This document shows positions 1 to 64,000 of a DNA stretch of 64,000 nucleotides, one piece after another (the first letter of the stretch is position 1; each line of letters starts with the position of its first letter). Origin of the DNA: an uncultured Prolixibacteraceae bacterium (GTDB taxonomy: Bacteria; Bacteroidota; Bacteroidia; Bacteroidales; Prolixibacteraceae); NCBI GenBank assembly GCA_913063265.1, contig CAJXZG010000008.1, positions 1 through 64,000 of the forward strand. The letters are read 5' to 3'. The notes beneath the pieces were generated by a model. It ran no database searches. It was not told where the DNA came from and was given only the letters and a program-made list of their open reading frames with translations. The position numbers and the translations under genes were made by a program.

Positions 1-292
1 TCATTCTTCCCGCAATTTTTTCGGCATCTGCTTTTGTCGGGAAAGCACCTTCTGTAGTTAAATTGCCTCCGAAAAATCTGATGGGATTTCCGTTTCTGAT
101 AAAATTTCCTGCATTATCTGTTGATATAAAGTCATTTTCAGATATAGGTATTTTTGGGAATTTGGGCAGAAAATCAACAGTTGTTGAGTCGTCGAAAGAT
201 AAATTAAAGTTAAAGCCGTTGGTGAAATTTTGTCCCTTTGCAGTAAATGAAGTAATTGCAAAAATGAGGATTATAAGTTTAAGTCGATTCAT
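1..292 (-). CDS. Exported glycosidase-like protein, N-terminal fragment (runs off the left edge)
   Basis: An open frame on the minus strand starts with ATG at 292 and is still open at base 1, giving 97 residues. It begins with a clear Sec signal peptide (MNRLKLIILIFAITSFTAKG), so the protein is exported. After a short linker comes the motif NGNPIRFFGGNLTTEGAFP followed by KADAEKIAGRM. Cellulase-like (TIM-barrel) glycosyl hydrolases of Bacteroidota often have this arrangement just before the barrel (G-x-P-I-R-F-x-G-x-N, then an acidic/Lys helix). That is family knowledge; no catalytic residue lies in this fragment. A promoter-like TTG-N22-TATGTTTG lies just upstream. The family call is tentative, but the reading frame and signal peptide are well supported. 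Confidence 0.6.
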   Translation of the reverse strand, partial: MNRLKLIILIFAITSFTAKGQNFTNGFNFNLSFDDSTTVDFLPKFPKIPISENDFISTDNAGNFIRNGNPIRFFGGNLTTEGAFPTKADAEKIAGRM

Positions 293-329
293 AATTGTAT
301 GATTTTGATGTAAAATTAAAAATTGCCTC

Positions 330-362
330 CAAACATAAAATTCTGATTGAGCATTTTAACAA
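330..362 (-). promoter_or_regulatory. Predicted Bacteroidota promoter for the exported glycosidase-like gene
   Basis: On the minus strand, TATGTTTG (330-337) matches the -7 consensus TAnnTTTG, and TTG (360-362) lies 22 bases upstream as a -33 element. The predicted start of transcription is near 323, about 30 bases before the ATG at 292. Confidence 0.5.
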
Positions 363-390
363 GATTTTATTTTATCACTTTTAATCCTTT

Positions 391-552
391 AGAGACTGTT
401 TAAAAATTATCCAATTGTTCTGTTATTCGTCTTTTTCACCACTTCTTCGTTGGAATTTTCTTAAATAGCTTTGGCTATTCTCGTCAATTCCGTCTTGAGT
501 TAGTAAAAAATACTTCATAATATTTCCAATTAATACAATTAAAACAGTCTCT
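391..552. repeat. MITE-like element with 12-bp terminal inverted repeats
   Basis: AGAGACTGTTTA (391-402) and AAAACAGTCTCT (541-552) are inverted copies matching at 11 of 12 positions and bound a 162-bp non-coding stretch. Inside is a long imperfect hairpin centred on AATAGCTTTGGCTATT (about 455-500). The GAGACTGTTT end resembles termini of IS elements, but no transposase is encoded. The 293-647 gap holds this element, the minus-strand promoter above and a TATTTTTG box (579-586) that may serve trpS; nothing else was seen there. Confidence 0.5.
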
Positions 553-578
553 TAATTTTTAATTTTTATACAAATATC

Positions 579-586
579 TATTTTTG
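579..586 (+). promoter_or_regulatory. Possible -7 promoter element for trpS
   Basis: TATTTTTG fits TAnnTTTG and lies 62 bases before the trpS ATG, next to the right end of the 391-552 element. No TTG is present at the expected -33 distance, so only the -7 half is supported. Confidence 0.3.
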
Positions 587-647
587 CACTCTCTTAAAAA
601 TCAGTTCGCTTAGCGCTTAGCGCCTGGCACCATGCAAAAGGAAAAAA

Positions 648-1649
648 ATGAACAAACCAACAGTTGTTAGCGGGATTAGGCCAACAGGATATTTGCACCT
701 GGGAAATTATTTTGGAGCGGTGCAGAATTTTTTAAAAATGCAGAATGATTTTAACTGCTTTTTTTTTATTGCCGATATACATTCATTAACTACCCATCCA
801 GCTCCTGAGAATTTACAATCCGGTGTCCGCCAGGTGTTGGCTGAATATCTCGCTTGTGGAATTGATCCTGAAAAAGCAACTATTTTTATCCAAAGTGATG
901 TTCCCGAGGTTTCGGAATTATATGCATTTTTAAACATGAATGCCTATTTAGGAGAACTGGAAAGAACGACTTCTTTTAAAGATAAAGCGCGTCAGCAACC
1001 AGAAAATGTAAATGCAGGCTTACTGACTTACCCCGTTTTAATGGCTGCGGATATTATTATTCATAAAGCCCATTTTGTTCCGGTAGGAAAAGACCAGGAG
1101 CAAAACCTTGAAATGGCAAGAAAATTTGCCAAAAGATTTAACCGGATGTATAAATCAGATGTTTTCCCTATTCCTCGTCCGTATACTTTTGGTGGAGGCG
1201 ATATGATAAAAGTTCCGGGATTGGATGGATCGGGGAAAATGGGTAAATCTGAAGGAAATGCAATTAACCTTTATGAAGATCCAAAATCAATTCGCAAAAA
1301 AGTGATGCGTGCGGTAACAGATTCCGGTCCTACGGAAATGAATCAGGAAAAACCTGAAGCCATTCAAAATCTGTTTACTTTAATGGATATCGTTTCGACA
1401 AAAGATACAGTAGAACACTTTGATAATTTATACAACAAATGTGAAATTCGTTATGGCGATATGAAAAAACAACTGGCTGAAGATATTATCGCCTACACCT
1501 CTCCAATTCGTGAGAGAATAATTGAAATTCTGGAAGATGATGCGTATCTTGCAAAGGTAGCCAGGTTAGGTGCTGAAAAAGCACGTGAATCAGCTATAAA
1601 AACATTACAGGAAGTAAAAAATGTAATAGGATTCAGAAAATTATTTTAA
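648..1649 (+). CDS. trpS: Tryptophan--tRNA ligase
   Basis: Charges tRNA-Trp with tryptophan in the cytoplasm (class I aminoacyl-tRNA synthetase). The class I signatures are visible: the HIGH-type motif is H17-L-G-N20 after PTGYL, and the KMSKS-type loop is K197-M-G-K-S followed by EGN. The 333-residue length is normal for bacterial TrpRS. The ATG at 648 is the natural start because MNKPTVVSGIRPTG is the usual N-terminus. The gene stands alone with its own terminator just downstream. Nothing odd was seen. Confidence 0.97.
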   Translation: MNKPTVVSGIRPTGYLHLGNYFGAVQNFLKMQNDFNCFFFIADIHSLTTHPAPENLQSGVRQVLAEYLACGIDPEKATIFIQSDVPEVSELYAFLNMNAYLGELERTTSFKDKARQQPENVNAGLLTYPVLMAADIIIHKAHFVPVGKDQEQNLEMARKFAKRFNRMYKSDVFPIPRPYTFGGGDMIKVPGLDGSGKMGKSEGNAINLYEDPKSIRKKVMRAVTDSGPTEMNQEKPEAIQNLFTLMDIVSTKDTVEHFDNLYNKCEIRYGDMKKQLAEDIIAYTSPIRERIIEILEDDAYLAKVARLGAEKARESAIKTLQEVKNVIGFRKLF

Positions 1650-1676
1650 TTAAATACACTATACCCCATAAGATTA

Positions 1677-1704
1677 GGCCGGGCTGTTGCCCGGCTATTT
1701 TTTT
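1677..1704 (+). terminator. Rho-independent terminator of trpS
   Basis: GGCCGGGC (1677-1684), a TGTT loop and GCCCGGCT (1689-1696) form a GC-rich stem with one G-T pair. A run of T follows (1698-1704). It lies 28 bases after the trpS stop. Confidence 0.85.
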
Positions 1705-1851
1705 AAATAAAAAAAAGCATAATTTTATTTGATACGTAGTTGTCAATGCTAAAAGAATATCTTTTTATCTTAATTTATTCATAGTTTAATTAAATTAAAC
1801 TTTTTAATAATCAATTTTTTCTATTTTTAGGCAGGATTGCATTTTTCTGCC

Positions 1852-3942
1852 ATGAATAAATTTTTACTTAACCTAATATTCCTGATTGTAATTTGTTTGC
1901 CGGGTACGATGATTACGCATGCACAGGTGCGACAGGAGATTGATTCTTTAAATACACTAATCAGGCTTGAAAAAGACAAAAAGAAATTAGTTGACCATTA
2001 TAATAACCTGGCAAACCTGCATTCAGATGATAATGTAGACAGTGGATACCATTACGTCAATATAGCATTAGAATCTGCAAAAAAAATTGAGTATAAAAAC
2101 GGGCAGGCCGAATCACATTATCTTTTAAGTTATTTTGAAGACAGATCAGGAAAAACTGAATCAGCAATAGCGCATCTCGAAAATGCCATTAAAATATACA
2201 CCGAACTTGGAGATTCATCGTACCTGGCCGGTTGTTACAATAATCTAGGAGTATTTTGCTCTTATGGTACCGACCAGACAAAGAGTCTGAGATACTTTAT
2301 TAAATCCATGAACATTGCTGAAGATTTGAATCAAACTTTTGCATTGTCGGAAGCTTATAATAATATAGGTTGGTATTACGAATATCTTGAGGAATATGGT
2401 TCTGCTTTAAAATATTATAATAAAGCACTTGAGGTGGATCTTAAAATTCAGAATCACCATAATCTGGCACTTTCTTATATTATGGTGGGGAATATAAATC
2501 TCAAACTTCAACGTTTTGAAAGCGCAAGAGACAGTTTAATCAAAGCACAAAGTTTTGTTTCGAAAGTAAAAGATAATTATCGACAGGCTGAATTATACAT
2601 AAATCTTGCCGACTATTATATCGAAACTGAACAATACAAAGAAGCAAAAAAACATATTTCGTTGGCGCGGAATATCAATAACAAAAACGATTATAAAAGG
2701 CTGGAAGCAGATTTAATAATGCTGGAAGGGGATTTGGAATTTAAAAATAAACATCATAAAGAATGTCTGTCATTCTACGATAAGGCAATAGATATTTATC
2801 TTGATAATCAAATTCATGATAATTTATATGATATATATATTAACAAAGCCATGGCCTACTCCGAACTTGGAAGCTATGAAAAGGCATATGCTGTTTTAAA
2901 GGAAGCGCAAGATTTGAAGAATGAATTTGAGCCCAATGAAATAGCACAAATACTTGGTGATTTTGAAAAAGAAGAAGCACTGAAAGAAGAACGGGAAAAA
3001 TTACATTTAGAACAGGAAATTCAAAATCAAAAAAACAAAAACGAAGTAATTCTTATCAGGGCAAAACTTCATGGAGCGATTGTATCTATTGCATTTCTGG
3101 TAATATTGGTTGGGATATTCGTTTATTTCTACATCGAAAAAAGAAAACATAATTCGCAACTGGAAGAAAATTACAGGATAATTCAGGAACAAAAAACAAT
3201 GCTTGAAGAAAACTTCATAAGCCTAAAAAACAATGAAGAAAAACTTGAACAGCTAAATGCTACAAAAGACAAGTTTTTTTCAATCATTGCACACGATTTA
3301 AAAAATCCATTTAATGTATTGATTGGATTATCGGATTTCGTTATCAGCGACCCCGATGTCCGGCACTCTGAAGATTTTGAGCAAATTATTGATGGTATTT
3401 TTCATACGGCCAAATCGGGTTATAACCTCCTCGACAACCTTTTAAAATGGGCACGAACACAAACAGGTGATATTGATTTTAATCCCGAGTTGTTAGACAT
3501 GAGGGAGATATTTATACAAAACGCATCTTTTTTTAAAGAAGCAGCCAAAGCAAAAAATATTGAGATAAGCGACATTTATTTAAAAGGACAACAAGTGTAT
3601 GCAGATTTTAATATGGTTAATTTTGTTGTTCGGAACCTCTTAAATAATGCCATCAAATTTTCGCATCCAAACAGCAAAATTTTACTTCGGGCAAAAAACG
3701 AAGGTGATTTTTGCATTTTTACTGTTCAGGATTTTGGCATCGGTATGGATAAGGAAACCCGTGAAAAACTATTTAGAATTGAAAGCACTAATCCAAAACC
3801 CGGCACAGCTGAAGAAGCAGGTACAGGGTTGGGATTGATAATATGTAAAGAATTTATTGAAAAAAGTGGTGGCAACATTTGGGTGAATAGTGAAGAAGGA
3901 AAGGGAAGTAGTTTCCATGTAAGTTTTCCTTGCAGGAAATAA
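1852..3942 (+). CDS. TPR-containing transmembrane sensor histidine kinase
   Basis: A two-component sensor kinase with a periplasmic sensing part. The ATG at 1852 is preferred because it starts a good signal peptide (MNKFLLNLIFLIVICLPG); an in-frame ATG at 1837 would add five residues. TPR-like helical repeats fill about residues 35-375. Next come a basic/acidic coiled coil, one membrane span (about 405-427), a second coiled coil, a HisKA domain with phospho-acceptor H481 (SIIAHDLKNPF), and an HATPase domain with the N-box NLLNNAIKF and G-boxes DFGIGMD and GTGLGL. There is no receiver or DNA-binding domain, and no response regulator gene is nearby. It lies 64 bases upstream of the sulfatase cluster and may control it, which is inference. 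Confidence 0.9.
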   Translation: MNKFLLNLIFLIVICLPGTMITHAQVRQEIDSLNTLIRLEKDKKKLVDHYNNLANLHSDDNVDSGYHYVNIALESAKKIEYKNGQAESHYLLSYFEDRSGKTESAIAHLENAIKIYTELGDSSYLAGCYNNLGVFCSYGTDQTKSLRYFIKSMNIAEDLNQTFALSEAYNNIGWYYEYLEEYGSALKYYNKALEVDLKIQNHHNLALSYIMVGNINLKLQRFESARDSLIKAQSFVSKVKDNYRQAELYINLADYYIETEQYKEAKKHISLARNINNKNDYKRLEADLIMLEGDLEFKNKHHKECLSFYDKAIDIYLDNQIHDNLYDIYINKAMAYSELGSYEKAYAVLKEAQDLKNEFEPNEIAQILGDFEKEEALKEEREKLHLEQEIQNQKNKNEVILIRAKLHGAIVSIAFLVILVGIFVYFYIEKRKHNSQLEENYRIIQEQKTMLEENFISLKNNEEKLEQLNATKDKFFSIIAHDLKNPFNVLIGLSDFVISDPDVRHSEDFEQIIDGIFHTAKSGYNLLDNLLKWARTQTGDIDFNPELLDMREIFIQNASFFKEAAKAKNIEISDIYLKGQQVYADFNMVNFVVRNLLNNAIKFSHPNSKILLRAKNEGDFCIFTVQDFGIGMDKETREKLFRIESTNPKPGTAEEAGTGLGLIICKEFIEKSGGNIWVNSEEGKGSSFHVSFPCRK

Positions 3943-4006
3943 CTATTAAGATGGTGCAAAATCCAACTAATTATAAGATTTTTGTATAAAACCTAATAAC
4001 TAAAAC

Positions 4007-5455
4007 ATGAATAAAACAGCTTTCTCCTTACTGGTATTTATTGTAATTATTTATTCCTGTACGAACCAAACAGAAAAAAAACCTAAAAACGAAAAACCCA
4101 ATATTGTTTATATTCTCGCTGATGATCTTGGCTACGGCGATTTAAGTGTTTACGGGCAAACACTTTTTCAAACACCAAATCTAGATAAAATGGCCAGCCA
4201 GGGGATGTTATTTACCGACCATTATTCAGGTACAACAGTTTGTGCTCCATCACGATCTTCGTTAATGACGGGAATGCATACGGGACATACGGCAATTCGC
4301 GGAAACAAAGAATGGAAACCAGAAGGCCAATGGCCAATGGCCGATTCAGTTTATACTATGGCTGAGATGTTAAAAAAAGCCGGGTATACTACAGGGGCTT
4401 TTGGGAAATGGGGGCTTGGCTATCCCGGTTCTGAAGGTGATCCCAATAAACAGGGATTTGATGAGTTTTATGGGTACAATTGTCAACGTATGGCACATAA
4501 TTATTATCCCGGGCATTTATGGGATAACGAAAAAAAAGTGATACTGGAGGAAAACAGCGGAGATAAATTTGAAACTTATGCTCCCCATCTGATTCACGAT
4601 AAAGCACTTAAGTTTATAGAAGATAACCAGGACAAACCGTTCTTTTTATTTTATCCAAATGTTATACCTCATGCAGAATTATTATTACCCGAAGAAAATC
4701 TGGCTGAATTCAGAGGTAAATTTTTGCCAGAGAAAGAGTACAAAGGAGCTGAGCCGGGAGATCCCGGATTCAGGGAAGGGCCATATGGAACGCAACCTGA
4801 AAGCCATGCAGCATTTGTTGCAATGGTTACTTTGCTTGATAAACAGGTTGGTGAAGTCCTGGATAAAATAAAAGAACTTGGCCTTGAAAAAAATACGATT
4901 GTGATGTTTACCTCTGATAACGGACCTCATTTGGAAGGAGGAGCAGATCCTGATTATTTTAACAGCAACGGACCCTTAAAAGGATATAAGCGAGATCTGT
5001 ATGAAGGTGGAATAAGAGTGCCTATGATTGCATGGTGGCCGGAAAAAATTGAAGCCGGTTCAACAAGCAGTCATCCATCAGCTTTTTGGGATATTATGCC
5101 CACTGTTGCAGAGCTGGCAGGAATTGAAACACCTGAGAATATAGATGGGATTTCATTTCTACCAACCTTGATAGGAAATGAAAAACAGAATAAACACGAT
5201 TATTTGTATTGGGAATTTCATGAAAAAGGTGGGAGACAAGCACTTCGCAAAGGAAACTGGAAACTGGTTCAATACGATGTTTTCAATCCGGAAAAAACAA
5301 GCACTGAATTATATGATCTTTCAACGGATGTTGGAGAAAATAATAATTTGGCAGATAAACATCCGGAAGTTGTTAAAGAGTTAGTGGACTTGATGAAGGA
5401 TGCAAGAAAAGAGTCACCGGATTTTCCATTTGAAAAAAAGAGTAAAAAGGATTAA
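4007..5455 (+). CDS. Arylsulfatase, S1 family lipoprotein (sulfatase 1)
   Basis: Hydrolyses sulfate esters, probably on a glycan, in the periplasm or on the outer membrane. A lipoprotein signal ends at Cys18 (IIYSC). The formylglycine signature is C79-A-P-S-R-S-S-L-M-T-G, so the Cys should be converted to the catalytic formylglycine. Metal ligands are visible as D39-D40 (ILADDLGYGD) and the later SDNGPH motif. The 482-residue length is typical. It is the first of five sulfatases in the cluster. The next gene starts 15 bases later, so the two are probably co-transcribed. The HTGHTAIRGN stretch after the signature is seen in arylsulfatase A-like members; the exact subfamily and substrate cannot be assigned from sequence. 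Confidence 0.93.
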   Translation: MNKTAFSLLVFIVIIYSCTNQTEKKPKNEKPNIVYILADDLGYGDLSVYGQTLFQTPNLDKMASQGMLFTDHYSGTTVCAPSRSSLMTGMHTGHTAIRGNKEWKPEGQWPMADSVYTMAEMLKKAGYTTGAFGKWGLGYPGSEGDPNKQGFDEFYGYNCQRMAHNYYPGHLWDNEKKVILEENSGDKFETYAPHLIHDKALKFIEDNQDKPFFLFYPNVIPHAELLLPEENLAEFRGKFLPEKEYKGAEPGDPGFREGPYGTQPESHAAFVAMVTLLDKQVGEVLDKIKELGLEKNTIVMFTSDNGPHLEGGADPDYFNSNGPLKGYKRDLYEGGIRVPMIAWWPEKIEAGSTSSHPSAFWDIMPTVAELAGIETPENIDGISFLPTLIGNEKQNKHDYLYWEFHEKGGRQALRKGNWKLVQYDVFNPEKTSTELYDLSTDVGENNNLADKHPEVVKELVDLMKDARKESPDFPFEKKSKKD

Positions 5456-5470
5456 TGAAACTGCCGTAAA

Positions 5471-7126
5471 GTGAAAAGTCTCTATCACATATTGGTTGAA
5501 TTGTTGCAAAAAGGGAAAGAAGTGCAAACCGGCACTTTGCTGCAAACCAAAGGATCAGCTCCACAGGTTCCGGGAGCAATGGCCGTTTTTGATAAAGAGA
5601 AAGTTTTATACGGAACTTTGGGTGGAGGACTGCTTGAAGCCAAAGCACAAAAACTGGCAGCATCCTTATCTGAAACAGAATCTAATACCTTGCAATGGAT
5701 ACATTTTAATGCCAACATGAATGATGAGACAGGAGCAATTTGCGGAGGAAGTTCTTTGTTTTACATCGACACAAATCCATCCAAACATATTGATGCGTTT
5801 TCTCAATTGGCCGACTCAATGGATCGTAAAAAAAGAGGTGTACTTTTAACTTTGCTAACAGATGAAGTCAATCCTGAAATTGAGCGATTCTGGATTGAAT
5901 ATAAAGGTGTTTTAAATGACAGGATTAAAGATTTATTGAGTTATGCCGAAGTGGATGTTGAACAGGTTCTTTCTTCAAAAAAAACTAAATGGATTGAAAA
6001 AGTTAAGGATATTTCAGGACAAAATGTTTCGCTGTTTATCGAACCGGTTTATCCTGTTTCTCAATTAATTATTGTTGGTGCCGGCCATATTGGTACGGCC
6101 TTAAGTTTACTTGGTATTTCAGTAGATTTTGAACTTGTTATAATCGATGACCGTCCGGAAATGGCAAATTCAAACAGGTTTCCCAAGGATGTGAATGTTA
6201 TCTGTAAACCGCTAACGGAAGCGTTTAACCAGGTCTCAATTACTCCTGAAACCTATATTGTAATAGCAACCCAGGGACATCGCTCAGATATAAAGGCATT
6301 AAAATGCTGTATTGGTGCAAATGCTGCTTATATTGGAGTTATTGGAAGCAAACGAAAAACCAAATTAATGGCAAAAGAGTTTGTCGACAAAAAATGGGCA
6401 ACTCAGGCTGAATGGGATTTTATTCATGCTCCAATCGGGATTGATATTCACTCAAAATCGGTAAACGAAATAGCAGTTAGCATTCTTGCTGAATTAATTA
6501 AAGAGCGGTATGAAAACAATTTTATTAAGCCCAAAAAAAGAGTTGAAGCAGTTGTTTTGGCTGCCGGGAAAAGTACTCGAATGGGACAGCAAAAACTGTT
6601 GATGCCTTATAAAAATTCAAGTATTATAAAAAGAGTGGTTGAAGCTCTCTCAAATTCATTGGTAAATCAAATAACCGTAGTAACCGGAAGCGATAAAAAA
6701 GCCATTGAGAAGGAACTGGTTGCCTGTGATATTCTTTTTACTCATAATGAAAAATATGAGAACGGAATGTTATCATCTGTACAAAAAGGGGTAGAAACCG
6801 TTAATCAAAATTGTGATGGAATTATGATTTTGTTGGGAGATCAACCAATGGTTTCAAAATCTGTAATTGACAGATTGATTTCTGTTTTTCAAAAAACAAA
6901 GTCTGGATTGATTGTGCCTGCATATAAAGGGAAACGAGGGCATCCGGTATTGATCGATTCAAAATACAGGGAACAAATAAATTCAATCAATCCTGAAATA
7001 GGACTTCGTGAGTTGTTTTTAAATAATGAGAATGACATTCTGGAAGTTGAAATCAATACCAACGATATTTTAAAAGATATAGATACACCGGAAGAATATA
7101 AAAAAGAAACAGGAATGAGTTATTAA
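5471..7126 (+). CDS. XdhC/CoxI-type maturation factor fused to a MobA-like nucleotidyltransferase
   Basis: A 551-residue fusion. Residues 1 to about 350 are XdhC/CoxI family: an N-terminal domain with GAICGGSSLF, then a Rossmann domain opening with LIIVGAGHIGTAL. From about residue 357 a MobA/MocA-like domain begins with VVLAAGKSTRMGQQK (nucleotide-binding loop) and contains LLGDQPM. XdhC proteins help insert sulfurated molybdenum cofactor into xanthine dehydrogenase/aldehyde oxidase-type enzymes, and MocA-like enzymes form the cytosine-dinucleotide cofactor; this is family knowledge. One protein could therefore finish and deliver the cofactor. No molybdenum hydroxylase lies in this window. 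The start is GTG at 5471, 15 bases after sulfatase 1; no ATG fits better. Confidence 0.88.
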   Translation: MKSLYHILVELLQKGKEVQTGTLLQTKGSAPQVPGAMAVFDKEKVLYGTLGGGLLEAKAQKLAASLSETESNTLQWIHFNANMNDETGAICGGSSLFYIDTNPSKHIDAFSQLADSMDRKKRGVLLTLLTDEVNPEIERFWIEYKGVLNDRIKDLLSYAEVDVEQVLSSKKTKWIEKVKDISGQNVSLFIEPVYPVSQLIIVGAGHIGTALSLLGISVDFELVIIDDRPEMANSNRFPKDVNVICKPLTEAFNQVSITPETYIVIATQGHRSDIKALKCCIGANAAYIGVIGSKRKTKLMAKEFVDKKWATQAEWDFIHAPIGIDIHSKSVNEIAVSILAELIKERYENNFIKPKKRVEAVVLAAGKSTRMGQQKLLMPYKNSSIIKRVVEALSNSLVNQITVVTGSDKKAIEKELVACDILFTHNEKYENGMLSSVQKGVETVNQNCDGIMILLGDQPMVSKSVIDRLISVFQKTKSGLIVPAYKGKRGHPVLIDSKYREQINSINPEIGLRELFLNNENDILEVEINTNDILKDIDTPEEYKKETGMSY

Positions 7127-7273
7127 AACTTAGCGGAATCCCTTTTATATTTATTTGTGTTCGTGCGATTTATTTCTTTACTTCATAACAAAATTGGGTG
7201 AACAGCTCCTCAATAATATTAGTATTATTCAGATTGTTGCCTATCTTATGAACTAATTAAACTATAAACTACT

Positions 7274-8683
7274 ATGAATAACCTAAAAAAACTCTTTCCG
7301 GCAAAAAAAGACTCAGGAACAGACCGGCGTAATTTTTTAAAGAAATCGGCAATGACCGGATTGGGAATTGCATTTCTGGCTAAGTCAAACGATGCTGCTG
7401 AAGCGCTTGAATACACCACACAAAACGTAAATCGTGCTTCCAGTCCGACGGATTTAAAAATTACCGATTTAAGAGTGGCAAATACAAAAGACGGTCCGAT
7501 ATTAAAAATGTATACCAACCAGGATATTTATGGTTTGGGTGAAGTCCGCGATATCGCAGATCCTCGTTATGCCCTGTTTTTAAAAAGCCGGTTGTTAGGA
7601 TTAAATCCTTGTAATGTAGAGCAGATTTTTAAACACATCAAACAGTTTGGAGGGCATGGCCGACAAGGCGGTGGTGTTTCAGGTGTAGAAATGTGTTTAT
7701 GGGATTTGGCCGGGAAAGCTTATGGAGTTCCGGCATATCAACTGTTGGGAGGCAAATACCGTGACAAAATTCGAATTTATGCAGATACTCCTTCTTCAAA
7801 AGATCCCGCTGTTTATGCAAAACGTATGCGTCACAGAATGGAGCAGGGATATACTTTCCTGAAAATGGATTTTGGAATTGGACTTATCGCTGATATCCCG
7901 GGTGCACTGGTTGGCCATGAATTCTGGAAAGGTCAAAGTGAATGGGATGCAAGCAGACTCGGTAACTTAAGCAATACAAAACATCCCTTTACAAGAATTC
8001 AGATTACCGATTTAGGTTTAGAGAAAATGGTTGAATATGTTCACCAGGTGAGGGATATTGTAGGTTATGAAGTTCCAATGTCGGCCGACCATTTTGGGCA
8101 TTTTGATACAAACACAGCTATCAGGCTGGGAAATGCTGTAGAAAAATATCAACTGGCATGGCTGGAAGATATGGTTCCCTGGTTTTATACAGATAAATGG
8201 CGTCAGATTACAGAAGCGATAAACACGCCTACTTTAACCGGAGAAGATATTTTTGGGAAAGAAGCATTTATAGAACTTTGCGATACACATGCTGTTGATA
8301 TGGTCCATCCCGATTTGGCATCGGCAGGAGGAATTCTGGAAACCAAAAAAATTGGTGATTATGCCGAAGAAAAAGGAATTGCAATGGCATTACACTTTGC
8401 CGGAACTCCGGTATCATTTATGGCCAATGTACATTGTGCCGCGGCTACCCAAAACTTTGTGGCATTAGAACATCACGATGTAGATACTGAATACTGGGAA
8501 GACTATGTTACCGGAGATAAACCACTGGTAGTAGATGGATTTGCACCGGTTCCCGAAAAACCCGGTCTGGGTATCGACCTGAATGAAGATGTGGTTAAAG
8601 AGCATTTAAAAGAGGGTGAAAAATATTTTGCTCCAACCGATGAATGGAACAAAAAGAACTCATGGGACAGACAATGGAGTTGA
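7274..8683 (+). CDS. Tat-exported enolase-superfamily (mandelate racemase/sugar acid dehydratase-like) enzyme
   Basis: Probably dehydrates or isomerises a sugar acid by metal-assisted proton abstraction. A Tat-type leader is visible (T-D-R18-R19-N-F-L-K-K, then a hydrophobic AMTGLGIAFLA stretch), which implies export of the folded enzyme. The N-terminal capping domain ends near CLWDLAGKA. The barrel shows K197-M-D199, metal ligands D272, E298 and E324, H273 and H276 next to the first ligand, D347 in HPDLASAGG, and H374 in ALHFAGTP. The D-H pattern resembles acid-sugar dehydratases. Its cytosolic relatives act in galactonate, mannonate or anhydro-galactonate catabolism; 469 residues is slightly long because of the leader. 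It is followed by a BASS transporter and an exported aldolase-like protein. The substrate is unknown. Confidence 0.85.
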   Translation: MNNLKKLFPAKKDSGTDRRNFLKKSAMTGLGIAFLAKSNDAAEALEYTTQNVNRASSPTDLKITDLRVANTKDGPILKMYTNQDIYGLGEVRDIADPRYALFLKSRLLGLNPCNVEQIFKHIKQFGGHGRQGGGVSGVEMCLWDLAGKAYGVPAYQLLGGKYRDKIRIYADTPSSKDPAVYAKRMRHRMEQGYTFLKMDFGIGLIADIPGALVGHEFWKGQSEWDASRLGNLSNTKHPFTRIQITDLGLEKMVEYVHQVRDIVGYEVPMSADHFGHFDTNTAIRLGNAVEKYQLAWLEDMVPWFYTDKWRQITEAINTPTLTGEDIFGKEAFIELCDTHAVDMVHPDLASAGGILETKKIGDYAEEKGIAMALHFAGTPVSFMANVHCAAATQNFVALEHHDVDTEYWEDYVTGDKPLVVDGFAPVPEKPGLGIDLNEDVVKEHLKEGEKYFAPTDEWNKKNSWDRQWS

Positions 8684-8795
8684 AAAATTTGGAAGACCAA
8701 AGAGAATAAACTTAAATCAAAATTCACCGGGTAACTTTAAGTCAACAGGGGATTAAAAAGTTTTAATTCAATTATAAAAATAAAATTTAGTTCAA

Positions 8796-10100
8796 TTGAA
8801 ATCTAAATCAATCTATCGCTATTTACTAATTCTGGCACTATTACTTTTTGCCATTTTTGCAGTTTTAATCATTATAAATAAACCAACCTTAACCGGTCCG
8901 TTTTTGATACTTGGTTTTGTGAGCCTGGCAATTGCAGTTCGAGGATTCGAGGCAGTAAAAGGCTTTTCTTATTCGCTTTGGATTTTTACTGCGGTGACTG
9001 TTTCGATGTATTATCCACAGTATTTTTTATCAGCAGGAAGTTTTGAATACAAATTATTGATAGTTCCGCTGCTCCAGATAATAATGTTTGGAATGGGCTC
9101 ACAAATGAGTTTAAAAGATTTTGCAGGAGTAATCAAAATGCCAAAAGGCGTAATTGCAGGTGTAATTTGTCAGTTTACAATTATGCCACTGGTTGGTGCT
9201 TCCATAGCCCTGATGTTTAATTTTCCGCCCGAGATCGCTGCCGGAATAATTTTAGTTGGTTCATCGCCTAGTGGATTGGCATCAAATGTAATGTCATTTT
9301 TAGCCAAAGCAAACCTGGCACTTTCGGTTACTTTAACGGCTTTTGCAACTTTGCTTTCTCCCTTGTTAACCCCGTTTTTAATGAAAACTTTTGCAGGTGA
9401 ATTAATCGAAGTAGATTTCTGGAATATGATGTTGGGCATTTTCAATATGGTAATTCTGCCAATAGTTGCCGGATTGATTTTTAATATTTTCTCACTTACA
9501 AAGGTTTCTGTAAAAGGAAAAATCATTCAATTAATTAGTTTCTTTTTAGTGGTGGTTTTGAAAGATATGATAGCTTATCAAACTACAGGAATCGAATTTG
9601 TAATATTCATGAAAAATATTGTTATCGATGTACTTTGGTTTATGGTTCTTCCGGTTGCGGCAGCTATGCTTTTCAAATATCTGGCAAAAGGAAATAACGA
9701 ATGGCTCAACAAAGTCTTGGCCTTTGTTTCCATGCTGGGAATAGGAATCATTATCGTGGTAATTACAGCCGCAGGTCGCGACAGTTTATTAGAAGTTGGA
9801 TTGTTACTGATTCTTGCCTGTTTCATGCACAATATGTTTGGTTATGGTTTGGGATATTCAATTGCAAAATTTGTTTTGCGTATGAGCGAAAAAGACAGTC
9901 GCACGATAGCCCTCGAAGTAGGAATGCAAAACGGAGGATTGGCCTCCGGGTTAGCATTACAAATGGGAAAAGTCGCAACCGTTGGATTGGCACCGGCAAT
10001 TTTTGGTCCGATGATGAACATTACCGGATCATCATTGGCAACCTGGTGGGGAAACAAAGAAGACCGAAGCACGAAGCACGAAGTTGGAAGTGAAGAATAA
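8796..10100 (+). CDS. BASS-family (bile acid:sodium symporter-like) transporter
   Basis: An inner-membrane carrier of 434 residues with about ten to eleven hydrophobic spans. Landmarks of the SBF/BASS fold are visible: MFGMGSQMSLKDF after the third to fourth span, VGSSPSGLASNVMSFLAKAN (helix-break region), and EVGMQNGGLASGLALQ in the second half. BASS proteins import organic anions with sodium, including bile acids and, in plants, pyruvate (family knowledge). The start is TTG at 8796, since no ATG lies near the first span. It sits between two exported enzymes of sugar-acid type, so a keto-acid product is a plausible cargo. The hydrophilic tail is encoded by a 7-bp tandem repeat (10065-10083). 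Confidence 0.85.
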   Translation: MKSKSIYRYLLILALLLFAIFAVLIIINKPTLTGPFLILGFVSLAIAVRGFEAVKGFSYSLWIFTAVTVSMYYPQYFLSAGSFEYKLLIVPLLQIIMFGMGSQMSLKDFAGVIKMPKGVIAGVICQFTIMPLVGASIALMFNFPPEIAAGIILVGSSPSGLASNVMSFLAKANLALSVTLTAFATLLSPLLTPFLMKTFAGELIEVDFWNMMLGIFNMVILPIVAGLIFNIFSLTKVSVKGKIIQLISFFLVVVLKDMIAYQTTGIEFVIFMKNIVIDVLWFMVLPVAAAMLFKYLAKGNNEWLNKVLAFVSMLGIGIIIVVITAAGRDSLLEVGLLLILACFMHNMFGYGLGYSIAKFVLRMSEKDSRTIALEVGMQNGGLASGLALQMGKVATVGLAPAIFGPMMNITGSSLATWWGNKEDRSTKHEVGSEE

Positions 10101-10145
10101 ACTCTGTGAACGTAGTGCATTCTTTGTGAACTTTGTGGTTAGGCG
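10065..10145. repeat. Short tandem repeat and repeat-like text at the transporter 3' end
   Basis: CGAAGCA is repeated 2.7 times (10065-10083) inside the last codons of the transporter. After the stop comes quasi-repetitive text of the 'CTTTGTGAACTTTGTGG' kind (10101-10145), a style common between Bacteroidota genes. A possible TTG start for the next gene at 10133 falls inside it and was not used. Confidence 0.4.
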
Positions 10146-10183
10146 GTAAATACAAAAACGAAATACTAATTAAAAATACAAAA

Positions 10184-11104
10184 ATGAAAAAACTAATCTT
10201 ACTAATTGCAGTTTTAATCGGAGCAAGTCAAATCAGTTTTGCTCAAATTGAACCATCAAAAGAAATGATGGAATTTTATACTCCGAAATGGGAAGGTGAA
10301 CGAGACGAGAGTGGACGTCCGATAGTGCCGGATGAATTGCTGGATCGTTTATTAAATCTTTCGATTGAAGAAGCCTGGGGAGTTATTCGAAACGAAGGTT
10401 ATCATAACCAGTTTGACGGTGGATGGACAACAATTAATGATGAACCTTTTGTGGGGCGGGCACTTACCGTACAATATTCTCCAAACCGACCTGAAATAAA
10501 AGAACAAATCGAAGCACTTGGAAAAGAAGAAGGTAGAATTGGAGCTTCCAACTCATGGCCAATAGATATGCTTAAGGAGCGTGATGTTTATGTTGCTGAT
10601 GGTTTTGGAAAAGTAATCAACGGAACTTTGATTGGTGATAATTTAGGGAATTCCATTTACGCAAAATCAAAAACAGGAGTAGTGTTTGATGCAGGTGCCC
10701 GCGATTTGGAAGGCCTTTCAAAGATTGAAGGATTTAATGCCTTTACCCGTGGATTTGATCCATCATTTATAATGGAAATGACGGTTACCGGAATTAATGT
10801 TCCTATCAGAATTGGAAGAGCAGCAGTTTTACCGGGAGACGTAGTTCTTGCAAAGCGTGAAGGTGTAATTTTTATTCCACCACATTTGGTTCAGAAAGTT
10901 GTAATAACAGGCGAATTTATTGGCCTCAGAGATAAGTTTGGTCATCAACGTTTGCGTGAAGGTGTTTATACTCCGGGTCAAATTGACGGGAAATGGAGTG
11001 ATGAAATCAAAAAAGATTTTTTGGCTTGGCTGGATGAAAATGAAGATAGTCTCCCAATGTCTCGTGAAGAGTTGGATGAGTACATGAAGAACAGAACCTG
11101 GTAA
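10184..11104 (+). CDS. Exported RraA/HMG-aldolase-like protein
   Basis: Member of the RraA-fold family, which includes class II 4-hydroxy-4-methyl-2-oxoglutarate aldolases that release pyruvate. The ATG at 10184 starts a clean Sec signal peptide (MKKLILLIAVLIGASQISFA), unusual for a family that is normally cytosolic. Family motifs are present: GTLIGDNLGNSIYAKSKTG, then FDAGARDLEGL, where R173 and D174 match the substrate-binding Arg and metal-binding Asp of the aldolases, and LPGDVVLAKREGVIF. At 306 residues it is longer than plain RraA (about 160-230) because of extra N- and C-terminal segments. It lies 83 bases after the BASS transporter and 29 bases before sulfatase 2. Aldolase activity is inferred from the conserved residues and not proven. 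Confidence 0.83.
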   Translation: MKKLILLIAVLIGASQISFAQIEPSKEMMEFYTPKWEGERDESGRPIVPDELLDRLLNLSIEEAWGVIRNEGYHNQFDGGWTTINDEPFVGRALTVQYSPNRPEIKEQIEALGKEEGRIGASNSWPIDMLKERDVYVADGFGKVINGTLIGDNLGNSIYAKSKTGVVFDAGARDLEGLSKIEGFNAFTRGFDPSFIMEMTVTGINVPIRIGRAAVLPGDVVLAKREGVIFIPPHLVQKVVITGEFIGLRDKFGHQRLREGVYTPGQIDGKWSDEIKKDFLAWLDENEDSLPMSREELDEYMKNRTW

Positions 11105-11133
11105 AGTTTCAGACAAATATATATCTGTTTATT

Positions 11134-12717
11134 ATGCAAATTAAACCTGTTTTTGCCTTTGTAGCAATCCTGTTTTTTGTGTTTTTAAACTCTTGTCAGA
11201 CAAAAGATGAAGAGGCAAAAAAACCAAATATTCTTTTTATTCTGGCAGATGATTTTGGCTACCATGATATGAGTGTGACGGGAAGTAAGTTTTACGAAAC
11301 TCCCAACATAGATAGAATTGCCAATGAAGGAATGATTTTTACCGAAGGATATGCGACATGTCAGGTTTGCAGTCCTTCCAGAGCCAGTATTATGAGTGGT
11401 AAATTTCCGGCACGTCATGGCATCACAGACTGGATTGGTGCAAAAACCGGCGAAGAATGGAGCAAACGAGGAAGAGCAACACAATTGCTTCCTCCTGAAT
11501 ATGTTCATGCACTTCCACATGAGTATACAACTTTGCCCGAGGCAATGAAAGAAGCAGGATATCGTACTTTTTTTGCAGGTAAATGGCATATCGGAGGAAA
11601 AGGTTCCTGGCCTGAAGATCATGGATTTGATATCAATAAAGGTGGTTGGGATGTTGGTGGTCCTCGCGGAGGTTTTTTTGCTCCCTGGGAAAATCCTAAT
11701 CTCGAAAGCGGCCCCGATGGCGAAAACCTGTCGATGAGGTTGGCCAGAGAAACTGCAGAGTTTATCAAGGCAAATAAAGACACATTATTTTTCGCCTACC
11801 TCTCTTTTTATGCAGTTCACGCACCCATTCAATGTACACAGGAAAAATGGCAAAAATACCGCGATAAAGCCGAAGCTTTGGGAATTGCTGAAAACGGATT
11901 TGAGATGGGGCATTTTCTCCCTATCCGTCAGGTACAGGATAACCCGGTTTATGCAGGCCTGGTAGAACAGATGGATGATGCTGTTGGCGAAGTTTTGAAT
12001 GCTTTGGATGAAATGGGATTGGCAGAGAATACAATTGTGATTTTTACTTCTGATAACGGAGGAGTGGCTGCAGGTGATGCTTTTGCAACATCAAATTTAC
12101 CTTTGCGTGCAGGAAAAGGATATCAGTTTGAAGGTGGAATAAGAGAACCCTATTTTATTAAAGTGCCGGGATTAGGAAACGGGCTAAAATGTGAAACACC
12201 CGTTACAGGAACCGATTTTTATCCAACTTTGCTTGAATTGGCCGGTGCCGGATTAAAACCCGAAGAACACATCGACGGGGTAAGTCTGGTTCCTTTGTTA
12301 AAAGGCGAAAACATTGCAGAGCGGCCATTAATCTGGCACTATCCACATTATGGAAATCAGGGTGGAGAACCCTCATCGATTATCCGGTTAGGCGACTGGA
12401 AACTGATTCGTTACTATGAAGACGGTAGGGAAGAATTGTATAACCTGAAAACTGATTTGGAAGAAACTACAGATGTGGCAGTTGAAAATCAGGAACTAGT
12501 GAAAGACTTAAGTGAAAAACTCACATCCATGCTGGAAAATATGGGAGCCCGGTATCCTACGAAAGATCCTACATGGACAGCTGAACGGGAAAAAGCACAC
12601 TTACAAAATATTGAAAATAATCTTTGGCTCAGGTTAGAAAAACAAAGATTAAATTATCTTTCACCCGAATTCGATCCCGGTAACAATTGGTGGGGAAGTA
12701 AAATAACACAAGACTAA
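11134..12717 (+). CDS. S1 family sulfatase lipoprotein (sulfatase 2)
   Basis: An exported sulfatase of 527 residues. Lipobox Cys21 follows VFLNS. The formylglycine motif is C79[10 protein letters not shown]. Metal-binding residues are visible in ILADDFGYHD and TSDNGG. KWHIGG after FFAG is the usual active-site Lys/His segment. The C-terminal subdomain contains LGDWKLIRYYEDG, normal for S1 enzymes that act on glycans. It follows the aldolase-like gene by 29 bases and precedes sulfatase 3 by 16 bases, so these genes are very probably one transcript. The substrate is unknown. Confidence 0.93.
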   Translation: MQIKPVFAFVAILFFVFLNSCQTKDEEAKKPNILFILADDFGYHDMSVTGSKFYETPNIDRIANEGMIFTEGYATCQVCSPSRASIMSGKFPARHGITDWIGAKTGEEWSKRGRATQLLPPEYVHALPHEYTTLPEAMKEAGYRTFFAGKWHIGGKGSWPEDHGFDINKGGWDVGGPRGGFFAPWENPNLESGPDGENLSMRLARETAEFIKANKDTLFFAYLSFYAVHAPIQCTQEKWQKYRDKAEALGIAENGFEMGHFLPIRQVQDNPVYAGLVEQMDDAVGEVLNALDEMGLAENTIVIFTSDNGGVAAGDAFATSNLPLRAGKGYQFEGGIREPYFIKVPGLGNGLKCETPVTGTDFYPTLLELAGAGLKPEEHIDGVSLVPLLKGENIAERPLIWHYPHYGNQGGEPSSIIRLGDWKLIRYYEDGREELYNLKTDLEETTDVAVENQELVKDLSEKLTSMLENMGARYPTKDPTWTAEREKAHLQNIENNLWLRLEKQRLNYLSPEFDPGNNWWGSKITQD

Positions 12718-12733
12718 CTAGCTAAAATTAGAT

Positions 12734-14170
12734 ATGAAAACCAATCTTTTTATTCTTATCGCAGGACTCGTTTTTTTTGCCTCCTGCACCACAAAAAATA
12801 AATCTGGAGAAACCAAACAAAAACCAAATATCCTTTTTATTGCTGTCGATGATTTGCGCCCTGAACTTGGAAGTTTTGGTGCAAAACATATTCATTCCCC
12901 GTCGATTGATAAACTTGCATCTCAAGGATTAACATTTAACCGGACCTATTGTAATATTCCGGTTTGCGGGGCTTCACGGGCAAGTATTATGTCGGGTGTC
13001 CGTCCGGGAGTACATCGTTTTATCGGGTACGATACCTATCAGCAAAAGGATTATCCGGGTGTTCTTTCCTTACCCATGCATTTTAAAAATAACGGTTACA
13101 CAACTATTTCAAACGGAAAAGTGTATCACCACCGGGCAGATGATAAAGATGCCTGGAGCGAAATCTGGTATCCGAAAGGAAGAAATAAATCGGGTTGGAG
13201 AGACTACCAATCGGAAGAAAATATTCAGTTAAGTATGGGATCAAAACGTGGTTTACCATACGAGAATATTGATGTGCATGATACCACTTATTTTGATGGA
13301 AGAATTGCAAAAAAGTCCATTGAAGATCTAAAATCTTTAAAGGAAAAAGGGGAGCCATTTTTTCTTGCTGTTGGATTTTTAAAACCACACCTGCCTTTTA
13401 ACGCGCCGACAAAATACTGGGATTTGTATGATCCCAAAAACATTTCATTACCCGAGAATTATTTACGTCCTGAAAGTACTCCAAAAGAAGCATTCCATAA
13501 TTCAGGGGAGTTGAGGCATTATGCTACCGTACCTGAAAAAGGTGATGTGACTGAAGAGATGGCAATCAAACTCATTCATGGATACTATGCCTGTGTAAGT
13601 TACACCGATGCTCAAATTGGCAAACTTTTAGCTGCACTTGAAGAACTGGATTTAGACGAAAATACGATTGTCATTCTTTGGGGTGATCATGGTTGGAATC
13701 TCGGCGACCACAAAATGTGGTGTAAACATTGCAACTTTGAATCTTCGTTGCATGTTCCAATGATTATAAAAGCTCCCGGGAAAAACAAAGGGATACAAAC
13801 GGATGCCATAACAGAATACGTGGATATTTACCCGAGCCTTTGTGATTTATCCGGAATTCCAGTTCCCGAACATATTGACGGTGAAAGTTTTGTTCCCCTC
13901 TTTGAAGCGAAATCTATGAAAAAAGATTATGCAATTTCTAAATATCATGATGGTGTAACATTGATAAAAGGCAATCTTTTTTATACGGAATACATTGATA
14001 AAAAAGGCAATCTAAAAGCCCGGATGCTTTTTGATCATTCCACAGATCCTCTGGAATTGGATAATCTTGCAGAAAAACCGGAGTACATGGAAAAGGTTAA
14101 AGAATTAAGTGAATTCCTGCGAGCCAACTGGGGTGATGATTTCTTTTTTAACCGGAAAACCGAATCCTGA
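12734..14170 (+). CDS. Iduronate-2-sulfatase-type S1 sulfatase lipoprotein (sulfatase 3)
   Basis: An exported sulfatase of 478 residues. Lipobox Cys18 (FFASC). The formylglycine motif is C78[10 protein letters not shown]; Ala in the third position is tolerated in this family. The segments [10 protein letters not shown] and [17 protein letters not shown] are typical of the iduronate-2-sulfatase-like branch (family knowledge), which also contains enzymes acting on algal and other glycans. It is 16 bases downstream of sulfatase 2 and 32 bases upstream of sulfatase 4. Sulfatases 3 and 4 are the most alike in type of the five, so they may be an old duplication with divided specificity. Confidence 0.92.
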
Positions 14171-14202
14171 TAAACGGACCAAACAAATACGGTATTCAGC
14201 TT

Positions 14203-15681
14203 ATGAGAAGCAAAGTTTATTCCATTTCAATATTGCTATTCCTTTTAGGATGTAATCCTTCCAAAACAGCACAAAACAAAACAAAACCCAATGTACTATT
14301 TATCGCCATCGACGACTTAAATGACTGGTTGGGCTGTATGAATGGCCACCCCAATGCCATTACTCCAAATATTGATAAACTGGCAAAAGAAGGAATACTT
14401 TTTACCAATGCACATTGCCAGGCTCCATTGTGTGGGCCATCGCGTGCCTCCTTAATGACAGGTTTACGACCTTCAACAACGGGAATTTACGGAATGATTC
14501 ATGATGAAAAAATTCGGGATGACAATGAAGCAACAAAAGACATCATTTACCTGCCCGAATATTTTAGAAATCATGGATACCACACCATGGGAATTGGAAA
14601 ATTGTTTCATACTCATGCTCCAGAAGGAGTATTCAACGAATCCGGAGGACGGTATCCGGGTTTTGGTCCACTCCCTGAAAAAAGATTTGTTTGGGATGGT
14701 TACGGAACTTCAGATCGGGAAAAATATGGACGAACAAGCACGGACTGGGGAGCTTTTCCGGAAGCTGATTCTCTGATGCCCGATCATCATTCTGCAGATT
14801 GGGCGATAGAAAGAATTAACCGTGAATATGATAAACCATTTTTTCTTGGTGTTGGTTTTTTGCGTCCTCATGTACCACTTTATGTACCGCAAAAATGGTT
14901 CGATTTGTACCCCCTGGAAAACCTTGCAATGACGCCATACAAAGCTGATGATTTAGATGATGTTCCACCTGTTGCTCATTTAATAAACGACCTGCCAATG
15001 ATGCCAACTACCGATTGGGCCATAGAATCAGGAAACTGGGCAAAAATAATTCAGGCCTATCTGGCTTGTGTAAGTTTTGTCGATTATGAAGTCGGTCGTG
15101 TACTTGATGCAATTAAAAATAGCAAATATGCAGATAATACAGTAATTGTTTTATGGTCAGACCATGGTTATCGTTTGGGAGAAAAGGGAACTTTTGCCAA
15201 GCATGCTTTGTGGGAAGAAGCAACAAATGCCCCACTTTTATTTACCGCACCCGGATTACCAAAAGGAAAAGTGATTGATTCTCCTGCAGAAATGTTATCG
15301 GTTTATCCAACCTTGCTGGAACTTTGCAATCTGCCAAAATATGAAAGAAATGAAGGTGAAAGTCTGGTTTCCTTAATGTTGGGGAAAGATGAATCTGAGA
15401 ATGTTGCGATTACCACTTTCGGCATGAATAACCATGGGATCAGAACTTTGAAATACCGGTATATTCAATATGAAGACGGTGGCGAAGAACTATACGATCA
15501 TGCTGTGGATCCCAATGAATGGGAGAATATTGCAAAAGATTTAAATTATGTCGAAATAAAAAAGGAAATGAAAAACCTTTTACCAATAAATAATGCAAAG
15601 TGGAATATCCATTCCAATTATAATTTTCAGCCCTATTTTGTTGAGCAAAAGGAAAGAACATCTAATGTAACTTCAAAGTAA
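14203..15681 (+). CDS. Iduronate-2-sulfatase-type S1 sulfatase lipoprotein (sulfatase 4)
   Basis: An exported sulfatase of 492 residues. Lipobox Cys17 (FLLGC). Formylglycine motif C77-G-P-S-R-A-S-L-M-T-G. Metal residues lie in FIAIDDLNDW and VLWSDHGYRLGEKG. The VGFLRPHVPLYVP segment is characteristic of the iduronate-sulfatase-like branch. It overlaps no neighbour and lies 32 bases after sulfatase 3. The following gene, a cupin/JmjC-type oxygenase, starts 84 bases later. Confidence 0.92.
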   Translation: MRSKVYSISILLFLLGCNPSKTAQNKTKPNVLFIAIDDLNDWLGCMNGHPNAITPNIDKLAKEGILFTNAHCQAPLCGPSRASLMTGLRPSTTGIYGMIHDEKIRDDNEATKDIIYLPEYFRNHGYHTMGIGKLFHTHAPEGVFNESGGRYPGFGPLPEKRFVWDGYGTSDREKYGRTSTDWGAFPEADSLMPDHHSADWAIERINREYDKPFFLGVGFLRPHVPLYVPQKWFDLYPLENLAMTPYKADDLDDVPPVAHLINDLPMMPTTDWAIESGNWAKIIQAYLACVSFVDYEVGRVLDAIKNSKYADNTVIVLWSDHGYRLGEKGTFAKHALWEEATNAPLLFTAPGLPKGKVIDSPAEMLSVYPTLLELCNLPKYERNEGESLVSLMLGKDESENVAITTFGMNNHGIRTLKYRYIQYEDGGEELYDHAVDPNEWENIAKDLNYVEIKKEMKNLLPINNAKWNIHSNYNFQPYFVEQKERTSNVTSK

Positions 15682-15765
15682 AAAATCTGCTCAAAGAACA
15701 GGTTTACTTTGATTAAAACTTCAGGATTAATATCTTGCAGATATTGTAATCTTTTTAAACCATAA

Positions 15766-16608
15766 ATGGAATTATTACCTGTTGATCGCCGAACCGGTTT
15801 GGGTCGGGAAGAATTTTATAATGAATATTTAAAACCTGGGAAACCGGTTGTTTTTACTGATTTAGTTAAAGACTGGCCTGCAACTAAAAAGTGGAGTTTT
15901 GAATGGCTACGTGAAAAACATGGAGAATTGGAAGTTCCTCTTTTTGACAATAACGTTCATAAAACTGATTCATATTTTAAAGCCGCAAGAAAAATGGCTT
16001 TGGCTGATTATCTTACTTTAATTGAAAATGGCCCAACGGATTTACGCATTTTCCTTTTTGATATTTTCAAAAAAGTTCCATCATTGGTAAACGATATCCG
16101 GTTTCCTACCATTATGGATGGATTTGTAAAATCTTACAAGTTTATGTTTTTTGGAGGTGAAGGTGCTGAGGTGAATTTACATTACGATATGGATTGCTCC
16201 CATGTTTTTCTAACCCAATTTCAAACAAGAAAAAAAATTGTTCTTTTTTCACCCGATGAAAGTGTACATCTTTATCAGCATCCTTTCACGGTTATGAGTC
16301 ATGTTCATCCCTTAAAACCCGATTTCGAAAAATACCCTGCAGCCCGAAAGGCAAAAGGATTTGAAACCATAATAAATCACGGTGAAACGCTTTTTATTCC
16401 TCAGCTGTGGTGGCATTATATCAATTATGTGGATGGGGGATTTAGTCTGGCACTTCGGGCAAATAATTCAATTTTAACCTCGTTGCGGGGAGCTTATAAT
16501 TTAGCACGGCATACAATTATTGACAAGGGGATGACTTCGATTTTAGGAGAAACCTGGAAAGAGTATAAAGAGAGAAAAGCTTACGAAACGGCTCAAAAAG
16601 TTTTATAA
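15766..16608 (+). CDS. Cupin-like/JmjC-type Fe(II) oxygenase-like protein
   Basis: A 280-residue soluble protein without a signal peptide, so probably cytoplasmic. It has the cupin-8/JmjC-like fold signature: H139-Y-D141 in EVNLHYDMDCSH and a distal H217 in PQLWWHYIN. This makes a complete 2-His-1-carboxylate iron site as in 2-oxoglutarate-dependent hydroxylases (family knowledge). The N-terminal FYNEYLKPGKPVVFTDL resembles the entry strand of FIH-like proteins. The target could be a protein or a small molecule; nothing in the sequence decides. It lies between sulfatase 4 and the GH2 gene, although its role in glycan use is unclear. A repeat element follows it. Confidence 0.8.
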   Translation: MELLPVDRRTGLGREEFYNEYLKPGKPVVFTDLVKDWPATKKWSFEWLREKHGELEVPLFDNNVHKTDSYFKAARKMALADYLTLIENGPTDLRIFLFDIFKKVPSLVNDIRFPTIMDGFVKSYKFMFFGGEGAEVNLHYDMDCSHVFLTQFQTRKKIVLFSPDESVHLYQHPFTVMSHVHPLKPDFEKYPAARKAKGFETIINHGETLFIPQLWWHYINYVDGGFSLALRANNSILTSLRGAYNLARHTIIDKGMTSILGETWKEYKERKAYETAQKVL

Positions 16609-16640
16609 ATTTGCGCGTTGTGCATAAAATTGAAATTAAA

Positions 16641-16724
16641 GGCTAAAGCCCTGAAAAATAACGATTTTATTGCCACCGGCTTAAGCCGGGGGTAAAATAG
16701 GAAAAAAGAAAATGGGCTTTAGCC
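16641..16724. repeat. Nested palindromic intergenic element
   Basis: GGCTAAAGCCC (16641-16651) and GGGCTTTAGCC (16714-16724) are perfect 11-bp inverted repeats. Between them sits a perfect 14-bp palindrome, CCGGCTTAAGCCGG (16676-16689). The 84-bp unit could fold as a branched hairpin. It lies in the 186-bp gap before the GH2 gene and looks like a dispersed REP-type element; no other copy is in this window. Confidence 0.65.
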
Positions 16725-16794
16725 ATTAATTCTTTTTTTGAAAAGAACATTACTTCAACAAAATCAATAATTTAAAAATAACTACTATCGAAAA

Positions 16795-19584
16795 ATGAAA
16801 CCTAAACTAATTTTACTAAGCATTATTTGTTTTCTCTTTTCTAACACATTTGCCCAACAAACCGAAATCAAATTTTTATCAGGAACCGACGCTGCAAATA
16901 CAGTGGAATGGGATTTTTTCTGTACCGATGGAATGAATAGCGGAGAATGGTCAAAAATTGCTGTTCCTTCAAACTGGGAATTACAGGGATTTGGAAATTA
17001 TAATTATGGTCACGACTGGAATAATACAAACAGGGTAGTAGGCAAAGAACACGGGCTTTACAAATACAATTTCGAAGTTCCATCTTCATGGAAAGGAAAA
17101 ACGGTGAATATCGTTTTTGATGGCTCTATGACCGATACCGAAGTAAAAATCAATGGCAAATCAGCCGGTGAAATCCATCAGGGAGCATTTTACCGTTTTA
17201 AATACGATATTTCAAAACTGTTAAAATATGGTAAAAGCAATTTGCTTGAAGTAGATGTTGCCAAGCACTCTGCCAACGAGTCGGTAAACAGAGCTGAGCG
17301 ACAGGCTGACTTCTGGATTTTTGGTGGAATTTTTCGGCCTGTTTTTCTGGAAGTTTTGCCCGAAACTCATTTTACAAGAACAGCAATCGATGCAAAAGCT
17401 GATGGGTCATTCAATTCATTGTTGGTGATCAATCAGTCGAAAAAGGATTATACTGTTTTAGTTGAATTGTTTGATTTGGAGGGAAATAAGATTGAAAGTT
17501 CCATTCAGTCTTCAATAGAAAAAGGAACAACAGAAAAGTTTGTATCCGGAAATTTTGAGGGAATTAAATCCTGGAATCCCGAATGGCCAACTTTATACGA
17601 CATGAAAATCATCTTAAAAGATGGCGATGATATTTTACATGAAGTTACCGAAAGAATTGGTTTCAGAACAGTTGAACTAAGAAAACACGATGGTTTTTAT
17701 ATCAACGATAAAAAAGTGGTTTTTAAAGGAGTTAACCGCCACTCTTTCTGGCCCGAAACCGGTCGTGCCTTAAGTGAAGAAATTATTCGTGAGGATATTC
17801 GGTTGATAAAGGAAATGAACATGAATGCAGTTCGTTGTTCACATTATGTTCCCGACAAACGATTTCTGGAATTATGTGACTCGATTGGCCTTTTTGTTTT
17901 GAATGAAGTTACCGGCTGGCAGGATGGTTATGATACCATCGTTGGACCAAAAGTAATTAAGGAGACAGTTTTAAAGGATGAAAATCACCCATCAGTAGTT
18001 ATTTGGGATCATGGCAATGAAGGTGGCTGGTTATTTGAAAATGAAAAATGGTTGCATCACTGGGACATTCAAAAACGCCCGGTTATTTGCCCCTGGTTAT
18101 TTCATAATGGTGTGGATACTTATCATTATCCTTTTTATAATTTTGCCATTTCAAGGTACACAAGAGGTAACGACCCTTTTATGCCTACGGAATTTCTGCA
18201 TGGATTATACGATGGCGGACATGGTGCCGGGCTTGAAGATTTTTGGAGACACTATGAAACTTCACCCTTACTCGCCGGAGGTTTTCTTTGGGTTCTAACT
18301 GATGAAGCTGTTTTACGAACCGACAAAGATGGTACAGTTTACGATGCCGATGCAAATCATGCTCCCGATGGTATTTTAGGGCCTCACCGCGAAAAGGAAG
18401 GAAGCTTTTTTACCATCAAAGAAATATGGTCACCGGTACAGGTTAAATCTGTTACTATTAACAAACAGTGGAACGGTAATCTGTTTGTTGAAAACAAATT
18501 TATTTACACCAATTTAAAAGATTGCGGTTTTAGCTGGAAAGCTGTAAAAACTGAAATAGGAAGTACAAAAGAAAAAGTAGTTGGCAGCGGTATGATTGAA
18601 AGCCCGGATGCACTTCCGGGAGAAACTTCTCTGCTGAAAGTTAATATTGGAGAAGCATTGCAGGATGCCGATATTTTTAAGTTTAAGGCCATCGATCAAA
18701 ATGGTCATGAACTTTATACCTGGAGTTGGCCTGTAATTCAATCTGTTGAAAAAGCTTCTGAGTTGTATGCTGATAAAAAAGGCGAAATTACTGTTTCTGA
18801 AAATGAAAGTGTGCTAACGGCTTCAGTTAATAATATGCAGTTTTCTTTCAGCAAAAACAACGGCACAATAACAGAAGTAAAAAATGGGGATGGATTAGTT
18901 TCATTTTCAGGAGGGCCGGTTGCTGCCGGTATTGATTCTAAAGTAACTGATATAAAATGGAACAGAACTGAGGATGGAAACTTTGAAATCAGAATAAAAT
19001 ATGACGCCTATCCCCGTCAGTCCAAATGGGTTTTACACACCAATGGATTACTTTATTTTGAAGCAGAAAAATTAAATGATGTATTTAGCAATATCGATTA
19101 TCTGGGCATTTCTTTTAATTATCCCGAAGAAAAAGTGAAAGGTGTAAAATGGATGGGACAGGGACCATACCGCGTATGGAAAAACAGGTTAAAAGGAAGC
19201 AATTTTGGTGTGTGGGAAAAAGAGTATAACAATACCATTACCGGGGAGAGTTTTAACAATTTGATTTATCCGGAATTTAAGGGGTATCATGGAAAAATGT
19301 ACTGGGCAACAATCGAAACTTCTGAATCTGATTTTACCATTGTTACAGAAACACCAAATATATTCTTCCAATTGTATAAGCCCGAAAAACCGCGTGATGT
19401 AAAAGGTGGAACTCACCCTCCATTCCCCGAAGGTGATTTGTCGTTTTTATACGAAATTCCGGCTATCGGAACAAAATTCAAAGAGGTTGAATCACTCGGA
19501 CCAAACAGTGAAAGAGGAGTTTTTTATACCCATAAAAACGGAAGTGAATATCCACTTAAATTATGGTTCGATTTTAGGAAATAG
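16795..19584 (+). CDS. Exported glycoside hydrolase family 2 enzyme (LacZ-like architecture)
   Basis: A secreted beta-glycosidase of 929 residues with a Sec signal peptide (FLFSNTFAQ). Domains in order: sugar-binding jelly roll (about 30-200, with WNNTNRVVGKEHGLYKY), Ig-like domain (200-305), TIM barrel (310-590), Ig-like linker, then a LacZ domain-5-like C-terminus (about 680-929, WMGQGPYRVWKNRLKG). The putative acid/base is E409 in WDHGNEGGW and the nucleophile E466 in PTEFLHG. GH2 covers beta-galactosidases, glucuronidases and mannosidases; specificity is not readable here. It lies 22 bases before sulfatase 5, so desulfation and glycosidic cleavage are probably coupled. Confidence 0.92.
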   Translation: MKPKLILLSIICFLFSNTFAQQTEIKFLSGTDAANTVEWDFFCTDGMNSGEWSKIAVPSNWELQGFGNYNYGHDWNNTNRVVGKEHGLYKYNFEVPSSWKGKTVNIVFDGSMTDTEVKINGKSAGEIHQGAFYRFKYDISKLLKYGKSNLLEVDVAKHSANESVNRAERQADFWIFGGIFRPVFLEVLPETHFTRTAIDAKADGSFNSLLVINQSKKDYTVLVELFDLEGNKIESSIQSSIEKGTTEKFVSGNFEGIKSWNPEWPTLYDMKIILKDGDDILHEVTERIGFRTVELRKHDGFYINDKKVVFKGVNRHSFWPETGRALSEEIIREDIRLIKEMNMNAVRCSHYVPDKRFLELCDSIGLFVLNEVTGWQDGYDTIVGPKVIKETVLKDENHPSVVIWDHGNEGGWLFENEKWLHHWDIQKRPVICPWLFHNGVDTYHYPFYNFAISRYTRGNDPFMPTEFLHGLYDGGHGAGLEDFWRHYETSPLLAGGFLWVLTDEAVLRTDKDGTVYDADANHAPDGILGPHREKEGSFFTIKEIWSPVQVKSVTINKQWNGNLFVENKFIYTNLKDCGFSWKAVKTEIGSTKEKVVGSGMIESPDALPGETSLLKVNIGEALQDADIFKFKAIDQNGHELYTWSWPVIQSVEKASELYADKKGEITVSENESVLTASVNNMQFSFSKNNGTITEVKNGDGLVSFSGGPVAAGIDSKVTDIKWNRTEDGNFEIRIKYDAYPRQSKWVLHTNGLLYFEAEKLNDVFSNIDYLGISFNYPEEKVKGVKWMGQGPYRVWKNRLKGSNFGVWEKEYNNTITGESFNNLIYPEFKGYHGKMYWATIETSESDFTIVTETPNIFFQLYKPEKPRDVKGGTHPPFPEGDLSFLYEIPAIGTKFKEVESLGPNSERGVFYTHKNGSEYPLKLWFDFRK

Positions 19585-19606
19585 GTTAACTTGTTAAACC
19601 AATATT

Positions 19607-21091
19607 ATGAAATTTAAAATATTTATTTCGCCAGCATTTGTAGTTATAATCATGTTTTCATTTTTTTCCTGCAAACAAGTTCCGGAGCAAAAACCCAACA
19701 TAGTCTGGATAATGATGGAGGATTGGGGATATCAGCTTTCGTGTTACGGAGAACCGGGAATTCATACTCCGAATATTGATAAGTTTGCTTCAGAAGGAAT
19801 TCGTTATACCAATTCGTTTTGTACGGCACCGGTTTGTTCGCCGTCACGCTCGGCAATGATAACAGGCTTTCATCAAAATTATATCGGGGCCAATCAGCAC
19901 CGTACCCAACCGCCTGGATTTAAAAAAAAGCCACTGCCTTACGGAATTAAACCGATTACCCATTTGCTCGAGGAGGCAGGTTATTTTACCTGTTTTATGG
20001 AAACCCGAAAAACCGACTTAAACTTCACTTTAGATAGAGATTTGTATCAGGGAAAAGACTGGAGCGAAAGAGCCGAAGGACAACCATTTTTTGCCCAGCT
20101 TACTTTCCCAAAAACACACCGAAAATGGTATCGCGATCCGGAAAATCCAATTGATATTTCGGAAGTAAAACTGCCACCTTATTATCCGCAGTCCGATTTG
20201 GCAAAACGTGACTGGGCAAACGGTTTGGAGAGTGCGCAGGTGGTTGATAAGCAAATTGGCAAAGTTTTACAAAGATTGGAAGATGAGGGTTTGGCAGAAA
20301 ATACACTTGTTTTTATTATTGGTGATAATGGACGTTGCATGCCTCGAGGAAAACAGTTTTTATACGATGGTGGTATTCAGGTGCCGATTGTTGTTCGCTG
20401 GCCTGCAAAAATTAGACCTGCGCAGGTAATCGATAATATGGTTTCAACCATCGATATTTCAAAAACTATTTTGGATGTTGCAGGGGTAAAACCAGAATAC
20501 GAATTACATGGCGAAAATTTGTTGGACGGCAGTACAAAAGACCGAAAATACATTTTTGCTGCACGCGATAAAATGGACGAAACCCACGATGCGATGCGGG
20601 CCATCCGTTCAAAAGAATATAAGCTGATACATAATTTAATGCCCGAAAGAGCCTATTGTCAGTTTAACCGTTACAAAGAAGTAAGCTACCCGGTTTTGGC
20701 CGAATTAAATGTGCTGAATTTAAAAGGAGAATTGCCACCGGAACAAGCAGCTTTTATGGCACCTTCAAAAGCCGAATTTGAGTTATTTGATATTGAAAAT
20801 GATCCACACGAAATCAATAACCTGGCAGATGATCCAAATTATGCTGATGTTAAAGCTGAACTTTTAAAAGAGCTGAATAACTGGCGTGAAAATGTGATTA
20901 AAGACAAAGGGGTAACTGAAGAATTTCGCGCAGGAGGCTGGCCCTCAACCTACCCAACCCGCTCTCTGGAAGAGTGGGAAGAGGTATTGGAGCTTTGGCA
21001 ACCCTGGGTTTTCCGCGCTGTGGATAGCGATGTTGAACGCCCTGATAAAGAAATTGGAGAGGGTAGTATTGCGGATTATACAAAAGAGTAG
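19607..21091 (+). CDS. S1 family sulfatase lipoprotein (sulfatase 5)
   Basis: Last gene of the cluster, 494 residues. Lipobox Cys22 (FSFFSC). Formylglycine motif C77-S-P-S-R-S-A-M-I-T-G. It departs from the others where the metal-binding Asp pair should be: IMMEDWGYQL has Glu38-Asp39 instead of Asp-Asp. IIGDNGRCMPRG supplies the later DN pair. FPKTHRKW is the central Lys/His segment. The C-terminal part (HEINNLADDPNY) is normal, so the gene is intact. It may resemble the N-sulfoglucosamine sulfohydrolase-like branch, which is a tentative guess. Confidence 0.9.
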   Translation: MKFKIFISPAFVVIIMFSFFSCKQVPEQKPNIVWIMMEDWGYQLSCYGEPGIHTPNIDKFASEGIRYTNSFCTAPVCSPSRSAMITGFHQNYIGANQHRTQPPGFKKKPLPYGIKPITHLLEEAGYFTCFMETRKTDLNFTLDRDLYQGKDWSERAEGQPFFAQLTFPKTHRKWYRDPENPIDISEVKLPPYYPQSDLAKRDWANGLESAQVVDKQIGKVLQRLEDEGLAENTLVFIIGDNGRCMPRGKQFLYDGGIQVPIVVRWPAKIRPAQVIDNMVSTIDISKTILDVAGVKPEYELHGENLLDGSTKDRKYIFAARDKMDETHDAMRAIRSKEYKLIHNLMPERAYCQFNRYKEVSYPVLAELNVLNLKGELPPEQAAFMAPSKAEFELFDIENDPHEINNLADDPNYADVKAELLKELNNWRENVIKDKGVTEEFRAGGWPSTYPTRSLEEWEEVLELWQPWVFRAVDSDVERPDKEIGEGSIADYTKE

Positions 21092-21197
21092 CAAAGAATT
21101 ATTCCGCAAAAAAAAGAATTCTACTAACTTCAGTCTTACTGTCACTCAGAGCGGAGTCGAAGAGTGTTGAATTAATGAGAATTTATTTATTGAGCTT

Positions 21198-21243
21198 ATT
21201 CATCCGATGACTATTTAAAATAGAAGATAGTCATCGAATGAAT
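21198..21243. repeat. Long hairpin between convergent genes
   Basis: Positions 21198-21214 and 21227-21243 are inverted copies matching at 16 of 17 positions, with a 12-base loop. The hairpin lies between sulfatase 5 (+) and the TonB receptor (-). It lacks a T-run, so it may be an mRNA-end stabiliser or a dispersed repeat rather than a classical terminator. Confidence 0.6.
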
Positions 21244-21287
21244 TGATGAGGAGTGTTTTGCTGATAATCGCAGATTATAATCCGAGT

Positions 21288-21314
21288 AATCAGTCCAATC
21301 AGCGTCATCAGCGT
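21288..21314. repeat. 9-bp tandem repeat
   Basis: AATCAGTCC, AATCAGCGT and CATCAGCGT follow each other directly. This 'ATCAGCGT' text, like the TCACTCAGAGCGGAGTCGA stretch just upstream (about 21140-21160), is of a style widespread in Bacteroidota intergenic DNA. Confidence 0.5.
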
Positions 21315-21323
21315 TCCATCTTT

Positions 21324-23705
21324 TTAAAACTCCAGTATTATACCAATCGTAGGCAAAACAGTTCCGGTAGTACTTTTAATGCTTTCCAGAACATATTTTG
21401 TTCCGTTTTCGATGGTAATATAATTTCCGTTTTCATCTTGCTGGCGAACCACAATATCGCGTTCTTCAGCCTGAAAATTATACAGGTTTTGAATATCGAG
21501 ATAAAATTTTGCAGTAAGTTTATTTAAGTAGAATGCTTTATCTACCCGAACATCCAATTGGTGAAATGGTGAAAATCGTTGGGCATTTAACTGTGTAAAA
21601 TCGAGGTAAGGTCCACCTTGTGCATCCCAGGCTTCAACAAGCGCACTCTTTTCCAAATCCCAGGGTGTGTATGGAAGTGCTCCAACAAAACGCCAGCGTG
21701 CACCTACTCTCCAGCCTTTCTTTAAATCTTTTGTTCCGGTAAAAGTTAACAAATGGCGTGAGTCCCAACTTGATGGAATAAAATTGCCGTTTACATCTTC
21801 AAACTCACTTCTTACCCAGGTGTACGAAAGATTTAAATTGGTTCCTTTGGTATCATTTACCCTTGCCTGAAATTCAGCACCATAAGCACGGCCTTCGGAA
21901 GTGGAGATAACTTCTTCGTCGCCAACCACGCCAAAATCGGCTCCTTTGTTGGCCAGACTAATCTGATCTTTTACAGAAAAAGGATAGTTCCCGTAATCTT
22001 TGTAAAATCCTTCAGCAGTAAACTGAATTGCCGTTACGGGACGGAATTCCAAACCACCAATGATATGATCTACAGAAATGTATTTAAGATTGTTTTCCTT
22101 ATTTACCAAAACATCATTCTCCTTAAAACCTAAAGTGGTATATGCCGGCAATTGGTAATATCGCCCGGTATTAAAATTCAGGTTCCATTTGGGTGTTAAA
22201 CTGTACGATGCCGAAAACCGGGGCGAAAACTGTTCAAAAGGATTATTCATGCTGCTTGAATAATTATTGGCATCCAACCTGATACCCAATGACAGAGAAA
22301 GTCTTTCCTGAAAAATGTTCTTACTCACCTGCCCAAAAAATCCGTATTTAATCAAATTCAGGTCAGTGGAATAATTCACCACTTCAGGGCCGGTATCATA
22401 AAATCTGCGTTGCAGGGTTCTGTTGGTGTAATTTACAAAATCGGTGTTTACCCCAAAATTAATTTTGTATTCGTTTACCCTGGTGGTATTTTCAAAACGC
22501 AATTTGTTTTCAATTTCTTCCGAATTATAATCAAGAATAAGGTTTTCGGGCGAACTTTCGTCATTTTCAAGATATTTATACGAGCCGTTATTTAAATGAC
22601 TTCTGCTCGCCACTATAGTTTGAAAACTGTTATCCCGGAAATGTTTATAAACCGCACCCAGCGTATAACTCCACTGTTCGTTTACCGGAATCTGACTTAA
22701 AATATATTCCTGGTCGGGCGTCGGATCTTCAATGTCTTCGTTAAGACTAAAAATATCGTTAGCACCCAAGCCGATAAATGTGATTTCGTTTTTTGGATTA
22801 ATTCGGGTACGAAGTTTAAACTGGGCATCGGTATAGTTGGGTAAAAAAGGTAATTCCAGCAATCCGAATAAAAACTGCAAATACGAACGGCGTATGGAAA
22901 ATACAAAGGTAGTTTTGTCACCTATCGGACCTTCCACAGTGCCTGCAATTTCTGAAGCACCCAACGTTCCCTGGAATTTCAGTTTTTCACTGTTGCCATC
23001 AATCTGGTTAAATTCCAAAACTCCACTTAAAGCATTACCACGATTGGCCGGGAATGCTCCGGCGTAATAATTTACCTCGCGGATAAAATCGGCATTGAGA
23101 ATTCCCACCGGGCCACCTGATGCACCTTGTGTGGCAAAATGATTGATAAAAGGCACCTCTACACCATCGAGATAAAAACGACTTTCTGAAGGACCTCCGC
23201 CCCGAATGATTACGTCGTTACGAAATGCCGGTGTGGATTGAACTCCGGGAAATGATTGAATAACTCTTGAAACATCCCGATTGGCACCCGGGGCTTTTTC
23301 AATCTCGCCAATTCCAATACTTCGCAACGAAACCGGACTTTCCACTGTGCGCCGGAACGGGGAAGCTTTTACCACTACTTCTTCCAGTTGCTCTTTTTGT
23401 TTTTCCATCTGGATTTCAATAAAATTGGTGTTGGCAACACTCACTTCGATTTCTGAAGAAAGGGTTTGCTGATAACCAATAAAGGAAGCTTCAAGCCTGA
23501 TAAAACCGGGTTCCAGACCTGTAATTCTAAAGTTACCATCCAAATCTGTTGCTGTTCCCAATACGGTTCCGGCAACTACGATATTTACAAAAGGAAGTGG
23601 CTCATTGCTCACTGCATCAACAACCCGTCCCTGAACGGATGCCCTTTGAGCAAACAATGCTGCCGGTAAAAATATAATGATGAATAATATTTTAATCGTT
23701 TTCAT
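21324..23705 (-). CDS. TonB-dependent receptor with carboxypeptidase-like N-terminal domain
   Basis: A 793-residue outer-membrane active transporter. Signal peptide (FLPAALFAQ), then a carboxypeptidase-regulatory-like beta-sandwich (about 22-110, GRVVDAVSNEPLPFVNIVV), a plug domain (about 120-235, including IIRGGGPSESRFYLDGVEVP), and a beta-barrel ending in aromatic Phe (GIILEF). It has no SusD partner. The lipoprotein gene 18 bases upstream on the same strand is its only companion. Its length and the inner phrase FVVKASPF-like plug entry place it with non-SusC TonB receptors, so the ligand may be a metal complex, peptide or small molecule rather than a glycan. Confidence 0.93.
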   Translation of the reverse strand: MKTIKILFIIIFLPAALFAQRASVQGRVVDAVSNEPLPFVNIVVAGTVLGTATDLDGNFRITGLEPGFIRLEASFIGYQQTLSSEIEVSVANTNFIEIQMEKQKEQLEEVVVKASPFRRTVESPVSLRSIGIGEIEKAPGANRDVSRVIQSFPGVQSTPAFRNDVIIRGGGPSESRFYLDGVEVPFINHFATQGASGGPVGILNADFIREVNYYAGAFPANRGNALSGVLEFNQIDGNSEKLKFQGTLGASEIAGTVEGPIGDKTTFVFSIRRSYLQFLFGLLELPFLPNYTDAQFKLRTRINPKNEITFIGLGANDIFSLNEDIEDPTPDQEYILSQIPVNEQWSYTLGAVYKHFRDNSFQTIVASRSHLNNGSYKYLENDESSPENLILDYNSEEIENKLRFENTTRVNEYKINFGVNTDFVNYTNRTLQRRFYDTGPEVVNYSTDLNLIKYGFFGQVSKNIFQERLSLSLGIRLDANNYSSSMNNPFEQFSPRFSASYSLTPKWNLNFNTGRYYQLPAYTTLGFKENDVLVNKENNLKYISVDHIIGGLEFRPVTAIQFTAEGFYKDYGNYPFSVKDQISLANKGADFGVVGDEEVISTSEGRAYGAEFQARVNDTKGTNLNLSYTWVRSEFEDVNGNFIPSSWDSRHLLTFTGTKDLKKGWRVGARWRFVGALPYTPWDLEKSALVEAWDAQGGPYLDFTQLNAQRFSPFHQLDVRVDKAFYLNKLTAKFYLDIQNLYNFQAEERDIVVRQQDENGNYITIENGTKYVLESIKSTTGTVLPTIGIILEF

Positions 23706-23723
23706 GAATTTTGATTTTTCAGT

Positions 23724-24455
23724 TTATTTAAGGGTAACTTTAATTTTGCTAAAAATGTCCTTTGCTGTGGTCAGCGTGGTTAAATCGGTATAAAGTTTTC
23801 CGTTTTCTCCCGAATAATGTCCGTGGCCAATGGAATTTAAAAAATACTCCCTGTTTTCCGAATCAGGAAAGATTGTAACCGCATAAATTAATGCCGGCTG
23901 CAATGAGGATTTATAATTGTTATCATCAGGAAACTTGTTGTTGGTCCAAAAATCGTTGGAATCCCAGGGTTGATTTACCTCAAACAAAACCCGGTATTTT
24001 TTTTCACTTAATTTAGTTCCGGTTTCCAAAACAAAGTTCGCTTTTGGAGTTGCACTTGTCAGGGCATCAGGAACCTCAGTTTCAGGACTTGGGGCATATA
24101 ATCCGTCTTCGGCTTTGATGTTTCTTTTAAACGACCAGTACGGCAAAGCAGCGGGCCTGCGAACTTCACCGGCTTCGTTTTTCCATTTGCCTGGCTCACT
24201 TTCTCCATGCCCAAAAACTCCCTTGGCAAAATATTGGCTTACATAAAGTGTTTCAATAAAATTTCCTTCCAAATCTTCAATCCATATTGCAAATGAAGGA
24301 AAGTTATGTGATTTACCGGCTGTAACTTCAAATTCAAGATATGTATTAATCGTTTCCGGTTTTGTGATAATCGTTTCCCAACTGTCGCTTATGTTTTTTT
24401 GACTTGCACAAGCTGCAAAAAAAATTACGATAAAAATTAAAGCCTTTGTTTTCAT
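23724..24455 (-). CDS. DUF2271-like lipoprotein
   Basis: 243 residues with a lipoprotein signal (FFAACASQ, acyl Cys16). After a short linker comes a beta-rich domain with FAIWIEDLEGNFIETLYVS, a pattern matching DUF2271 proteins. In other genomes these occur near PepSY and flavin-transferase (ApbE) genes; that link is family knowledge and no such gene is present here. It is the first gene of a two-gene unit with the TonB receptor. A TATTTTTG box on the minus strand (24483-24490) may be its -7 element. Function unknown. Confidence 0.6.
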   Translation of the reverse strand: MKTKALIFIVIFFAACASQKNISDSWETIITKPETINTYLEFEVTAGKSHNFPSFAIWIEDLEGNFIETLYVSQYFAKGVFGHGESEPGKWKNEAGEVRRPAALPYWSFKRNIKAEDGLYAPSPETEVPDALTSATPKANFVLETGTKLSEKKYRVLFEVNQPWDSNDFWTNNKFPDDNNYKSSLQPALIYAVTIFPDSENREYFLNSIGHGHYSGENGKLYTDLTTLTTAKDIFSKIKVTLK

Positions 24456-24561
24456 TTTTGATTTTGTTTAAAAAAAGTGTTACAAAAATAAACAAAACAA
24501 TTGAGGTATTGTTGAAGGATCCAATCATTTTTATAAATTAGCCATTGAAAAAATTGATTTT

Positions 24562-25017
24562 ATGCGTGTTGTTATACAGAGAGTTTCAGGGGCTTCGGTT
24601 AGTGTTAAAAATGAAATAGTTTCTGAAACTGGCAAAGGAATGTTGGTATTGGTTGGTATTGAGGATTCTGACACAAATGAAGACATTAACTGGCTGGTAA
24701 AAAAGATTCTTCAACTTAGAATTTTTGATGATGAAAACGGGGTTATGAATCTGTCTGTTAAAGATATTGACGGTGAGTTGCTGGTGGTCAGCCAGTTTAC
24801 TTTACATGCCAGTACAAAAAAGGGAAATCGTCCTTCATATATCCGAGCATCGAAACCTGAAATTGCTATTCCTATGTACGAAAAGTTTGTAAAAGCTGTT
24901 GAAAGCTTTTTAGGTAAAAAAGTGGGTACAGGAAAGTTTGGCGCCATGATGGATGTTTCCTTAGTGAATGATGGACCGGTAACAATTATTATTGATTCTA
25001 AACTGAAGGACTTTTAG
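24562..25017 (+). CDS. dtd: D-aminoacyl-tRNA deacylase
   Basis: Removes D-amino acids from mischarged tRNAs in the cytoplasm as a homodimer. The 151-residue length matches the family. The active-site motifs SQFTLHAST (about 78-86) and the Gly-cis-Pro region NDGPVTIIID near the C-terminus are intact. MRVVIQRVSGASVSV is the standard N-terminus, so ATG at 24562 is secure. It is divergent from the DUF2271 gene. Confidence 0.96.
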   Translation: MRVVIQRVSGASVSVKNEIVSETGKGMLVLVGIEDSDTNEDINWLVKKILQLRIFDDENGVMNLSVKDIDGELLVVSQFTLHASTKKGNRPSYIRASKPEIAIPMYEKFVKAVESFLGKKVGTGKFGAMMDVSLVNDGPVTIIIDSKLKDF

Positions 25018-25457
25018 GATGTTGTTTGAACTTTATCAACTTTCTGTTCAAATCTAGATGTGATAATGAAAGTTACTTTGAAAATCAATTTGCCAAGGAA
25101 AACCAGGAAATTTCTAATCCGGTAATTTCTTCATTTTTTATTTACAACTTTCCAGTAATAGCCTTTTTGCATTGGAACAGTAAAAGTAATATAGGACCTT
25201 CCTTTAATTGTTACTAATGAACACCCCTCTATAGAAGTTAAAATCAGATTTGTTTTCCACATGTAATTATGGAACAAATGCCACAAAAACTCAAAAACAC
25301 AAAATTTTACGAAACAATCAAATTATAAGATTTAGTGAGATTTTAGTGATTTTGTGCTTTGGTGGCGATTAACTACTTTTCGGCAAAAGGTCTTATAATT
25401 ATTATAAAATACTACTGCATAATTTTGGATCTTAGAAATTACAATCATTTTTAAAGT
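25018..25457. other. 440-bp intergenic region with an imperfect inverted repeat and a short protein-like frame
   Basis: No convincing gene. An inverted repeat spans 25280-25366: GCCACAAAAACTCAAAAACA on the left and its degenerate complement ending GTGGC on the right. On the minus strand 25131-25262 is a 43-codon frame from ATG to TGA whose translation (ending QKGYYWKVVNKK) looks protein-like, but it has no recognised family and may be a remnant. TAATTTTG at 25420-25427 may be the -7 box of the MazG-like gene. Confidence 0.4.
25280..25366. repeat. Imperfect inverted repeat
   Basis: GCCAC...ACACAAAAT (25280-25305) is matched by ATTTTGTGCTTTGGTGGC (25349-25366) read on the opposite strand, with an AT-rich centre. 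The style is that of the other intergenic palindromes in this window. Confidence 0.45.
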
Positions 25458-25799
25458 ATGGAAAAACAACATATAACAATCGAAGAAGCACAAAAGCAAG
25501 TAGATAACTGGATAAAAACAATTGGAGTCAGATATTTCAGCGAGTTAACCAATATGGCTATTTTAACTGAAGAAGTAGGTGAACTGGCCAGAATTATAGC
25601 ACGAAAATACGGGGATCAGTCATTCAAAAAATCAGACGAAAAATATGATTTGGGAGACGAAATGGCTGATGTTTTATGGGTATTAATTTGTCTGGCTAAC
25701 CAAACCGGAGTAGATCTTACAAAAGCTTTCCGGAAAAACATGGAAAAGAAAACCACACGTGATAAAGATCGACATTCGAATAACACCAAATTATACTGA
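25458..25799 (+). CDS. MazG-like nucleotide pyrophosphohydrolase
   Basis: A small all-alpha NTP pyrophosphatase of 113 residues, in the size class of dimeric MazG-like proteins. It probably cleaves non-canonical or excess nucleoside triphosphates to monophosphate and pyrophosphate. The metal-binding signature is complete: E38-E39-x-x-E42 (TEEVGELAR) and E68-x-x-D71 (DEMADVLW). It starts at ATG 25458 with a possible TAATTTTG -7 box at 25420. It stands alone and converges on the prenyl synthase gene. Confidence 0.9.
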   Translation: MEKQHITIEEAQKQVDNWIKTIGVRYFSELTNMAILTEEVGELARIIARKYGDQSFKKSDEKYDLGDEMADVLWVLICLANQTGVDLTKAFRKNMEKKTTRDKDRHSNNTKLY

Positions 25800-25836
25800 T
25801 TATTGAATTCTTCTTCTTGGTTAGAAAAAGGGGGCT

Positions 25837-26811
25837 TTACTTTTTCCGGGTAGAGATATACTCCATTAAATCAATGAGTGATTGACGGGCTTCACAATCT
25901 TTAAATTCCATGATGCCGGCAATAGCTTTATCTTTAAATTCATTCATTTTTTGCTCGGCATATTCAAGACCGCCCGTTTCTTTTACCAGGTGAATTAATT
26001 CATTAACGACCGCTACATTTTTGTTTTTTCGTTTTATCAGACCAAGAATTCTTTTTCTTTCCGAGGAGTTTGAATTGTTTAAAACATACAAAAGCGGGAG
26101 CGTAATCTTTTTCTCTTTGATATCGTTGCCTGTAGGTTTCCCGATTAAACCTTTGGCCTGGTAATCAAAAATGTCGTCTTTTATCTGAAATGCAATTCCT
26201 GCATCTTGTCCAATCGAGTACATTTTTTCAATAACATCCTGATTATTGCTTGCAGAGGCAGCTCCAATGGCCATGCTTGTAGCAATCAGGGATGCTGTTT
26301 TTTTGCGAATAATTTCAAAATAAGTTTCATCATTAATATCAAGTTTCCGGCTTTTTTTAATTTGCAGAATTTCACCTTCGCTCATGTCTTTTACTGCCCT
26401 CGATATTAAATGCAGAAATTCATATTTTTTGTTGTCGAGTTGCAACATTAAACCCTTTGCCAGAATATAATCACCCACCAAAACTGCAAGTTTGTTTTTC
26501 CAAAGTGCTTTCACAGAAAAAGTGCCCCGACGTTCATACGATTCGTCGACCACATCATCGTGAACAAGGGTTGCGGTATGAAGAAGTTCTACAGAGCATG
26601 CTGCCAGGTGCGAAGATTCATTGGTTTCACCATGTAATTTCGCTGAAAGAAATACAAAAATGGGCCGAAGTTGTTTTCCCTTAGTACGATAAAGAAAATT
26701 TAAGATTGTTGAAAGAAGAGGGACATCGCTTTGAAGTGACTTTTTAAAATAAGGTTCAAATTCCTTTAGCTCCTTTTCTATTGGTGATTTAATCTTTTTA
26801 ATCGTTGTCAT
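25837..26811 (-). CDS. Polyprenyl diphosphate synthase
   Basis: Makes an all-trans polyprenyl diphosphate, probably the menaquinone side chain, from farnesyl- or geranyl-type primers and isopentenyl diphosphate. Both aspartate motifs are present: D85-D-V-V-D89 (first motif) and D212-D-I-F-D216 (second motif), with the GKQLRP substrate motif at 45-50. Its 324 residues match octaprenyl/heptaprenyl synthases. Chain length cannot be read with certainty. It is divergent from the ArsR regulator gene. Confidence 0.93.
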   Translation of the reverse strand: MTTIKKIKSPIEKELKEFEPYFKKSLQSDVPLLSTILNFLYRTKGKQLRPIFVFLSAKLHGETNESSHLAACSVELLHTATLVHDDVVDESYERRGTFSVKALWKNKLAVLVGDYILAKGLMLQLDNKKYEFLHLISRAVKDMSEGEILQIKKSRKLDINDETYFEIIRKKTASLIATSMAIGAASASNNQDVIEKMYSIGQDAGIAFQIKDDIFDYQAKGLIGKPTGNDIKEKKITLPLLYVLNNSNSSERKRILGLIKRKNKNVAVVNELIHLVKETGGLEYAEQKMNEFKDKAIAGIMEFKDCEARQSLIDLMEYISTRKK

Positions 26812-26956
26812 TGAATAGTACTATCCTCCTTTTGAATTCATTGAACGAACATAAAATAATTTTTGCTGAAAAATAGCAAAATGAGTATAAAAATTAAGAG
26901 AAAATCAATTTATTCGCAAAGTTGAATATGATAATAGTTTTATCTTTAAATATTTA

Positions 26957-26964
26957 TATATTTG
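26957..26964 (+). promoter_or_regulatory. -7 promoter element of the ArsR-type regulator gene
   Basis: TATATTTG fits TAnnTTTG exactly and lies 22 bases before the ATG at 26986. No good -33 TTG is found at 19-22 bases upstream. Confidence 0.4.
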
Positions 26965-26985
26965 CATTTTTAAAATTGATAAATC

Positions 26986-27291
26986 ATGTTACAAGTCAAG
27001 GAGTTGGATGTTGATAAACTTGAAATTGCCGCAAGTATGCTGAGAGCAATGGCTCATCCAATGCGTATTGCCATACTTAAACATCTTGAAGGGGCCAAAC
27101 GACTGACAGTTACCGAAATTCATGAATTGTTGGGAATCGAACAATCAACAACATCGCATCATCTTGGAATTTTAAAAGATAAAGGTGTACTTTGCTCCAA
27201 GCGCGTCGGGAAAAATACTTTCTATTTTCTAAAATATGAAGTGTTAAGCCAGATCATCGATAGTCTTCATGACTGCACATGTGAAGACTAA
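26986..27291 (+). CDS. ArsR-family winged-helix regulator
   Basis: A 101-residue DNA-binding repressor. The winged helix is clear: LRAMAHPMRIAILKHL, then the recognition region IEQSTTSHHLGILKDKGVL and the wing RVGKNTFYFLK. The C-terminal end HDCTCED has two cysteines and a histidine, which could form a metal site on the last helix as in zinc- or cadmium-sensing relatives, but the usual Cys pair near the recognition helix is absent. The adjacent cyanophycinase-like gene starts 49 bases later. Targets are unknown. Confidence 0.9.
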   Translation: MLQVKELDVDKLEIAASMLRAMAHPMRIAILKHLEGAKRLTVTEIHELLGIEQSTTSHHLGILKDKGVLCSKRVGKNTFYFLKYEVLSQIIDSLHDCTCED

Positions 27292-27340
27292 TTTATAGTT
27301 GGTCAAACATTCGGAGATTTTACTCTAACATCAAATTATA

Positions 27341-28168
27341 ATGCATCGAGCTTTAATTCTTGTCGTTTTATTGACAAATTATGTTTTGCTTGTCTCTTCA
27401 CAAACAATTGGTCCGCAAAATGGAAAACTAATGATAGTTGGTGGTGGCCCTGCAAATCCTTTAGTCGAAAAGTTTGTTGATCTTGCAGGAGGAAAAGATG
27501 CCAAAATAGTTGTCATTCCTACAGCAGATGAAAAGGATGATTATTCTGAAGATTGGTATTTTACAAATACTATTAAAGAAGCAGGAGCTTCAGAAGTGGT
27601 TGTTCTACATACCCGCGATCCAAAAGTAGCCAATAAGGAAGATTTTATTGCACCCCTTAAGGAAGCCAGTGGAATTTGGTTTACCGGAGGAAGACAGTGG
27701 CGATTGGTAGATGCTTACATGGATACGAAAGTTGTTGAGGAATGCCGGAATGTGTTGGCACGGGGAGGAATAATAGGAGGATCCTCAGCGGGTGCAACTA
27801 TTCAGGGATCTTACCTGGCAAGGGGCGATACAAAAAGTAATACCATTATGATGGGCGATCATGAACAAGGTTTTGCATTTTTAAAAAATGTAGCCATAGA
27901 CCAACATCTGTTGGCACGCAATCGTCAGTTTGATATGTTCGAAATTTTAAAACAGAAACCTGAATTATTGGGAATCGGACTGGATGAAAGTACAGGGATT
28001 TTGGTTGAAAAAGACACTTTTGAAGTAATTGGAAAATCGTATGTAGCCATTTATGATGGAAAGTTTTGGCGGAGAGACGGAAATCCGGTAGTTCCCAAAA
28101 TGCAGTCGTTTTATCTTTTAAAGGAAGGTGATAAATATGATATGGGGAAACGGGAAATCATAAAATAA
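27341..28168 (+). CDS. Exported cyanophycinase-like S51-family hydrolase
   Basis: A serine hydrolase of the S51 family (cyanophycinase, dipeptidase E type), 275 residues with an N-terminal signal peptide (about 20 residues). The nucleophile elbow is G146-G-S-S149-A-G-A, and the chain also shows KLMIVGGGPANP at the start of the fold and FTGGRQWRL. Cyanophycinases release beta-Asp-Arg dipeptides from cyanophycin; exported homologues may act on other aspartyl peptides. It is probably co-transcribed with the ArsR gene. It ends 6 bases from the convergent rsgA gene. Confidence 0.88.
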   Translation: MHRALILVVLLTNYVLLVSSQTIGPQNGKLMIVGGGPANPLVEKFVDLAGGKDAKIVVIPTADEKDDYSEDWYFTNTIKEAGASEVVVLHTRDPKVANKEDFIAPLKEASGIWFTGGRQWRLVDAYMDTKVVEECRNVLARGGIIGGSSAGATIQGSYLARGDTKSNTIMMGDHEQGFAFLKNVAIDQHLLARNRQFDMFEILKQKPELLGIGLDESTGILVEKDTFEVIGKSYVAIYDGKFWRRDGNPVVPKMQSFYLLKEGDKYDMGKREIIK

Positions 28169-28174
28169 CTTTGA

Positions 28175-29248
28175 TTATCGTTTGTAGAAATTATTCTTTC
28201 TGTATTGTTTTTTCATGTCCTTAATAATTTTCCCCAAATCCTTATCCCTTTTTTTTCTTTCATGCATATCTGATTCAAAAAAGTTTTTCTCTTTTTCCAT
28301 TTTCAGATAATTGGCATAAGCATTTTCGTTAATTTCAGCATTTTGAACTGCTTTGATTACAGCACATCCGGCTTCGTGAATGTGGGTACAATCTTTATAT
28401 TGACAATTGTCTGCATATTCAACAATTAAGTCAAAAGTAGTTTTAAGTCCTTCGTCTGAACTGGTGATGCCAACCTCTCGCATTCCGGGATTATCGATTA
28501 TAATACCTCCGTTTTTCAGCACTATTAACTCGCGATGACTGGTAATATGTTTGCCTTTGTTAACACTTGAGCTGATTTCTCCTGTTTTCATCAATTCTGT
28601 TTGTGTAAGTCCGTTTACAATGGTAGATTTTCCAACACCTGAAGAACCCAGCAGACAGTAGGTTTTTCCTTTTTCAATAATATTGTTCAGTTCGTCAAAT
28701 CTTCCGGAAATCATGCTGATTGAAATAATCTTAACATTGTTTACTCTGTTTTTGATTTGAGAATTAATTGTTTCCAATTCCGTTGCAGTGATCAGATCAA
28801 TTTTGTTCAAAACAATAATCGGTTGAATTTTAGATGCATAACAAATGGTTAAATACCTTTCCAGTCGGTTAATATTAAAATCGCGGTTAACTGACTGAAC
28901 AATTAAACCAAAATCAACATTTGTTGCAATAATCTGTATCTGTCCGGTTTTGCCAACTGCCTGTCTTTCAATAATCGATTTTCTTGGGTAAATGGCATGG
29001 ATGATGGCTTTGCCTTTGTCAAATTCGCTAAAAGCCACCCAATCGCCTACTGCAGGAAAATCTTCTCTCGAAACCGCAGAGAATCTTAAATTCCCAAGCA
29101 ACTCTCCCTCAAATTCACCCGTATCAGTTTTAATAATGTACCTTTCTTTATGCTCAAGAATTATTCTTCCTGATTGAAATGAATTTAAATTCTGTTCAGT
29201 TTTATAAGCATCCAAGTCCTTAAAATATCCTAAATCTTCCAGTGTCAT
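28175..29248 (-). CDS. rsgA: Small-ribosomal-subunit biogenesis GTPase
   Basis: A circularly permuted GTPase that helps late 30S maturation. The motif order is that of RsgA: G4 NKID (148-151), P-loop G201-S-S-G-V-G-K-S208, then G3 DNPGMRE (252-258). The zinc knuckle is C282-x4-C287-x-H289-x5-C295. An OB-fold is expected at the N-terminus (about 25-100). At 357 residues the length is normal. The basic tail is rich in Lys/Arg. The AlkD-like gene ends 2 bases upstream on the same strand, so they are co-transcribed. Confidence 0.95.
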   Translation of the reverse strand: MTLEDLGYFKDLDAYKTEQNLNSFQSGRIILEHKERYIIKTDTGEFEGELLGNLRFSAVSREDFPAVGDWVAFSEFDKGKAIIHAIYPRKSIIERQAVGKTGQIQIIATNVDFGLIVQSVNRDFNINRLERYLTICYASKIQPIIVLNKIDLITATELETINSQIKNRVNNVKIISISMISGRFDELNNIIEKGKTYCLLGSSGVGKSTIVNGLTQTELMKTGEISSSVNKGKHITSHRELIVLKNGGIIIDNPGMREVGITSSDEGLKTTFDLIVEYADNCQYKDCTHIHEAGCAVIKAVQNAEINENAYANYLKMEKEKNFFESDMHERKKRDKDLGKIIKDMKKQYRKNNFYKR

Positions 29249-29250
29249 TG

Positions 29251-29946
29251 TTATCCGTTTTTTCTTCCGGTTTTTAGTTTTGTATAAACTTCTCTTTTTA
29301 CTTTGTTTGCCAGTTGGCTGTCGTATTTTTTCATAAATGCTTTAACCGCAGGTTTATCACTTTTTGATAATTCTCTCAGTGCCCATGATAGTGCTTTTAC
29401 AATCATGTCGTCACGGTCGGCAACTACTTTTTCACAAATTAACAAGGTACGTTTGGCATCGCCTGTTCCGCCACGGGAGCGTAAATTCAATGGCACCGTA
29501 GAAACAACGGCTGTCCTTCGCCACCATCGGTTTTCTGATTTTAACCAGTTGAGGACATCTTCACTGGTTATTTGGTTTTCACGCCACGCCTGCCCTGAAA
29601 TCATGATTGACAGCATATCAACCGATACCCAGTTATCTATATTCTGACCCAGATCTTCAATATCTTTTAAACGAATTAAACGGAGTGCATTTTTGTTTTT
29701 CCAAAGCAATTCGCAGGCAACCATATTGCATTCTAAAATCCGGGTTTCAACCAGCTCTTTGGAAAACTCTAACAATTTTTCCGGCGACCATTCTTTAATT
29801 TCAATCCACCACTTTTTAATCAGCTTTTTCATTTCCGGATTTCTTACTCCCAGGTATTTCATTGAGGTGGGAAACATGGTATTTACCGCTTTCTGCCGAA
29901 CAGGATCGGCCACTGTTTCCAAATCTGAAATTATCGTTGTTATCAT
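29251..29946 (-). CDS. AlkD-like DNA alkylation repair protein
   Basis: A HEAT-like repeat DNA glycosylase family protein, 231 residues from ATG at 29946. The landmarks are KYLGVRNPEMKKLIK (N-terminal), NWVSVDML and ENRWWRRTAVVSTV, where the paired Trp and Arg form the DNA-binding cleft of AlkD relatives; the catalytic Asp is likely the D in the NIDNWVSVDML segment. AlkD removes cationic alkylated bases. A TAACTTTG -7 box (29965-29972, minus strand) overlaps a possible upstream TTG start at 29967, which is why the ATG is preferred. It precedes rsgA. Confidence 0.9.
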   Translation of the reverse strand: MITTIISDLETVADPVRQKAVNTMFPTSMKYLGVRNPEMKKLIKKWWIEIKEWSPEKLLEFSKELVETRILECNMVACELLWKNKNALRLIRLKDIEDLGQNIDNWVSVDMLSIMISGQAWRENQITSEDVLNWLKSENRWWRRTAVVSTVPLNLRSRGGTGDAKRTLLICEKVVADRDDMIVKALSWALRELSKSDKPAVKAFMKKYDSQLANKVKREVYTKLKTGRKNG

Positions 29947-29964
29947 ATTTTCTGTTTTACATCT

Positions 29965-29972
29965 CAAAGTTA
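29965..29972 (-). promoter_or_regulatory. -7 promoter element of the AlkD-like/rsgA unit
   Basis: TAACTTTG on the minus strand fits TAnnTTTG. It puts transcription near 29958, 12 bases before the ATG at 29946. No convincing -33 element. Confidence 0.4.
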
Positions 29973-30060
29973 ATGAACTTTGGTTGTGTAAAATAATCAG
30001 GATATGGATGAATTAGAATTCAAGGTAAAATATACGAATTCGAAAATCAACTCTTTTCGT

Positions 30061-30068
30061 TATTTTTG
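30061..30068 (+). promoter_or_regulatory. -7 promoter element of the ITPase gene
   Basis: TATTTTTG fits TAnnTTTG. It overlaps a possible TTG start codon at 30066, so the ATG at 30084 is taken as the real start. Confidence 0.35.
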
Positions 30069-30083
30069 CCAAAAACAGAGAAT

Positions 30084-30659
30084 ATGGAATTGGTATTTGC
30101 CACAAACAATAAACATAAGCTGGAAGAGTTACAAGCCATGTTGGGAAAACAAATCAAGCTTTTGAGTTTAAAAGATATTGGATGTAAGGAAGAGATTCCT
30201 GAAGAACAAGAAACATTGCAGGGAAATGCCGCACAAAAGGCTTTTTACGTATACAATAAATATGGTTACAATTGTTTTGCAGATGACACAGGACTTGAAA
30301 TAGAAGCCTTAAACGGTGAACCCGGAGTATATTCGGCACGTTATGCAGGAGAAGAAAAAAGTGCAGAGGCGAATATGCTTAAGGTACTGGAGAAACTTGC
30401 TAAAATAAATAACCGTAAAGCACGTTTTAGAACTGTGATATCATTGGTAGTTAATGGCGATGAAAAACAGTTTGAGGGTGCTGTTGAAGGAGAAATTCTG
30501 AAAGAGAAAAGAGGCGAAGAAGGTTTTGGTTACGATCCGATTTTTCAACCCACAGGGTATTCTCAAACTTTTGCTGAAATGGATTTGTCCGAAAAAAATA
30601 ATATCAGCCATCGCGGAAAAGCAGTAGAAAAACTGGTAAATCATTTAAAGAATGTTTAA
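30084..30659 (+). CDS. rdgB: XTP/dITP diphosphatase (RdgB/HAM1 family)
   Basis: Removes deaminated purine triphosphates (dITP, XTP) from the nucleotide pool. Family motifs are intact: [12 protein letters not shown] at the N-terminus, [23 protein letters not shown] and GFGYDPIF, followed by ISHRGKA near the C-terminus. At 191 residues it is the usual size. The stop codon overlaps the start of the PorZ-like gene by 8 bases, so translation of the two may be coupled. Confidence 0.95.
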
Positions 30660-33009
30660 AAAAAATAAGGCCATTGGTGCGATTAAATACATTGTTATTG
30701 TATTCTCCTTTTTTATTTTGAATGAGGTAGTTGCGCAAGGAAAGCAAGGGAGTTGGCGCGATTATTTGTCGTATACTGAAGCAACAAAAATTGCAATATC
30801 TCCACAAAAAGTTTATTGTGCTTCTACCGGGGGATTATTCTATTACGACTTACAGGACAATAGTGTCAATAAAGTTTCGGATTTTATGAAACTTTCTGAT
30901 TTTGGCATTAAAACCATTGCGTATGATGAGCCAAACGATGTATTGGTCGTAGCCTATAATAATAGTAATATAGACTTGATTTACAGTGATAGAATTGTCA
31001 ATCTTTCCGACATCAAAAGAAAACAAATCACAGCTGATAAAACAATTTATAATATTACCTTTTTAGAGAATGAAGCCTGGTTGTCATGTGGTTTTGGAAT
31101 TGTAATTATCAACTTACAAAAGCAGGAAATCAAGGATACTTATCTTTTGGGTGAGGGAGGAACAACATTGGGAATTAATGATATTGAAACCGATGGCCCT
31201 TTTGTTTATGCTGCTTCAAACGAAGGAATTAGAAAAGCGCCATTGGATGGCACTGATTTGGCAGATTACAGAAATTGGGAAACAATTACGAACATACCTT
31301 TCTCAACTGAAAAATTTAGTTTTTTATCTTTTTTTGGGGGAAGTTTAATTGCCAATTACACACCCGATCAATACGATCAGGATCAGATGTTTCGCCAGGT
31401 TGGAGAAGAATGGGAGGCCTATTTTCCGGGGATCAGATATGTTCACGATATGCAAAAAGGCGGGAATTTCCTTGTTATTACAAGCAGAGAGGCAGTTTAC
31501 GCAATTGACAATAGCCACGCATTACTTGGAACGCTGAATTATTATCAGCTGGGAGATATAAATGTTTCTCCTATCAATCCCTTAAGTGCTTCATTATCCG
31601 GAGATGGGAGTATTTATATTGCCGATTTTAAAAATGCGATGATAAAAACCTCGGGTGAAAATTTTGAATCCATTTTCCCTGTTGGGCCAATTGACAATCA
31701 GATATTTTCAATGGTTTCAGACAACGGTATTTTGTGGATTTCAGCAGGAGGTCATGGCGGCTCGTGGAACAACTCATTTTTAAAACCAAGTTTTCAACGT
31801 TTTGGAAATGGCGAATGGAGATATTATAACGAAACCAATTATCCTGAAATGACCGGTTTTTTTGATATCATCAATATCACTGTCAATCCAAAAAATCCAA
31901 ATCATATTTTTGCTTCCAGCTGGGGAGGTGGTCTGCTTGAATTTAATAACGATGTTTTGGTAAACCGTTTTACAAATAAAAACAGTCCATTACAAACTGC
32001 ATTGCCCACTCAGCCCGACGAACCTTATGTCAGAATTGGAGGATCTGATTTTGATTCACAGGGAAATTTGTGGATTACCAATTCGGAAGTGGCACAAAAC
32101 CTACACCGTTTATCACCGGACGGAGAATGGTCTTCTTTTTCCTTGCCCCAGGTTGCCAATCGATATAATATTGGCCAGGTTATTGTAAATCGTTACAACG
32201 ATAAATGGATTGTGGTTCCCAGGGGTCACGATATGTATGTTGTGAATAACGATGGTACACAAAAAAAGAGATTACTTGTTAAATCCTACTTTAACAACGG
32301 GCAAAATGAGATTATAAATCCCATGAATGATATTTATTCAATTGCAGAAGATATTGATGGAGTAATATGGATTGGCACCTCAAAGGGAGTTGCAGTTTAT
32401 ACCAATCCTGCCAGAGTTTGGGACAGTAATCCGTTTTATGCCACGCAACCAAGTTTGGATTTAGGCGATGGTTTATATCACCCATTGCTTGAAAATGAAA
32501 CGGTAACTGCCATTGCAATTGATGGAGCCAACCGAAAATGGCTGGGAACAAAAAATTCGGGTGTTTACCTGGTTTCAGAATCAGGGACAGAAGAAATATT
32601 ACATTTTACAACCAACGATAGTCCTTTGTTTTCAGATAACATTACTTCCATAGAAATTAACCAAAAAAGCGGTGAGGTTTTTATCGGTACTGACATGGGT
32701 TTGATATCGTACATGGGAGAGGCAACCGAAGGAAAAGCAACTTACGACAGCGTATATGTTTACCCAAATCCGGTACGTGAAACTTACGACGGGCCTGTTA
32801 CCATAACCAACCTGATTCAAAACTCTGAAGTTAAAATTACCGATATTGCGGGTAATCTTGTATTCAGAACTACATCAATGGGAGGACAGGCTGTTTGGGA
32901 TGGGAAAAACCTTAACGGACGAAGAGTAAAAACAGGGGTTTACCTGGTGTTTTGTAACGATGAAAACGGAGAAGAAACACATATCACAAAGTTGTTGTTT
33001 ATTCATTAG
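30652..33009 (+). CDS. porZ: PorZ-like protein of the type IX secretion system
   Basis: A 785-residue exported two-propeller protein. PorZ presents A-LPS to the sortase at the cell surface during T9SS cargo attachment (knowledge from Porphyromonas). A signal peptide ([12 protein letters not shown]) is followed by [18 protein letters not shown] and [12 protein letters not shown], the characteristic PorZ opening, and by propeller blades with repeats such as [16 protein letters not shown]. The C-terminal ~85 residues ([12 protein letters not shown], then GVYLVF) form a T9SS sorting domain. It overlaps rdgB by 8 bases. The name is based on overall pattern. Confidence 0.85.
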
Positions 33010-33028
33010 GTTTAAAAATTGAAAGTCT

Positions 33029-33151
33029 CAAATTCCAAAGAACAAATAAATCTCAAAACTCAAAATCCAAATCTCAAACGTGTAAGACCTGAAAGTTTTA
33101 ATTTTACTTTTGAGTTTTGAATACCATTTGTGATTTGTATTTTAGAATTTG
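33029..33151. repeat. Long imperfect inverted repeat between PorZ-like gene and recO
   Basis: The left arm (about 33029-33068, CAAATTCCAAAGAACAAATA...) is matched in inverse by 33106-33151 (...TTTGTATTTTAGAATTTG). The arms are A-rich and degenerate, with several mismatches. The element is about 123 bp and non-coding. Confidence 0.5.
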
Positions 33152-33203
33152 TGTTTTTGTTTAAGTTCCTTTAAACATTAAACCAGTAACTTTAAACTGA
33201 CAG

Positions 33204-33929
33204 ATGCTTGTTACTACTGAAGGAATAGTATTGCATTTTATAAAATACGGCGAAAGCAGTGTTATCGCTACCATTTACACCCGTGATTTTGGCAGGCAAA
33301 GCTACATGATAAATGCTGCCCGTAGCAAAAAATCAAAAAATAAATCGAGCCTGTTGCAACCCTTGTTTCCGGTTGATTTGGTTGCTTATCAAAAATCAGG
33401 ACGTGACTTACAAAGGCTAAAAGAACTAAAAAGTAATCAGGTTTATCAAAACATTCCTTTCGAAATAGCAAAATCTTCTATTGCCATTTTTATAGCAGAA
33501 GTTTTGTACAAATCAATTAGCGAGCATGAAAGTTACACGGAGATGTATGATTTTATTAAAAACTCACTTCTGTATTTCGACTTAATGGAAGAAGGAGCAA
33601 GTAATTTTCATCTTTGGTTTTTGTTCAGGTTAACCGAATATCTTGGATTTTTACCGGATACCGGACAAGTAAGTTTTCAGGGGTGGTTTGATATTAAAAA
33701 GGGAGTAGTTTTATATTTTGAACCCTCACATCCTTTTTATGCCAACAAAGAGATTACTTCGTACCTGATTAAATTATCCAATCTTAAAATCAGTGAACTA
33801 GGCAATTTTAAGATTAGCAGAAATATGCGTGATTCTTTACTGTCGGTTTTAACAGAGTATTACCAATCTCATTTTGAGGAATTGGGCGAAATTAAATCTT
33901 TGAATGTTTTGCGTGAAGTGTTTTTGTAA
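33204..33929 (+). CDS. recO: DNA repair protein RecO
   Basis: Helps RecA load on SSB-coated DNA with RecR and RecF (recombinational repair). 241 residues, usual length. The N-terminal OB-fold begins TEGIVLHFIKYGESSVIATIYT, a strong RecO signature, followed by the helical domain with LWFLFRLTEYLGFLPD. A zinc-binding Cys cluster is not visible, which is common in this phylum. It converges on the Memo-AMMECR1 gene with an 8-base gap. Confidence 0.92.
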   Translation: MLVTTEGIVLHFIKYGESSVIATIYTRDFGRQSYMINAARSKKSKNKSSLLQPLFPVDLVAYQKSGRDLQRLKELKSNQVYQNIPFEIAKSSIAIFIAEVLYKSISEHESYTEMYDFIKNSLLYFDLMEEGASNFHLWFLFRLTEYLGFLPDTGQVSFQGWFDIKKGVVLYFEPSHPFYANKEITSYLIKLSNLKISELGNFKISRNMRDSLLSVLTEYYQSHFEELGEIKSLNVLREVFL

Positions 33930-33937
33930 ATTGTTGC

Positions 33938-35395
33938 TTATTCGTTCAAAATAATTGCCTCGTAGGTAAAAAGTTCTGCATTTTTCCATCCATTCCAGCC
34001 AAGACCCGCCTTGTCGCGTGAGCAGCGTCCTAAAAACTCTTCAATATTCCAGTTGGTTTTGGTGGCTACCTGAGGTAAAAAAGTTCCGGTTTTAAATCCG
34101 TTTTTAATGTAAATACCATGCTTTCCCAATACAATTTCCGACTTTGATTTGATTTTCTTCAAAGGCGATAAAACTGAAATTTCCAACTTCATATCTTTCA
34201 ATTCATCTGTTTCAAGCGGATCAAACCTTCTGTCGTGAGAAGCTGAAACAGCAACATGTTGTACCAAATCGTTTAAGGTTTTATCTTTTGCAAAACTACC
34301 AATGCAACCTCTTAATTTGCCATTTATGTATATACTCACAAAGGCTCCGGTAATTTTATTTAAAATACCATTTGAATCAGGTGGAACAATTTTTCCTTTT
34401 TCGCCGGTTTTAATGTAATGTGTAATAGAGCTTTTTGCCTTGTCAATTAATTCCTTTTTTTCCTTTGTTGAAACTTCAAAAGGAGGATCATTTTTATACA
34501 CTGAAATAGACCAGTAGCCTACAACCCGGTTTTTGCTTCCGTAAAGTTTTGAATCGCCAGAGTTTTGATAATACAATTTTTCAAAGTTAAATTTCCCTTT
34601 ATGGGTCATATAAAGTAAAGTCGTTACCGATGTCCATCCGCAAAGTGAAGTTGCCAGGTTCTCAATTTTTAGTTTTTTGTTGGCGTTCAAAACTGAAAGC
34701 AGCTTTTCAGGCTGATTTTTGCAAATAGCATTTGCTGTCAATTGATCTACTTTTACGGCCTCTTCATATTCAGGATAATGTGAAAAATCTGTACTGATAA
34801 TCCAAAGATTTTCAGGTGTTAAAAATGGCTTGAGAATTTTCGCAATCTTTTTACAAATGTCATCACGAATTGAGCCTAGAATGATCGGCACCAATACAAT
34901 ATTCTTCCCCAGTTTATGCTGTAAGAATGGCAACTGCACTTCAAGACTGTGTTCATTTTCATGGGTTGCATTGTGCTCAAAAAATAACTCAGACTTTTCT
35001 GTTAACTCTTTGGAAAATTCAGAATCTACTTCTATTTCTCCCAACGGGGTTTTATAATTACCGGAACAATAAACTGCTGCTCCTTCAAAAGAATATCTGT
35101 GACTGGAGGCAAGAACAAATACCCTGCTGTAACTTTTGTTTTCAGGTATTTGATTAAATGCTGTGGCTGCAACCTTTCCACTAAATACATAACCTGCATG
35201 AGGAACAATTAATGCCTGCAGAGAATCCTGCTTGTCTGCCATGGAATCTTTTATATAAGTTTCCTTTTTTCCTTCAGCAAATTGAAATAATTCCTTCAGT
35301 TGTTTATCCAGATTCGATTTTGTTCCCGGATAAAATTGCCCTGCATATTTAGCCTCGCGAATATTTTTTGATTTAAAAAGACTCCTTCCCCTCAT
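33938..35395 (-). CDS. AmmeMemoRadiSam system protein B-A fusion (Memo-like plus AMMECR1)
   Basis: A 485-residue fusion. Residues about 15-290 form the Memo-like (protein B) domain, with YAGQFYPG, VPHAGYVFSG, HSLEVQLPFL and STDFSHYPEYE; His, Asp and Glu of this domain resemble those of extradiol dioxygenase-like folds. Residues about 315-485 form an AMMECR1 (protein A) domain with GCIGSFAKDKTL and VAVSASHDRRFDPL. In many prokaryotes these are separate genes beside a radical-SAM gene; here they are fused and no radical-SAM gene is near. Function is not known. No signal peptide, so probably cytoplasmic. Confidence 0.9.
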   Translation of the reverse strand: MRGRSLFKSKNIREAKYAGQFYPGTKSNLDKQLKELFQFAEGKKETYIKDSMADKQDSLQALIVPHAGYVFSGKVAATAFNQIPENKSYSRVFVLASSHRYSFEGAAVYCSGNYKTPLGEIEVDSEFSKELTEKSELFFEHNATHENEHSLEVQLPFLQHKLGKNIVLVPIILGSIRDDICKKIAKILKPFLTPENLWIISTDFSHYPEYEEAVKVDQLTANAICKNQPEKLLSVLNANKKLKIENLATSLCGWTSVTTLLYMTHKGKFNFEKLYYQNSGDSKLYGSKNRVVGYWSISVYKNDPPFEVSTKEKKELIDKAKSSITHYIKTGEKGKIVPPDSNGILNKITGAFVSIYINGKLRGCIGSFAKDKTLNDLVQHVAVSASHDRRFDPLETDELKDMKLEISVLSPLKKIKSKSEIVLGKHGIYIKNGFKTGTFLPQVATKTNWNIEEFLGRCSRDKAGLGWNGWKNAELFTYEAIILNE

Positions 35396-35688
35396 TTCCG
35401 AAATTTACTTAAAATAAATATGTTACTTGAATCTCACCAAAAATAATGGTGTATGTAAGGTGTACGGTAAGTTTTGTGTTTTGTTCAGGTTTAAATCTAC
35501 TGTAATTTGAATAAAACACACCTAACAGAAAAGATGAAACGGGTATGGATTATTTTCCAAACATGTACCGGATATTTTAAAAAGTTTATAGTTGCGAACA
35601 ACTTGTTGTGTAAAACTTAAACCAAATGGCGGCACCTCTGCTTAACGAATTTAGCTAATTTAGCCAAGCAAACTGTAATACTTAAAAC

Positions 35689-36159
35689 ATGAATAAATCA
35701 GCAATTTATATTATACTGCTTGTGTTTGTTTTGACTGCATGCAAAACCACAAAAAAGCAGCCGGAGGTACAATATACGCCAACCAAAAGTCAGCCCAAAG
35801 TTTTTTCGGTTCCTGAAACAACTGAACCTGCAAAAGAAGAAAAAGAGGCTGAACCTGACAATAACGTTTCCCTTCGAAAAGAGTCTGTTACTTTTACTGA
35901 AGCTGCTGACAAAACAGAAAATGAAGCCAATACTTATTTTGTAATACTTGGCTCGTTCGGAAAACTGGATAATGCAAAAACTTTTCGGGAGGATTTGTTG
36001 AACGAAGGTTTTTCTCCTATCATTCTTCATAGTGAAACCGGGTATTATCGTGTATGTGTAAATTCATACAAAAAGGAGATGGATGCCCGGTCAAGGGTTA
36101 CTGAAATCCGTCAGGCATTTCCAAAATACAGCGATTTATGGCTGCTTATTAAACAGTAA
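35689..36159 (+). CDS. SPOR-domain lipoprotein
   Basis: A 156-residue envelope protein with lipobox Cys18 (VFVLTAC), a Pro/Glu/Lys-rich linker (about 25-75) and a C-terminal SPOR domain (about 82-156, YFVILGSFGKLDNAKTF and YYRVCVNSYKKEMDA). SPOR domains bind denuded peptidoglycan at septa, so a role in division or cell-wall remodelling is likely. It is followed by its own terminator. The 293-bp gap upstream (35396-35688) holds no gene I could recognise. Confidence 0.92.
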   Translation: MNKSAIYIILLVFVLTACKTTKKQPEVQYTPTKSQPKVFSVPETTEPAKEEKEAEPDNNVSLRKESVTFTEAADKTENEANTYFVILGSFGKLDNAKTFREDLLNEGFSPIILHSETGYYRVCVNSYKKEMDARSRVTEIRQAFPKYSDLWLLIKQ

Positions 36160-36183
36160 TAAATAAAATAAACAGAATACAAA

Positions 36184-36208
36184 ACGTCGCAAATCTGCGG
36201 CGTTTTTT
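36184..36208 (+). terminator. Rho-independent terminator of the SPOR lipoprotein gene
   Basis: ACGTCGCA (36184-36191), AATC loop and TGCGGCGT (36196-36203) form an 8-bp stem with one wobble pair, followed by T6. Confidence 0.85.
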
Positions 36209-36291
36209 GTTATACCCCGGAATACAATCACTAAACATTAAAAAAAAGAAATGCTTTTTATCACAAAGTGATAAATTGAACAAATCAGTAT

Positions 36292-36299
36292 TACATTTG
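36292..36299 (+). promoter_or_regulatory. -7 promoter element for the dCMP deaminase/S41 protease unit
   Basis: TACATTTG fits TAnnTTTG and gives a transcription start near 36306. An ATG at 36316 would then have only a 10-base leader; the ATG at 36343 leaves a more usual leader. Confidence 0.4.
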
Positions 36300-36342
36300 T
36301 AATCATTTGTATTAAATGCAGACCAATCATAAAAACTTGAAA

Positions 36343-36774
36343 ATGACAGATAAGAAGCAGCAGTTACTTGATCAGCGTTATTTGAAAATGGCCGATATTT
36401 GGGCACAAAATTCATACTGCAAAAGGCGAAAAGTAGGGGCTTTGTTGGTGAAGGATAAAATGATTATATCGGATGGATACAATGGAACTCCATCAGGATT
36501 TGAAAATATCTGTGAAGATGAAAACAATAAGACAAAAGCCTATGTTTTGCACGCAGAAGCCAATGCGATCACTAAAGTTGCAAAGTCGGGAAACAACAGT
36601 TTGAATGCAACTCTGTATGTAACTTCTTCACCTTGTCTGGAATGCTCGAAACTGATAATTCAGGCTGGAATTAAACGTGTTGTTTTTACCGAAAATTACA
36701 GACTTGAAGATGGAATTAACTTGTTAAAGCGTGCTAACATTGAAGTACGGCAAGTTGATCCCGGAAATTTTTAA
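36343..36774 (+). CDS. dCMP deaminase-family protein
   Basis: Deaminates dCMP to dUMP, feeding dTMP synthesis. A zinc cytidine-deaminase fold: H70-A-E72 and P97-C98-L-E-C101 are the catalytic Glu and metal ligands; NSYCKRRKVGALLVKD and YNGTPSGF are family signatures. From ATG 36343 the protein is 143 residues (an in-frame ATG at 36316 would add nine residues). The S41 protease gene starts 10 bases after its stop, so the two are co-transcribed. A tRNA deaminase identity is unlikely given the SGF motif. Confidence 0.9.
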   Translation: MTDKKQQLLDQRYLKMADIWAQNSYCKRRKVGALLVKDKMIISDGYNGTPSGFENICEDENNKTKAYVLHAEANAITKVAKSGNNSLNATLYVTSSPCLECSKLIIQAGIKRVVFTENYRLEDGINLLKRANIEVRQVDPGNF

Positions 36775-36784
36775 AAACTGAAGA

Positions 36785-38437
36785 ATGAATAAAAAAGCAA
36801 ACATAATAATTCCAATACTAATTGCAATTTCTGTTGCATCAGGAATATTAATAGGAAATTTATTAAACAGAAACAGCCAGCCGGGATTTGCAGGAATTAA
36901 TATCGGTGGTCCCAACAAAATCTCCAATATTCTTTCCTACATCGATCAGGGTTATGTTGACAGCATAAATACTTCAGACCTTGTGGAGAAAACAATACCC
37001 GAAATATTGAAAAATCTTGATCCGCATACTACTTACATACCTCCAAAGGATATGAAAGAGGTGCAGGAAGAAATGACAGGAAAGTTTTCAGGAATCGGAG
37101 TACAGTTTTCAATTATGGAAGATACGGTTCGGGTAATCGAAGTTATTTCCGGAGGACCATCAAGTAAGGTCGGCCTTCTTCCGGGTGATCGAATTGTAAG
37201 GGTAAATGATTCTATTATTGCCGGTGTAAACGTAGTAAACAGAACAGTTTTAACACTGCTGCGGGGAGATAAAAATACCAAAGTGGAAGTAGGAATTATT
37301 CGAAAAGGATATGCTGATGAACTCGATTTTGAAATAACACGGGGAGACATACCTATTAACAGTGTAGATGTTTCTTATATGATTGATGAGGAGACCGGTT
37401 TTATTAAAATAAGCCGCTTTGCCAACAAGACTTATAAAGAGTTTATGGATGGCATGAAGAAAATAAGCAGGCAGGGAGCAAAAAAGGTGATAATAGATTT
37501 GCGGCAAAATCCGGGAGGCTCATTGGTAGCGGTGTTACAAATGGTCGATGAATTCCTTGAAAAAAATGAGTTGATTCTTTATACCGAAGGTGAAAACCAA
37601 CCAAGGAAAACCTATAATGCTTCAGGAAGCAACACCTGGAAAGATTTTCAGGTTTATGTTTTAATTGATGAATTTTCTGCATCGGCAAGCGAGATTTTTG
37701 CAGGAGCAATGCAGGATAACGATCGGGCTATAATTATTGGCCGACGTTCATTTGGAAAAGGCCTTGTGCAGGAACAAATTCCTTTGCAGGATGGTTCGGC
37801 ATTGCGGTTAACTGTTGCGCGCTTTTACACACCCAGTGGAAGGTGTATTCAAAGTCCTTATGAAAATGGCAACGAAGAGTATTATAACCAGATTTATGAG
37901 AGGTTTCATAGTATGGAACAATTGGTTTCTGATAGTATTCATTTTGCCGATTCTTTAAAATACACTACAAAAAGCGGCAGAATTGTATATGGAGGAGGAG
38001 GTGTAATGCCTGATTTTTTTGTTCCGATGGACACTGCAGGTAATTCTGATTACTACAATAAAATTTACCGTAAAGGCTTGGTTTATTCATTTGCCTATAG
38101 TTATGCCGATGAAAACAGGGATAGACTTGCACCTTTTACTAGAGGTGAAGAATTTGATTCTTATCTTGACAAACAAAAAGTTCTTGACGATTTTGTAAAA
38201 TACGCTGAAGAGAAAGGAATTTCAAAAGACAACGAAGGATTAAAATCATCTGGTTTGTTAATCAACACTCAACTAAAAGCATATATCGCCAGAAATATAA
38301 TTGGAGAAGAGGGATTTTATCCGATCATTAAAAAAATAGATAAAACCCTTTTAAAAGCTATTGAAATTTCAAGACAAAATTTGTTAGCCGAAAATATTAA
38401 TAACACCACTTCGGTCTCTGAAGAATCTGCAGAATAA
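36785..38437 (+). CDS. S41-family C-terminal processing protease
   Basis: A membrane-anchored periplasmic protease of 550 residues that trims protein C-termini. One N-terminal membrane segment (about 7-25), a helical linker, a PDZ domain (about 90-170, GIGVQFSIMEDTVRVIEV and GLLPGDRIVRVND), then the S41 catalytic domain. The Ser-Lys dyad is S300 (in SASASE) and K325 (in SFGKGLVQ), 25 residues apart as in Prc. A C-terminal helical region follows. It is co-transcribed with the deaminase gene, 10 bases apart. Confidence 0.95.
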   Translation: MNKKANIIIPILIAISVASGILIGNLLNRNSQPGFAGINIGGPNKISNILSYIDQGYVDSINTSDLVEKTIPEILKNLDPHTTYIPPKDMKEVQEEMTGKFSGIGVQFSIMEDTVRVIEVISGGPSSKVGLLPGDRIVRVNDSIIAGVNVVNRTVLTLLRGDKNTKVEVGIIRKGYADELDFEITRGDIPINSVDVSYMIDEETGFIKISRFANKTYKEFMDGMKKISRQGAKKVIIDLRQNPGGSLVAVLQMVDEFLEKNELILYTEGENQPRKTYNASGSNTWKDFQVYVLIDEFSASASEIFAGAMQDNDRAIIIGRRSFGKGLVQEQIPLQDGSALRLTVARFYTPSGRCIQSPYENGNEEYYNQIYERFHSMEQLVSDSIHFADSLKYTTKSGRIVYGGGGVMPDFFVPMDTAGNSDYYNKIYRKGLVYSFAYSYADENRDRLAPFTRGEEFDSYLDKQKVLDDFVKYAEEKGISKDNEGLKSSGLLINTQLKAYIARNIIGEEGFYPIIKKIDKTLLKAIEISRQNLLAENINNTTSVSEESAE

Positions 38438-38499
38438 GTTTTAAGACGGAGTAGTTTTCCCTTTGTCTAATAAATAATTAATAAACCGTTTCTTTTTTG

Positions 38500-40737
38500 T
38501 TAGCGGGTTTTTACTATTCGGTAACTGTTTTGTTCCTCATTTTCAAAAATCACATTGAGCAAATAAAACCCGGGTGCCAGGTCTGAAATGTCAAAGCTAA
38601 AGTTGATGGAATTTAGATTTCGGGAAAAAATTAACATTCCCTCCGAGCCAAGAAGGTTTAACTTTTGAATCGGAATACTGGAATCTATTTGAATTTTACC
38701 TGATGTAGGATTTGGATAAATTTTAAGGTCTTCCATCTTAAGGGTTTGAGACAGAACATGTAAATCTCCACCATTTTCAGCAAAACGATAAGCAAACTGC
38801 TGAAAAAACTGGTTGGCTATATCCGGGTTATGAATAATCAGGGTATTTTCGTCATTTCTGACATTGGCATTATTACTCCAATTGTGACTCCCGCTTACTA
38901 CCTGCGGATCGGATGCTGCGTGATTTGCATCTATTATGGCTAATTTATGATGCAGGATTCCATTGGCAATTTCATCAAAAATAAACTTTCCGGTTGGAAG
39001 TGCTTCTTCCAGAATTTGGTTCACAGTTTGTGTATTGTCGTCGCTATTGTCGGTAATTACCTGGGTCTCAACTCCTCTTTGTTTTGCTTCGTCAATTGCC
39101 CAGGCCAGGTCTGAACGGGTAATTAACATGGTTTGAACACTTAAGTCGTGATCAGCTGTATTAATAGCGTCTATAATTCTTTGGTTTGTTCTGTCCGATG
39201 GACTAAAATAGCTTTGAATACGATTACCATCAATAATAAATTCGTGTGGTGTGTTGTCTGTTTTTCTTTCTCCAAACCTCGAAATTGAGGGATTGGGAGT
39301 ATTGGAAGATGAACCCCACATTTCTTCAAATTCAACAAGGTAAGCGAGGGCAAGCGATTTATCCTGAATAAAAACCATGTGGTTGGCATCAGTATTTATC
39401 TGCTCGAAGGTAAGATTTGCCGAACCGGAACATACCCACTGAGTTTGTTGGCCAGACAGTTGATTATTCGGATCCGCATCAATAATCGCAAATTTATTGT
39501 GCATAATTCCGTCGTCTCTTATTTCAGGTCTTTCCAAAACCTTAATTTCTTTTATTAAATCGTCTGCTCCGGAATGATTGGTAGATTCACATGTAATTAC
39601 CCTAACATCTACGCCACGCCGATATGCGTTATTCAGCGCTTCACTTACACTGCTTAAACCACTGTTACTAAAATTATAAAAACAAAAATCGACACTGATT
39701 TGTGCTTTATTTATATAGGCAATTAAAGTATCTTCCAATGCGTTTCCAACATTTTGAGCAATTTGTTCTTTTGCAAGGCTTTCATTTACAGGTGTATTGA
39801 AATATACATATACCTTCCCGCTTGAAGAGGATTGTGTACAATACGACATTTCATTGGAAAAAACAGTATCATTTGGTATGCTGATTCTGGCTTTTGCATA
39901 AACCAAATCGGCCGGAGAAAGTCCGCTAATTTCAACAGAATTATAATATTCATTACCCATTTTTTGAGATGTACCAAAACTTTCCATTGTGCCACCGTTT
40001 TCAGAAAAATGCATGCGATAAATTACTGAAGGAATGCCCTCTGTATTTGTGAACCAACCCAGAGTAAAACCATTTTGATTGATATTTGAAACTTCAATTG
40101 GGGAGGTAAATGAGATTCCTGCCTGAGATTTTAAATCATTCATATCCCTCGGTAAAAGCTGGTATCCGTTTCTGGTGTCATTTTCTTCAAACGAATATTG
40201 CGAGCAGATTGCAGTAAGATTTATTTTTTTATCGGGAATGATTTGGCCAACTATTGGTGAATTGGTATTAATTCTAATTTCACCTTTAGCCTGACCCACA
40301 TAAAAATCATAGTTGTCATTTCCGGCAAAATTACCGGTACCATCAATTTCCACATCTTTAATTTCCACCAGTTGTCCTTCATACTCTTCACCAATCTCAT
40401 TAACGGAAATGATTTTAGGAGTTGGCAGTTGATGATTGGAAGAATGGATAATAAGATTAGTAGTATTTACCAATTCAAATAAATTATTGTAGGATTGAAC
40501 TTCCCCTGATACTGTAATTGAGTCTCCCCGTTTTACATTTTCTAGTTTTCTGTCGTAAAGCGCCAAACCTCCGGTTGAATCCTGTATGTATCGGATTACA
40601 CCCAGTTCGTTTCCGTTGGTAACAATTCCACTTACCGTCGCTTTTTCTCCTTCTTTTAGTTTACGGACATCTGAAATGCTTTGTGACCAACCATTTACAG
40701 TTAAAGCTGACAGTACTAAAATCAAGATAAATTTCAA
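38500..40737 (-). CDS. Secreted double phospholipase-D-fold protein with OB-fold and T9SS sorting domain
   Basis: A 745-residue exported protein. In order: signal peptide (ALTVNGWSQ), OB-fold-like domain (about 25-210, ATVSGIVTNGNELGVIRYI), a fibronectin-like segment, two phospholipase-D-like domains with H413-x-K415-x4-D420 and H596-x-K598-x4-D603 (both complete HKD motifs), and a T9SS C-terminal sorting domain (IYPNPTSGKIQIDS). PLD-fold enzymes of this shape can be phospholipases or nucleases; the OB-fold would suit nucleic acid. It has no neighbour that specifies its role. Export through T9SS would place it at the cell surface or outside. Confidence 0.88.
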   Translation of the reverse strand: MKFILILVLSALTVNGWSQSISDVRKLKEGEKATVSGIVTNGNELGVIRYIQDSTGGLALYDRKLENVKRGDSITVSGEVQSYNNLFELVNTTNLIIHSSNHQLPTPKIISVNEIGEEYEGQLVEIKDVEIDGTGNFAGNDNYDFYVGQAKGEIRINTNSPIVGQIIPDKKINLTAICSQYSFEENDTRNGYQLLPRDMNDLKSQAGISFTSPIEVSNINQNGFTLGWFTNTEGIPSVIYRMHFSENGGTMESFGTSQKMGNEYYNSVEISGLSPADLVYAKARISIPNDTVFSNEMSYCTQSSSSGKVYVYFNTPVNESLAKEQIAQNVGNALEDTLIAYINKAQISVDFCFYNFSNSGLSSVSEALNNAYRRGVDVRVITCESTNHSGADDLIKEIKVLERPEIRDDGIMHNKFAIIDADPNNQLSGQQTQWVCSGSANLTFEQINTDANHMVFIQDKSLALAYLVEFEEMWGSSSNTPNPSISRFGERKTDNTPHEFIIDGNRIQSYFSPSDRTNQRIIDAINTADHDLSVQTMLITRSDLAWAIDEAKQRGVETQVITDNSDDNTQTVNQILEEALPTGKFIFDEIANGILHHKLAIIDANHAASDPQVVSGSHNWSNNANVRNDENTLIIHNPDIANQFFQQFAYRFAENGGDLHVLSQTLKMEDLKIYPNPTSGKIQIDSSIPIQKLNLLGSEGMLIFSRNLNSINFSFDISDLAPGFYLLNVIFENEEQNSYRIVKTR

Positions 40738-40818
40738 ACCGTATATTTTTAGCGTTAGCGAATGTAACTATTTCTGAAAAAATAAAGTAAAATCTCAGAT
40801 TGCGAAAAAATTAAAACC

Positions 40819-41811
40819 TTATTTCGAAATCTCAAGCATTCTTTGAATTGGTAATTTGGCTTTTTCGATTACATCTTCAGGAAGTGAAATCTCGGGTTGT
40901 TCGTGTTTTAAGCAGACATAAAGTTTCTGTAGGCTATTCAGTTTCATATACGAACAATCGTTACATCCACAAGTTGAATCAACAGATGGGGCAGGAATAA
41001 ATACTTTGTCGGGGCAAGCTTTCACCATTTGATGTAAAATTCCACTTTCGGTTGCCACTATAAATTTTTTCGCACTACTTTTTTGTACGTAATTTAAAAG
41101 AGCAGTGGTAGAACCAATGTATTTTGCAAGCAGCAGAACCGGTTTTTCACATTCCGGGTGTGCTATAAATTCAGCATCAGGATGTTCTTCAATTAAGTCG
41201 ATTATTTTTTCTACTGAATATTGTTCGTGGACCATACATGCTCCATCCCATAAAACCATTTCTCTTCCGGTAATACTGTTGATGTAATTCCCCAGATTCT
41301 TATCGGGTCCAAAAATTAACTTTTGACCTTTTGGAAAACTATCGACAATGGTTTTTGCATTGGCAGATGTACAAACCAAATCCGACATGGTTTTTAATGC
41401 AGCGGTAGCATTAATATAAGTTACCACTTTATGGTCGGAGTATTTGGCTTTGAAAGCTGCAAATTTATCGGCCGGTGCTGATTCTGCCAGAGAACAACCC
41501 GCCTTTAAGTCAGGTAAGATTACCTTTTTTGAAGGATTGATAATTTTGGCAGTTTCTGCCATAAAATGAACACCTACAAAAACAATAATATCTGCATCGG
41601 TACTGGCAGCTTTTTGTGCAAGGCCCAAACTATCGCCAACAAAATCGGCAATATCCTGTAATTCGCCTTCTACATAAAAATGACTTAAAATAACTGCATT
41701 TTTCTCTTTTTTCAAGCGGGTAATTTCTTCAACCAGTTTGAGTTTTGGATCAACAGGTTCGTCGATATAACCTTTTTCTTCCAGCATTTTATCCAATTGT
41801 AACTGCTCCAT
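40819..41811 (-). CDS. nadA: Quinolinate synthase
   Basis: Condenses iminoaspartate with dihydroxyacetone phosphate to quinolinate in NAD synthesis; an oxygen-sensitive [4Fe-4S] enzyme. Cluster ligands are expected at C106 (KAGCSLAE), C192 (WDGACMVHE) and within C281-G-C283-N-D-C286. The 330-residue length fits. A TATTTTTG -7 box lies upstream on the minus strand (41922-41929). nadB and nadC are not in the window. Confidence 0.96.
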   Translation of the reverse strand: MEQLQLDKMLEEKGYIDEPVDPKLKLVEEITRLKKEKNAVILSHFYVEGELQDIADFVGDSLGLAQKAASTDADIIVFVGVHFMAETAKIINPSKKVILPDLKAGCSLAESAPADKFAAFKAKYSDHKVVTYINATAALKTMSDLVCTSANAKTIVDSFPKGQKLIFGPDKNLGNYINSITGREMVLWDGACMVHEQYSVEKIIDLIEEHPDAEFIAHPECEKPVLLLAKYIGSTTALLNYVQKSSAKKFIVATESGILHQMVKACPDKVFIPAPSVDSTCGCNDCSYMKLNSLQKLYVCLKHEQPEISLPEDVIEKAKLPIQRMLEISK

Positions 41812-41921
41812 TTTCTTTTACTCAATTAATCATCACAGGTAAAACTGTTAAAAAGAGTATAACTCTAACGAATTATAATCTCTTGTAAAACCTGTAAAAT
41901 ATTCCCCTATTAAATAGCCTG

Positions 41922-41929
41922 CAAAAATA
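41922..41929 (-). promoter_or_regulatory. -7 promoter element of nadA
   Basis: TATTTTTG on the minus strand fits TAnnTTTG, giving a leader of about 100 bases. No -33 TTG at the usual spacing. Confidence 0.35.
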
Positions 41930-41980
41930 AGAATTCATTTAAAAAAACAGTCACATACTTCAAATGTTTGAGTATGAAGC

Positions 41981-42007
41981 AAAAAAAAGCCGCGTTATGC
42001 GGCTTTT
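41981..42007 (-). terminator. Rho-independent terminator of the TonB receptor/lipoprotein unit
   Basis: AAAAGCCGC (41985-41993), GTTAT loop and GCGGCTTTT (41999-42007) form a perfect 9-bp stem. Read on the minus strand it is followed by a T-run (A8 at 41981-41988 on the plus strand), 22 bases after the lipoprotein stop. Confidence 0.88.
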
Positions 42008-42028
42008 AATTAATGTATAACGGGATTC

Positions 42029-43165
42029 TTATTCCACTACTTCCGACCATACTCCACCTGTTTTTACTACGCGAATCATATCGGTGCCAGAGCTACCGTC
42101 ATAATATGCATAGGTAACCAAATATTGCTGATCATCAACTGCATCGTAATTGGTATCAAGCATGGTTCCAATCATTTCAACAAGTTTATTTCTGTCAGTA
42201 CCAGGAGTTTGTCCACTTCTTAAGTCAAAGTTTAAGTAACGTGAAGTTTCATCAAATAAAGCATAGTCGTCGGCATTTAAAGTAATTTTAATTGCCGGAT
42301 CAGCTTTCCATGTACTTTGTGAAATATCATCTTTATCAAGTTTGTAACTCAACTCTTCTGAACGTGGCATAACACTTTCTTTCACAGCCCAATTCATTCC
42401 TCCGTATAAAAATACTGCGTATTCATCGTTAAAGTTTTGATAAACTGTGGCAGCGTAAACAATTGGTGCAGTGCCGTTTTCGGTAGCATATTTTGCCAGA
42501 TCCTCAAGGGCATTGTCAATTCTGAAGAAATTTTTGTATTTGCCATTTCCTGTAGCTTCATAAATTTCGTCAGTTACTTCTACGGCGTCATCTGTTTCGT
42601 CAACTTCTTCGCTTGTGCCATCTTCATTTACTTTAATAAAACGGGTATCGTAAGTGCTAAGTAAAATGTATTTTACAGTAATTTCGGTACCGGCTTCTTC
42701 CGCATAAACTTTTCTGTCCAGAAGTTTTGCGATCAAAGCTTCAGCTTCATCCTCGTCTTCGAAATTCGCATAACTTTGACCCATTTCTGCATACTCATCT
42801 TCTTCAATTTCACGCGCATTTTCCCTGTCTTGGTACGGTCTTTCATAGTAATCATAGGTTACCATCATTGCCTGTGCATCATCGCCGGAGAATTTTTGAT
42901 TTAAAATTTCGGGAAGATATTCACTTGGTAAAGCATATTGTGAGAAGTTTTTGTAATTCGCCACATCCTCATTACTCGATAGTTCATAATCTTCATCGGT
43001 TAAAGTATATGCTTCCGGAGCAATTGTTTTATCCAATAAAAACAATCGATCTTTGTCGTTAGCCTGAATGTTTCTATCAATTTCATTATTGATATCTTCC
43101 ATTGGGTTACATGCATTGAAAATAACTGCAATGGCTACTGTTGCTATAAATAATAACTTTTTCAT
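42029..43165 (-). CDS. Acidic lipoprotein with internal repeats, partner of a TonB receptor
   Basis: 378 residues with a lipoprotein signal (MKKLLFIATVAIAVIFNAC). Not a recognised family. The chain is rich in Asp, Glu and Tyr. Three to four diverged units of roughly 70-80 residues seem to recur, each a helix then strands: MMVTYDYYERP, KYILLSTYDTRF, YAATVYQNFNDEY and YLVTYAYYDGSSG. It lies 14 bases downstream of a TonB receptor on the same strand, so it is likely a surface partner such as a ligand-binding or plug-assisting protein, replacing SusD. It is not SusD-like. The ATG at 43165 is preferred to one at 43174 since it begins the signal peptide. Confidence 0.7.
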   Translation of the reverse strand: MKKLLFIATVAIAVIFNACNPMEDINNEIDRNIQANDKDRLFLLDKTIAPEAYTLTDEDYELSSNEDVANYKNFSQYALPSEYLPEILNQKFSGDDAQAMMVTYDYYERPYQDRENAREIEEDEYAEMGQSYANFEDEDEAEALIAKLLDRKVYAEEAGTEITVKYILLSTYDTRFIKVNEDGTSEEVDETDDAVEVTDEIYEATGNGKYKNFFRIDNALEDLAKYATENGTAPIVYAATVYQNFNDEYAVFLYGGMNWAVKESVMPRSEELSYKLDKDDISQSTWKADPAIKITLNADDYALFDETSRYLNFDLRSGQTPGTDRNKLVEMIGTMLDTNYDAVDDQQYLVTYAYYDGSSGTDMIRVVKTGGVWSEVVE

Positions 43166-43179
43166 TTCCATCAATTTTT

Positions 43180-45723
43180 TTAAAAGTTAACTCTTAAACC
43201 TGTTGACCATGTTCTTCCAATTCCATAATACACTTTCGCGGTTTTCCAGTCATTATCTGCTCCGTCGATTGCATCCGAAATGTATTCAGTCTCAGTTAAA
43301 TTAATAACATTTCCGAAAATTGTTGCATCAAACGGACCCATTTTAAAGTTATATCTTAGGTTGGCATCAAGTGTTCCAAAAGCAGGAACTTTCCATGGTT
43401 GCACTCCTTTTTTCTCAATGTCTCCACGTCCTGTAGGATCATAGTCGGCATAAAGATTTGCATAATAGTTATAATCCAATCCAACCTTAAATCCATCAAA
43501 CAATTCGTAATCTGCTCCAACTGCTGCAGTAGTTTGAGCTGCATCGCCTACTTTTAATCCTGCAATGTATAAATCAACAGTTCCGATTTGTTCTTCATTA
43601 TCATTAAAAATAGGAACGTCAACCAAATCATTTTGCCATTTCCAGTCACCTAAACTTGCCATACCTGTGATGTCAAGATTTTTAACAGGTTTCCATCTGA
43701 AATCCATTTCAACACCCATGTGCAAAGCATTTACGCCCTGAATGTTGGCAGAATAAAATTCTCCGTCCGGTTGTCTTACAGAACGACGGAAGAATTTGTC
43801 TTTCCAGTTGGTGTAATACGCATTTAAATTAAGTGCAAAAGTTCTGCTCTTAAAACCATAACCCGCTTCGAAAGCAATTGTTTGCTCATTTTTGGCACCT
43901 TCGTTAATTTCGTTTCTAAAGTTGATAAACACACCATCAAATTTTGGTGCCTTTTGGAAATAACCGGCATTAACAAATACATTGTGTTGTTCGTTAATGT
44001 TGTAGTTGGCACCACCTTTAACCACAAAACCCATATGGTTTACTTTAGGCGATGTTTGTTCAGGGTCGCTGTCTAAATAAGTAAAGTAGTCAATGCGTTG
44101 ATATCCTGTATTTGAAACAGAGCCTGATAAGAAAGCAGATAAATCGCCATTTGAATATTCGGCTTGTGCAAATAATCCCTGCCACGAAACAATACCATCG
44201 TTCCAGTAAGCTACTTTATCGCCAACTTTTGCAATTTTATCCGGATTGTTAATGTCCGCATCATCATATATAAATTCAGCGCCCATTAAATCAGTCATTT
44301 CACGGAAGTGTTTTCCAATGTATCTTCTTAAGTCAATACCACCACTAAGTTCCCAGTTGTCATTTAAGGTATACTGAAGATTAGAAAGAAGTCCCATCCA
44401 GTTGTGGTCGTTACGTGATGCACGCATAGCAGCCAAAGCTCCACCATTTCCGTTATCAATATTTTCCTGAACTATTCTGCCAAAATCAATTTGATCTTCT
44501 TTTTTGTAAGTGTAAAACGCATTTTGGTTTTCACCATAACCACCTGTTCCTCCACCTGTTCCAAAAGAGTAATAAGCTGATGTTGAAAGGTTCATGTTAT
44601 CATTAATGGTAAGATAGTGGTTTAAACTCATTTGCGGTTTATGATAAAAGTTCGTTCTCAAGTTATATACCTGTCCATCTTTGTATCCCCATTCCGGATT
44701 CCAACGTAATCCACGTCCGGGTTGCTGGATAGTCTCAATGGATTGAGTGCTGGAACGTTGTCCGTGACGTTGAGGAGCACCAAAAATTGTATAAGAAAGC
44801 ATTTGGTTGGTCCAACGTTTAGAAACACTTGCAAAATAACTCCATCCTTCAAATTGAGTTCCATCGGCCCAACCATTTCCCGTGGTGCGGGCACCTGAAA
44901 AAGACAGAGCCCAGCCATTATCACTTAACCCGGTAGAAACTGTCATGGATGCTTTTTTATAGCCGTCATTACCAATAGCAGTATAAATCGAGCCTCCTTT
45001 TTCAGCATCAGTAGTTTTGGTAATTACATTGATTGTTCCACCAACCGAACCAATAGAAAGTTTAGAAGCACCCAGACCACGTTGTACCTGCATTGTGCGT
45101 GTAACTTCCGACAATCCGGCCCAGTTACTCCAGTATACCCAGCCGTTTTCCATATCGTTTACCGGTATACCATTAATCATTACCGCCATATTGGTCATGT
45201 CAAAACCACGAATATTAATACGCGAATCTCCAAATCCTCCACCTTGTTTTGTGGCATAAACACCAGGTGTTGATTTTAAAATTTCAGGATATTCCTGGGT
45301 TCCAAGTTTTTCAGCAATTCGCTGTGGCCCGATTGAAGAAACTGCAACCGGTGTTTTACGCTGAACCGCCACAGAAGCTAAAACCATTACTTCGTTGATA
45401 CCTACAGCATTGGTTGACAGCTGAACCTCTCCCAAATTGTTTGTTTCACCTTCAGAAACTTTTACTGTGTAAGTTTCAGAAATATAACCAATGTAAGAGA
45501 TAATAATTTTTTTATCTCCCGGATCAACCAAAAGCGAAAACTCGCCGTTAATGTCTGTAATTGTTCCATGGGTTGTCCCATCGATAACTACACTGGCTCC
45601 AATTAAAGCTTCATCCGTTTCAGCATCTACAACAATCCCGGTTATTGTTCCCTGGGCAAAAGTTGCAACTGCAATTAGACTCAGAAAAGCCATCATTACA
45701 AATGACAAAATTGTTTTTCTCAT
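43180..45723 (-). CDS. TonB-dependent receptor with carboxypeptidase-like N-terminal domain
   Basis: An 847-residue outer-membrane transporter. Signal peptide (SLIAVATFAQ), carboxypeptidase-regulatory-like domain (about 25-110, GIVVDAETDEALIGASVVI), plug (about 115-240, INIRGFDMTNMAVMINGIPV) and beta-barrel ending in Phe (LRVNF). It is not of the long SusC type (no RGGSS-type plug, no SusD). Its only companion is the repeat lipoprotein 14 bases downstream. The plug text resembles receptors for siderophores, metals or small carbohydrates. The long 790-bp gap upstream gives room for regulation, but no strong promoter was found for it (CAAATTTA at 45987-45994 is a weak -7 candidate). Confidence 0.92.
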   Translation of the reverse strand: MRKTILSFVMMAFLSLIAVATFAQGTITGIVVDAETDEALIGASVVIDGTTHGTITDINGEFSLLVDPGDKKIIISYIGYISETYTVKVSEGETNNLGEVQLSTNAVGINEVMVLASVAVQRKTPVAVSSIGPQRIAEKLGTQEYPEILKSTPGVYATKQGGGFGDSRINIRGFDMTNMAVMINGIPVNDMENGWVYWSNWAGLSEVTRTMQVQRGLGASKLSIGSVGGTINVITKTTDAEKGGSIYTAIGNDGYKKASMTVSTGLSDNGWALSFSGARTTGNGWADGTQFEGWSYFASVSKRWTNQMLSYTIFGAPQRHGQRSSTQSIETIQQPGRGLRWNPEWGYKDGQVYNLRTNFYHKPQMSLNHYLTINDNMNLSTSAYYSFGTGGGTGGYGENQNAFYTYKKEDQIDFGRIVQENIDNGNGGALAAMRASRNDHNWMGLLSNLQYTLNDNWELSGGIDLRRYIGKHFREMTDLMGAEFIYDDADINNPDKIAKVGDKVAYWNDGIVSWQGLFAQAEYSNGDLSAFLSGSVSNTGYQRIDYFTYLDSDPEQTSPKVNHMGFVVKGGANYNINEQHNVFVNAGYFQKAPKFDGVFINFRNEINEGAKNEQTIAFEAGYGFKSRTFALNLNAYYTNWKDKFFRRSVRQPDGEFYSANIQGVNALHMGVEMDFRWKPVKNLDITGMASLGDWKWQNDLVDVPIFNDNEEQIGTVDLYIAGLKVGDAAQTTAAVGADYELFDGFKVGLDYNYYANLYADYDPTGRGDIEKKGVQPWKVPAFGTLDANLRYNFKMGPFDATIFGNVINLTETEYISDAIDGADNDWKTAKVYYGIGRTWSTGLRVNF

Positions 45724-46289
45724 AAAACTGGATTTTAGTTAAAATATTAAATATTAGAATTTGTATTAATTGAAATAAATTTTGGAACTTCTATAATTAA
45801 TTATGTTTTGTAAGGTTATTTTCTTTGTATTTGTTTCAAATTATTTCCTTTCAAATGGGCTTTAAAACACAAGCTAAATTTATGTTAACAACACTTTTGA
45901 AGTTTAATGTAAAACAAGCTTTTTGTTATCAAATAATGGTTAATTCGAGATTAATTTTATTTTAAATTTCAGCAACTGAATTTCAGCAAATTTACAGGTA
46001 CCACCAAATTCAAAATATGATATTTATTAAAGGTTTTAAACGACTTTTAAACACAATGTTAACAATTTGGATTTTGGATTAGCATGGGTATTTTTTTGAA
46101 TTGCAAGAAATAATTTATCTAAAATAAGATTCTATTTGAACAGAATCGAGCATAATATTTTCAAAAAATGTTAGGGAAAAAAGCCAAATCACACAGGGGA
46201 GAAAAAAAAATGCAATTTTTTATATCCGCGTAAAGTACAGTAAATCAATCATAAAAGACGAAAGTGATAAAATATTTTTAAAAAATATG
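45724..46289. other. Intergenic region upstream of the TonB receptor and the PadR operon
   Basis: AT-rich, about 570 bp, with no protein-like frame, tRNA or clear terminator. A weak minus-strand -7 candidate (45987-45994) may serve the TonB receptor. Runs of A and T are frequent. The operator and promoter of the PadR operon follow directly. Confidence 0.4.
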
Positions 46290-46310
46290 GTACTTTGTGT
46301 TGCATAGTAC
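46290..46310 (+). promoter_or_regulatory. Probable PadR operator (imperfect palindrome)
   Basis: GTACTTTG (46290-46297) and CATAGTAC (46303-46310) are inverted, matching at 7 of 8 positions with a 5-base centre. The right half overlaps the -33 region of the promoter below, the position expected for a repressor. The regulator is encoded in the same operon. Confidence 0.6.
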
Positions 46311-46331
46311 TAAAAAAATATAATATATTTG
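46300..46331 (+). promoter_or_regulatory. Promoter of the small-acidic-protein/PadR/PspC operon
   Basis: TTG (46300-46302), a 21-base spacer and TATATTTG (46324-46331) match the Bacteroidota -33/-7 consensus. Transcription would start near 46338, leaving a 176-base A-rich leader before the first gene. Confidence 0.65.
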
Positions 46332-46513
46332 TATAGCCAATAACGAGGTAAATTATAGTAGCATATTAAAAAAAGTTCTTTACAAGTTGTAACGTTTTAA
46401 AATATTCAACGTCATAAGATTGAAAAACATAACGACATGTAAATAATTTTACAGAAAACGAAAACAGAAAAACAAGAAACAAAAAGAAAACAACGTAATT
46501 AAAAAACAAAGCC

Positions 46514-46945
46514 ATGAAAACAAAAAACAATGTTCAGAAAACAGTTTTACGAACAGCAGCCGTAATTGTAAGTTTTGTACTTATAAGTTTTACAGTAGCC
46601 GCACAGGGTTTCTGGAAAACAATTTTAGCCAACAGCAGTTTTAACCAAATTGCACTGGCTATGGCAGAAACTCCAAATCAGGATGATGTTTCAATCTTGG
46701 AAACAGAAAACAACACCAGTGTTTATTTTATTGATCAGGATATGGATCCTGAATTGGAAATAGAAGATTGGATGATTGAAACTGCAAATTTTGGTGCAGA
46801 ATATCTTCTTGAGACAGAAACAGAAAATGAATTGGAAGTAGAAGAATGGATGTTGAATGAAGATTTATTTTTGGATAATGAGAATACTGAAAGTCCAATG
46901 GTTCTTGAAAGCTGGATGACAAGCGAAAAAGTTTGGAACAACTAA
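46514..46945 (+). CDS. Small acidic exported protein with repeated E-x-W-M motifs
   Basis: A 143-residue protein of unknown family. A signal peptide (about 1-30, VLISFTVAAQ) is followed by a short helix and a very acidic tail. The tail has three related units: LEIEDWM (81-87), LEVEEWM (107-113) and VLESWM (130-135), with Trp spaced 26 and 22 residues apart. It is the first gene of the unit with PadR and PspC genes, 59 bases before the PadR gene. A role in envelope stress or as a ligand of the membrane complex is possible but not shown. No homologue name can be given. Confidence 0.75.
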   Translation: MKTKNNVQKTVLRTAAVIVSFVLISFTVAAQGFWKTILANSSFNQIALAMAETPNQDDVSILETENNTSVYFIDQDMDPELEIEDWMIETANFGAEYLLETETENELEVEEWMLNEDLFLDNENTESPMVLESWMTSEKVWNN

Positions 46946-47004
46946 AACATCCCCGAAGACCTGATTAAGTATAAAAACCTTTTTAATTAAGAAAAGATAT
47001 CGTA

Positions 47005-47337
47005 ATGAAGATAGAAAATACAAAAGCACAGATGAGGAAAGGAGTTCTGGAATATTGCATTTTGCTTGTTCTTGATGGCAAACCTCTCTATGCAAGTGAT
47101 ATTATTAAGGGCCTGAAAGAGGCTAAAATGATAGTGGTTGAAGGAACACTGTATCCTTTACTTACCAGGTTGAAAAATACAGGTTTTTTGGCATACCGTT
47201 GGGAGGAATCTACACAGGGGCCTCCGCGAAAGTATTATGAACTAACGGATAGTGGAAGAAAATTTTTAAGCGAATTGGAAGAATCATGGACCGAACTGGT
47301 TGATGCAGTCGAGCAAGTAAGGACAAAAAAAGCGTAA
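47005..47337 (+). CDS. PadR-family transcriptional regulator
   Basis: A 110-residue winged-helix repressor. KGVLEYCILLVLDGKPLYAS, VEGTLYPLLTRLKNTGFLAYRWE and PPRKYYELTDSGRKFL are the standard PadR helix-turn-helix and wing landmarks, and the C-terminal helix serves dimerisation. Several PadR members respond to membrane-active compounds (family knowledge). Genes before and after it are co-directional, and a palindrome matching its likely operator overlaps the upstream promoter, so autoregulation is likely. Confidence 0.93.
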   Translation: MKIENTKAQMRKGVLEYCILLVLDGKPLYASDIIKGLKEAKMIVVEGTLYPLLTRLKNTGFLAYRWEESTQGPPRKYYELTDSGRKFLSELEESWTELVDAVEQVRTKKA

Positions 47338-47377
47338 CTTTTATTCAAAAGGAATCAATAGCAAAAATTAGAACGAA

Positions 47378-48952
47378 ATGAAAAAAACTTTCACCATAAA
47401 TATAAGCGGCACCGTTTTTCACATTGAAGAAGATGCCTATGAAGTGTTACAAAAATACCTGGTAAATCTTAAAAACCATTTTGGATCGAGCGAAGAAGGA
47501 AAAGAAATTCTTGCCGATATTGAAGCAAGAATTGCAGAAATTTTTATTGAAAAATCGGACAGCGTCCATAAAGTGGTTTCTATTGATATGGTAAACAGTG
47601 CCATTGAAATAATGGGAACTCCGGAAGATTTTGCTGAAGAAGAAAGCGAACAGGAATACGAACCAACTGTTGAATCGAAACGCAAACGAAGATTATATCG
47701 CGACCCTGATCACCGTGTACTGGGAGGTGTTTGTGGTGGACTTGGTGCTTTCTTCAATATGGATCCTGTAATTTTACGAATCATTTTTGTTGCGCTCTTT
47801 TTTATTACTGCAGGAGTTGCAATACCAGCATACATAATTCTTTGGATTGCTGTTCCTAAAGCAAAAAATACAGCCCAACGCCTGGAAATGCGGGGGCAGG
47901 AAGCTACGGTTAAAAACATTGAGAAATCGATAAAAGAAGAAATTAGCGAAGTAAAAGAAAGCTACAGAAAGTTTAAAGAGTCGGATACCTATGCTAAAGG
48001 GAAAAAAGGAGTGGCCACGGCAGGCGATGTTACTTACAATGTATTTAAAGTCATACTAAGAATTTTGGTAATTGTAATTGGTGTTGTTCTTATTATTTCC
48101 GGATTTTTGGGTCTTCTCGGATTCATTTCATCAATGGTAATCGGGCATTCATTTGTTAGTGACTGGCCAATGATTTGGAGTCCCGAGTTTCAGGTTCCGG
48201 GTTTCTTAGACCATTTTGTAAGTCCGGGAACAGTAACTTTTGGAATGATTGCTGCCGGATTATTGGTTGGCATACCCCTTTTGGCGATGTTATTTATAGG
48301 AACCAAACTTGTATTTCGTTATAAAACCAACAATACAGCAATTGGTTTATCGGCAGTGGCAGTGTGGTTTATAGCCTTGTTTGCTCTTATAACAGTTGGA
48401 TTTGGGCAATTGGGCAATTATAAAAACAGAGCAACATTTACCGAAACAAAAACAATTTCCTGCGACTCATGTCAAACATTAACCTTGAATCTTGGTGAGG
48501 ATTTGTATGAGGATTACGCAAAGCTTGATTTTGAAATTGAGGACATTAAAGTGGCAGTTGTTGATGGTGAAGAAGTTATGCTGGGAGAGGTGAGACTCGA
48601 TGTTGAAAAATCAGGCAGCGATGAATTTGTTGTTACGGTTAAAAAAGCATCCCGAGGAAAAACACGTGAGGATGCAAGAGATACAGCTGAAGATATAATA
48701 TATCGATTTGACTTAAAAGATTCAACGGTAGTTTTTGATCCCTATTTTATTCTTGAAAAGGATGATAAATACAGGGCGCAGGAGGTGAATATAACTGTAA
48801 AAGTTCCGGAAGGTAAATCAATTTATTTAGGTGAAAATATGGTCTCAATTATTCATGACATTGAAAATGTCTCAAATACGTGGGATGGCGATATGGTTGG
48901 TAAAACATGGATAATGAAACCTGAAGGATTAACATTGGTGGAAGAAAAATAA
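47378..48952 (+). CDS. PspC-domain multi-span membrane protein
   Basis: A 524-residue inner-membrane protein. Residues 1-95 form an N-terminal cytoplasmic domain with a helix (EGKEILADIEARIAEIF) found in many Bacteroidota PspC proteins. The PspC domain (about 105-170) has RDPDHRVLGGVCGGLGAFF and the membrane span IPAYIILWIAVP. A coiled linker follows, then three further hydrophobic spans (about 225-345) and a C-terminal beta-rich domain (375-524). PspC senses or relays envelope stress (knowledge from enterics). Forty bases after the PadR gene, it should be its regulated partner. Confidence 0.93.
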   Translation: MKKTFTINISGTVFHIEEDAYEVLQKYLVNLKNHFGSSEEGKEILADIEARIAEIFIEKSDSVHKVVSIDMVNSAIEIMGTPEDFAEEESEQEYEPTVESKRKRRLYRDPDHRVLGGVCGGLGAFFNMDPVILRIIFVALFFITAGVAIPAYIILWIAVPKAKNTAQRLEMRGQEATVKNIEKSIKEEISEVKESYRKFKESDTYAKGKKGVATAGDVTYNVFKVILRILVIVIGVVLIISGFLGLLGFISSMVIGHSFVSDWPMIWSPEFQVPGFLDHFVSPGTVTFGMIAAGLLVGIPLLAMLFIGTKLVFRYKTNNTAIGLSAVAVWFIALFALITVGFGQLGNYKNRATFTETKTISCDSCQTLTLNLGEDLYEDYAKLDFEIEDIKVAVVDGEEVMLGEVRLDVEKSGSDEFVVTVKKASRGKTREDARDTAEDIIYRFDLKDSTVVFDPYFILEKDDKYRAQEVNITVKVPEGKSIYLGENMVSIIHDIENVSNTWDGDMVGKTWIMKPEGLTLVEEK

Positions 48953-49060
48953 ATTTTTAAACAGCATATAATCCATGTCTCGATAATAACAGGCATGGAT
49001 TTATTTTGGTTATTTATCGACAATCTCAAAGCAACATTTAAACAACAGAAAACAACAAAA

Positions 49061-49567
49061 ATGAAAACAATCTCAACAATTTTTTTGGTAATACTTTTTA
49101 TGGCATCTCAAACAGTGTCGGCACAAAGTAAATCTTATAAAATGTATGATGCCTTTTCGAACAAAGATGGTGTTTCAAATTTTTCCTTTTCAAAAAATAT
49201 GATTGATGCAATTGATATAGATTTGGGCGATGATGATGAGGAAAAATCTGTTACCGGTGATTTAACACAAATCAGATTTATGTCTTATAATCCTGAAAAA
49301 GGAGACTTGACAGGTCCGCAGTTTCTAAAAAAAGCAATTTCTTATTTGCCAAAAACAACTTACAAAAAATTTGAGGATGATTCTGATGACGATGATGCCG
49401 AAATTTGGCTAATGAGTAAGAAAAAGAAATTTCAGGAGTGCCATGTTTTTGTAAAAAACGAAAACCAAAACGGGATGCAATTTGTAGTTTCGTTTTATGG
49501 AGATTTTACTGTAAACGATTTGAAGAAACTAAAAGAAACAGGTGAAAATTTTTCTGAAGACAACTGA
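49061..49567 (+). CDS. DUF4252-type exported protein
   Basis: A 168-residue protein with a signal peptide (MKTISTIFLVILFMASQTVSA). The chain contains KDGVSNFSFSKNMIDAI and a C-terminal VSFYGDFTVNDLKKL, matching the DUF4252 pattern. The ATG at 49061 is preferred to an in-frame ATG at 48995 because it starts the signal peptide. DUF4252 genes often sit near sigma-factor genes in Bacteroidota; none is here. It ends the PadR/PspC unit and is followed by a shared terminator. Confidence 0.75.
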   Translation: MKTISTIFLVILFMASQTVSAQSKSYKMYDAFSNKDGVSNFSFSKNMIDAIDIDLGDDDEEKSVTGDLTQIRFMSYNPEKGDLTGPQFLKKAISYLPKTTYKKFEDDSDDDDAEIWLMSKKKKFQECHVFVKNENQNGMQFVVSFYGDFTVNDLKKLKETGENFSEDN

Positions 49568-49599
49568 TAAGATTTTATCTGTATATATGAAGCAAAAAG

Positions 49600-49634
49600 A
49601 AATCCGGCGGGCAAACAGGTGCCTACCGGATTTT
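49600..49634. terminator. Bidirectional terminator between convergent operons
   Basis: AAATCCGG (49600-49607) and CCGGATTT (49626-49633) form the base of the stem and GGGCA/TGCCT the upper part. T-rich tracts flank both sides. It serves the DUF4252 gene (+) and the amylase gene (-). Confidence 0.8.
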
Positions 49635-49659
49635 CTATTCCTCTCTCTACATAGAACTA

Positions 49660-52404
49660 CTATTCTATTAAAACTTTCTTTATAATTTGTTCTTTACCCT
49701 GTATTATTTTTAAAAGAAACAGTCCTTTATTGAAATCATCAACATTAATTGTTATTAGATGATCTTCCAATGTACTGTTTTGATAAACCAATTTACCCGT
49801 AATTGAATAAATTTGAATATCAGAAATCGGGTTAGCTGTTTCAACATAAATATGCGAATTTGCAGGATTAGGATACACTAAAACTTTGTTCTCTTCCTTT
49901 ATAATTTCCCTGTTACCTGTAGGAATATCAGGTTCGCTCAGTTTCCTGGTTGAATACAACCTGAACTCTCCGGGTTTAAGCGAAATATTCTTTGGCGAAA
50001 CATCTACCTCTAGCGAATCTCCTGAAAAATATTCATAATATTTCCCGAGAGCAGGGAATTCATAGCTTGTAATATTGTTCACGATGTTAAAATTACCAAC
50101 AGCAAAAACATGTTTGTTTTCATTCGACAAACTATACCATTTGGTTTCATCCTGTAATCCGTATTCAAAATTTGAGGGATTATAAAACTCCTCATAGCTT
50201 TGTTTTAAATGATTAAGTTTCGCTATTGTATGATACAAGGCAAGACGATTTTCATCCTGTAAATAATCCCATCGAATAGGTTTGGGATTGGTGCGACAAC
50301 CGTTATTAATCGAACCATCTTCGCAATAATTTATCGAATAATCATATCCCAGTTCCCCAAATTGCCATATCATTTTTGGGCCGGGCAACGGAATTAAAAA
50401 AGTTGAATATAGTTGATTTCTTTCCAGGGCAGTTTTTAACTCTTTAATATTATAGTTGCCCTGAGATTTTCCTTCGTTCAAACTGGTAAAGGTTACTCTT
50501 TCCTCATCATGGCTTTCAGCAAAAGTTACCATTTGGTAATTGTTCCAGTTTCGTTGCCAGTTATAAGGCCAGCCTGTATCTGTATCTTCATTAATTTTAC
50601 CCGAAGCTGCATTTCTGGTAGGGTGATTCAGGTTTCCCCACAAAAATATACCGTTGTTGGCCAGAATTGTTTCTTCTGAATTTTCAGTAAAATGTTCCAG
50701 AATTATCAAAGCATCAGGTTTTCTTTTTCGGATTTCGGTTGCCATCCTGTTTAATATATCAATTCGGGCCTGGTCATGTGCCCAACCATCTCCGGGTGTA
50801 TTTGTAAATCCTTTGGTAAAATCAAAACGGAAACCATCAACATTATATTCCTTGAGCCAGTAACTGTTTACGGAATCAACAAGTTCTTTTGTTGCCTCTG
50901 ATTCATGATCAAAATCGTAACCCCATGAATAAACAGGATTTGGTGACACGACATTATACCAGGGATTTTCAGCAGTAATATTCCAGTTATTATCCATGTA
51001 CATTCTGGCAAACGGACTTTGGCCATAACTGTGATTTAAAACCATGTCGATAACAACGGCAATACCACGTTTGTGACACTCATCGATAAGTTTTTTTAAC
51101 TCGTTTTTTGGACCATAATATTTGTCGGGGGCAAAATAGAATGAGGTATTGTAACCCCAGCTAATGTTTCCTTCAAATTCGTTGACAGGCATTAATTCCA
51201 ATACATTAACACCTAAATTTTCTAAATAATCCAGTTTTTCAAGTACTGCTTTAAAGGTATGTTCTTCCGTAAAATCGCGAATCAGCAATTCATAAATAAT
51301 CATTTTGTTGGATTCGGGCGTTTGAAAATTGGAAACTTCCCAGTTATAAGGAACTTGTCCGGTTTGAAGTACCGATGCAATTTCTGTGGTTTTTCCGCTT
51401 GGGTAAGAAATTAATCCCGGATATGTTGTTTCATCGATATAATGATCATTCCAGGGATCCGAAGTTTTTTCAGTGTAAGGATCTGCGATGTGTAAGTTGC
51501 CATCAATTAAATATTGAAAAATGTATTCTTTACCTTTTTCTAAACCATCGATTTCGAGCCAGAAATAATCGCCATCCTTTTTCATCTGGTGTTCATTGGT
51601 CATTTGCCAATTGTTGAAATCGCCAATTACAAACACATTCTTTTTAAAAGGTGCCCATAAAACCAGGGCTGCTTTGTTATCTGACAAATAGTTGATTCCT
51701 TTTCTGTAGGCAGCGGGTTTGGGTTCGGTAATTGGTTCTCCTATAACAGAAATTGTAACTGTGTCTCTAATTGTTTCTTCATTTTTACTGGCTTCAGCAT
51801 AAATATTATAACTACCGGTTTCGGTGAATGTGTAATTTTCAGAAATTACTGAACCTGTTGTTTCTTTTATTAAAGTCTCATTTATAAAAAGTCTGAGGTT
51901 CGCTTCCTGAGTTGAAGCAGCGGTAATTAAAACAGCTTCGTTTTGATTAAGTGTTGAATTGTTTGAAGGTTGAGTAATGTTTACTATGAAGCTTTCCGGA
52001 TAGACTTTTTCTGACAAATTGTTTGTTTGTTTTCCTCCATCAGCCGAACGAAAAACAAACAAAATTTCAGTCACTATTTCATTTTCCGGAACAGCGTAAA
52101 ATGAATTAATGTCGGGAGAGATGACAAATTCATATATCCCATTTCCTAAATGTGTAAGTTTGGGTTGCACTGCATTATCTCCCCAGTTTCCGATAACATA
52201 TTGCCATTCCTCTTTTCCTTCAATCCGAACTCCCGTATGTGCATATAAATCACCTGTATAAAATCCGAGTCTGTCCTCTTCTGCAGAATTAAAAGTAATG
52301 GTAACTTTTTGAGTTGCAACAGGTAATTCCGGAACAGTTGTGGTTTGAGAAAGACTTATAAAACTTGCTAAAACAAAATTGAGTATAAAAAGGAAACGAG
52401 ACAT
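49660..52404 (-). CDS. T9SS-targeted GH13 alpha-amylase-family enzyme
   Basis: A 914-residue secreted starch-degrading enzyme. In order: signal peptide (ASFISLSQ), an N-terminal starch-module-like domain (about 25-150), an Ig-like stretch, a CBM48-like domain (about 240-335, VFVIGDFNNWQM), the GH13 barrel and a T9SS sorting domain (VYPNPANSHIYVE, last ~80 residues). Catalytic residues: nucleophile D528 in GFRFDFTKGF, acid/base E570 in IILEHF, and D633 in ESHDEERV. Region I is VIDMVLNH. In Bacteroides the surface amylase SusG is a lipoprotein; here the enzyme carries a T9SS signal instead. It lies downstream of susF with a hairpin between. Confidence 0.93.
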   Translation of the reverse strand: MSRFLFILNFVLASFISLSQTTTVPELPVATQKVTITFNSAEEDRLGFYTGDLYAHTGVRIEGKEEWQYVIGNWGDNAVQPKLTHLGNGIYEFVISPDINSFYAVPENEIVTEILFVFRSADGGKQTNNLSEKVYPESFIVNITQPSNNSTLNQNEAVLITAASTQEANLRLFINETLIKETTGSVISENYTFTETGSYNIYAEASKNEETIRDTVTISVIGEPITEPKPAAYRKGINYLSDNKAALVLWAPFKKNVFVIGDFNNWQMTNEHQMKKDGDYFWLEIDGLEKGKEYIFQYLIDGNLHIADPYTEKTSDPWNDHYIDETTYPGLISYPSGKTTEIASVLQTGQVPYNWEVSNFQTPESNKMIIYELLIRDFTEEHTFKAVLEKLDYLENLGVNVLELMPVNEFEGNISWGYNTSFYFAPDKYYGPKNELKKLIDECHKRGIAVVIDMVLNHSYGQSPFARMYMDNNWNITAENPWYNVVSPNPVYSWGYDFDHESEATKELVDSVNSYWLKEYNVDGFRFDFTKGFTNTPGDGWAHDQARIDILNRMATEIRKRKPDALIILEHFTENSEETILANNGIFLWGNLNHPTRNAASGKINEDTDTGWPYNWQRNWNNYQMVTFAESHDEERVTFTSLNEGKSQGNYNIKELKTALERNQLYSTFLIPLPGPKMIWQFGELGYDYSINYCEDGSINNGCRTNPKPIRWDYLQDENRLALYHTIAKLNHLKQSYEEFYNPSNFEYGLQDETKWYSLSNENKHVFAVGNFNIVNNITSYEFPALGKYYEYFSGDSLEVDVSPKNISLKPGEFRLYSTRKLSEPDIPTGNREIIKEENKVLVYPNPANSHIYVETANPISDIQIYSITGKLVYQNSTLEDHLITINVDDFNKGLFLLKIIQGKEQIIKKVLIE

Positions 52405-52419
52405 TGTTATAAAAGTTAA

Positions 52420-52451
52420 AGAACCCCTTCATTAAAATCTGAAGGGGTTCT
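52420..52451 (-). terminator. Perfect hairpin between susF and the amylase gene
   Basis: AGAACCCCTTCA (52420-52431) and TGAAGGGGTTCT (52440-52451) form a 12-bp perfect stem with an 8-base loop. On the minus strand it is followed by a short T-rich tract. It could be a partial terminator that lowers amylase expression relative to the binding proteins, or an mRNA-stabilising processing site. Confidence 0.65.
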
Positions 52452-52483
52452 AAATGTTTAAAATGTGTATTATTAAATTCCAA

Positions 52484-54328
52484 TTAATTTTTAACCATAG
52501 TCGCTTTGTTTGTCCATGGATTTAAAGTAATTGTATAATTACCAGCCTCTGAAACATCAATATTTGAACCATCCTGAGTTAAATTGTCAAGGCTGCCACC
52601 CAGATTGATAGCCCAGTCGTCATTTGCTCTGAATTTAAACTGTTTTGCTTCCAAATCTACAGTAACTGTCAGCACTTTATTTACATCATCCCAGGTCATA
52701 TCAGTATCGGTATCCCATCCTCCCGGAGTAGCGTCACCAATTAATCCCCAACGGTTGGCAACATAGGTATATTCGTTTGGAGTACTAAAATCCAGTGAGA
52801 ATGCATAATCGGCTGCAACATCTACCGGAATATTTCCTCCATCTGGTTGTAGTTTTCCGTCTGCGTCATCGCTTCCGTAGTTATAACTCCAGTCGCTGTT
52901 TGCCCTGAATTTGAATTCAGCTTCAGTTAAAGTAACACCGCCTTGCCATTGTTGATCTTCAGGATTATACATTAACTGAGTTTCGGCATCCCAGCCACCC
53001 GGAGTTGCACTTCCTATAACGCCCCAAACTGTAGCTACAGCTGTATATGTTAACTCAATAGCATCAACATTAATTTTATAGTAGCCGGAAGGAGAAACAA
53101 TATTTCCTGCATTAGGATCAAGATTTTCTCCATCAGGTGATCCGTAATTTGGTCCATCCCAATTGGGCTGGACAGCAAATTTCCATTCGTTACTACTGTT
53201 AGCCATATAGACATATCCTTCCAAATTGTCAGGCATTTCAACAGTACTGACAACCTGAGGTGATTTATCTGGTGCCCAGTTGGCTAATCCCGTACCTGGA
53301 TAACTTGATTCAACATAATCTCCCGGAAGATTCCAGAAACGAATGTCGGCAAGTGTGGTAAACTTCACATTATCTCCATAAGAAACACCTGCCTCATTAA
53401 TAGCATAGGCACGAATATGATATTCGGTAAATTTCTCAAGGTTTTCAAGTGTGGTCATAAAGTTACCCGGACCGGCACCCAATACAACTTTAGTATCATT
53501 AACGGTTGGTTCGCTTGATAATCCGTAAACCACACCTCTTTCGGTAACTGCACCACCACCTTCATCAACAACATTTCCACCTACGGTTGCTTCTGTTTTA
53601 CCAATGCCGGTTACATTTCTGGTTGTAACATTAGCAAAATCTATTGGAGTGTTAAATGTTACCTGTGGACCGTAGCCCGTACCTGCACCATTTACCGCAT
53701 ACGAACGAACGTAGTACGTTGAGTTTCCATCGAGATCTGACAGAATACTTTCAAAAGCACCTACTCCTTTACCATCTTCAGTTTTTGAATCGGCAGTTGT
53801 CGGATTTGGATTTAATCCAAAAACCACACCACGCATAGTTACTTCTGAGCCACCGTTACCGGTTACTTCACCACCACCTGATGCTGAGTTTCCTGTTACA
53901 TCAGCAATTGCTTTGGTAGTTAAAAACGGAACTACAGGTAAAGTAGTAAAGGTTACTTCTTCGCCATAAACAGTACCCATTTCTCCGGTTGCATATGCTC
54001 TTGCGTAATATTTTGTAGCATAATCAAGGCCACTTAAAATAACATTAAAAGTTGCTTTTTTTAGCTCTCCGGTATAAACTGCTTTACCTCCTTCAATTGT
54101 TGGATTTTCAGTTTTTGCATAAGCAATACCACGCTCTGTAAATCCTGATCCTTCGGCAACAACAAATCCAACGACTGTTGCTGAATCGGAAGTAATATCA
54201 AACGTTTCAGAAGTTGAAAGTGTTGGATCCAACCTCACTTCTGACATTTCCTTGGTACATGAAACTGCAAAAACGATTGTTGCAACAGCAAGAAAAGTCA
54301 GTATTTTATTTATTAAATTCTTTCTCAT
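52484..54328 (-). CDS. susF: SusF-like surface starch-binding lipoprotein
   Basis: A 614-residue lipoprotein (ATIVFAVSC, acyl Cys near residue 24) that holds starch at the cell surface. Three tandem ~90-residue fibronectin-like units come first (each with ERGIAYAKT-, MRGVVFGLN- or ERGVVYGLS-like strands and ending YGxxVxFxT), followed by three starch-binding modules; the last two contain WGVIGSATPGGWD and WGLIGDATPGGWD with KFRANSDW and KFRANDDW. The ATG at 54328 is preferred over 54352 because it starts the signal peptide. The fibronectin-like spacer is absent from classical Bacteroides SusF. It lies 29 bases downstream of susE. Confidence 0.88.
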   Translation of the reverse strand: MRKNLINKILTFLAVATIVFAVSCTKEMSEVRLDPTLSTSETFDITSDSATVVGFVVAEGSGFTERGIAYAKTENPTIEGGKAVYTGELKKATFNVILSGLDYATKYYARAYATGEMGTVYGEEVTFTTLPVVPFLTTKAIADVTGNSASGGGEVTGNGGSEVTMRGVVFGLNPNPTTADSKTEDGKGVGAFESILSDLDGNSTYYVRSYAVNGAGTGYGPQVTFNTPIDFANVTTRNVTGIGKTEATVGGNVVDEGGGAVTERGVVYGLSSEPTVNDTKVVLGAGPGNFMTTLENLEKFTEYHIRAYAINEAGVSYGDNVKFTTLADIRFWNLPGDYVESSYPGTGLANWAPDKSPQVVSTVEMPDNLEGYVYMANSSNEWKFAVQPNWDGPNYGSPDGENLDPNAGNIVSPSGYYKINVDAIELTYTAVATVWGVIGSATPGGWDAETQLMYNPEDQQWQGGVTLTEAEFKFRANSDWSYNYGSDDADGKLQPDGGNIPVDVAADYAFSLDFSTPNEYTYVANRWGLIGDATPGGWDTDTDMTWDDVNKVLTVTVDLEAKQFKFRANDDWAINLGGSLDNLTQDGSNIDVSEAGNYTITLNPWTNKATMVKN

Positions 54329-54357
54329 TTTGAAATTATTAAGCTGTTTCATACCCC

Positions 54358-55398
54358 TTAATTTTTAGTAATCCAATAATATCCTTCATCATCACTGTAG
54401 ATAGCGAATCGAACGGTATAACTTCCAGCCTCATCAATCGGGATATCATTTCCTACACCACCCTGTTGAGTTGGTCCTTCCAATCCAGGAGTTGTGCCTT
54501 CAACAAATCCCATATTCCAGGCCCAGCCATCGTTTCTACGGAATTTAACATGCCCGACAACCAGATCGAGTGTAATATACCACTGGTCGGCTTTCGCATC
54601 GTAATCCATTTTCTGGTCAGGAGCATCCCAACCATTTGGAGTTGCAGAACCTACCAGACCGACAAAATTTTCGGTTGTTTGATAAGTCAAATCGTTGGTG
54701 TTGGCATCAAGAACATGCCATCCTGCATTGTCAACAACAATTCCTGAACCACCTTCTTCAAGAACTCCACCGGCTCCACCGTATTCAGTTCCTGAATCAG
54801 GATTTTGAAGATTGAATGGCATATCAGGACTAATTTTTACCAAACCGCTGTAAACACCATTACCCAATGCCGATTCTATTTTTTGATCCATTCCTGAATT
54901 CAATAAATTTAATCTTGGTAAACCGTATGTAGTTACAGTTTGAGTTTGAATTTGCGAGATATATTCAAATGGATCTGTTCCTGTTCCCGGAGCACCTGTA
55001 CCGGCATCAACAACCAAAACAGAGCGTAATCTGAAATCAACCTGACTTGCTTCATCCGCCTCAAATTTTTTCAGCATTAATCCGTTCAGGTCGGAAACTG
55101 TCATTTTAAATGAAGTTCCCTGTATACCGGTTGCAATTTGAAGGACATCGGCAAAATCTGTTCCGGCAGCAGCAGCCTCAAGAAAATAGTTAGCTGAAGC
55201 TGTAAATCCCGGGTCAACGTTTGTACCCATGAATTCAATTGTATCGGCTCCATTGTTTCTTTCCAAAGTTAAATTTGGCATCGAAACAATCTCGGGTGCA
55301 ATTGGATCACTACTCATAAAGACTTTGACTTCATCTTTTTCGCAGGATACAAATAACCCAAGCAATGCGATAAAAATTATATAAATTTTGTTTTTCAT
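54358..55398 (-). CDS. susE: SusE-like surface starch-binding lipoprotein
   Basis: 346 residues with a lipoprotein signal (LLGLFVSC, Cys19). A SusE-type N-terminal Ig-like domain (NGADTIEFMGTNVDPG) is followed by linker and starch-binding segments; the best module (about 245-346) shows VGLVGSATPNGWDAPD and VKFRRNDGWAWNMG, as in SusF. It lies 19 bases downstream of susD and 29 bases upstream of susF, so one transcript is likely. Confidence 0.9.
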   Translation of the reverse strand: MKNKIYIIFIALLGLFVSCEKDEVKVFMSSDPIAPEIVSMPNLTLERNNGADTIEFMGTNVDPGFTASANYFLEAAAAGTDFADVLQIATGIQGTSFKMTVSDLNGLMLKKFEADEASQVDFRLRSVLVVDAGTGAPGTGTDPFEYISQIQTQTVTTYGLPRLNLLNSGMDQKIESALGNGVYSGLVKISPDMPFNLQNPDSGTEYGGAGGVLEEGGSGIVVDNAGWHVLDANTNDLTYQTTENFVGLVGSATPNGWDAPDQKMDYDAKADQWYITLDLVVGHVKFRRNDGWAWNMGFVEGTTPGLEGPTQQGGVGNDIPIDEAGSYTVRFAIYSDDEGYYWITKN

Positions 55399-55417
55399 TG
55401 TTCGTTAATTTTAGAGA

Positions 55418-57037
55418 TTAATTATACCCTTGATTTTGTTGAATATTCGAGTTGGCAGAAACCTCATCGCCTGGTATCGGGAATAAGTCTAAATGTCCGC
55501 TGGTAGGAGCACCTGCAAAAGATCCACCTTTCCATTGCCAGTGATAGCTGCCGTTTGTAAACTGTCCGAAACGAACTAAATCAGTACGACGCTGTGCTTC
55601 ATAATAGAACTCACGTCCTCGCTCATCCAGAATAAATTCAGCGTTTAAGTCACCTTCTGTTATATTTCCTTCTGAATTACCATAAGCGCGTTCTCTGATT
55701 ACATTAATGTCTGTAACAGCTTCACCCAAAGAACCCATTCTGAAATTAGCTTCTGCTCTCATTAAATATGCATCAGCTAAACGGAAAATAGGGAAATCGG
55801 TACTTGCATACGAAACATTGTAATTATCTGCTTGAGAACCATCGTGATTACGGGCAGTAAATTTGTAAACTCCAATTCCGAAATCACCACTTGAACCTGG
55901 TGTTGGAATATCAAGACTTTTCTTTTGTTTCATAAATACCCGTCCGTCTTTGGCTTGAGTAAATTCTTCGTCGCTTGGAGGAATAGGATTTCCACCGTAA
56001 GTTGCTAAAGTATCAACTAAAATATTCATAAACTCTTTACGGGCACGGTTACCATTCCAGTTGGTATTATCCGTTAAACCATGATAGTCTTCAGCACGAA
56101 TATAAACTGCATCGCTGCATGATTCGATAATAAATGTGGTTCCAACATAACCCTGGGTATTGATTCCGTCCTGTACCCAGGCAAAAATCATTTCAGGATT
56201 TCTTGGATAGTCATTATCGGCACTAAAATTCTGACGGTAATCAGTAGCCAAAGAATACTGGCCACTATTAATTACCTTATCTGTATAAATTTTACAGTCC
56301 GCCCATCTTGCAGTTCCTGTATATACTTCGGCATTCAAATAAATTCTTGCCAAAAGCATCCATGCAGCAGCTCTGTCGGCCTGTGGATAACCGGTACCGG
56401 GTTCTCCCAATATGGTTTCAATTTCTTTTAATTCAGACTCGATGTAATTAAATAATTCGGTGCGCTGAATTTGTTGTGGGAAGAATTTTCCAACACCATC
56501 ATCTTCAGTTGTAAATGGTGGATTTCCAAATAAATCCATAAACCAGTAATAAGCCAGTGCTCTTAAAAAACGAGCTTCTGCATTGTAACGCTGAATGGTT
56601 GGATCTTCGCTGCCTTTTGTTAAACCAATAAAGTCATTCGCATAAGTAATACTTAATCCCAAACGCTGATAAAGTGCGGTTAAGAAAGGATTACTCGGAC
56701 TCCACGACTGGGTATTTAAATCGGCAATACCCACATCACCCCAGGCACACATTGCCTCATCGGTAGTTATTTCCTGAAGGTTCCAAAGTGCACGCATTGT
56801 AGTAAAGAAGTTTTCGTCTGATGCACTGATATCTGCACCACCATTTGCTCCCTGACCGGCAATGATAAAACTTGCGTATATTTTCCCCAGAACCTGTTCC
56901 ATATATTCCGGTTTGTCACCTAAATTTCCTGCTAAAATTGTATTCGGATCCTTAGGTACAACATCTAAATCATTCACACATGAAGTAATCATGAATACGG
57001 TAAGAATGATAATTGTAATTATTTTATTTCTGTACAT
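55418..57037 (-). CDS. susD: SusD/RagB-family outer-membrane lipoprotein
   Basis: The 539-residue lid of the SusCD importer; captures starch oligosaccharides at the surface. Lipobox Cys20 (FMITSC). SusD landmarks: TPR-like helices (about 60-280, with YNAEARFLRALAYYWFMDLF), FPIFRLADAYLMRAEANFRMG near the middle-end, and the C-terminal ERGREFYYEAQRRTDLVRFG with FPIPGDEVSANSNIQQNQGY. It lies 20 bases downstream of susC. Confidence 0.95.
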   Translation of the reverse strand: MYRNKIITIIILTVFMITSCVNDLDVVPKDPNTILAGNLGDKPEYMEQVLGKIYASFIIAGQGANGGADISASDENFFTTMRALWNLQEITTDEAMCAWGDVGIADLNTQSWSPSNPFLTALYQRLGLSITYANDFIGLTKGSEDPTIQRYNAEARFLRALAYYWFMDLFGNPPFTTEDDGVGKFFPQQIQRTELFNYIESELKEIETILGEPGTGYPQADRAAAWMLLARIYLNAEVYTGTARWADCKIYTDKVINSGQYSLATDYRQNFSADNDYPRNPEMIFAWVQDGINTQGYVGTTFIIESCSDAVYIRAEDYHGLTDNTNWNGNRARKEFMNILVDTLATYGGNPIPPSDEEFTQAKDGRVFMKQKKSLDIPTPGSSGDFGIGVYKFTARNHDGSQADNYNVSYASTDFPIFRLADAYLMRAEANFRMGSLGEAVTDINVIRERAYGNSEGNITEGDLNAEFILDERGREFYYEAQRRTDLVRFGQFTNGSYHWQWKGGSFAGAPTSGHLDLFPIPGDEVSANSNIQQNQGYN

Positions 57038-57056
57038 ATCTAAATAATTTTAACGA

Positions 57057-60017
57057 TTAATAGGTGAGACCAATTCCTAACATAAATGTACGAGGTCTTG
57101 GATAGAAATTGTTGTCTATTCCACCTGAAACTTCAGGATCGATTCCAGAGTATTTTGTAATAGTAAATACGTTTTGTACCGTTAAACTAAAACGGGTACT
57201 TAATCTTCCTTCATCTTTACTGCTAAGCGTGTACCCCACGCTCATATTATCCATTTTAAAGAAGGAAGCGTTTTCAACGAAGTAATCGCTTGTAAACTGA
57301 CGTTTTACAAAATTATGTCCGTTCAAATATTCTTTCGGGAAGTTTTTCCAGTATCCGATTTGTTGCAACTGGTCATATGATGAACCTGCTGAAACCTGGT
57401 TATAAACGTAGTTCCCGATACTTCCTCTTGAAGAGAAGGATGCATCAAAACTTTTATAATTAAATCTTGCTGAGAATCCTATTAGATAATCAGGAGCAGG
57501 GTTTTTATAGATATACTTATTGTTGTTGTCGCCGGCAATAGTTCCACCGTTTCCTGCCAAATCAACATACAATCCTTCTATTGGATTTCCGTTAGCATCG
57601 TAAACCTGCTTGTTTACAAAATACGAATATGCCGGATATCCAACCCGGGTAACTTGCTTTTGCCCCGTAAAGGCATCTCCGTAAAGAATTCCAATATAAT
57701 CGGGGTCGTCGTTTAACAACAACTTTGTAATTTTATTTTCGTTGTAAGAAAGATTTGCTCCTATGGTTAAAGACATATCTTCTTTTGAAATGGCTACACC
57801 TTCCAGTGAAACTTCAAAACCTTTATTTTCCAGACTACCAACATTGGTTAACAATGTATTTGAGAAGTTACTTCCTGTCGGAATGGTAACAGTATTTAAA
57901 AGGTCGTCGGTTACCCGTTTGTAAAAATCCAGGGTACCGGTTAAACGCTGGTCAAAGAAACCAAAGTCCAAACCAACGTTCATCGTTGTTGTTTCCTCCC
58001 ATTTGATATCAGGATCGTAGGCATCAGGTCTTAAAGTAGGCTGGAACTTTCCATTGACATAATAATAAGATCCCGGAGAAGATATTATGTATCTTGCTTG
58101 CGCGGGATAGTCATTACCGATATCCTGTTGCCCGGTTACACCCCAGCCCAATCTTAATTTCAATTCTGAAAGTGATTCAGCATCTTCTAAAAAAGCCTCT
58201 TCACTGATTTTCCACGCAAAAGCTGCAGAAGGGAACAAACCCCATTGATTATCGCCCTGGAATCGTGATGAACCATCGTTACGTACAGTTAATGTAAGCA
58301 AATATCTGTTCGCCAAAGTGTAGTTAAGACGTCCAAAAAATGAAACAAGGTAATTTTCCGTGATGAATGAACTGTTAACCGGTGGCGCAACACCCGGGCC
58401 ATCAAACTGTGTTCTTGTGAACGAACTTCCTTCTCTTTGGAAGTGCTGCCAAGAGTAACCACCTGTTATGTCGAAAATACTGTTTATCGACTCCACTGTT
58501 GTTTTATAATTAATATAAAAGTCAAGAAGGTCGTTGGAATTTTTAGAATCGTAGTTTTCCAATCTTCCGATATATCCGTTCAAAAGGTTACCTGATGAAG
58601 TTTGCGGTCTGTTATTGTGGCCTTCACCTGTTGACCTGTCGGTTGCAATGTTCAGGTTTAATTTTAATTCGGGAAGGAAAGGTAATGCATAATTTGCCTG
58701 TGCATTGGCAACAATTCTCTGCACTGTAGAGCGGTTATCTACTTCCATCAATTGTTCAACCGGGTTCGGAGTTCCTAAACTGGCTCCATAATTTTCCCAC
58801 TGGAAATAACCTGCTGAACCCGGGAAATCGTCATAAACGGGTTTTGTCGGGTCCATTTGTAACGCCGATCCCAATGCTCCCTGATCCCCGAAGTTGTTAT
58901 AGGTAAGCATACCTTTGGCATTCAGGTTCAGTTTTAAACTTCCATCAAAAAAGGTAGGATCGAGACTAACCGAACCGGTAAGTCGCTCCATGCTGGTATT
59001 TTTCATGATACCATTTTGTAAAGTCTGACCGATAGAAACACGGTAAGGCAAATTTCCGGCAGCTCCAGATAAGCTTAATGCATTGTCCATTGAAACTGCT
59101 GTACGAAACAATTCTTTTTGCCAGTTTGTATTCTGGTTCCATAACTGATGATAAGTATCAGTACCATAAAGTTCAGGCCTGTCAAGTGCAATTTGTCTTA
59201 ACTCATCACCTGAATACACATCAAGAAATTCAATCGCATTCGAAACGGATGTATTCATATTAAAATTAATCCGCATCGGACTTCCGACTTTTCCTTTTTT
59301 GGTGTTAATAATAATTACACCGTTGGATGCCCTTGAACCATAGATTGCGGTTGCAGATGCATCTTTAAGAATGTTAAAAGATTCGATATCGCTCGGATGC
59401 ACGAATTGCAGGAAGTTTGTACTTCCCGATACATCATTATTATCAATAGGTATACCATCAATAATAATTAAGGGATCGTTTGATGCGTTTAGCGATGATC
59501 CTCCACGGATACGAATTGTAGCTCCGCTCCCCGGTGCTCCGCTCCCCGGAGTAATTACTACTCCGGAGCCCTTACCAACCAGTAACTCCTGTGCTGATGT
59601 GATGGCTCCCTGGTTAAAATCATCTGACGTAACTGCAGTAACTGCCCCTGTTGCGTCTTCCTTTTTTACAACTCCATAACCAATGACTACTACTTCGTCC
59701 AGATCCTGCGTTGAAGCAACAAGCTGAACATCAATTGTACCCGAAGCACCAACTACAATTTCCTGGGTAGTATATCCAATATAAGAGAAAGCAAGGGTTT
59801 GTCCTTCTTCCACATTAATTGAATAGTCCCCATCAAAATTGGTAATGGTTCCGGTTGTAGTTCCTTTAACTACAATAGTAACACCAGGTAAAGGTTCACC
59901 GTCGCTAGAATCGGTGATTTTACCTGTAACTGTTTTTACCTGTGCATAACCTGTCGACCAGATTGATATAGCAAGTAAAAACAAAATTACTTTAAGGTTT
60001 TTTCCAATAATCCTCAT
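57057..60017 (-). CDS. susC: SusC/RagA-family TonB-linked outer-membrane protein
   Basis: A 986-residue TonB-dependent importer of maltooligosaccharides (by context). Signal peptide (SIWSTGYAQ), carboxypeptidase-regulatory-like domain (about 27-110, GKITDSSDGEPLPGVTIVV), plug (about 115-230, with RIRGGSSLNASNDPLIIIDG and NGVIIINTKKG) and a 22-strand barrel, ending with a Tyr-terminated strand. It is the first gene of the minus-strand susC-D-E-F-amylase unit. Upstream are a candidate promoter (60107-60136) and a GCAAACGTTTGC operator (60191-60202). Confidence 0.96.
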   Translation of the reverse strand: MRIIGKNLKVILFLLAISIWSTGYAQVKTVTGKITDSSDGEPLPGVTIVVKGTTTGTITNFDGDYSINVEEGQTLAFSYIGYTTQEIVVGASGTIDVQLVASTQDLDEVVVIGYGVVKKEDATGAVTAVTSDDFNQGAITSAQELLVGKGSGVVITPGSGAPGSGATIRIRGGSSLNASNDPLIIIDGIPIDNNDVSGSTNFLQFVHPSDIESFNILKDASATAIYGSRASNGVIIINTKKGKVGSPMRINFNMNTSVSNAIEFLDVYSGDELRQIALDRPELYGTDTYHQLWNQNTNWQKELFRTAVSMDNALSLSGAAGNLPYRVSIGQTLQNGIMKNTSMERLTGSVSLDPTFFDGSLKLNLNAKGMLTYNNFGDQGALGSALQMDPTKPVYDDFPGSAGYFQWENYGASLGTPNPVEQLMEVDNRSTVQRIVANAQANYALPFLPELKLNLNIATDRSTGEGHNNRPQTSSGNLLNGYIGRLENYDSKNSNDLLDFYINYKTTVESINSIFDITGGYSWQHFQREGSSFTRTQFDGPGVAPPVNSSFITENYLVSFFGRLNYTLANRYLLTLTVRNDGSSRFQGDNQWGLFPSAAFAWKISEEAFLEDAESLSELKLRLGWGVTGQQDIGNDYPAQARYIISSPGSYYYVNGKFQPTLRPDAYDPDIKWEETTTMNVGLDFGFFDQRLTGTLDFYKRVTDDLLNTVTIPTGSNFSNTLLTNVGSLENKGFEVSLEGVAISKEDMSLTIGANLSYNENKITKLLLNDDPDYIGILYGDAFTGQKQVTRVGYPAYSYFVNKQVYDANGNPIEGLYVDLAGNGGTIAGDNNNKYIYKNPAPDYLIGFSARFNYKSFDASFSSRGSIGNYVYNQVSAGSSYDQLQQIGYWKNFPKEYLNGHNFVKRQFTSDYFVENASFFKMDNMSVGYTLSSKDEGRLSTRFSLTVQNVFTITKYSGIDPEVSGGIDNNFYPRPRTFMLGIGLTY

Positions 60018-60106
60018 TTTACACTGTATTAGTTAAAATTCATTTTTTGTTTAGTTAAATACTTTAACATTTTATAAATGGCAATTAATCAATGTTTTAT
60101 CGTATT

Positions 60107-60136
60107 CAAACCTTAACAAGAACAAAAAAATCGCAA
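60107..60136 (-). promoter_or_regulatory. Candidate susC promoter
   Basis: On the minus strand TTG (60134-60136), 19 bases and AAGGTTTG (60107-60114) resemble the -33/-7 consensus, with one mismatch in the TA pair. Transcription would start near 60100, giving an 83-base leader. Confidence 0.45.
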
Positions 60137-60190
60137 CGAATGTAACGTATAAATTAATTAAATGTTAAAAGTTTTAACAAGCTTTTTTCT

Positions 60191-60202
60191 GCAAACGTTT
60201 GC
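60191..60202. promoter_or_regulatory. LacI-type operator upstream of susC
   Basis: GCAAACGTTTGC is a perfect 12-bp palindrome of the form bound by LacI-family regulators. A further half-site (GTTTGC) lies at 60209-60214. The same core recurs at 62366-62377, and the LacI gene lies between. Confidence 0.75.
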
Positions 60203-60317
60203 GGTGACGTTTGCGCCCAATATGTTTTAAAACAGGTAGTTACTGGTAGGTATAAATTGGATTAAAAATAGCCGAATTAATTATCAAAAATTAATATACA
60301 AAAATTGAAGTTTTAGG

Positions 60318-60325
60318 TACTTTTG
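60318..60325 (+). promoter_or_regulatory. -7 promoter element of the Dam-like methylase gene
   Basis: TACTTTTG fits TAnnTTTG and ends 6 bases before the ATG at 60332. If used, the mRNA would start almost at the start codon. It overlaps a possible TTG start at 60323, which was therefore not used. Confidence 0.35.
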
Positions 60326-60331
60326 AAATTC

Positions 60332-61261
60332 ATGCAAAAAGTAAAAAATCAAATTAAACCGTTTCTAAAATGGGCTGGAGGAAAAGGTCAGTTGCTCGAC
60401 AAGTTTAATAGTTATTATCCAAACGACTTAAAAACGGGTAACATAAAGAATTATTTTGAACCCTTTTTAGGCGGTGGAGCAGTACTTTTAAACGTATTAC
60501 AACAATTTGACATCAAAAAAGCAACAGTATACGACATTAACAAAAACCTGATTTTAACCTGGCGAACGGTTCAGCAACATGTAGATGCTTTAATAGAAAT
60601 TCTGGAAACGCTACAAAAGAAATATCATTCACTTTCAACAGAAAACAGAAAAGAATTTTATTATAAAAAAAGAGAACAGTTTAATTATAATGGTCATAAA
60701 ATCAATTATTTAAATATTGATGCTGATTCCATTCAGCATGCGGCAGATATTATATTCTTAAACAAAACCTGTTTTAACGGATTATTCAGGTTTAACTCGA
60801 AAGGTGAATTTAATGTTCCCATGGGGCGTTATAAAAATCCAAAAATTTTAGATGCAGAAAATCTGCAACTTGTTTCTGATTTGATTAAAAATGTAACTAT
60901 AAAAAATTCCGAATTTACTGGAGTTGAAAGTGATTTGGTTTCAGATTCATTTGTTTATTTCGATCCACCTTACCGGCCTTTAAGCAATACATCCAGTTTT
61001 ACAGCCTACAGCAATTCCTCTTTTGGTGATGTTCAGCAAAAAGAATTGGGTAAACTTTTTAATCGAATTCATTTATTGGGAGCTAAACAAATGCTTAGCA
61101 ATTCAGATCCCAAAAATACAAATCCGGAAGACACTTTTTTTGACGATTTGTACCGGGACTTTAATGTATTTCGAATTCCTGCAAAAAGAGCCATAAACTC
61201 AGTCGGGGGAAAGCGTAAACCTATAAACGAAATTTTAGTTACCAATTATCAGGTGAAATAG
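60332..61261 (+). CDS. Dam-family DNA adenine methyltransferase (orphan)
   Basis: Methylates adenine N6 in a short DNA motif. A D12-class (Dam-like) enzyme, 309 residues from ATG 60332. The family motifs are FLKWAGGKGQLL (AdoMet-binding motif X), FEPFLGGGAVLLN (motif I), NKTCFNGLFRFNSKGEFNVP and the catalytic motif IV D-P-P-Y in VYFDPPYRPLS. No restriction enzyme gene is near, so it is an orphan or the remnant of a restriction system. It sits between the susC promoter region and the LacI gene. GATC is a likely but unproven target. Confidence 0.9.
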   Translation: MQKVKNQIKPFLKWAGGKGQLLDKFNSYYPNDLKTGNIKNYFEPFLGGGAVLLNVLQQFDIKKATVYDINKNLILTWRTVQQHVDALIEILETLQKKYHSLSTENRKEFYYKKREQFNYNGHKINYLNIDADSIQHAADIIFLNKTCFNGLFRFNSKGEFNVPMGRYKNPKILDAENLQLVSDLIKNVTIKNSEFTGVESDLVSDSFVYFDPPYRPLSNTSSFTAYSNSSFGDVQQKELGKLFNRIHLLGAKQMLSNSDPKNTNPEDTFFDDLYRDFNVFRIPAKRAINSVGGKRKPINEILVTNYQVK

Positions 61262-61262
61262 C

Positions 61263-61270
61263 TATTTTTG
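61263..61270 (+). promoter_or_regulatory. -7 promoter element of the LacI regulator gene
   Basis: TATTTTTG immediately after the methylase stop fits TAnnTTTG; no -33 TTG at the right distance. The LacI gene starts at 61326. Confidence 0.3.
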
Positions 61271-61325
61271 TTTTAGGCAAAGTTGGTCATTATAAACCAA
61301 AAGCCGGAGCTGATAAAATCTAACT

Positions 61326-62342
61326 ATGAAAAGCGGAATTGTTACGATAAAAGATATTGCCCGGGAATTAAATATTTCACCGTCAACAGTTTCGCGTGCT
61401 CTAAAAAATCATCCCGACATCAGCCCGGAAACTAAACAAGCAGTAAACGAATTGGCGAAAAGGCTCAATTATAAGCCAAATGCAGTGGCCTTAAGCTTAA
61501 AACAACAACGCAGCAATACTATTGGTGTAATTATTCCTGAAATTGTACATTATTTTTTCTCGTCGGTTATAAGTGGCATTGAAGATGTTGCTTATGATGC
61601 TGGTTTTAATGTTATCATTTGCCAGTCGAATGAAATATATGAAAGAGAAGTTGCAAATAGCAATACACTATTAGCCAGTCGCGTTGATGGGGTTTTGGTT
61701 TCGATTACAAAAGAAACGGAAGATTTTCAACATCTTTCAAATTTTATGGATAACAATGTTCCTGTTGTTTTTTACGATAGAATAGTTCCGGGATTGTTTG
61801 CCGATCAGGTAATTATTGATGATAAAAAAGCAGCGTATGAAGCTACGGAACACCTCATACAAAGCGGGCGAACAAGAATTGTACATTTTGCCGGTCCGCA
61901 AAATTTATTAATTGGCCGTCAAAGAAAAGATGGATATACAAAAGCCTTAAAAAAGGCTGGATTGCCTATAGAAGAAGAATTAATAATTGAAGCTGATTCA
62001 TTTGAAAAAGCACGGATTTCAATTATGAAACTGATTCATCAAAAAACAGATTTTGATGGTTTGTTTGCAGTAAATGATCTCACAGCTATTGGTGCAATGC
62101 AGACTTTGCAGAAAAGAGGTTATAAAATTCCGGATGATATCGCAATTGTTGGTTTTTCGGATGGAAGGTTTTCGGGGATTACAAATCCTACCCTGACCTC
62201 GGTTGACCAGCATGGTTATGAAATGGGTACGGTGGCTTCACAAATGTTGTTGAAGAGAATCAAAGCTGAAGACAGAGATTACCCTTTTGAAACTAAAGTT
62301 TTGAATGCAAATCTTATTGTAAGGGGGTCAACGCTTATTTAA
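61326..62342 (+). CDS. LacI-family transcriptional regulator
   Basis: A 338-residue sugar-responsive DNA-binding protein. N-terminal helix-turn-helix (about 5-26, TIKDIARELNISPSTVSRAL), hinge helix (YKPNAVALSLKQQR), then a periplasmic-binding-protein-like effector domain starting NTIGVIIPEIVHYFF. Effector residues are typical (PVVFYDRIV, GLFAVNDLTAIGAM, IVGFSDGRFS). It lies between the sus genes and the maltose genes, and two matching operators flank it, so it probably controls both. The effector is likely maltose or a maltodextrin (inference). Confidence 0.95.
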   Translation: MKSGIVTIKDIARELNISPSTVSRALKNHPDISPETKQAVNELAKRLNYKPNAVALSLKQQRSNTIGVIIPEIVHYFFSSVISGIEDVAYDAGFNVIICQSNEIYEREVANSNTLLASRVDGVLVSITKETEDFQHLSNFMDNNVPVVFYDRIVPGLFADQVIIDDKKAAYEATEHLIQSGRTRIVHFAGPQNLLIGRQRKDGYTKALKKAGLPIEEELIIEADSFEKARISIMKLIHQKTDFDGLFAVNDLTAIGAMQTLQKRGYKIPDDIAIVGFSDGRFSGITNPTLTSVDQHGYEMGTVASQMLLKRIKAEDRDYPFETKVLNANLIVRGSTLI

Positions 62343-62365
62343 TTTATTTTTTTTAGCACCTTTCC

Positions 62366-62377
62366 GCAAACGTTTGA
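62366..62377. promoter_or_regulatory. LacI-type operator upstream of the MFS sugar transporter gene
   Basis: GCAAACGTTTGA matches the susC operator at 11 of 12 positions. It is embedded in a short CCGCA...TGCGG inverted repeat (62364-62384). It lies about 100 bases upstream of the predicted transcription start at 62472. Confidence 0.7.
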
Positions 62378-62432
62378 AATGCGGTTTTCATTGAATTATG
62401 TACAATTTACGAGTCCCCGGGAATTCAAAAAA

Positions 62433-62465
62433 TTTGCTTTTTTAATATTCTGTTCTTTATATTTG
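62433..62465 (+). promoter_or_regulatory. Promoter of the MFS transporter/GH65 unit
   Basis: TTTG (62433-62436), a 21-base spacer and TATATTTG (62458-62465) are a near-perfect Bacteroidota promoter. Transcription would start near 62472, 91 bases before the ATG at 62563. Confidence 0.7.
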
Positions 62466-62562
62466 CAAAGGCAATTAATTATTTTCATCGTTTCAAATTT
62501 TACAGCAAAAAGGTCTTTTTGCTGTGATATTCACAGCTTATTACATAATTAAAACAATAGTT

Positions 62563-63900
62563 ATGAGTAAAAAACCTGCTCTTAGCTTTTGGCAAATTGT
62601 AAATATGAGTTTTGGCTTTTTGGGTATCCAAATGGGCTTTGCTCTGCAAAATGCCAATGCAAGTAGAATCTTAGGAATTTTTGGTGCTGATGTTCATCAT
62701 TTGTCGTGGTTTTGGATTGTGGCTCCGGTTACCGGTTTAATAGTACAACCAATTATTGGATACTACAGCGACCGTACCTGGACAAGACTCGGAAGAAGAA
62801 GGCCGTACTTTTTAACGGGTGCAATTTTGGCTGCTGTTGGAATGATGTTAATGCCTAATGCCGATATGTTTACTGCATTTTTACCTGCCTTGTGGGTAGG
62901 CGCCGGAATGTTGATGATTATGGATGCTTCGTTTAATGTTGCGATGGAACCATTTCGTGCACTGGTGGCAGATTTATTGCCTTCTGACCAAAGAACACTT
63001 GGATTTAGTATCCAGACTGTTTTAATCGGAATTGGTGCAGTAATAGGTTCGTGGCTTCCATATATGCTTACCAACTGGTTTGGAATTTCAAACCAGACAA
63101 ATGCAGGGGAAGTACCGCTAAACCTGTTGCTTTCTTTTATAATTGGAGCCAGTGTTTTGGTGATTAGTATTTTGGTGACCGTAACCGGTACAAAAGAATA
63201 TTCACCGGAAGAGATGCAAAAGTTTGCTGAAGATAACGAACCGGAAGAAGAACATTCGAGTTTGTTAAATATTTTCACAGACTTTAAAAATATGCCACTA
63301 ACTATGAAACAGTTGGGTGGTGTACAGTTTTTCTCATGGTTTGCATTGTTCGGTATGTGGGTGTTTACTACACCTGCAATTGCACATCATATTTATGGTT
63401 TACCATTAAGCGATACAAGCAGCGAAACATATCAGAATGCTGGAGACTGGGTTGGAGTTTTATTTGGTGTTTACAATGGAATTGCAGCAATATTTGCCTT
63501 CTTTTTACCTGCAATTGCACATAAAGTTGGAAGGAAAAAAACACATTCAATTGCATTGATAATCGGAGGATTAGGATTTTTATCCATGTATTTGATAGAT
63601 GATCCCAAAGGGTTAATCGTTTCTATGGTTGGAATTGGAATTGCCTGGGCAAGTATTCTTGCTATGCCCTATGCTATTTTAGCGGGCTCTATTCCTGCCC
63701 GAAAAATGGGAGTTTACATGGGAATCTTCAACTTCTTTATTGTTGCACCACAAATAGTAAATGCACTTTTTGGCGGCCCGTTGGTAAAATACCTCTACGG
63801 TGGTAATCCAATTTTCGCAATTGTAACAAGTGGTGTTTCTCTGCTTATTGCTGCAATGTTGGTTGTGCGGGTAAATGATGTTGATGATGTGGTTAAATAG
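62563..63900 (+). CDS. MFS sugar transporter (maltose-type)
   Basis: A 445-residue inner-membrane carrier with about twelve spans. Features of the glycoside-pentoside-hexuronide/SLC45-like MFS group: the YYSDRTWTRLGRRRPYFLTG loop between spans 2 and 3, and conserved small residues in spans 1 and 4. The ATG at 62563 is preferred over an upstream GTG at 62524, since spans begin soon after. Given the LacI operator, the downstream GH65 start and the sus genes, maltose is the probable substrate (inference). It precedes the GH65 start by 42 bases. Confidence 0.9.
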   Translation: MSKKPALSFWQIVNMSFGFLGIQMGFALQNANASRILGIFGADVHHLSWFWIVAPVTGLIVQPIIGYYSDRTWTRLGRRRPYFLTGAILAAVGMMLMPNADMFTAFLPALWVGAGMLMIMDASFNVAMEPFRALVADLLPSDQRTLGFSIQTVLIGIGAVIGSWLPYMLTNWFGISNQTNAGEVPLNLLLSFIIGASVLVISILVTVTGTKEYSPEEMQKFAEDNEPEEEHSSLLNIFTDFKNMPLTMKQLGGVQFFSWFALFGMWVFTTPAIAHHIYGLPLSDTSSETYQNAGDWVGVLFGVYNGIAAIFAFFLPAIAHKVGRKKTHSIALIIGGLGFLSMYLIDDPKGLIVSMVGIGIAWASILAMPYAILAGSIPARKMGVYMGIFNFFIVAPQIVNALFGGPLVKYLYGGNPIFAIVTSGVSLLIAAMLVVRVNDVDDVVK

Positions 63901-63942
63901 CTGCATCATAATAGTATTCAACGAATTGAAATATTTTAAAAG

Positions 63943-64000
63943 ATGAAGAATTATATAATTCATCATGACTGGAAAATTATTGAAGAAGGTTTTAAGCCTG
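63943..64000 (+). CDS. GH65 maltose phosphorylase-like enzyme, N-terminal fragment (runs off the right edge)
   Basis: The first 19 codons (MKNYIIHHDWKIIEEGFKP) match the conserved opening of Bacteroidota GH65 maltose/trehalose phosphorylases (H-x-W-x-I-x-E-x-G-F). Such enzymes split maltose into glucose and glucose-1-phosphate. It follows the maltose-type transporter by 42 bases and completes the maltodextrin pathway. The rest lies outside the window, so the call depends on this short stretch and on context. Confidence 0.65.
   Translation, partial: MKNYIIHHDWKIIEEGFKP

Follow-up and report, generated by a model that had tools for sequence, protein, structure and literature searches.

The cytosol is regarded as the site of sugar-acid dehydration, of PLP-dependent deamination and of aldol cleavage, and to our knowledge the described non-phosphorylating Entner-Doudoroff type routes are cytosolic and use aldolases of families other than the one considered here. 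In the cytosolic Ong pathway of Pseudoalteromonas, KDG is made from GlcNAc1A by a deacetylase and a PLP-dependent deaminase, RidA is needed for growth, OngB and OngC are predicted to be cytoplasmic, and the substrate is imported first, with KdgK phosphorylating the KDG (PMC9537276). For the RraA family, the work on HMG/CHA aldolase states that one or the other of two motifs is present in most homologues and terms Arg-123 of that enzyme essential (PMC5065237).

Here we describe a three-gene cluster in a window of 64,000 nt, the whole stretch of DNA analysed, from an uncultured Prolixibacteraceae bacterium (contig CAJXZG010000008.1 of assembly GCA_913063265.1). We see about an even chance that the cluster encodes an extracytoplasmic, non-phosphorylating sugar-acid route consisting of dehydration, retro-aldol cleavage by an RraA-family protein and uptake by a BASS carrier. 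No description of this arrangement was found among the matches listed in a search of the open-licence PMC literature.

Gene layout and conservation of the cluster

The sequences themselves provide the genes, conserved leaders, intact active-site residues and a conserved neighbourhood. All three genes lie on the forward strand, and their matches to the Pfam families MR_MLE_N/C, SBF and RraA-like each exceed the curated cut-off. The first (7274–8683) encodes a 469-AA MR_MLE enzyme that resembles acid-sugar dehydratases and has a Tat leader (PF13378, 165 bits; PF02746, 27.2 bits). The last (10184–11104) encodes a 306-AA RraA-family protein, counted from its ATG and predicted to be class II pyruvate-aldolase-like (PF03737, 67 bits). 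Between the two enzymes, as the first-pass annotation had described, lies a gene with a TTG start (8796–10100) for a 434-AA carrier of the BASS (SBF) family (PF01758, 136 bits vs. a cut-off of 24.3). The mechanical call of the RraA-like ORF begins at a TTG at position 10133, upstream of the ATG at 10184.

Related loci were recruited by their RraA gene, so that the constancy of RraA is partly by construction, and ORFs were called with our own caller from ATG, GTG and TTG starts. Once ORFs identical over their final 120 residues had been removed, 119 RraA genes remained, of which 91 had full flanks, i.e., at least three ORFs on each side; the unit of counting is the RraA gene, and some loci hold two. 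Loci from L080 onward partly duplicate loci carrying G handles, and duplicates are contained in the signal-rule and gap counts.

An RraA orthologue is present in 32 genomes of the window's family, and in 21 of these a hand count gave the trio, which had been expected to be conserved together. The trio was present also at loci L086, L087, L090, L154, L107, L146 and L130, and it occurs, with varying gene order, in some Cytophagales and one planctomycete. No match at all was obtained in 82 of 140 genomes of the family. Same-strand neighbours among the three families were separated by a median gap of 27 bp; of the 120 gaps, among which some loci are counted more than once, 116 were no longer than 150 bp. 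An MR_MLE or DgaE gene stood within five genes of 83 of the 91 RraA genes; seven had no MR_MLE, DgaE, BASS or TRAP gene nearby. The dehydratase-type RraA genes with full flanks numbered 37, and only 23 of these had a BASS gene within five genes.

Export leaders on both enzymes

The Tat leader of the MR_MLE enzyme (7274–7405, the end being approximate) carries RRNFLKK at residues 18–24, followed by a hydrophobic stretch. Both R18 and R19 are invariant in all 53 aligned sequences (37 of the main group, window included, and 16 paralogues; contig-end, partial and identical ORFs left out). Across 27 non-redundant rows the frequency of these arginines is 1.00, compared with a mean of 0.49 over the other columns of residues 1–50; G29 also reaches 1.00, and F21 and the G28 column 0.96. 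Our own rule-based signal call was positive for 58 of 61 MR_MLE ORFs, 55 of them of Tat type, in a cluster that includes distant members of about 23–26% identity. This rule is lax, being positive on 1054 of 1548 ORFs across the loci, BASS included. TatC is encoded in the source genome (213 bits). We infer from the conserved leader that the MR_MLE protein is exported by the Tat route.

For the RraA-like protein a Sec-type signal peptide spans 10184–10246, with a probable cut after ISFA at residue 21. The orthologues share a consensus start, MK...AQ, ahead of the mature part (53 aligned rows), and 116 of 120 ORFs of the RraA cluster were positive by the same lax rule. Among 20 weak RraA-like controls of the same family, hand-picked from the weak matches, nine (228–266 AA) had no signal-like N-terminus, and the remaining 11 (274–308 AA) did have one. 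Both leaders proposed earlier are thus present. The accompanying statement that both enzyme families are normally cytosolic fits the source genome poorly, as five of its seven MR_MLE_C matches carry an RR leader and both of its RraA-like proteins begin with a signal-peptide-like stretch. The two MR_MLE_C proteins without a leader are enolase-like and dipeptide-epimerase-like (named by eye).

That the leaders are non-functional, or that the proteins remain in the cytoplasm, gains some room from the laxness of the signal rule. We find it hardly credible given the conserved twin arginine, the conserved start of RraA, the presence of TatC and the lack of leaders in cytosolic-type relatives, namely among the RraA controls and in the enolase-like and dipeptide-epimerase-like proteins.

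The MR_MLE enzyme is dehydratase-like

The residues highlighted in the first-pass annotation, D272, E298, E324 and H273, are invariant in all 37 sequences of the main-group alignment, as are K197, D199, D347 and H374. On the alignment with 2qq6 and the known features of the family, we take D272, E298, E324, D347 and H374 to make up its Asp/Glu/Glu metal ligands and its His-Asp dyad; the motif D-H-F-G-H occupies the place of D-M-H-G-R in 2qq6. The top NCBIfam model was galactonate dehydratase, at 189 bits below its cut-off of 311. The AF2 model (pLDDT 90.3) was closest in fold to 2qq6 and next to dehydratase-type entries.

The PDB matches also include the Zobellia cycloisomerase DauB (5olc), and the window holds five sulfatases and one GH2 that is closest to the exo-beta-1,4-galactosidase BT4156, below the cut-off. 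The MR_MLE enzyme might accordingly be an anhydro-sugar-acid cycloisomerase yielding 2-keto-3-deoxy-galactonate, with the later steps unchanged. Yet in the ranking by sequence 5olc comes well behind 2qq6 and the dehydratase-type entries, and galactonate, gluconate and mannonate dehydratases give the best matches among named families and folds. In the KxK motif, in the register assumed here, the second residue appears to be Asp199 vs. the base Lys of the cycloisomerase AtGCI. The product of DauB itself is given as 2-keto-3-deoxy-D-galactonate (PMC5698469). On balance we consider a cycloisomerase quite improbable, and a dehydratase is the reading followed below.

The RraA-family protein and its likely reaction

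The AF2 model of the RraA-like protein (pLDDT 94.2) gave 5x15 (2.6e-14), 3k4i, 5ir2 and 3noj (5.5e-13) as top Foldseek matches. Among these, 3noj is an HMG/CHA aldolase, at 18% identity. D152, R173 and D174 align with D102, R123 and D124 of this aldolase (residue numbers hand-counted). They form a D-X20-R-D pattern, which we take to be the aldolase-type motif; it was retained in 108 of 112 orthologues vs. only two of the 20 weak controls, so the residues pointed out earlier (R173 and D174) are kept.

At the same time, the protein scored below the curated aldolase equivalogs (56 bits vs. 179 and 55 vs. 304.5), and its closest NCBIfam model was PRK08245, a 'hypothetical protein' model. Such scores, below every aldolase cut-off, leave room for an RraA-like protein that is no aldolase and instead dehydrates, or dehydrates and decarboxylates, an exported 2-keto-3-deoxy acid, with BASS importing the resulting keto acid or semialdehyde. 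A precedent is FlDet of Flavobacterium sp. UMI-01, an RraA-like enzyme of cytosolic type that acts in this way on the diacid 2-keto-3-deoxy-glucarate; it was active only on KDGR among KDGR, DEHU, KDG, KDPG and HOD, and its product matched alpha-ketoglutaric semialdehyde in mass (PMC8563752). However, FlDet as described there has 237 residues and retains its start Met, i.e., it belongs to a different size class (PMC8563752), and the aldolase-type pattern is kept in the orthologues of the window protein. We consider this reading less likely, with a real share of the probability, and a pyruvate-forming aldol cut by the RraA-like protein is favoured over FlDet-like dehydration/decarboxylation. The reported inactivity of FlDet on KDG was counted against the aldolase route (PMC8563752).

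A sister operon with a different front end

A sister operon, found for the most part in Flavobacteriaceae, has the same RraA together with a BASS or TRAP carrier, but its dehydratase gives way to an amidohydrolase, RidA proteins and an ammonia lyase of DgaE type. Among 46 DgaE-only RraA neighbourhoods, amidohydrolase was found in 45, RidA in 45, BASS in 38 and TRAP in seven. The amidohydrolase is of PRK09237/EF_0837 type (PRK09237, 447 bits, above the cut-off of 371), the lyase matches the DgaE family below the cut-off (TIGR01437, 201 bits vs. 385), and the RidA proteins belong to PF01042/PF14588. With contig-end and off-length ORFs and those sharing the last 100 residues excluded, as in the BASS counts given below, the PLP Lys was conserved in 55/55 lyases, the RidA Arg in 45/45 and 35/35 of two sets, and the HxH, Lys, His and Asp of the amidohydrolase in 54/54. 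By the lax rule, signals were called on 58/60 amidohydrolases, 56/56 DgaE-type lyases and 50/51 and 37/38 RidA proteins.

Both enzyme sets were present at five loci; at L045, L046 and L078 they accompany one RraA in the fetched stretch. The source genome gave just two weak matches to the DgaE model, and the two front ends therefore do not coexist there. In an RraA tree of 112 rows, window included and ORFs shorter than 240 AA left out, the lyase-type RraA genes form a single clade. This makes the exchange of front ends nearly one event. Many independent dehydratase-to-lyase swaps were rejected, as the tree holds two changes between pure types, and L152 alone accounts for one of these.

Judged by known chemistry, the sister operon seems to make a 2-keto-3-deoxy sugar acid from an N-acyl amino-sugar acid. 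Since it has the same RraA and carrier and would yield the same type of acid, the most likely substrate of the RraA-like protein is a 2-keto-3-deoxy acid outside the cytoplasm, in agreement with the intermediate first proposed for the window.

The BASS carrier and its possible cargo

The carrier scored below the NCBIfam cut-offs for bass (TIGR00841, 204 vs. 326) and PanS (201 vs. 400). In 29 BASS homologues of 400–480 AA, the P, S and N of GSSPSGLASN and the E, V, G and N of EVGMQNGGLA are invariant. The cargo may be either pyruvate or a keto-deoxy acid.

If the uncut 2-keto-3-deoxy acid were imported, a cytosolic KDG kinase and KDPG aldolase would finish the route and the exported RraA would have a side role. 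The genes for a KDG-kinase-like protein and Eda directly after BASS at L146 suit such import. In the source genome, a different Tat-type MR_MLE gene is followed at 118 bp by a gene for a KDG-kinase-like protein, and Eda is encoded on a different contig. We also count in its favour that BASS shares its transporter superfamily with KdgT, the KDG permease. Nevertheless, homologues of the L146 kinase occurred in just two of the fetched neighbourhoods L040–L159 (L146 and L055, five and six genes from RraA) and in none of the DgaE-only ones. A side role also suits poorly an RraA that recurs in all the clusters, although this constancy stems in part from the use of RraA to find the loci. We consider import of the uncut acid unlikely and keep to uptake after cleavage.

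Genomic context

The origin of the sugar acid from a sulfated glycan, suggested by the first-pass annotation, does not hold as a general feature: a sulfatase homologue lay within five genes of only six of the 91 RraA genes, so the link is local. SusC/SusD-like clusters (labelled by eye) were near 19 of the 91. A molybdenum aldehyde oxidase, considered for the upstream XdhC-MocA gene, was dismissed, as both such proteins found sit on other contigs; in the related loci, XDHC was never the best match of an ORF. Occurrences of the promoter pattern TTTG-N-TANNTTTG were at chance level (five found vs. 4.62 expected).

Proposed route and comparison with known systems

We propose that the Tat-exported MR_MLE enzyme would dehydrate an aldonic acid of galactonate or gluconate type to a 2-keto-3-deoxy acid, which the Sec-exported RraA-type enzyme would split by metal-dependent retro-aldol cleavage into pyruvate and an aldehyde such as glyceraldehyde, with pyruvate, or another small 2-oxo acid like it, entering through BASS. 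The exported amidohydrolase, DgaE-type lyase and RidA of the sister operon would supply the same kind of intermediate. Enzyme location, the reactions and their order, the substrate and the carrier's cargo are all predicted from the data above. Points that weigh against this route are the single clade of lyase-type RraA genes, the dehydratase-type RraA genes with no BASS nearby, the scores below the cut-offs of named NCBIfam families and the family genomes that gave no match.

More tentatively, and with somewhat more doubt than belief, we suggest that many Bacteroidota may break down aldonic and amino-aldonic acids wholly outside the inner membrane. Such a line would start with sugar oxidation (GSDH-cytochrome c, lactonase), continue with dehydration or deamination and end in aldol cleavage. 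Nothing but a small keto acid would be imported, with two front ends (a dehydratase, or a deacetylase plus ammonia lyase) and two importers (BASS or TRAP). If true, the novelty would be known interior chemistry moved outside the inner membrane, recurrently in Bacteroidota. Neighbours could then share in the intermediates or take them away, a role in sugar-acid use would fall to carriers now annotated as bile-acid symporters, and many proteins with only an RraA-type name would get a testable function.

The logic proposed is that of the non-phosphorylating Entner-Doudoroff type, an enolase-superfamily dehydratase followed by a pyruvate-forming cut, but here both enzymes carry export leaders and an RraA-family protein fills the aldolase slot. 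With HMG/CHA aldolase, the window RraA shares the fold and the Asp/Arg/Asp site; that enzyme serves aromatic catabolism (PMC5065237), has 18% identity to the window protein in the structural alignment, and is shorter (235 vs. 285 residues, the window protein having a leader in addition). The carrageenan pathway DauA-D of Zobellia likewise uses an enolase-superfamily enzyme to feed a 2-keto-3-deoxy acid, from a sulfatase-containing cluster, yet it is kinase-dependent, and no RraA or BASS was seen in the part of its gene table that was covered (PMC5698469). The alginate branch of Flavobacterium is alike in having an RraA-family protein act on a 2-keto-3-deoxy sugar acid in Bacteroidota, whereas FlDet differs by its 237 residues, its retained start Met and its dehydratase/decarboxylase activity on KDGR only (PMC8563752). 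Compared with the Ong pathway, the deacetylase, PLP deaminase and RidA of the sister operon are analogues by class only; they differ by their leaders, by an amidohydrolase of PRK09237/EF_0837 type and by an RraA where KdgK would stand.

A dehydratase-like gene, a BASS carrier gene and an RraA-like gene are kept together

The window, which is the start of contig C8 in a genome of 5.49 Mb, carries on the same strand an MR_MLE acid-sugar dehydratase-like gene (7274-8683), a BASS carrier gene (8796-10100) and an RraA-like gene (10184-11104), with intergenic gaps of 112 and 83 bases. The ORFs and their Pfam matches, all three over the cut-offs, confirmed this side-by-side arrangement. The nearest NCBIfam models were galactonate dehydratase, bass/PanS and PRK08245, respectively, and none of the three proteins reached the NCBIfam cut-offs. 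Upstream of the trio lies an XdhC-MocA fusion (5471-7126; molybdenum cofactor maturation); no oxidase gene was found beside it, and XdhC-MocA was the best match of no ORF in the related loci.

Among 140 genomes from the family of the window, 58 had an RraA match, 32 of them a clear orthologue (E up to 1.5e-44; next best 4.5e-12). The trio members lay at most five genes apart in 21 of these 32, the window counted; several of the remaining 11 were cut by contig ends, and in some orthologue loci, e.g. L047 and L049, the trio was absent despite long flanks. Beyond the family, trios of differing gene order and orientation were present in Cyclobacteriaceae (loci L086, L087, L090), in L154, L146 and L130 and in the planctomycete locus L107. 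The gap between adjoining same-strand members of the trio families had a median of 27 bases, and 116 of 120 gaps (duplicates included) were no longer than 150. The neighbourhood search thus supports the trio being kept together in relatives.

Both enzymes carry predicted export leaders

The first-pass annotation had proposed that both enzymes act outside the cytoplasm. The MR_MLE protein has the Tat leader RRNFLKK followed by a hydrophobic stretch, and the leader of the RraA-like protein reads MKKLILLIAVLIGASQISFA. Export was judged by conservation and a simple signal rule. R18 and R19 were identical across all 37 main-group and all 16 paralogous MR_MLE sequences; over 27 non-redundant rows, the commonest letter in the other columns of residues 1-50 had an average frequency of 0.49. 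The rule gave a signal for 116 of 120 RraA and 58 of 61 MR_MLE ORFs, figures that prove little alone because it is lax, calling a signal in 1054 of all 1548 ORFs in the loci, some of them membrane proteins. Of the three MR_MLE misses, L077 and L041 both have an over-long start, with the leader visible downstream of it in L077, and the L073 ORF is a fragment of a split gene (8370-9795 of that locus, spread over two ORFs that overlap, through a frameshift or an assembly error).

The case for export comes from the twin arginine and from cytosolic-type controls: a signal-like N-terminus was missing in nine of 20 weak RraA-like controls from the window's family (these nine 228-266 residues), the remaining 11 (274-308 residues) forming a second group that is exported by look. 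The only other RraA-like protein of the window genome (L057:9930-10748, contig C24) starts signal-peptide-like and resembles the members of this second group, which are about 275 residues long; its gene is followed by a sulfatase-like one. An RR leader was present on five of the seven MR_MLE_C matches in the window genome, the two without it being an enolase and a dipeptide epimerase, named by eye, and the genome encodes TatC. Both leaders, as predicted from sequence, are upheld by these comparisons.

Key residues and folds of the two enzymes

MR_MLE residues K197, D199, D272, H273, E298, E324, D347 and H374 were invariant in 37 of 37 sequences, and H276 was kept in 36. At the D-M-H-G-R position of 2qq6 the window protein has D-H-F-G-H, which places it in a subgroup without assigned specificity. 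Its AF2 model (pLDDT 90.3) was closest to 2qq6, followed by putative, gluconate and mannonate dehydratases. D152, R173 and D174 of the RraA-like protein align with D102, R123 and D124 of 3noj, and the D-X20-R-D motif was found in 108 of 112 RraA orthologues vs. two of the 20 weak controls. According to PMC5065237, Arg-123 of HMG/CHA aldolase is essential and stabilises the pyruvate enolate. The RraA-like AF2 model (pLDDT 94.2) matched 26 PDB structures with E no higher than 0.001: RraA entries, HMG/CHA aldolase, YER010Cp of yeast and some whose names are unclear or doubtful (3k4i, 5ir2, 2pcn, 1nxj). The key residues named by the first-pass annotation are thus intact in both enzymes, and the models agree with the families proposed.

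Substrate source, RraA reaction and carrier cargo

Five sulfatases are encoded in the window, and amid them a GH2 protein (16795-19584) that resembles the exo-beta-1,4-galactosidase BT4156, with 1073 bits, short of the 1700 cut-off. A sulfated-glycan origin of the substrate is suggested by these genes of the window only; as a general feature it was not supported, with sulfatases near just six of the 91 RraA genes that are flanked on both sides by three or more ORFs.

An aldol cut followed by import of pyruvate or a related acid had been proposed. For FlDet, an RraA-like enzyme of Flavobacterium, PMC8563752 describes dehydration and decarboxylation of 2-keto-3-deoxy-glucarate and no action on 2-keto-3-deoxy-gluconate (KDG), so that by analogy the RraA step may be other than an aldol cut. 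In L146, BASS is followed by genes for a KDG-kinase-like protein and Eda. Elsewhere in the window genome (L169:8325-10773, contig C35), another Tat-type MR_MLE gene has a KDG-kinase-like gene 118 bases after it; the KDG-kinase-like protein of this genome scored below the NCBIfam cut-offs. The L169 pair suggests extracytoplasmic dehydration with import ahead of phosphorylation, and at both loci an uncut keto-deoxy acid may enter the cell.

L074, L076, L079 and L053 have further genes between or beside two RraA/MR_MLE pairs: one of the DHDPS family, one for a xylulokinase-like FGGY kinase and one for a class II FBP aldolase (for these three the family was tested in L074), together with a HAD-like gene named by eye. 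Perhaps these handle a second product of an RraA cut.

A sister operon joins RraA to a different enzyme set

A scan of genome contigs returned 80 loci, about half bearing the name of Flavobacteriaceae or one of its genera; the recurrent order there was CBM9 - GSDH/cytochrome c - amidohydrolase - BASS - RraA - RidA - DgaE-type lyase - RidA. DgaE without MR_MLE nearby was found for 46 of the 91 RraA genes, accompanied by amidohydrolase (45), RidA (45), GSDH (39), CBM9 (27) and lactonase-like (12) genes and by BASS (38) or TRAP (7) carriers, one having both; two of the 46 (L143, L152) had no carrier gene nearby. TRAP genes (DctP/Q/M) replace the missing BASS in L096, L108, L125, L127, L134 and L149, and both carriers occur together in L120 and L159. 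The lax rule gave signals for 58/60 amidohydrolase, 56/56 DgaE-type, 50/51 and 37/38 RidA, 39/42 GSDH, 27/29 CBM9 and 16/18 lactonase-like proteins. The PLP lysine of the lyase (55/55), the RidA arginine (45/45 and 35/35) and the HxH, Lys, His and Asp of the amidohydrolase (54/54), which is closest to PRK09237/EF_0837, were all kept.

On the RraA tree, lyase-type rows fall into a single starred clade of 49, with L152 as the only one outside it. The dehydratase type makes up most of the remainder, namely a starred set of 48 rows, a set of 10 and some isolated rows. The window's 48-row set holds 32 dehydratase rows, five with both, six with neither and five unassigned. The pure types require two changes, and BASS/TRAP exchange occurred once. 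Both enzyme sets lie near seven RraA genes in five loci; in L045, L046 and L078 the stretch retrieved has just one RraA for the two sets. Read most simply, the two sets would deliver one type of compound, a 2-keto-3-deoxy acid, to RraA. Eight of the 91 RraA genes had neither dehydratase nor lyase nearby, one of them having BASS nearby, and the DgaE model found two weak matches only in the window genome.

Comparison with known pathways

The interpretation of the first-pass annotation is supported in part. Its central idea is strengthened by the sister operon; its sulfated-glycan link finds backing only in genes of the window itself. Our searches of open-licence PMC papers showed no published description of this arrangement. 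Judged from gene content and leaders, known sugar-acid and amino-sugar-acid chemistry has apparently been relocated outside the inner membrane. In Pseudoalteromonas, according to PMC9537276, a deacetylase and a PLP enzyme, cytoplasmic by prediction, convert N-acetyl-glucosaminate to KDG, on which KdgK then acts, and growth needs a RidA protein of unknown role. The likeness of the sister operon to this set is one of enzyme class, and RraA occupies the place of KdgK. By analogy, the sister operon looks like a deacetylase/PLP enzyme/RidA set of the Pseudoalteromonas type placed outside.
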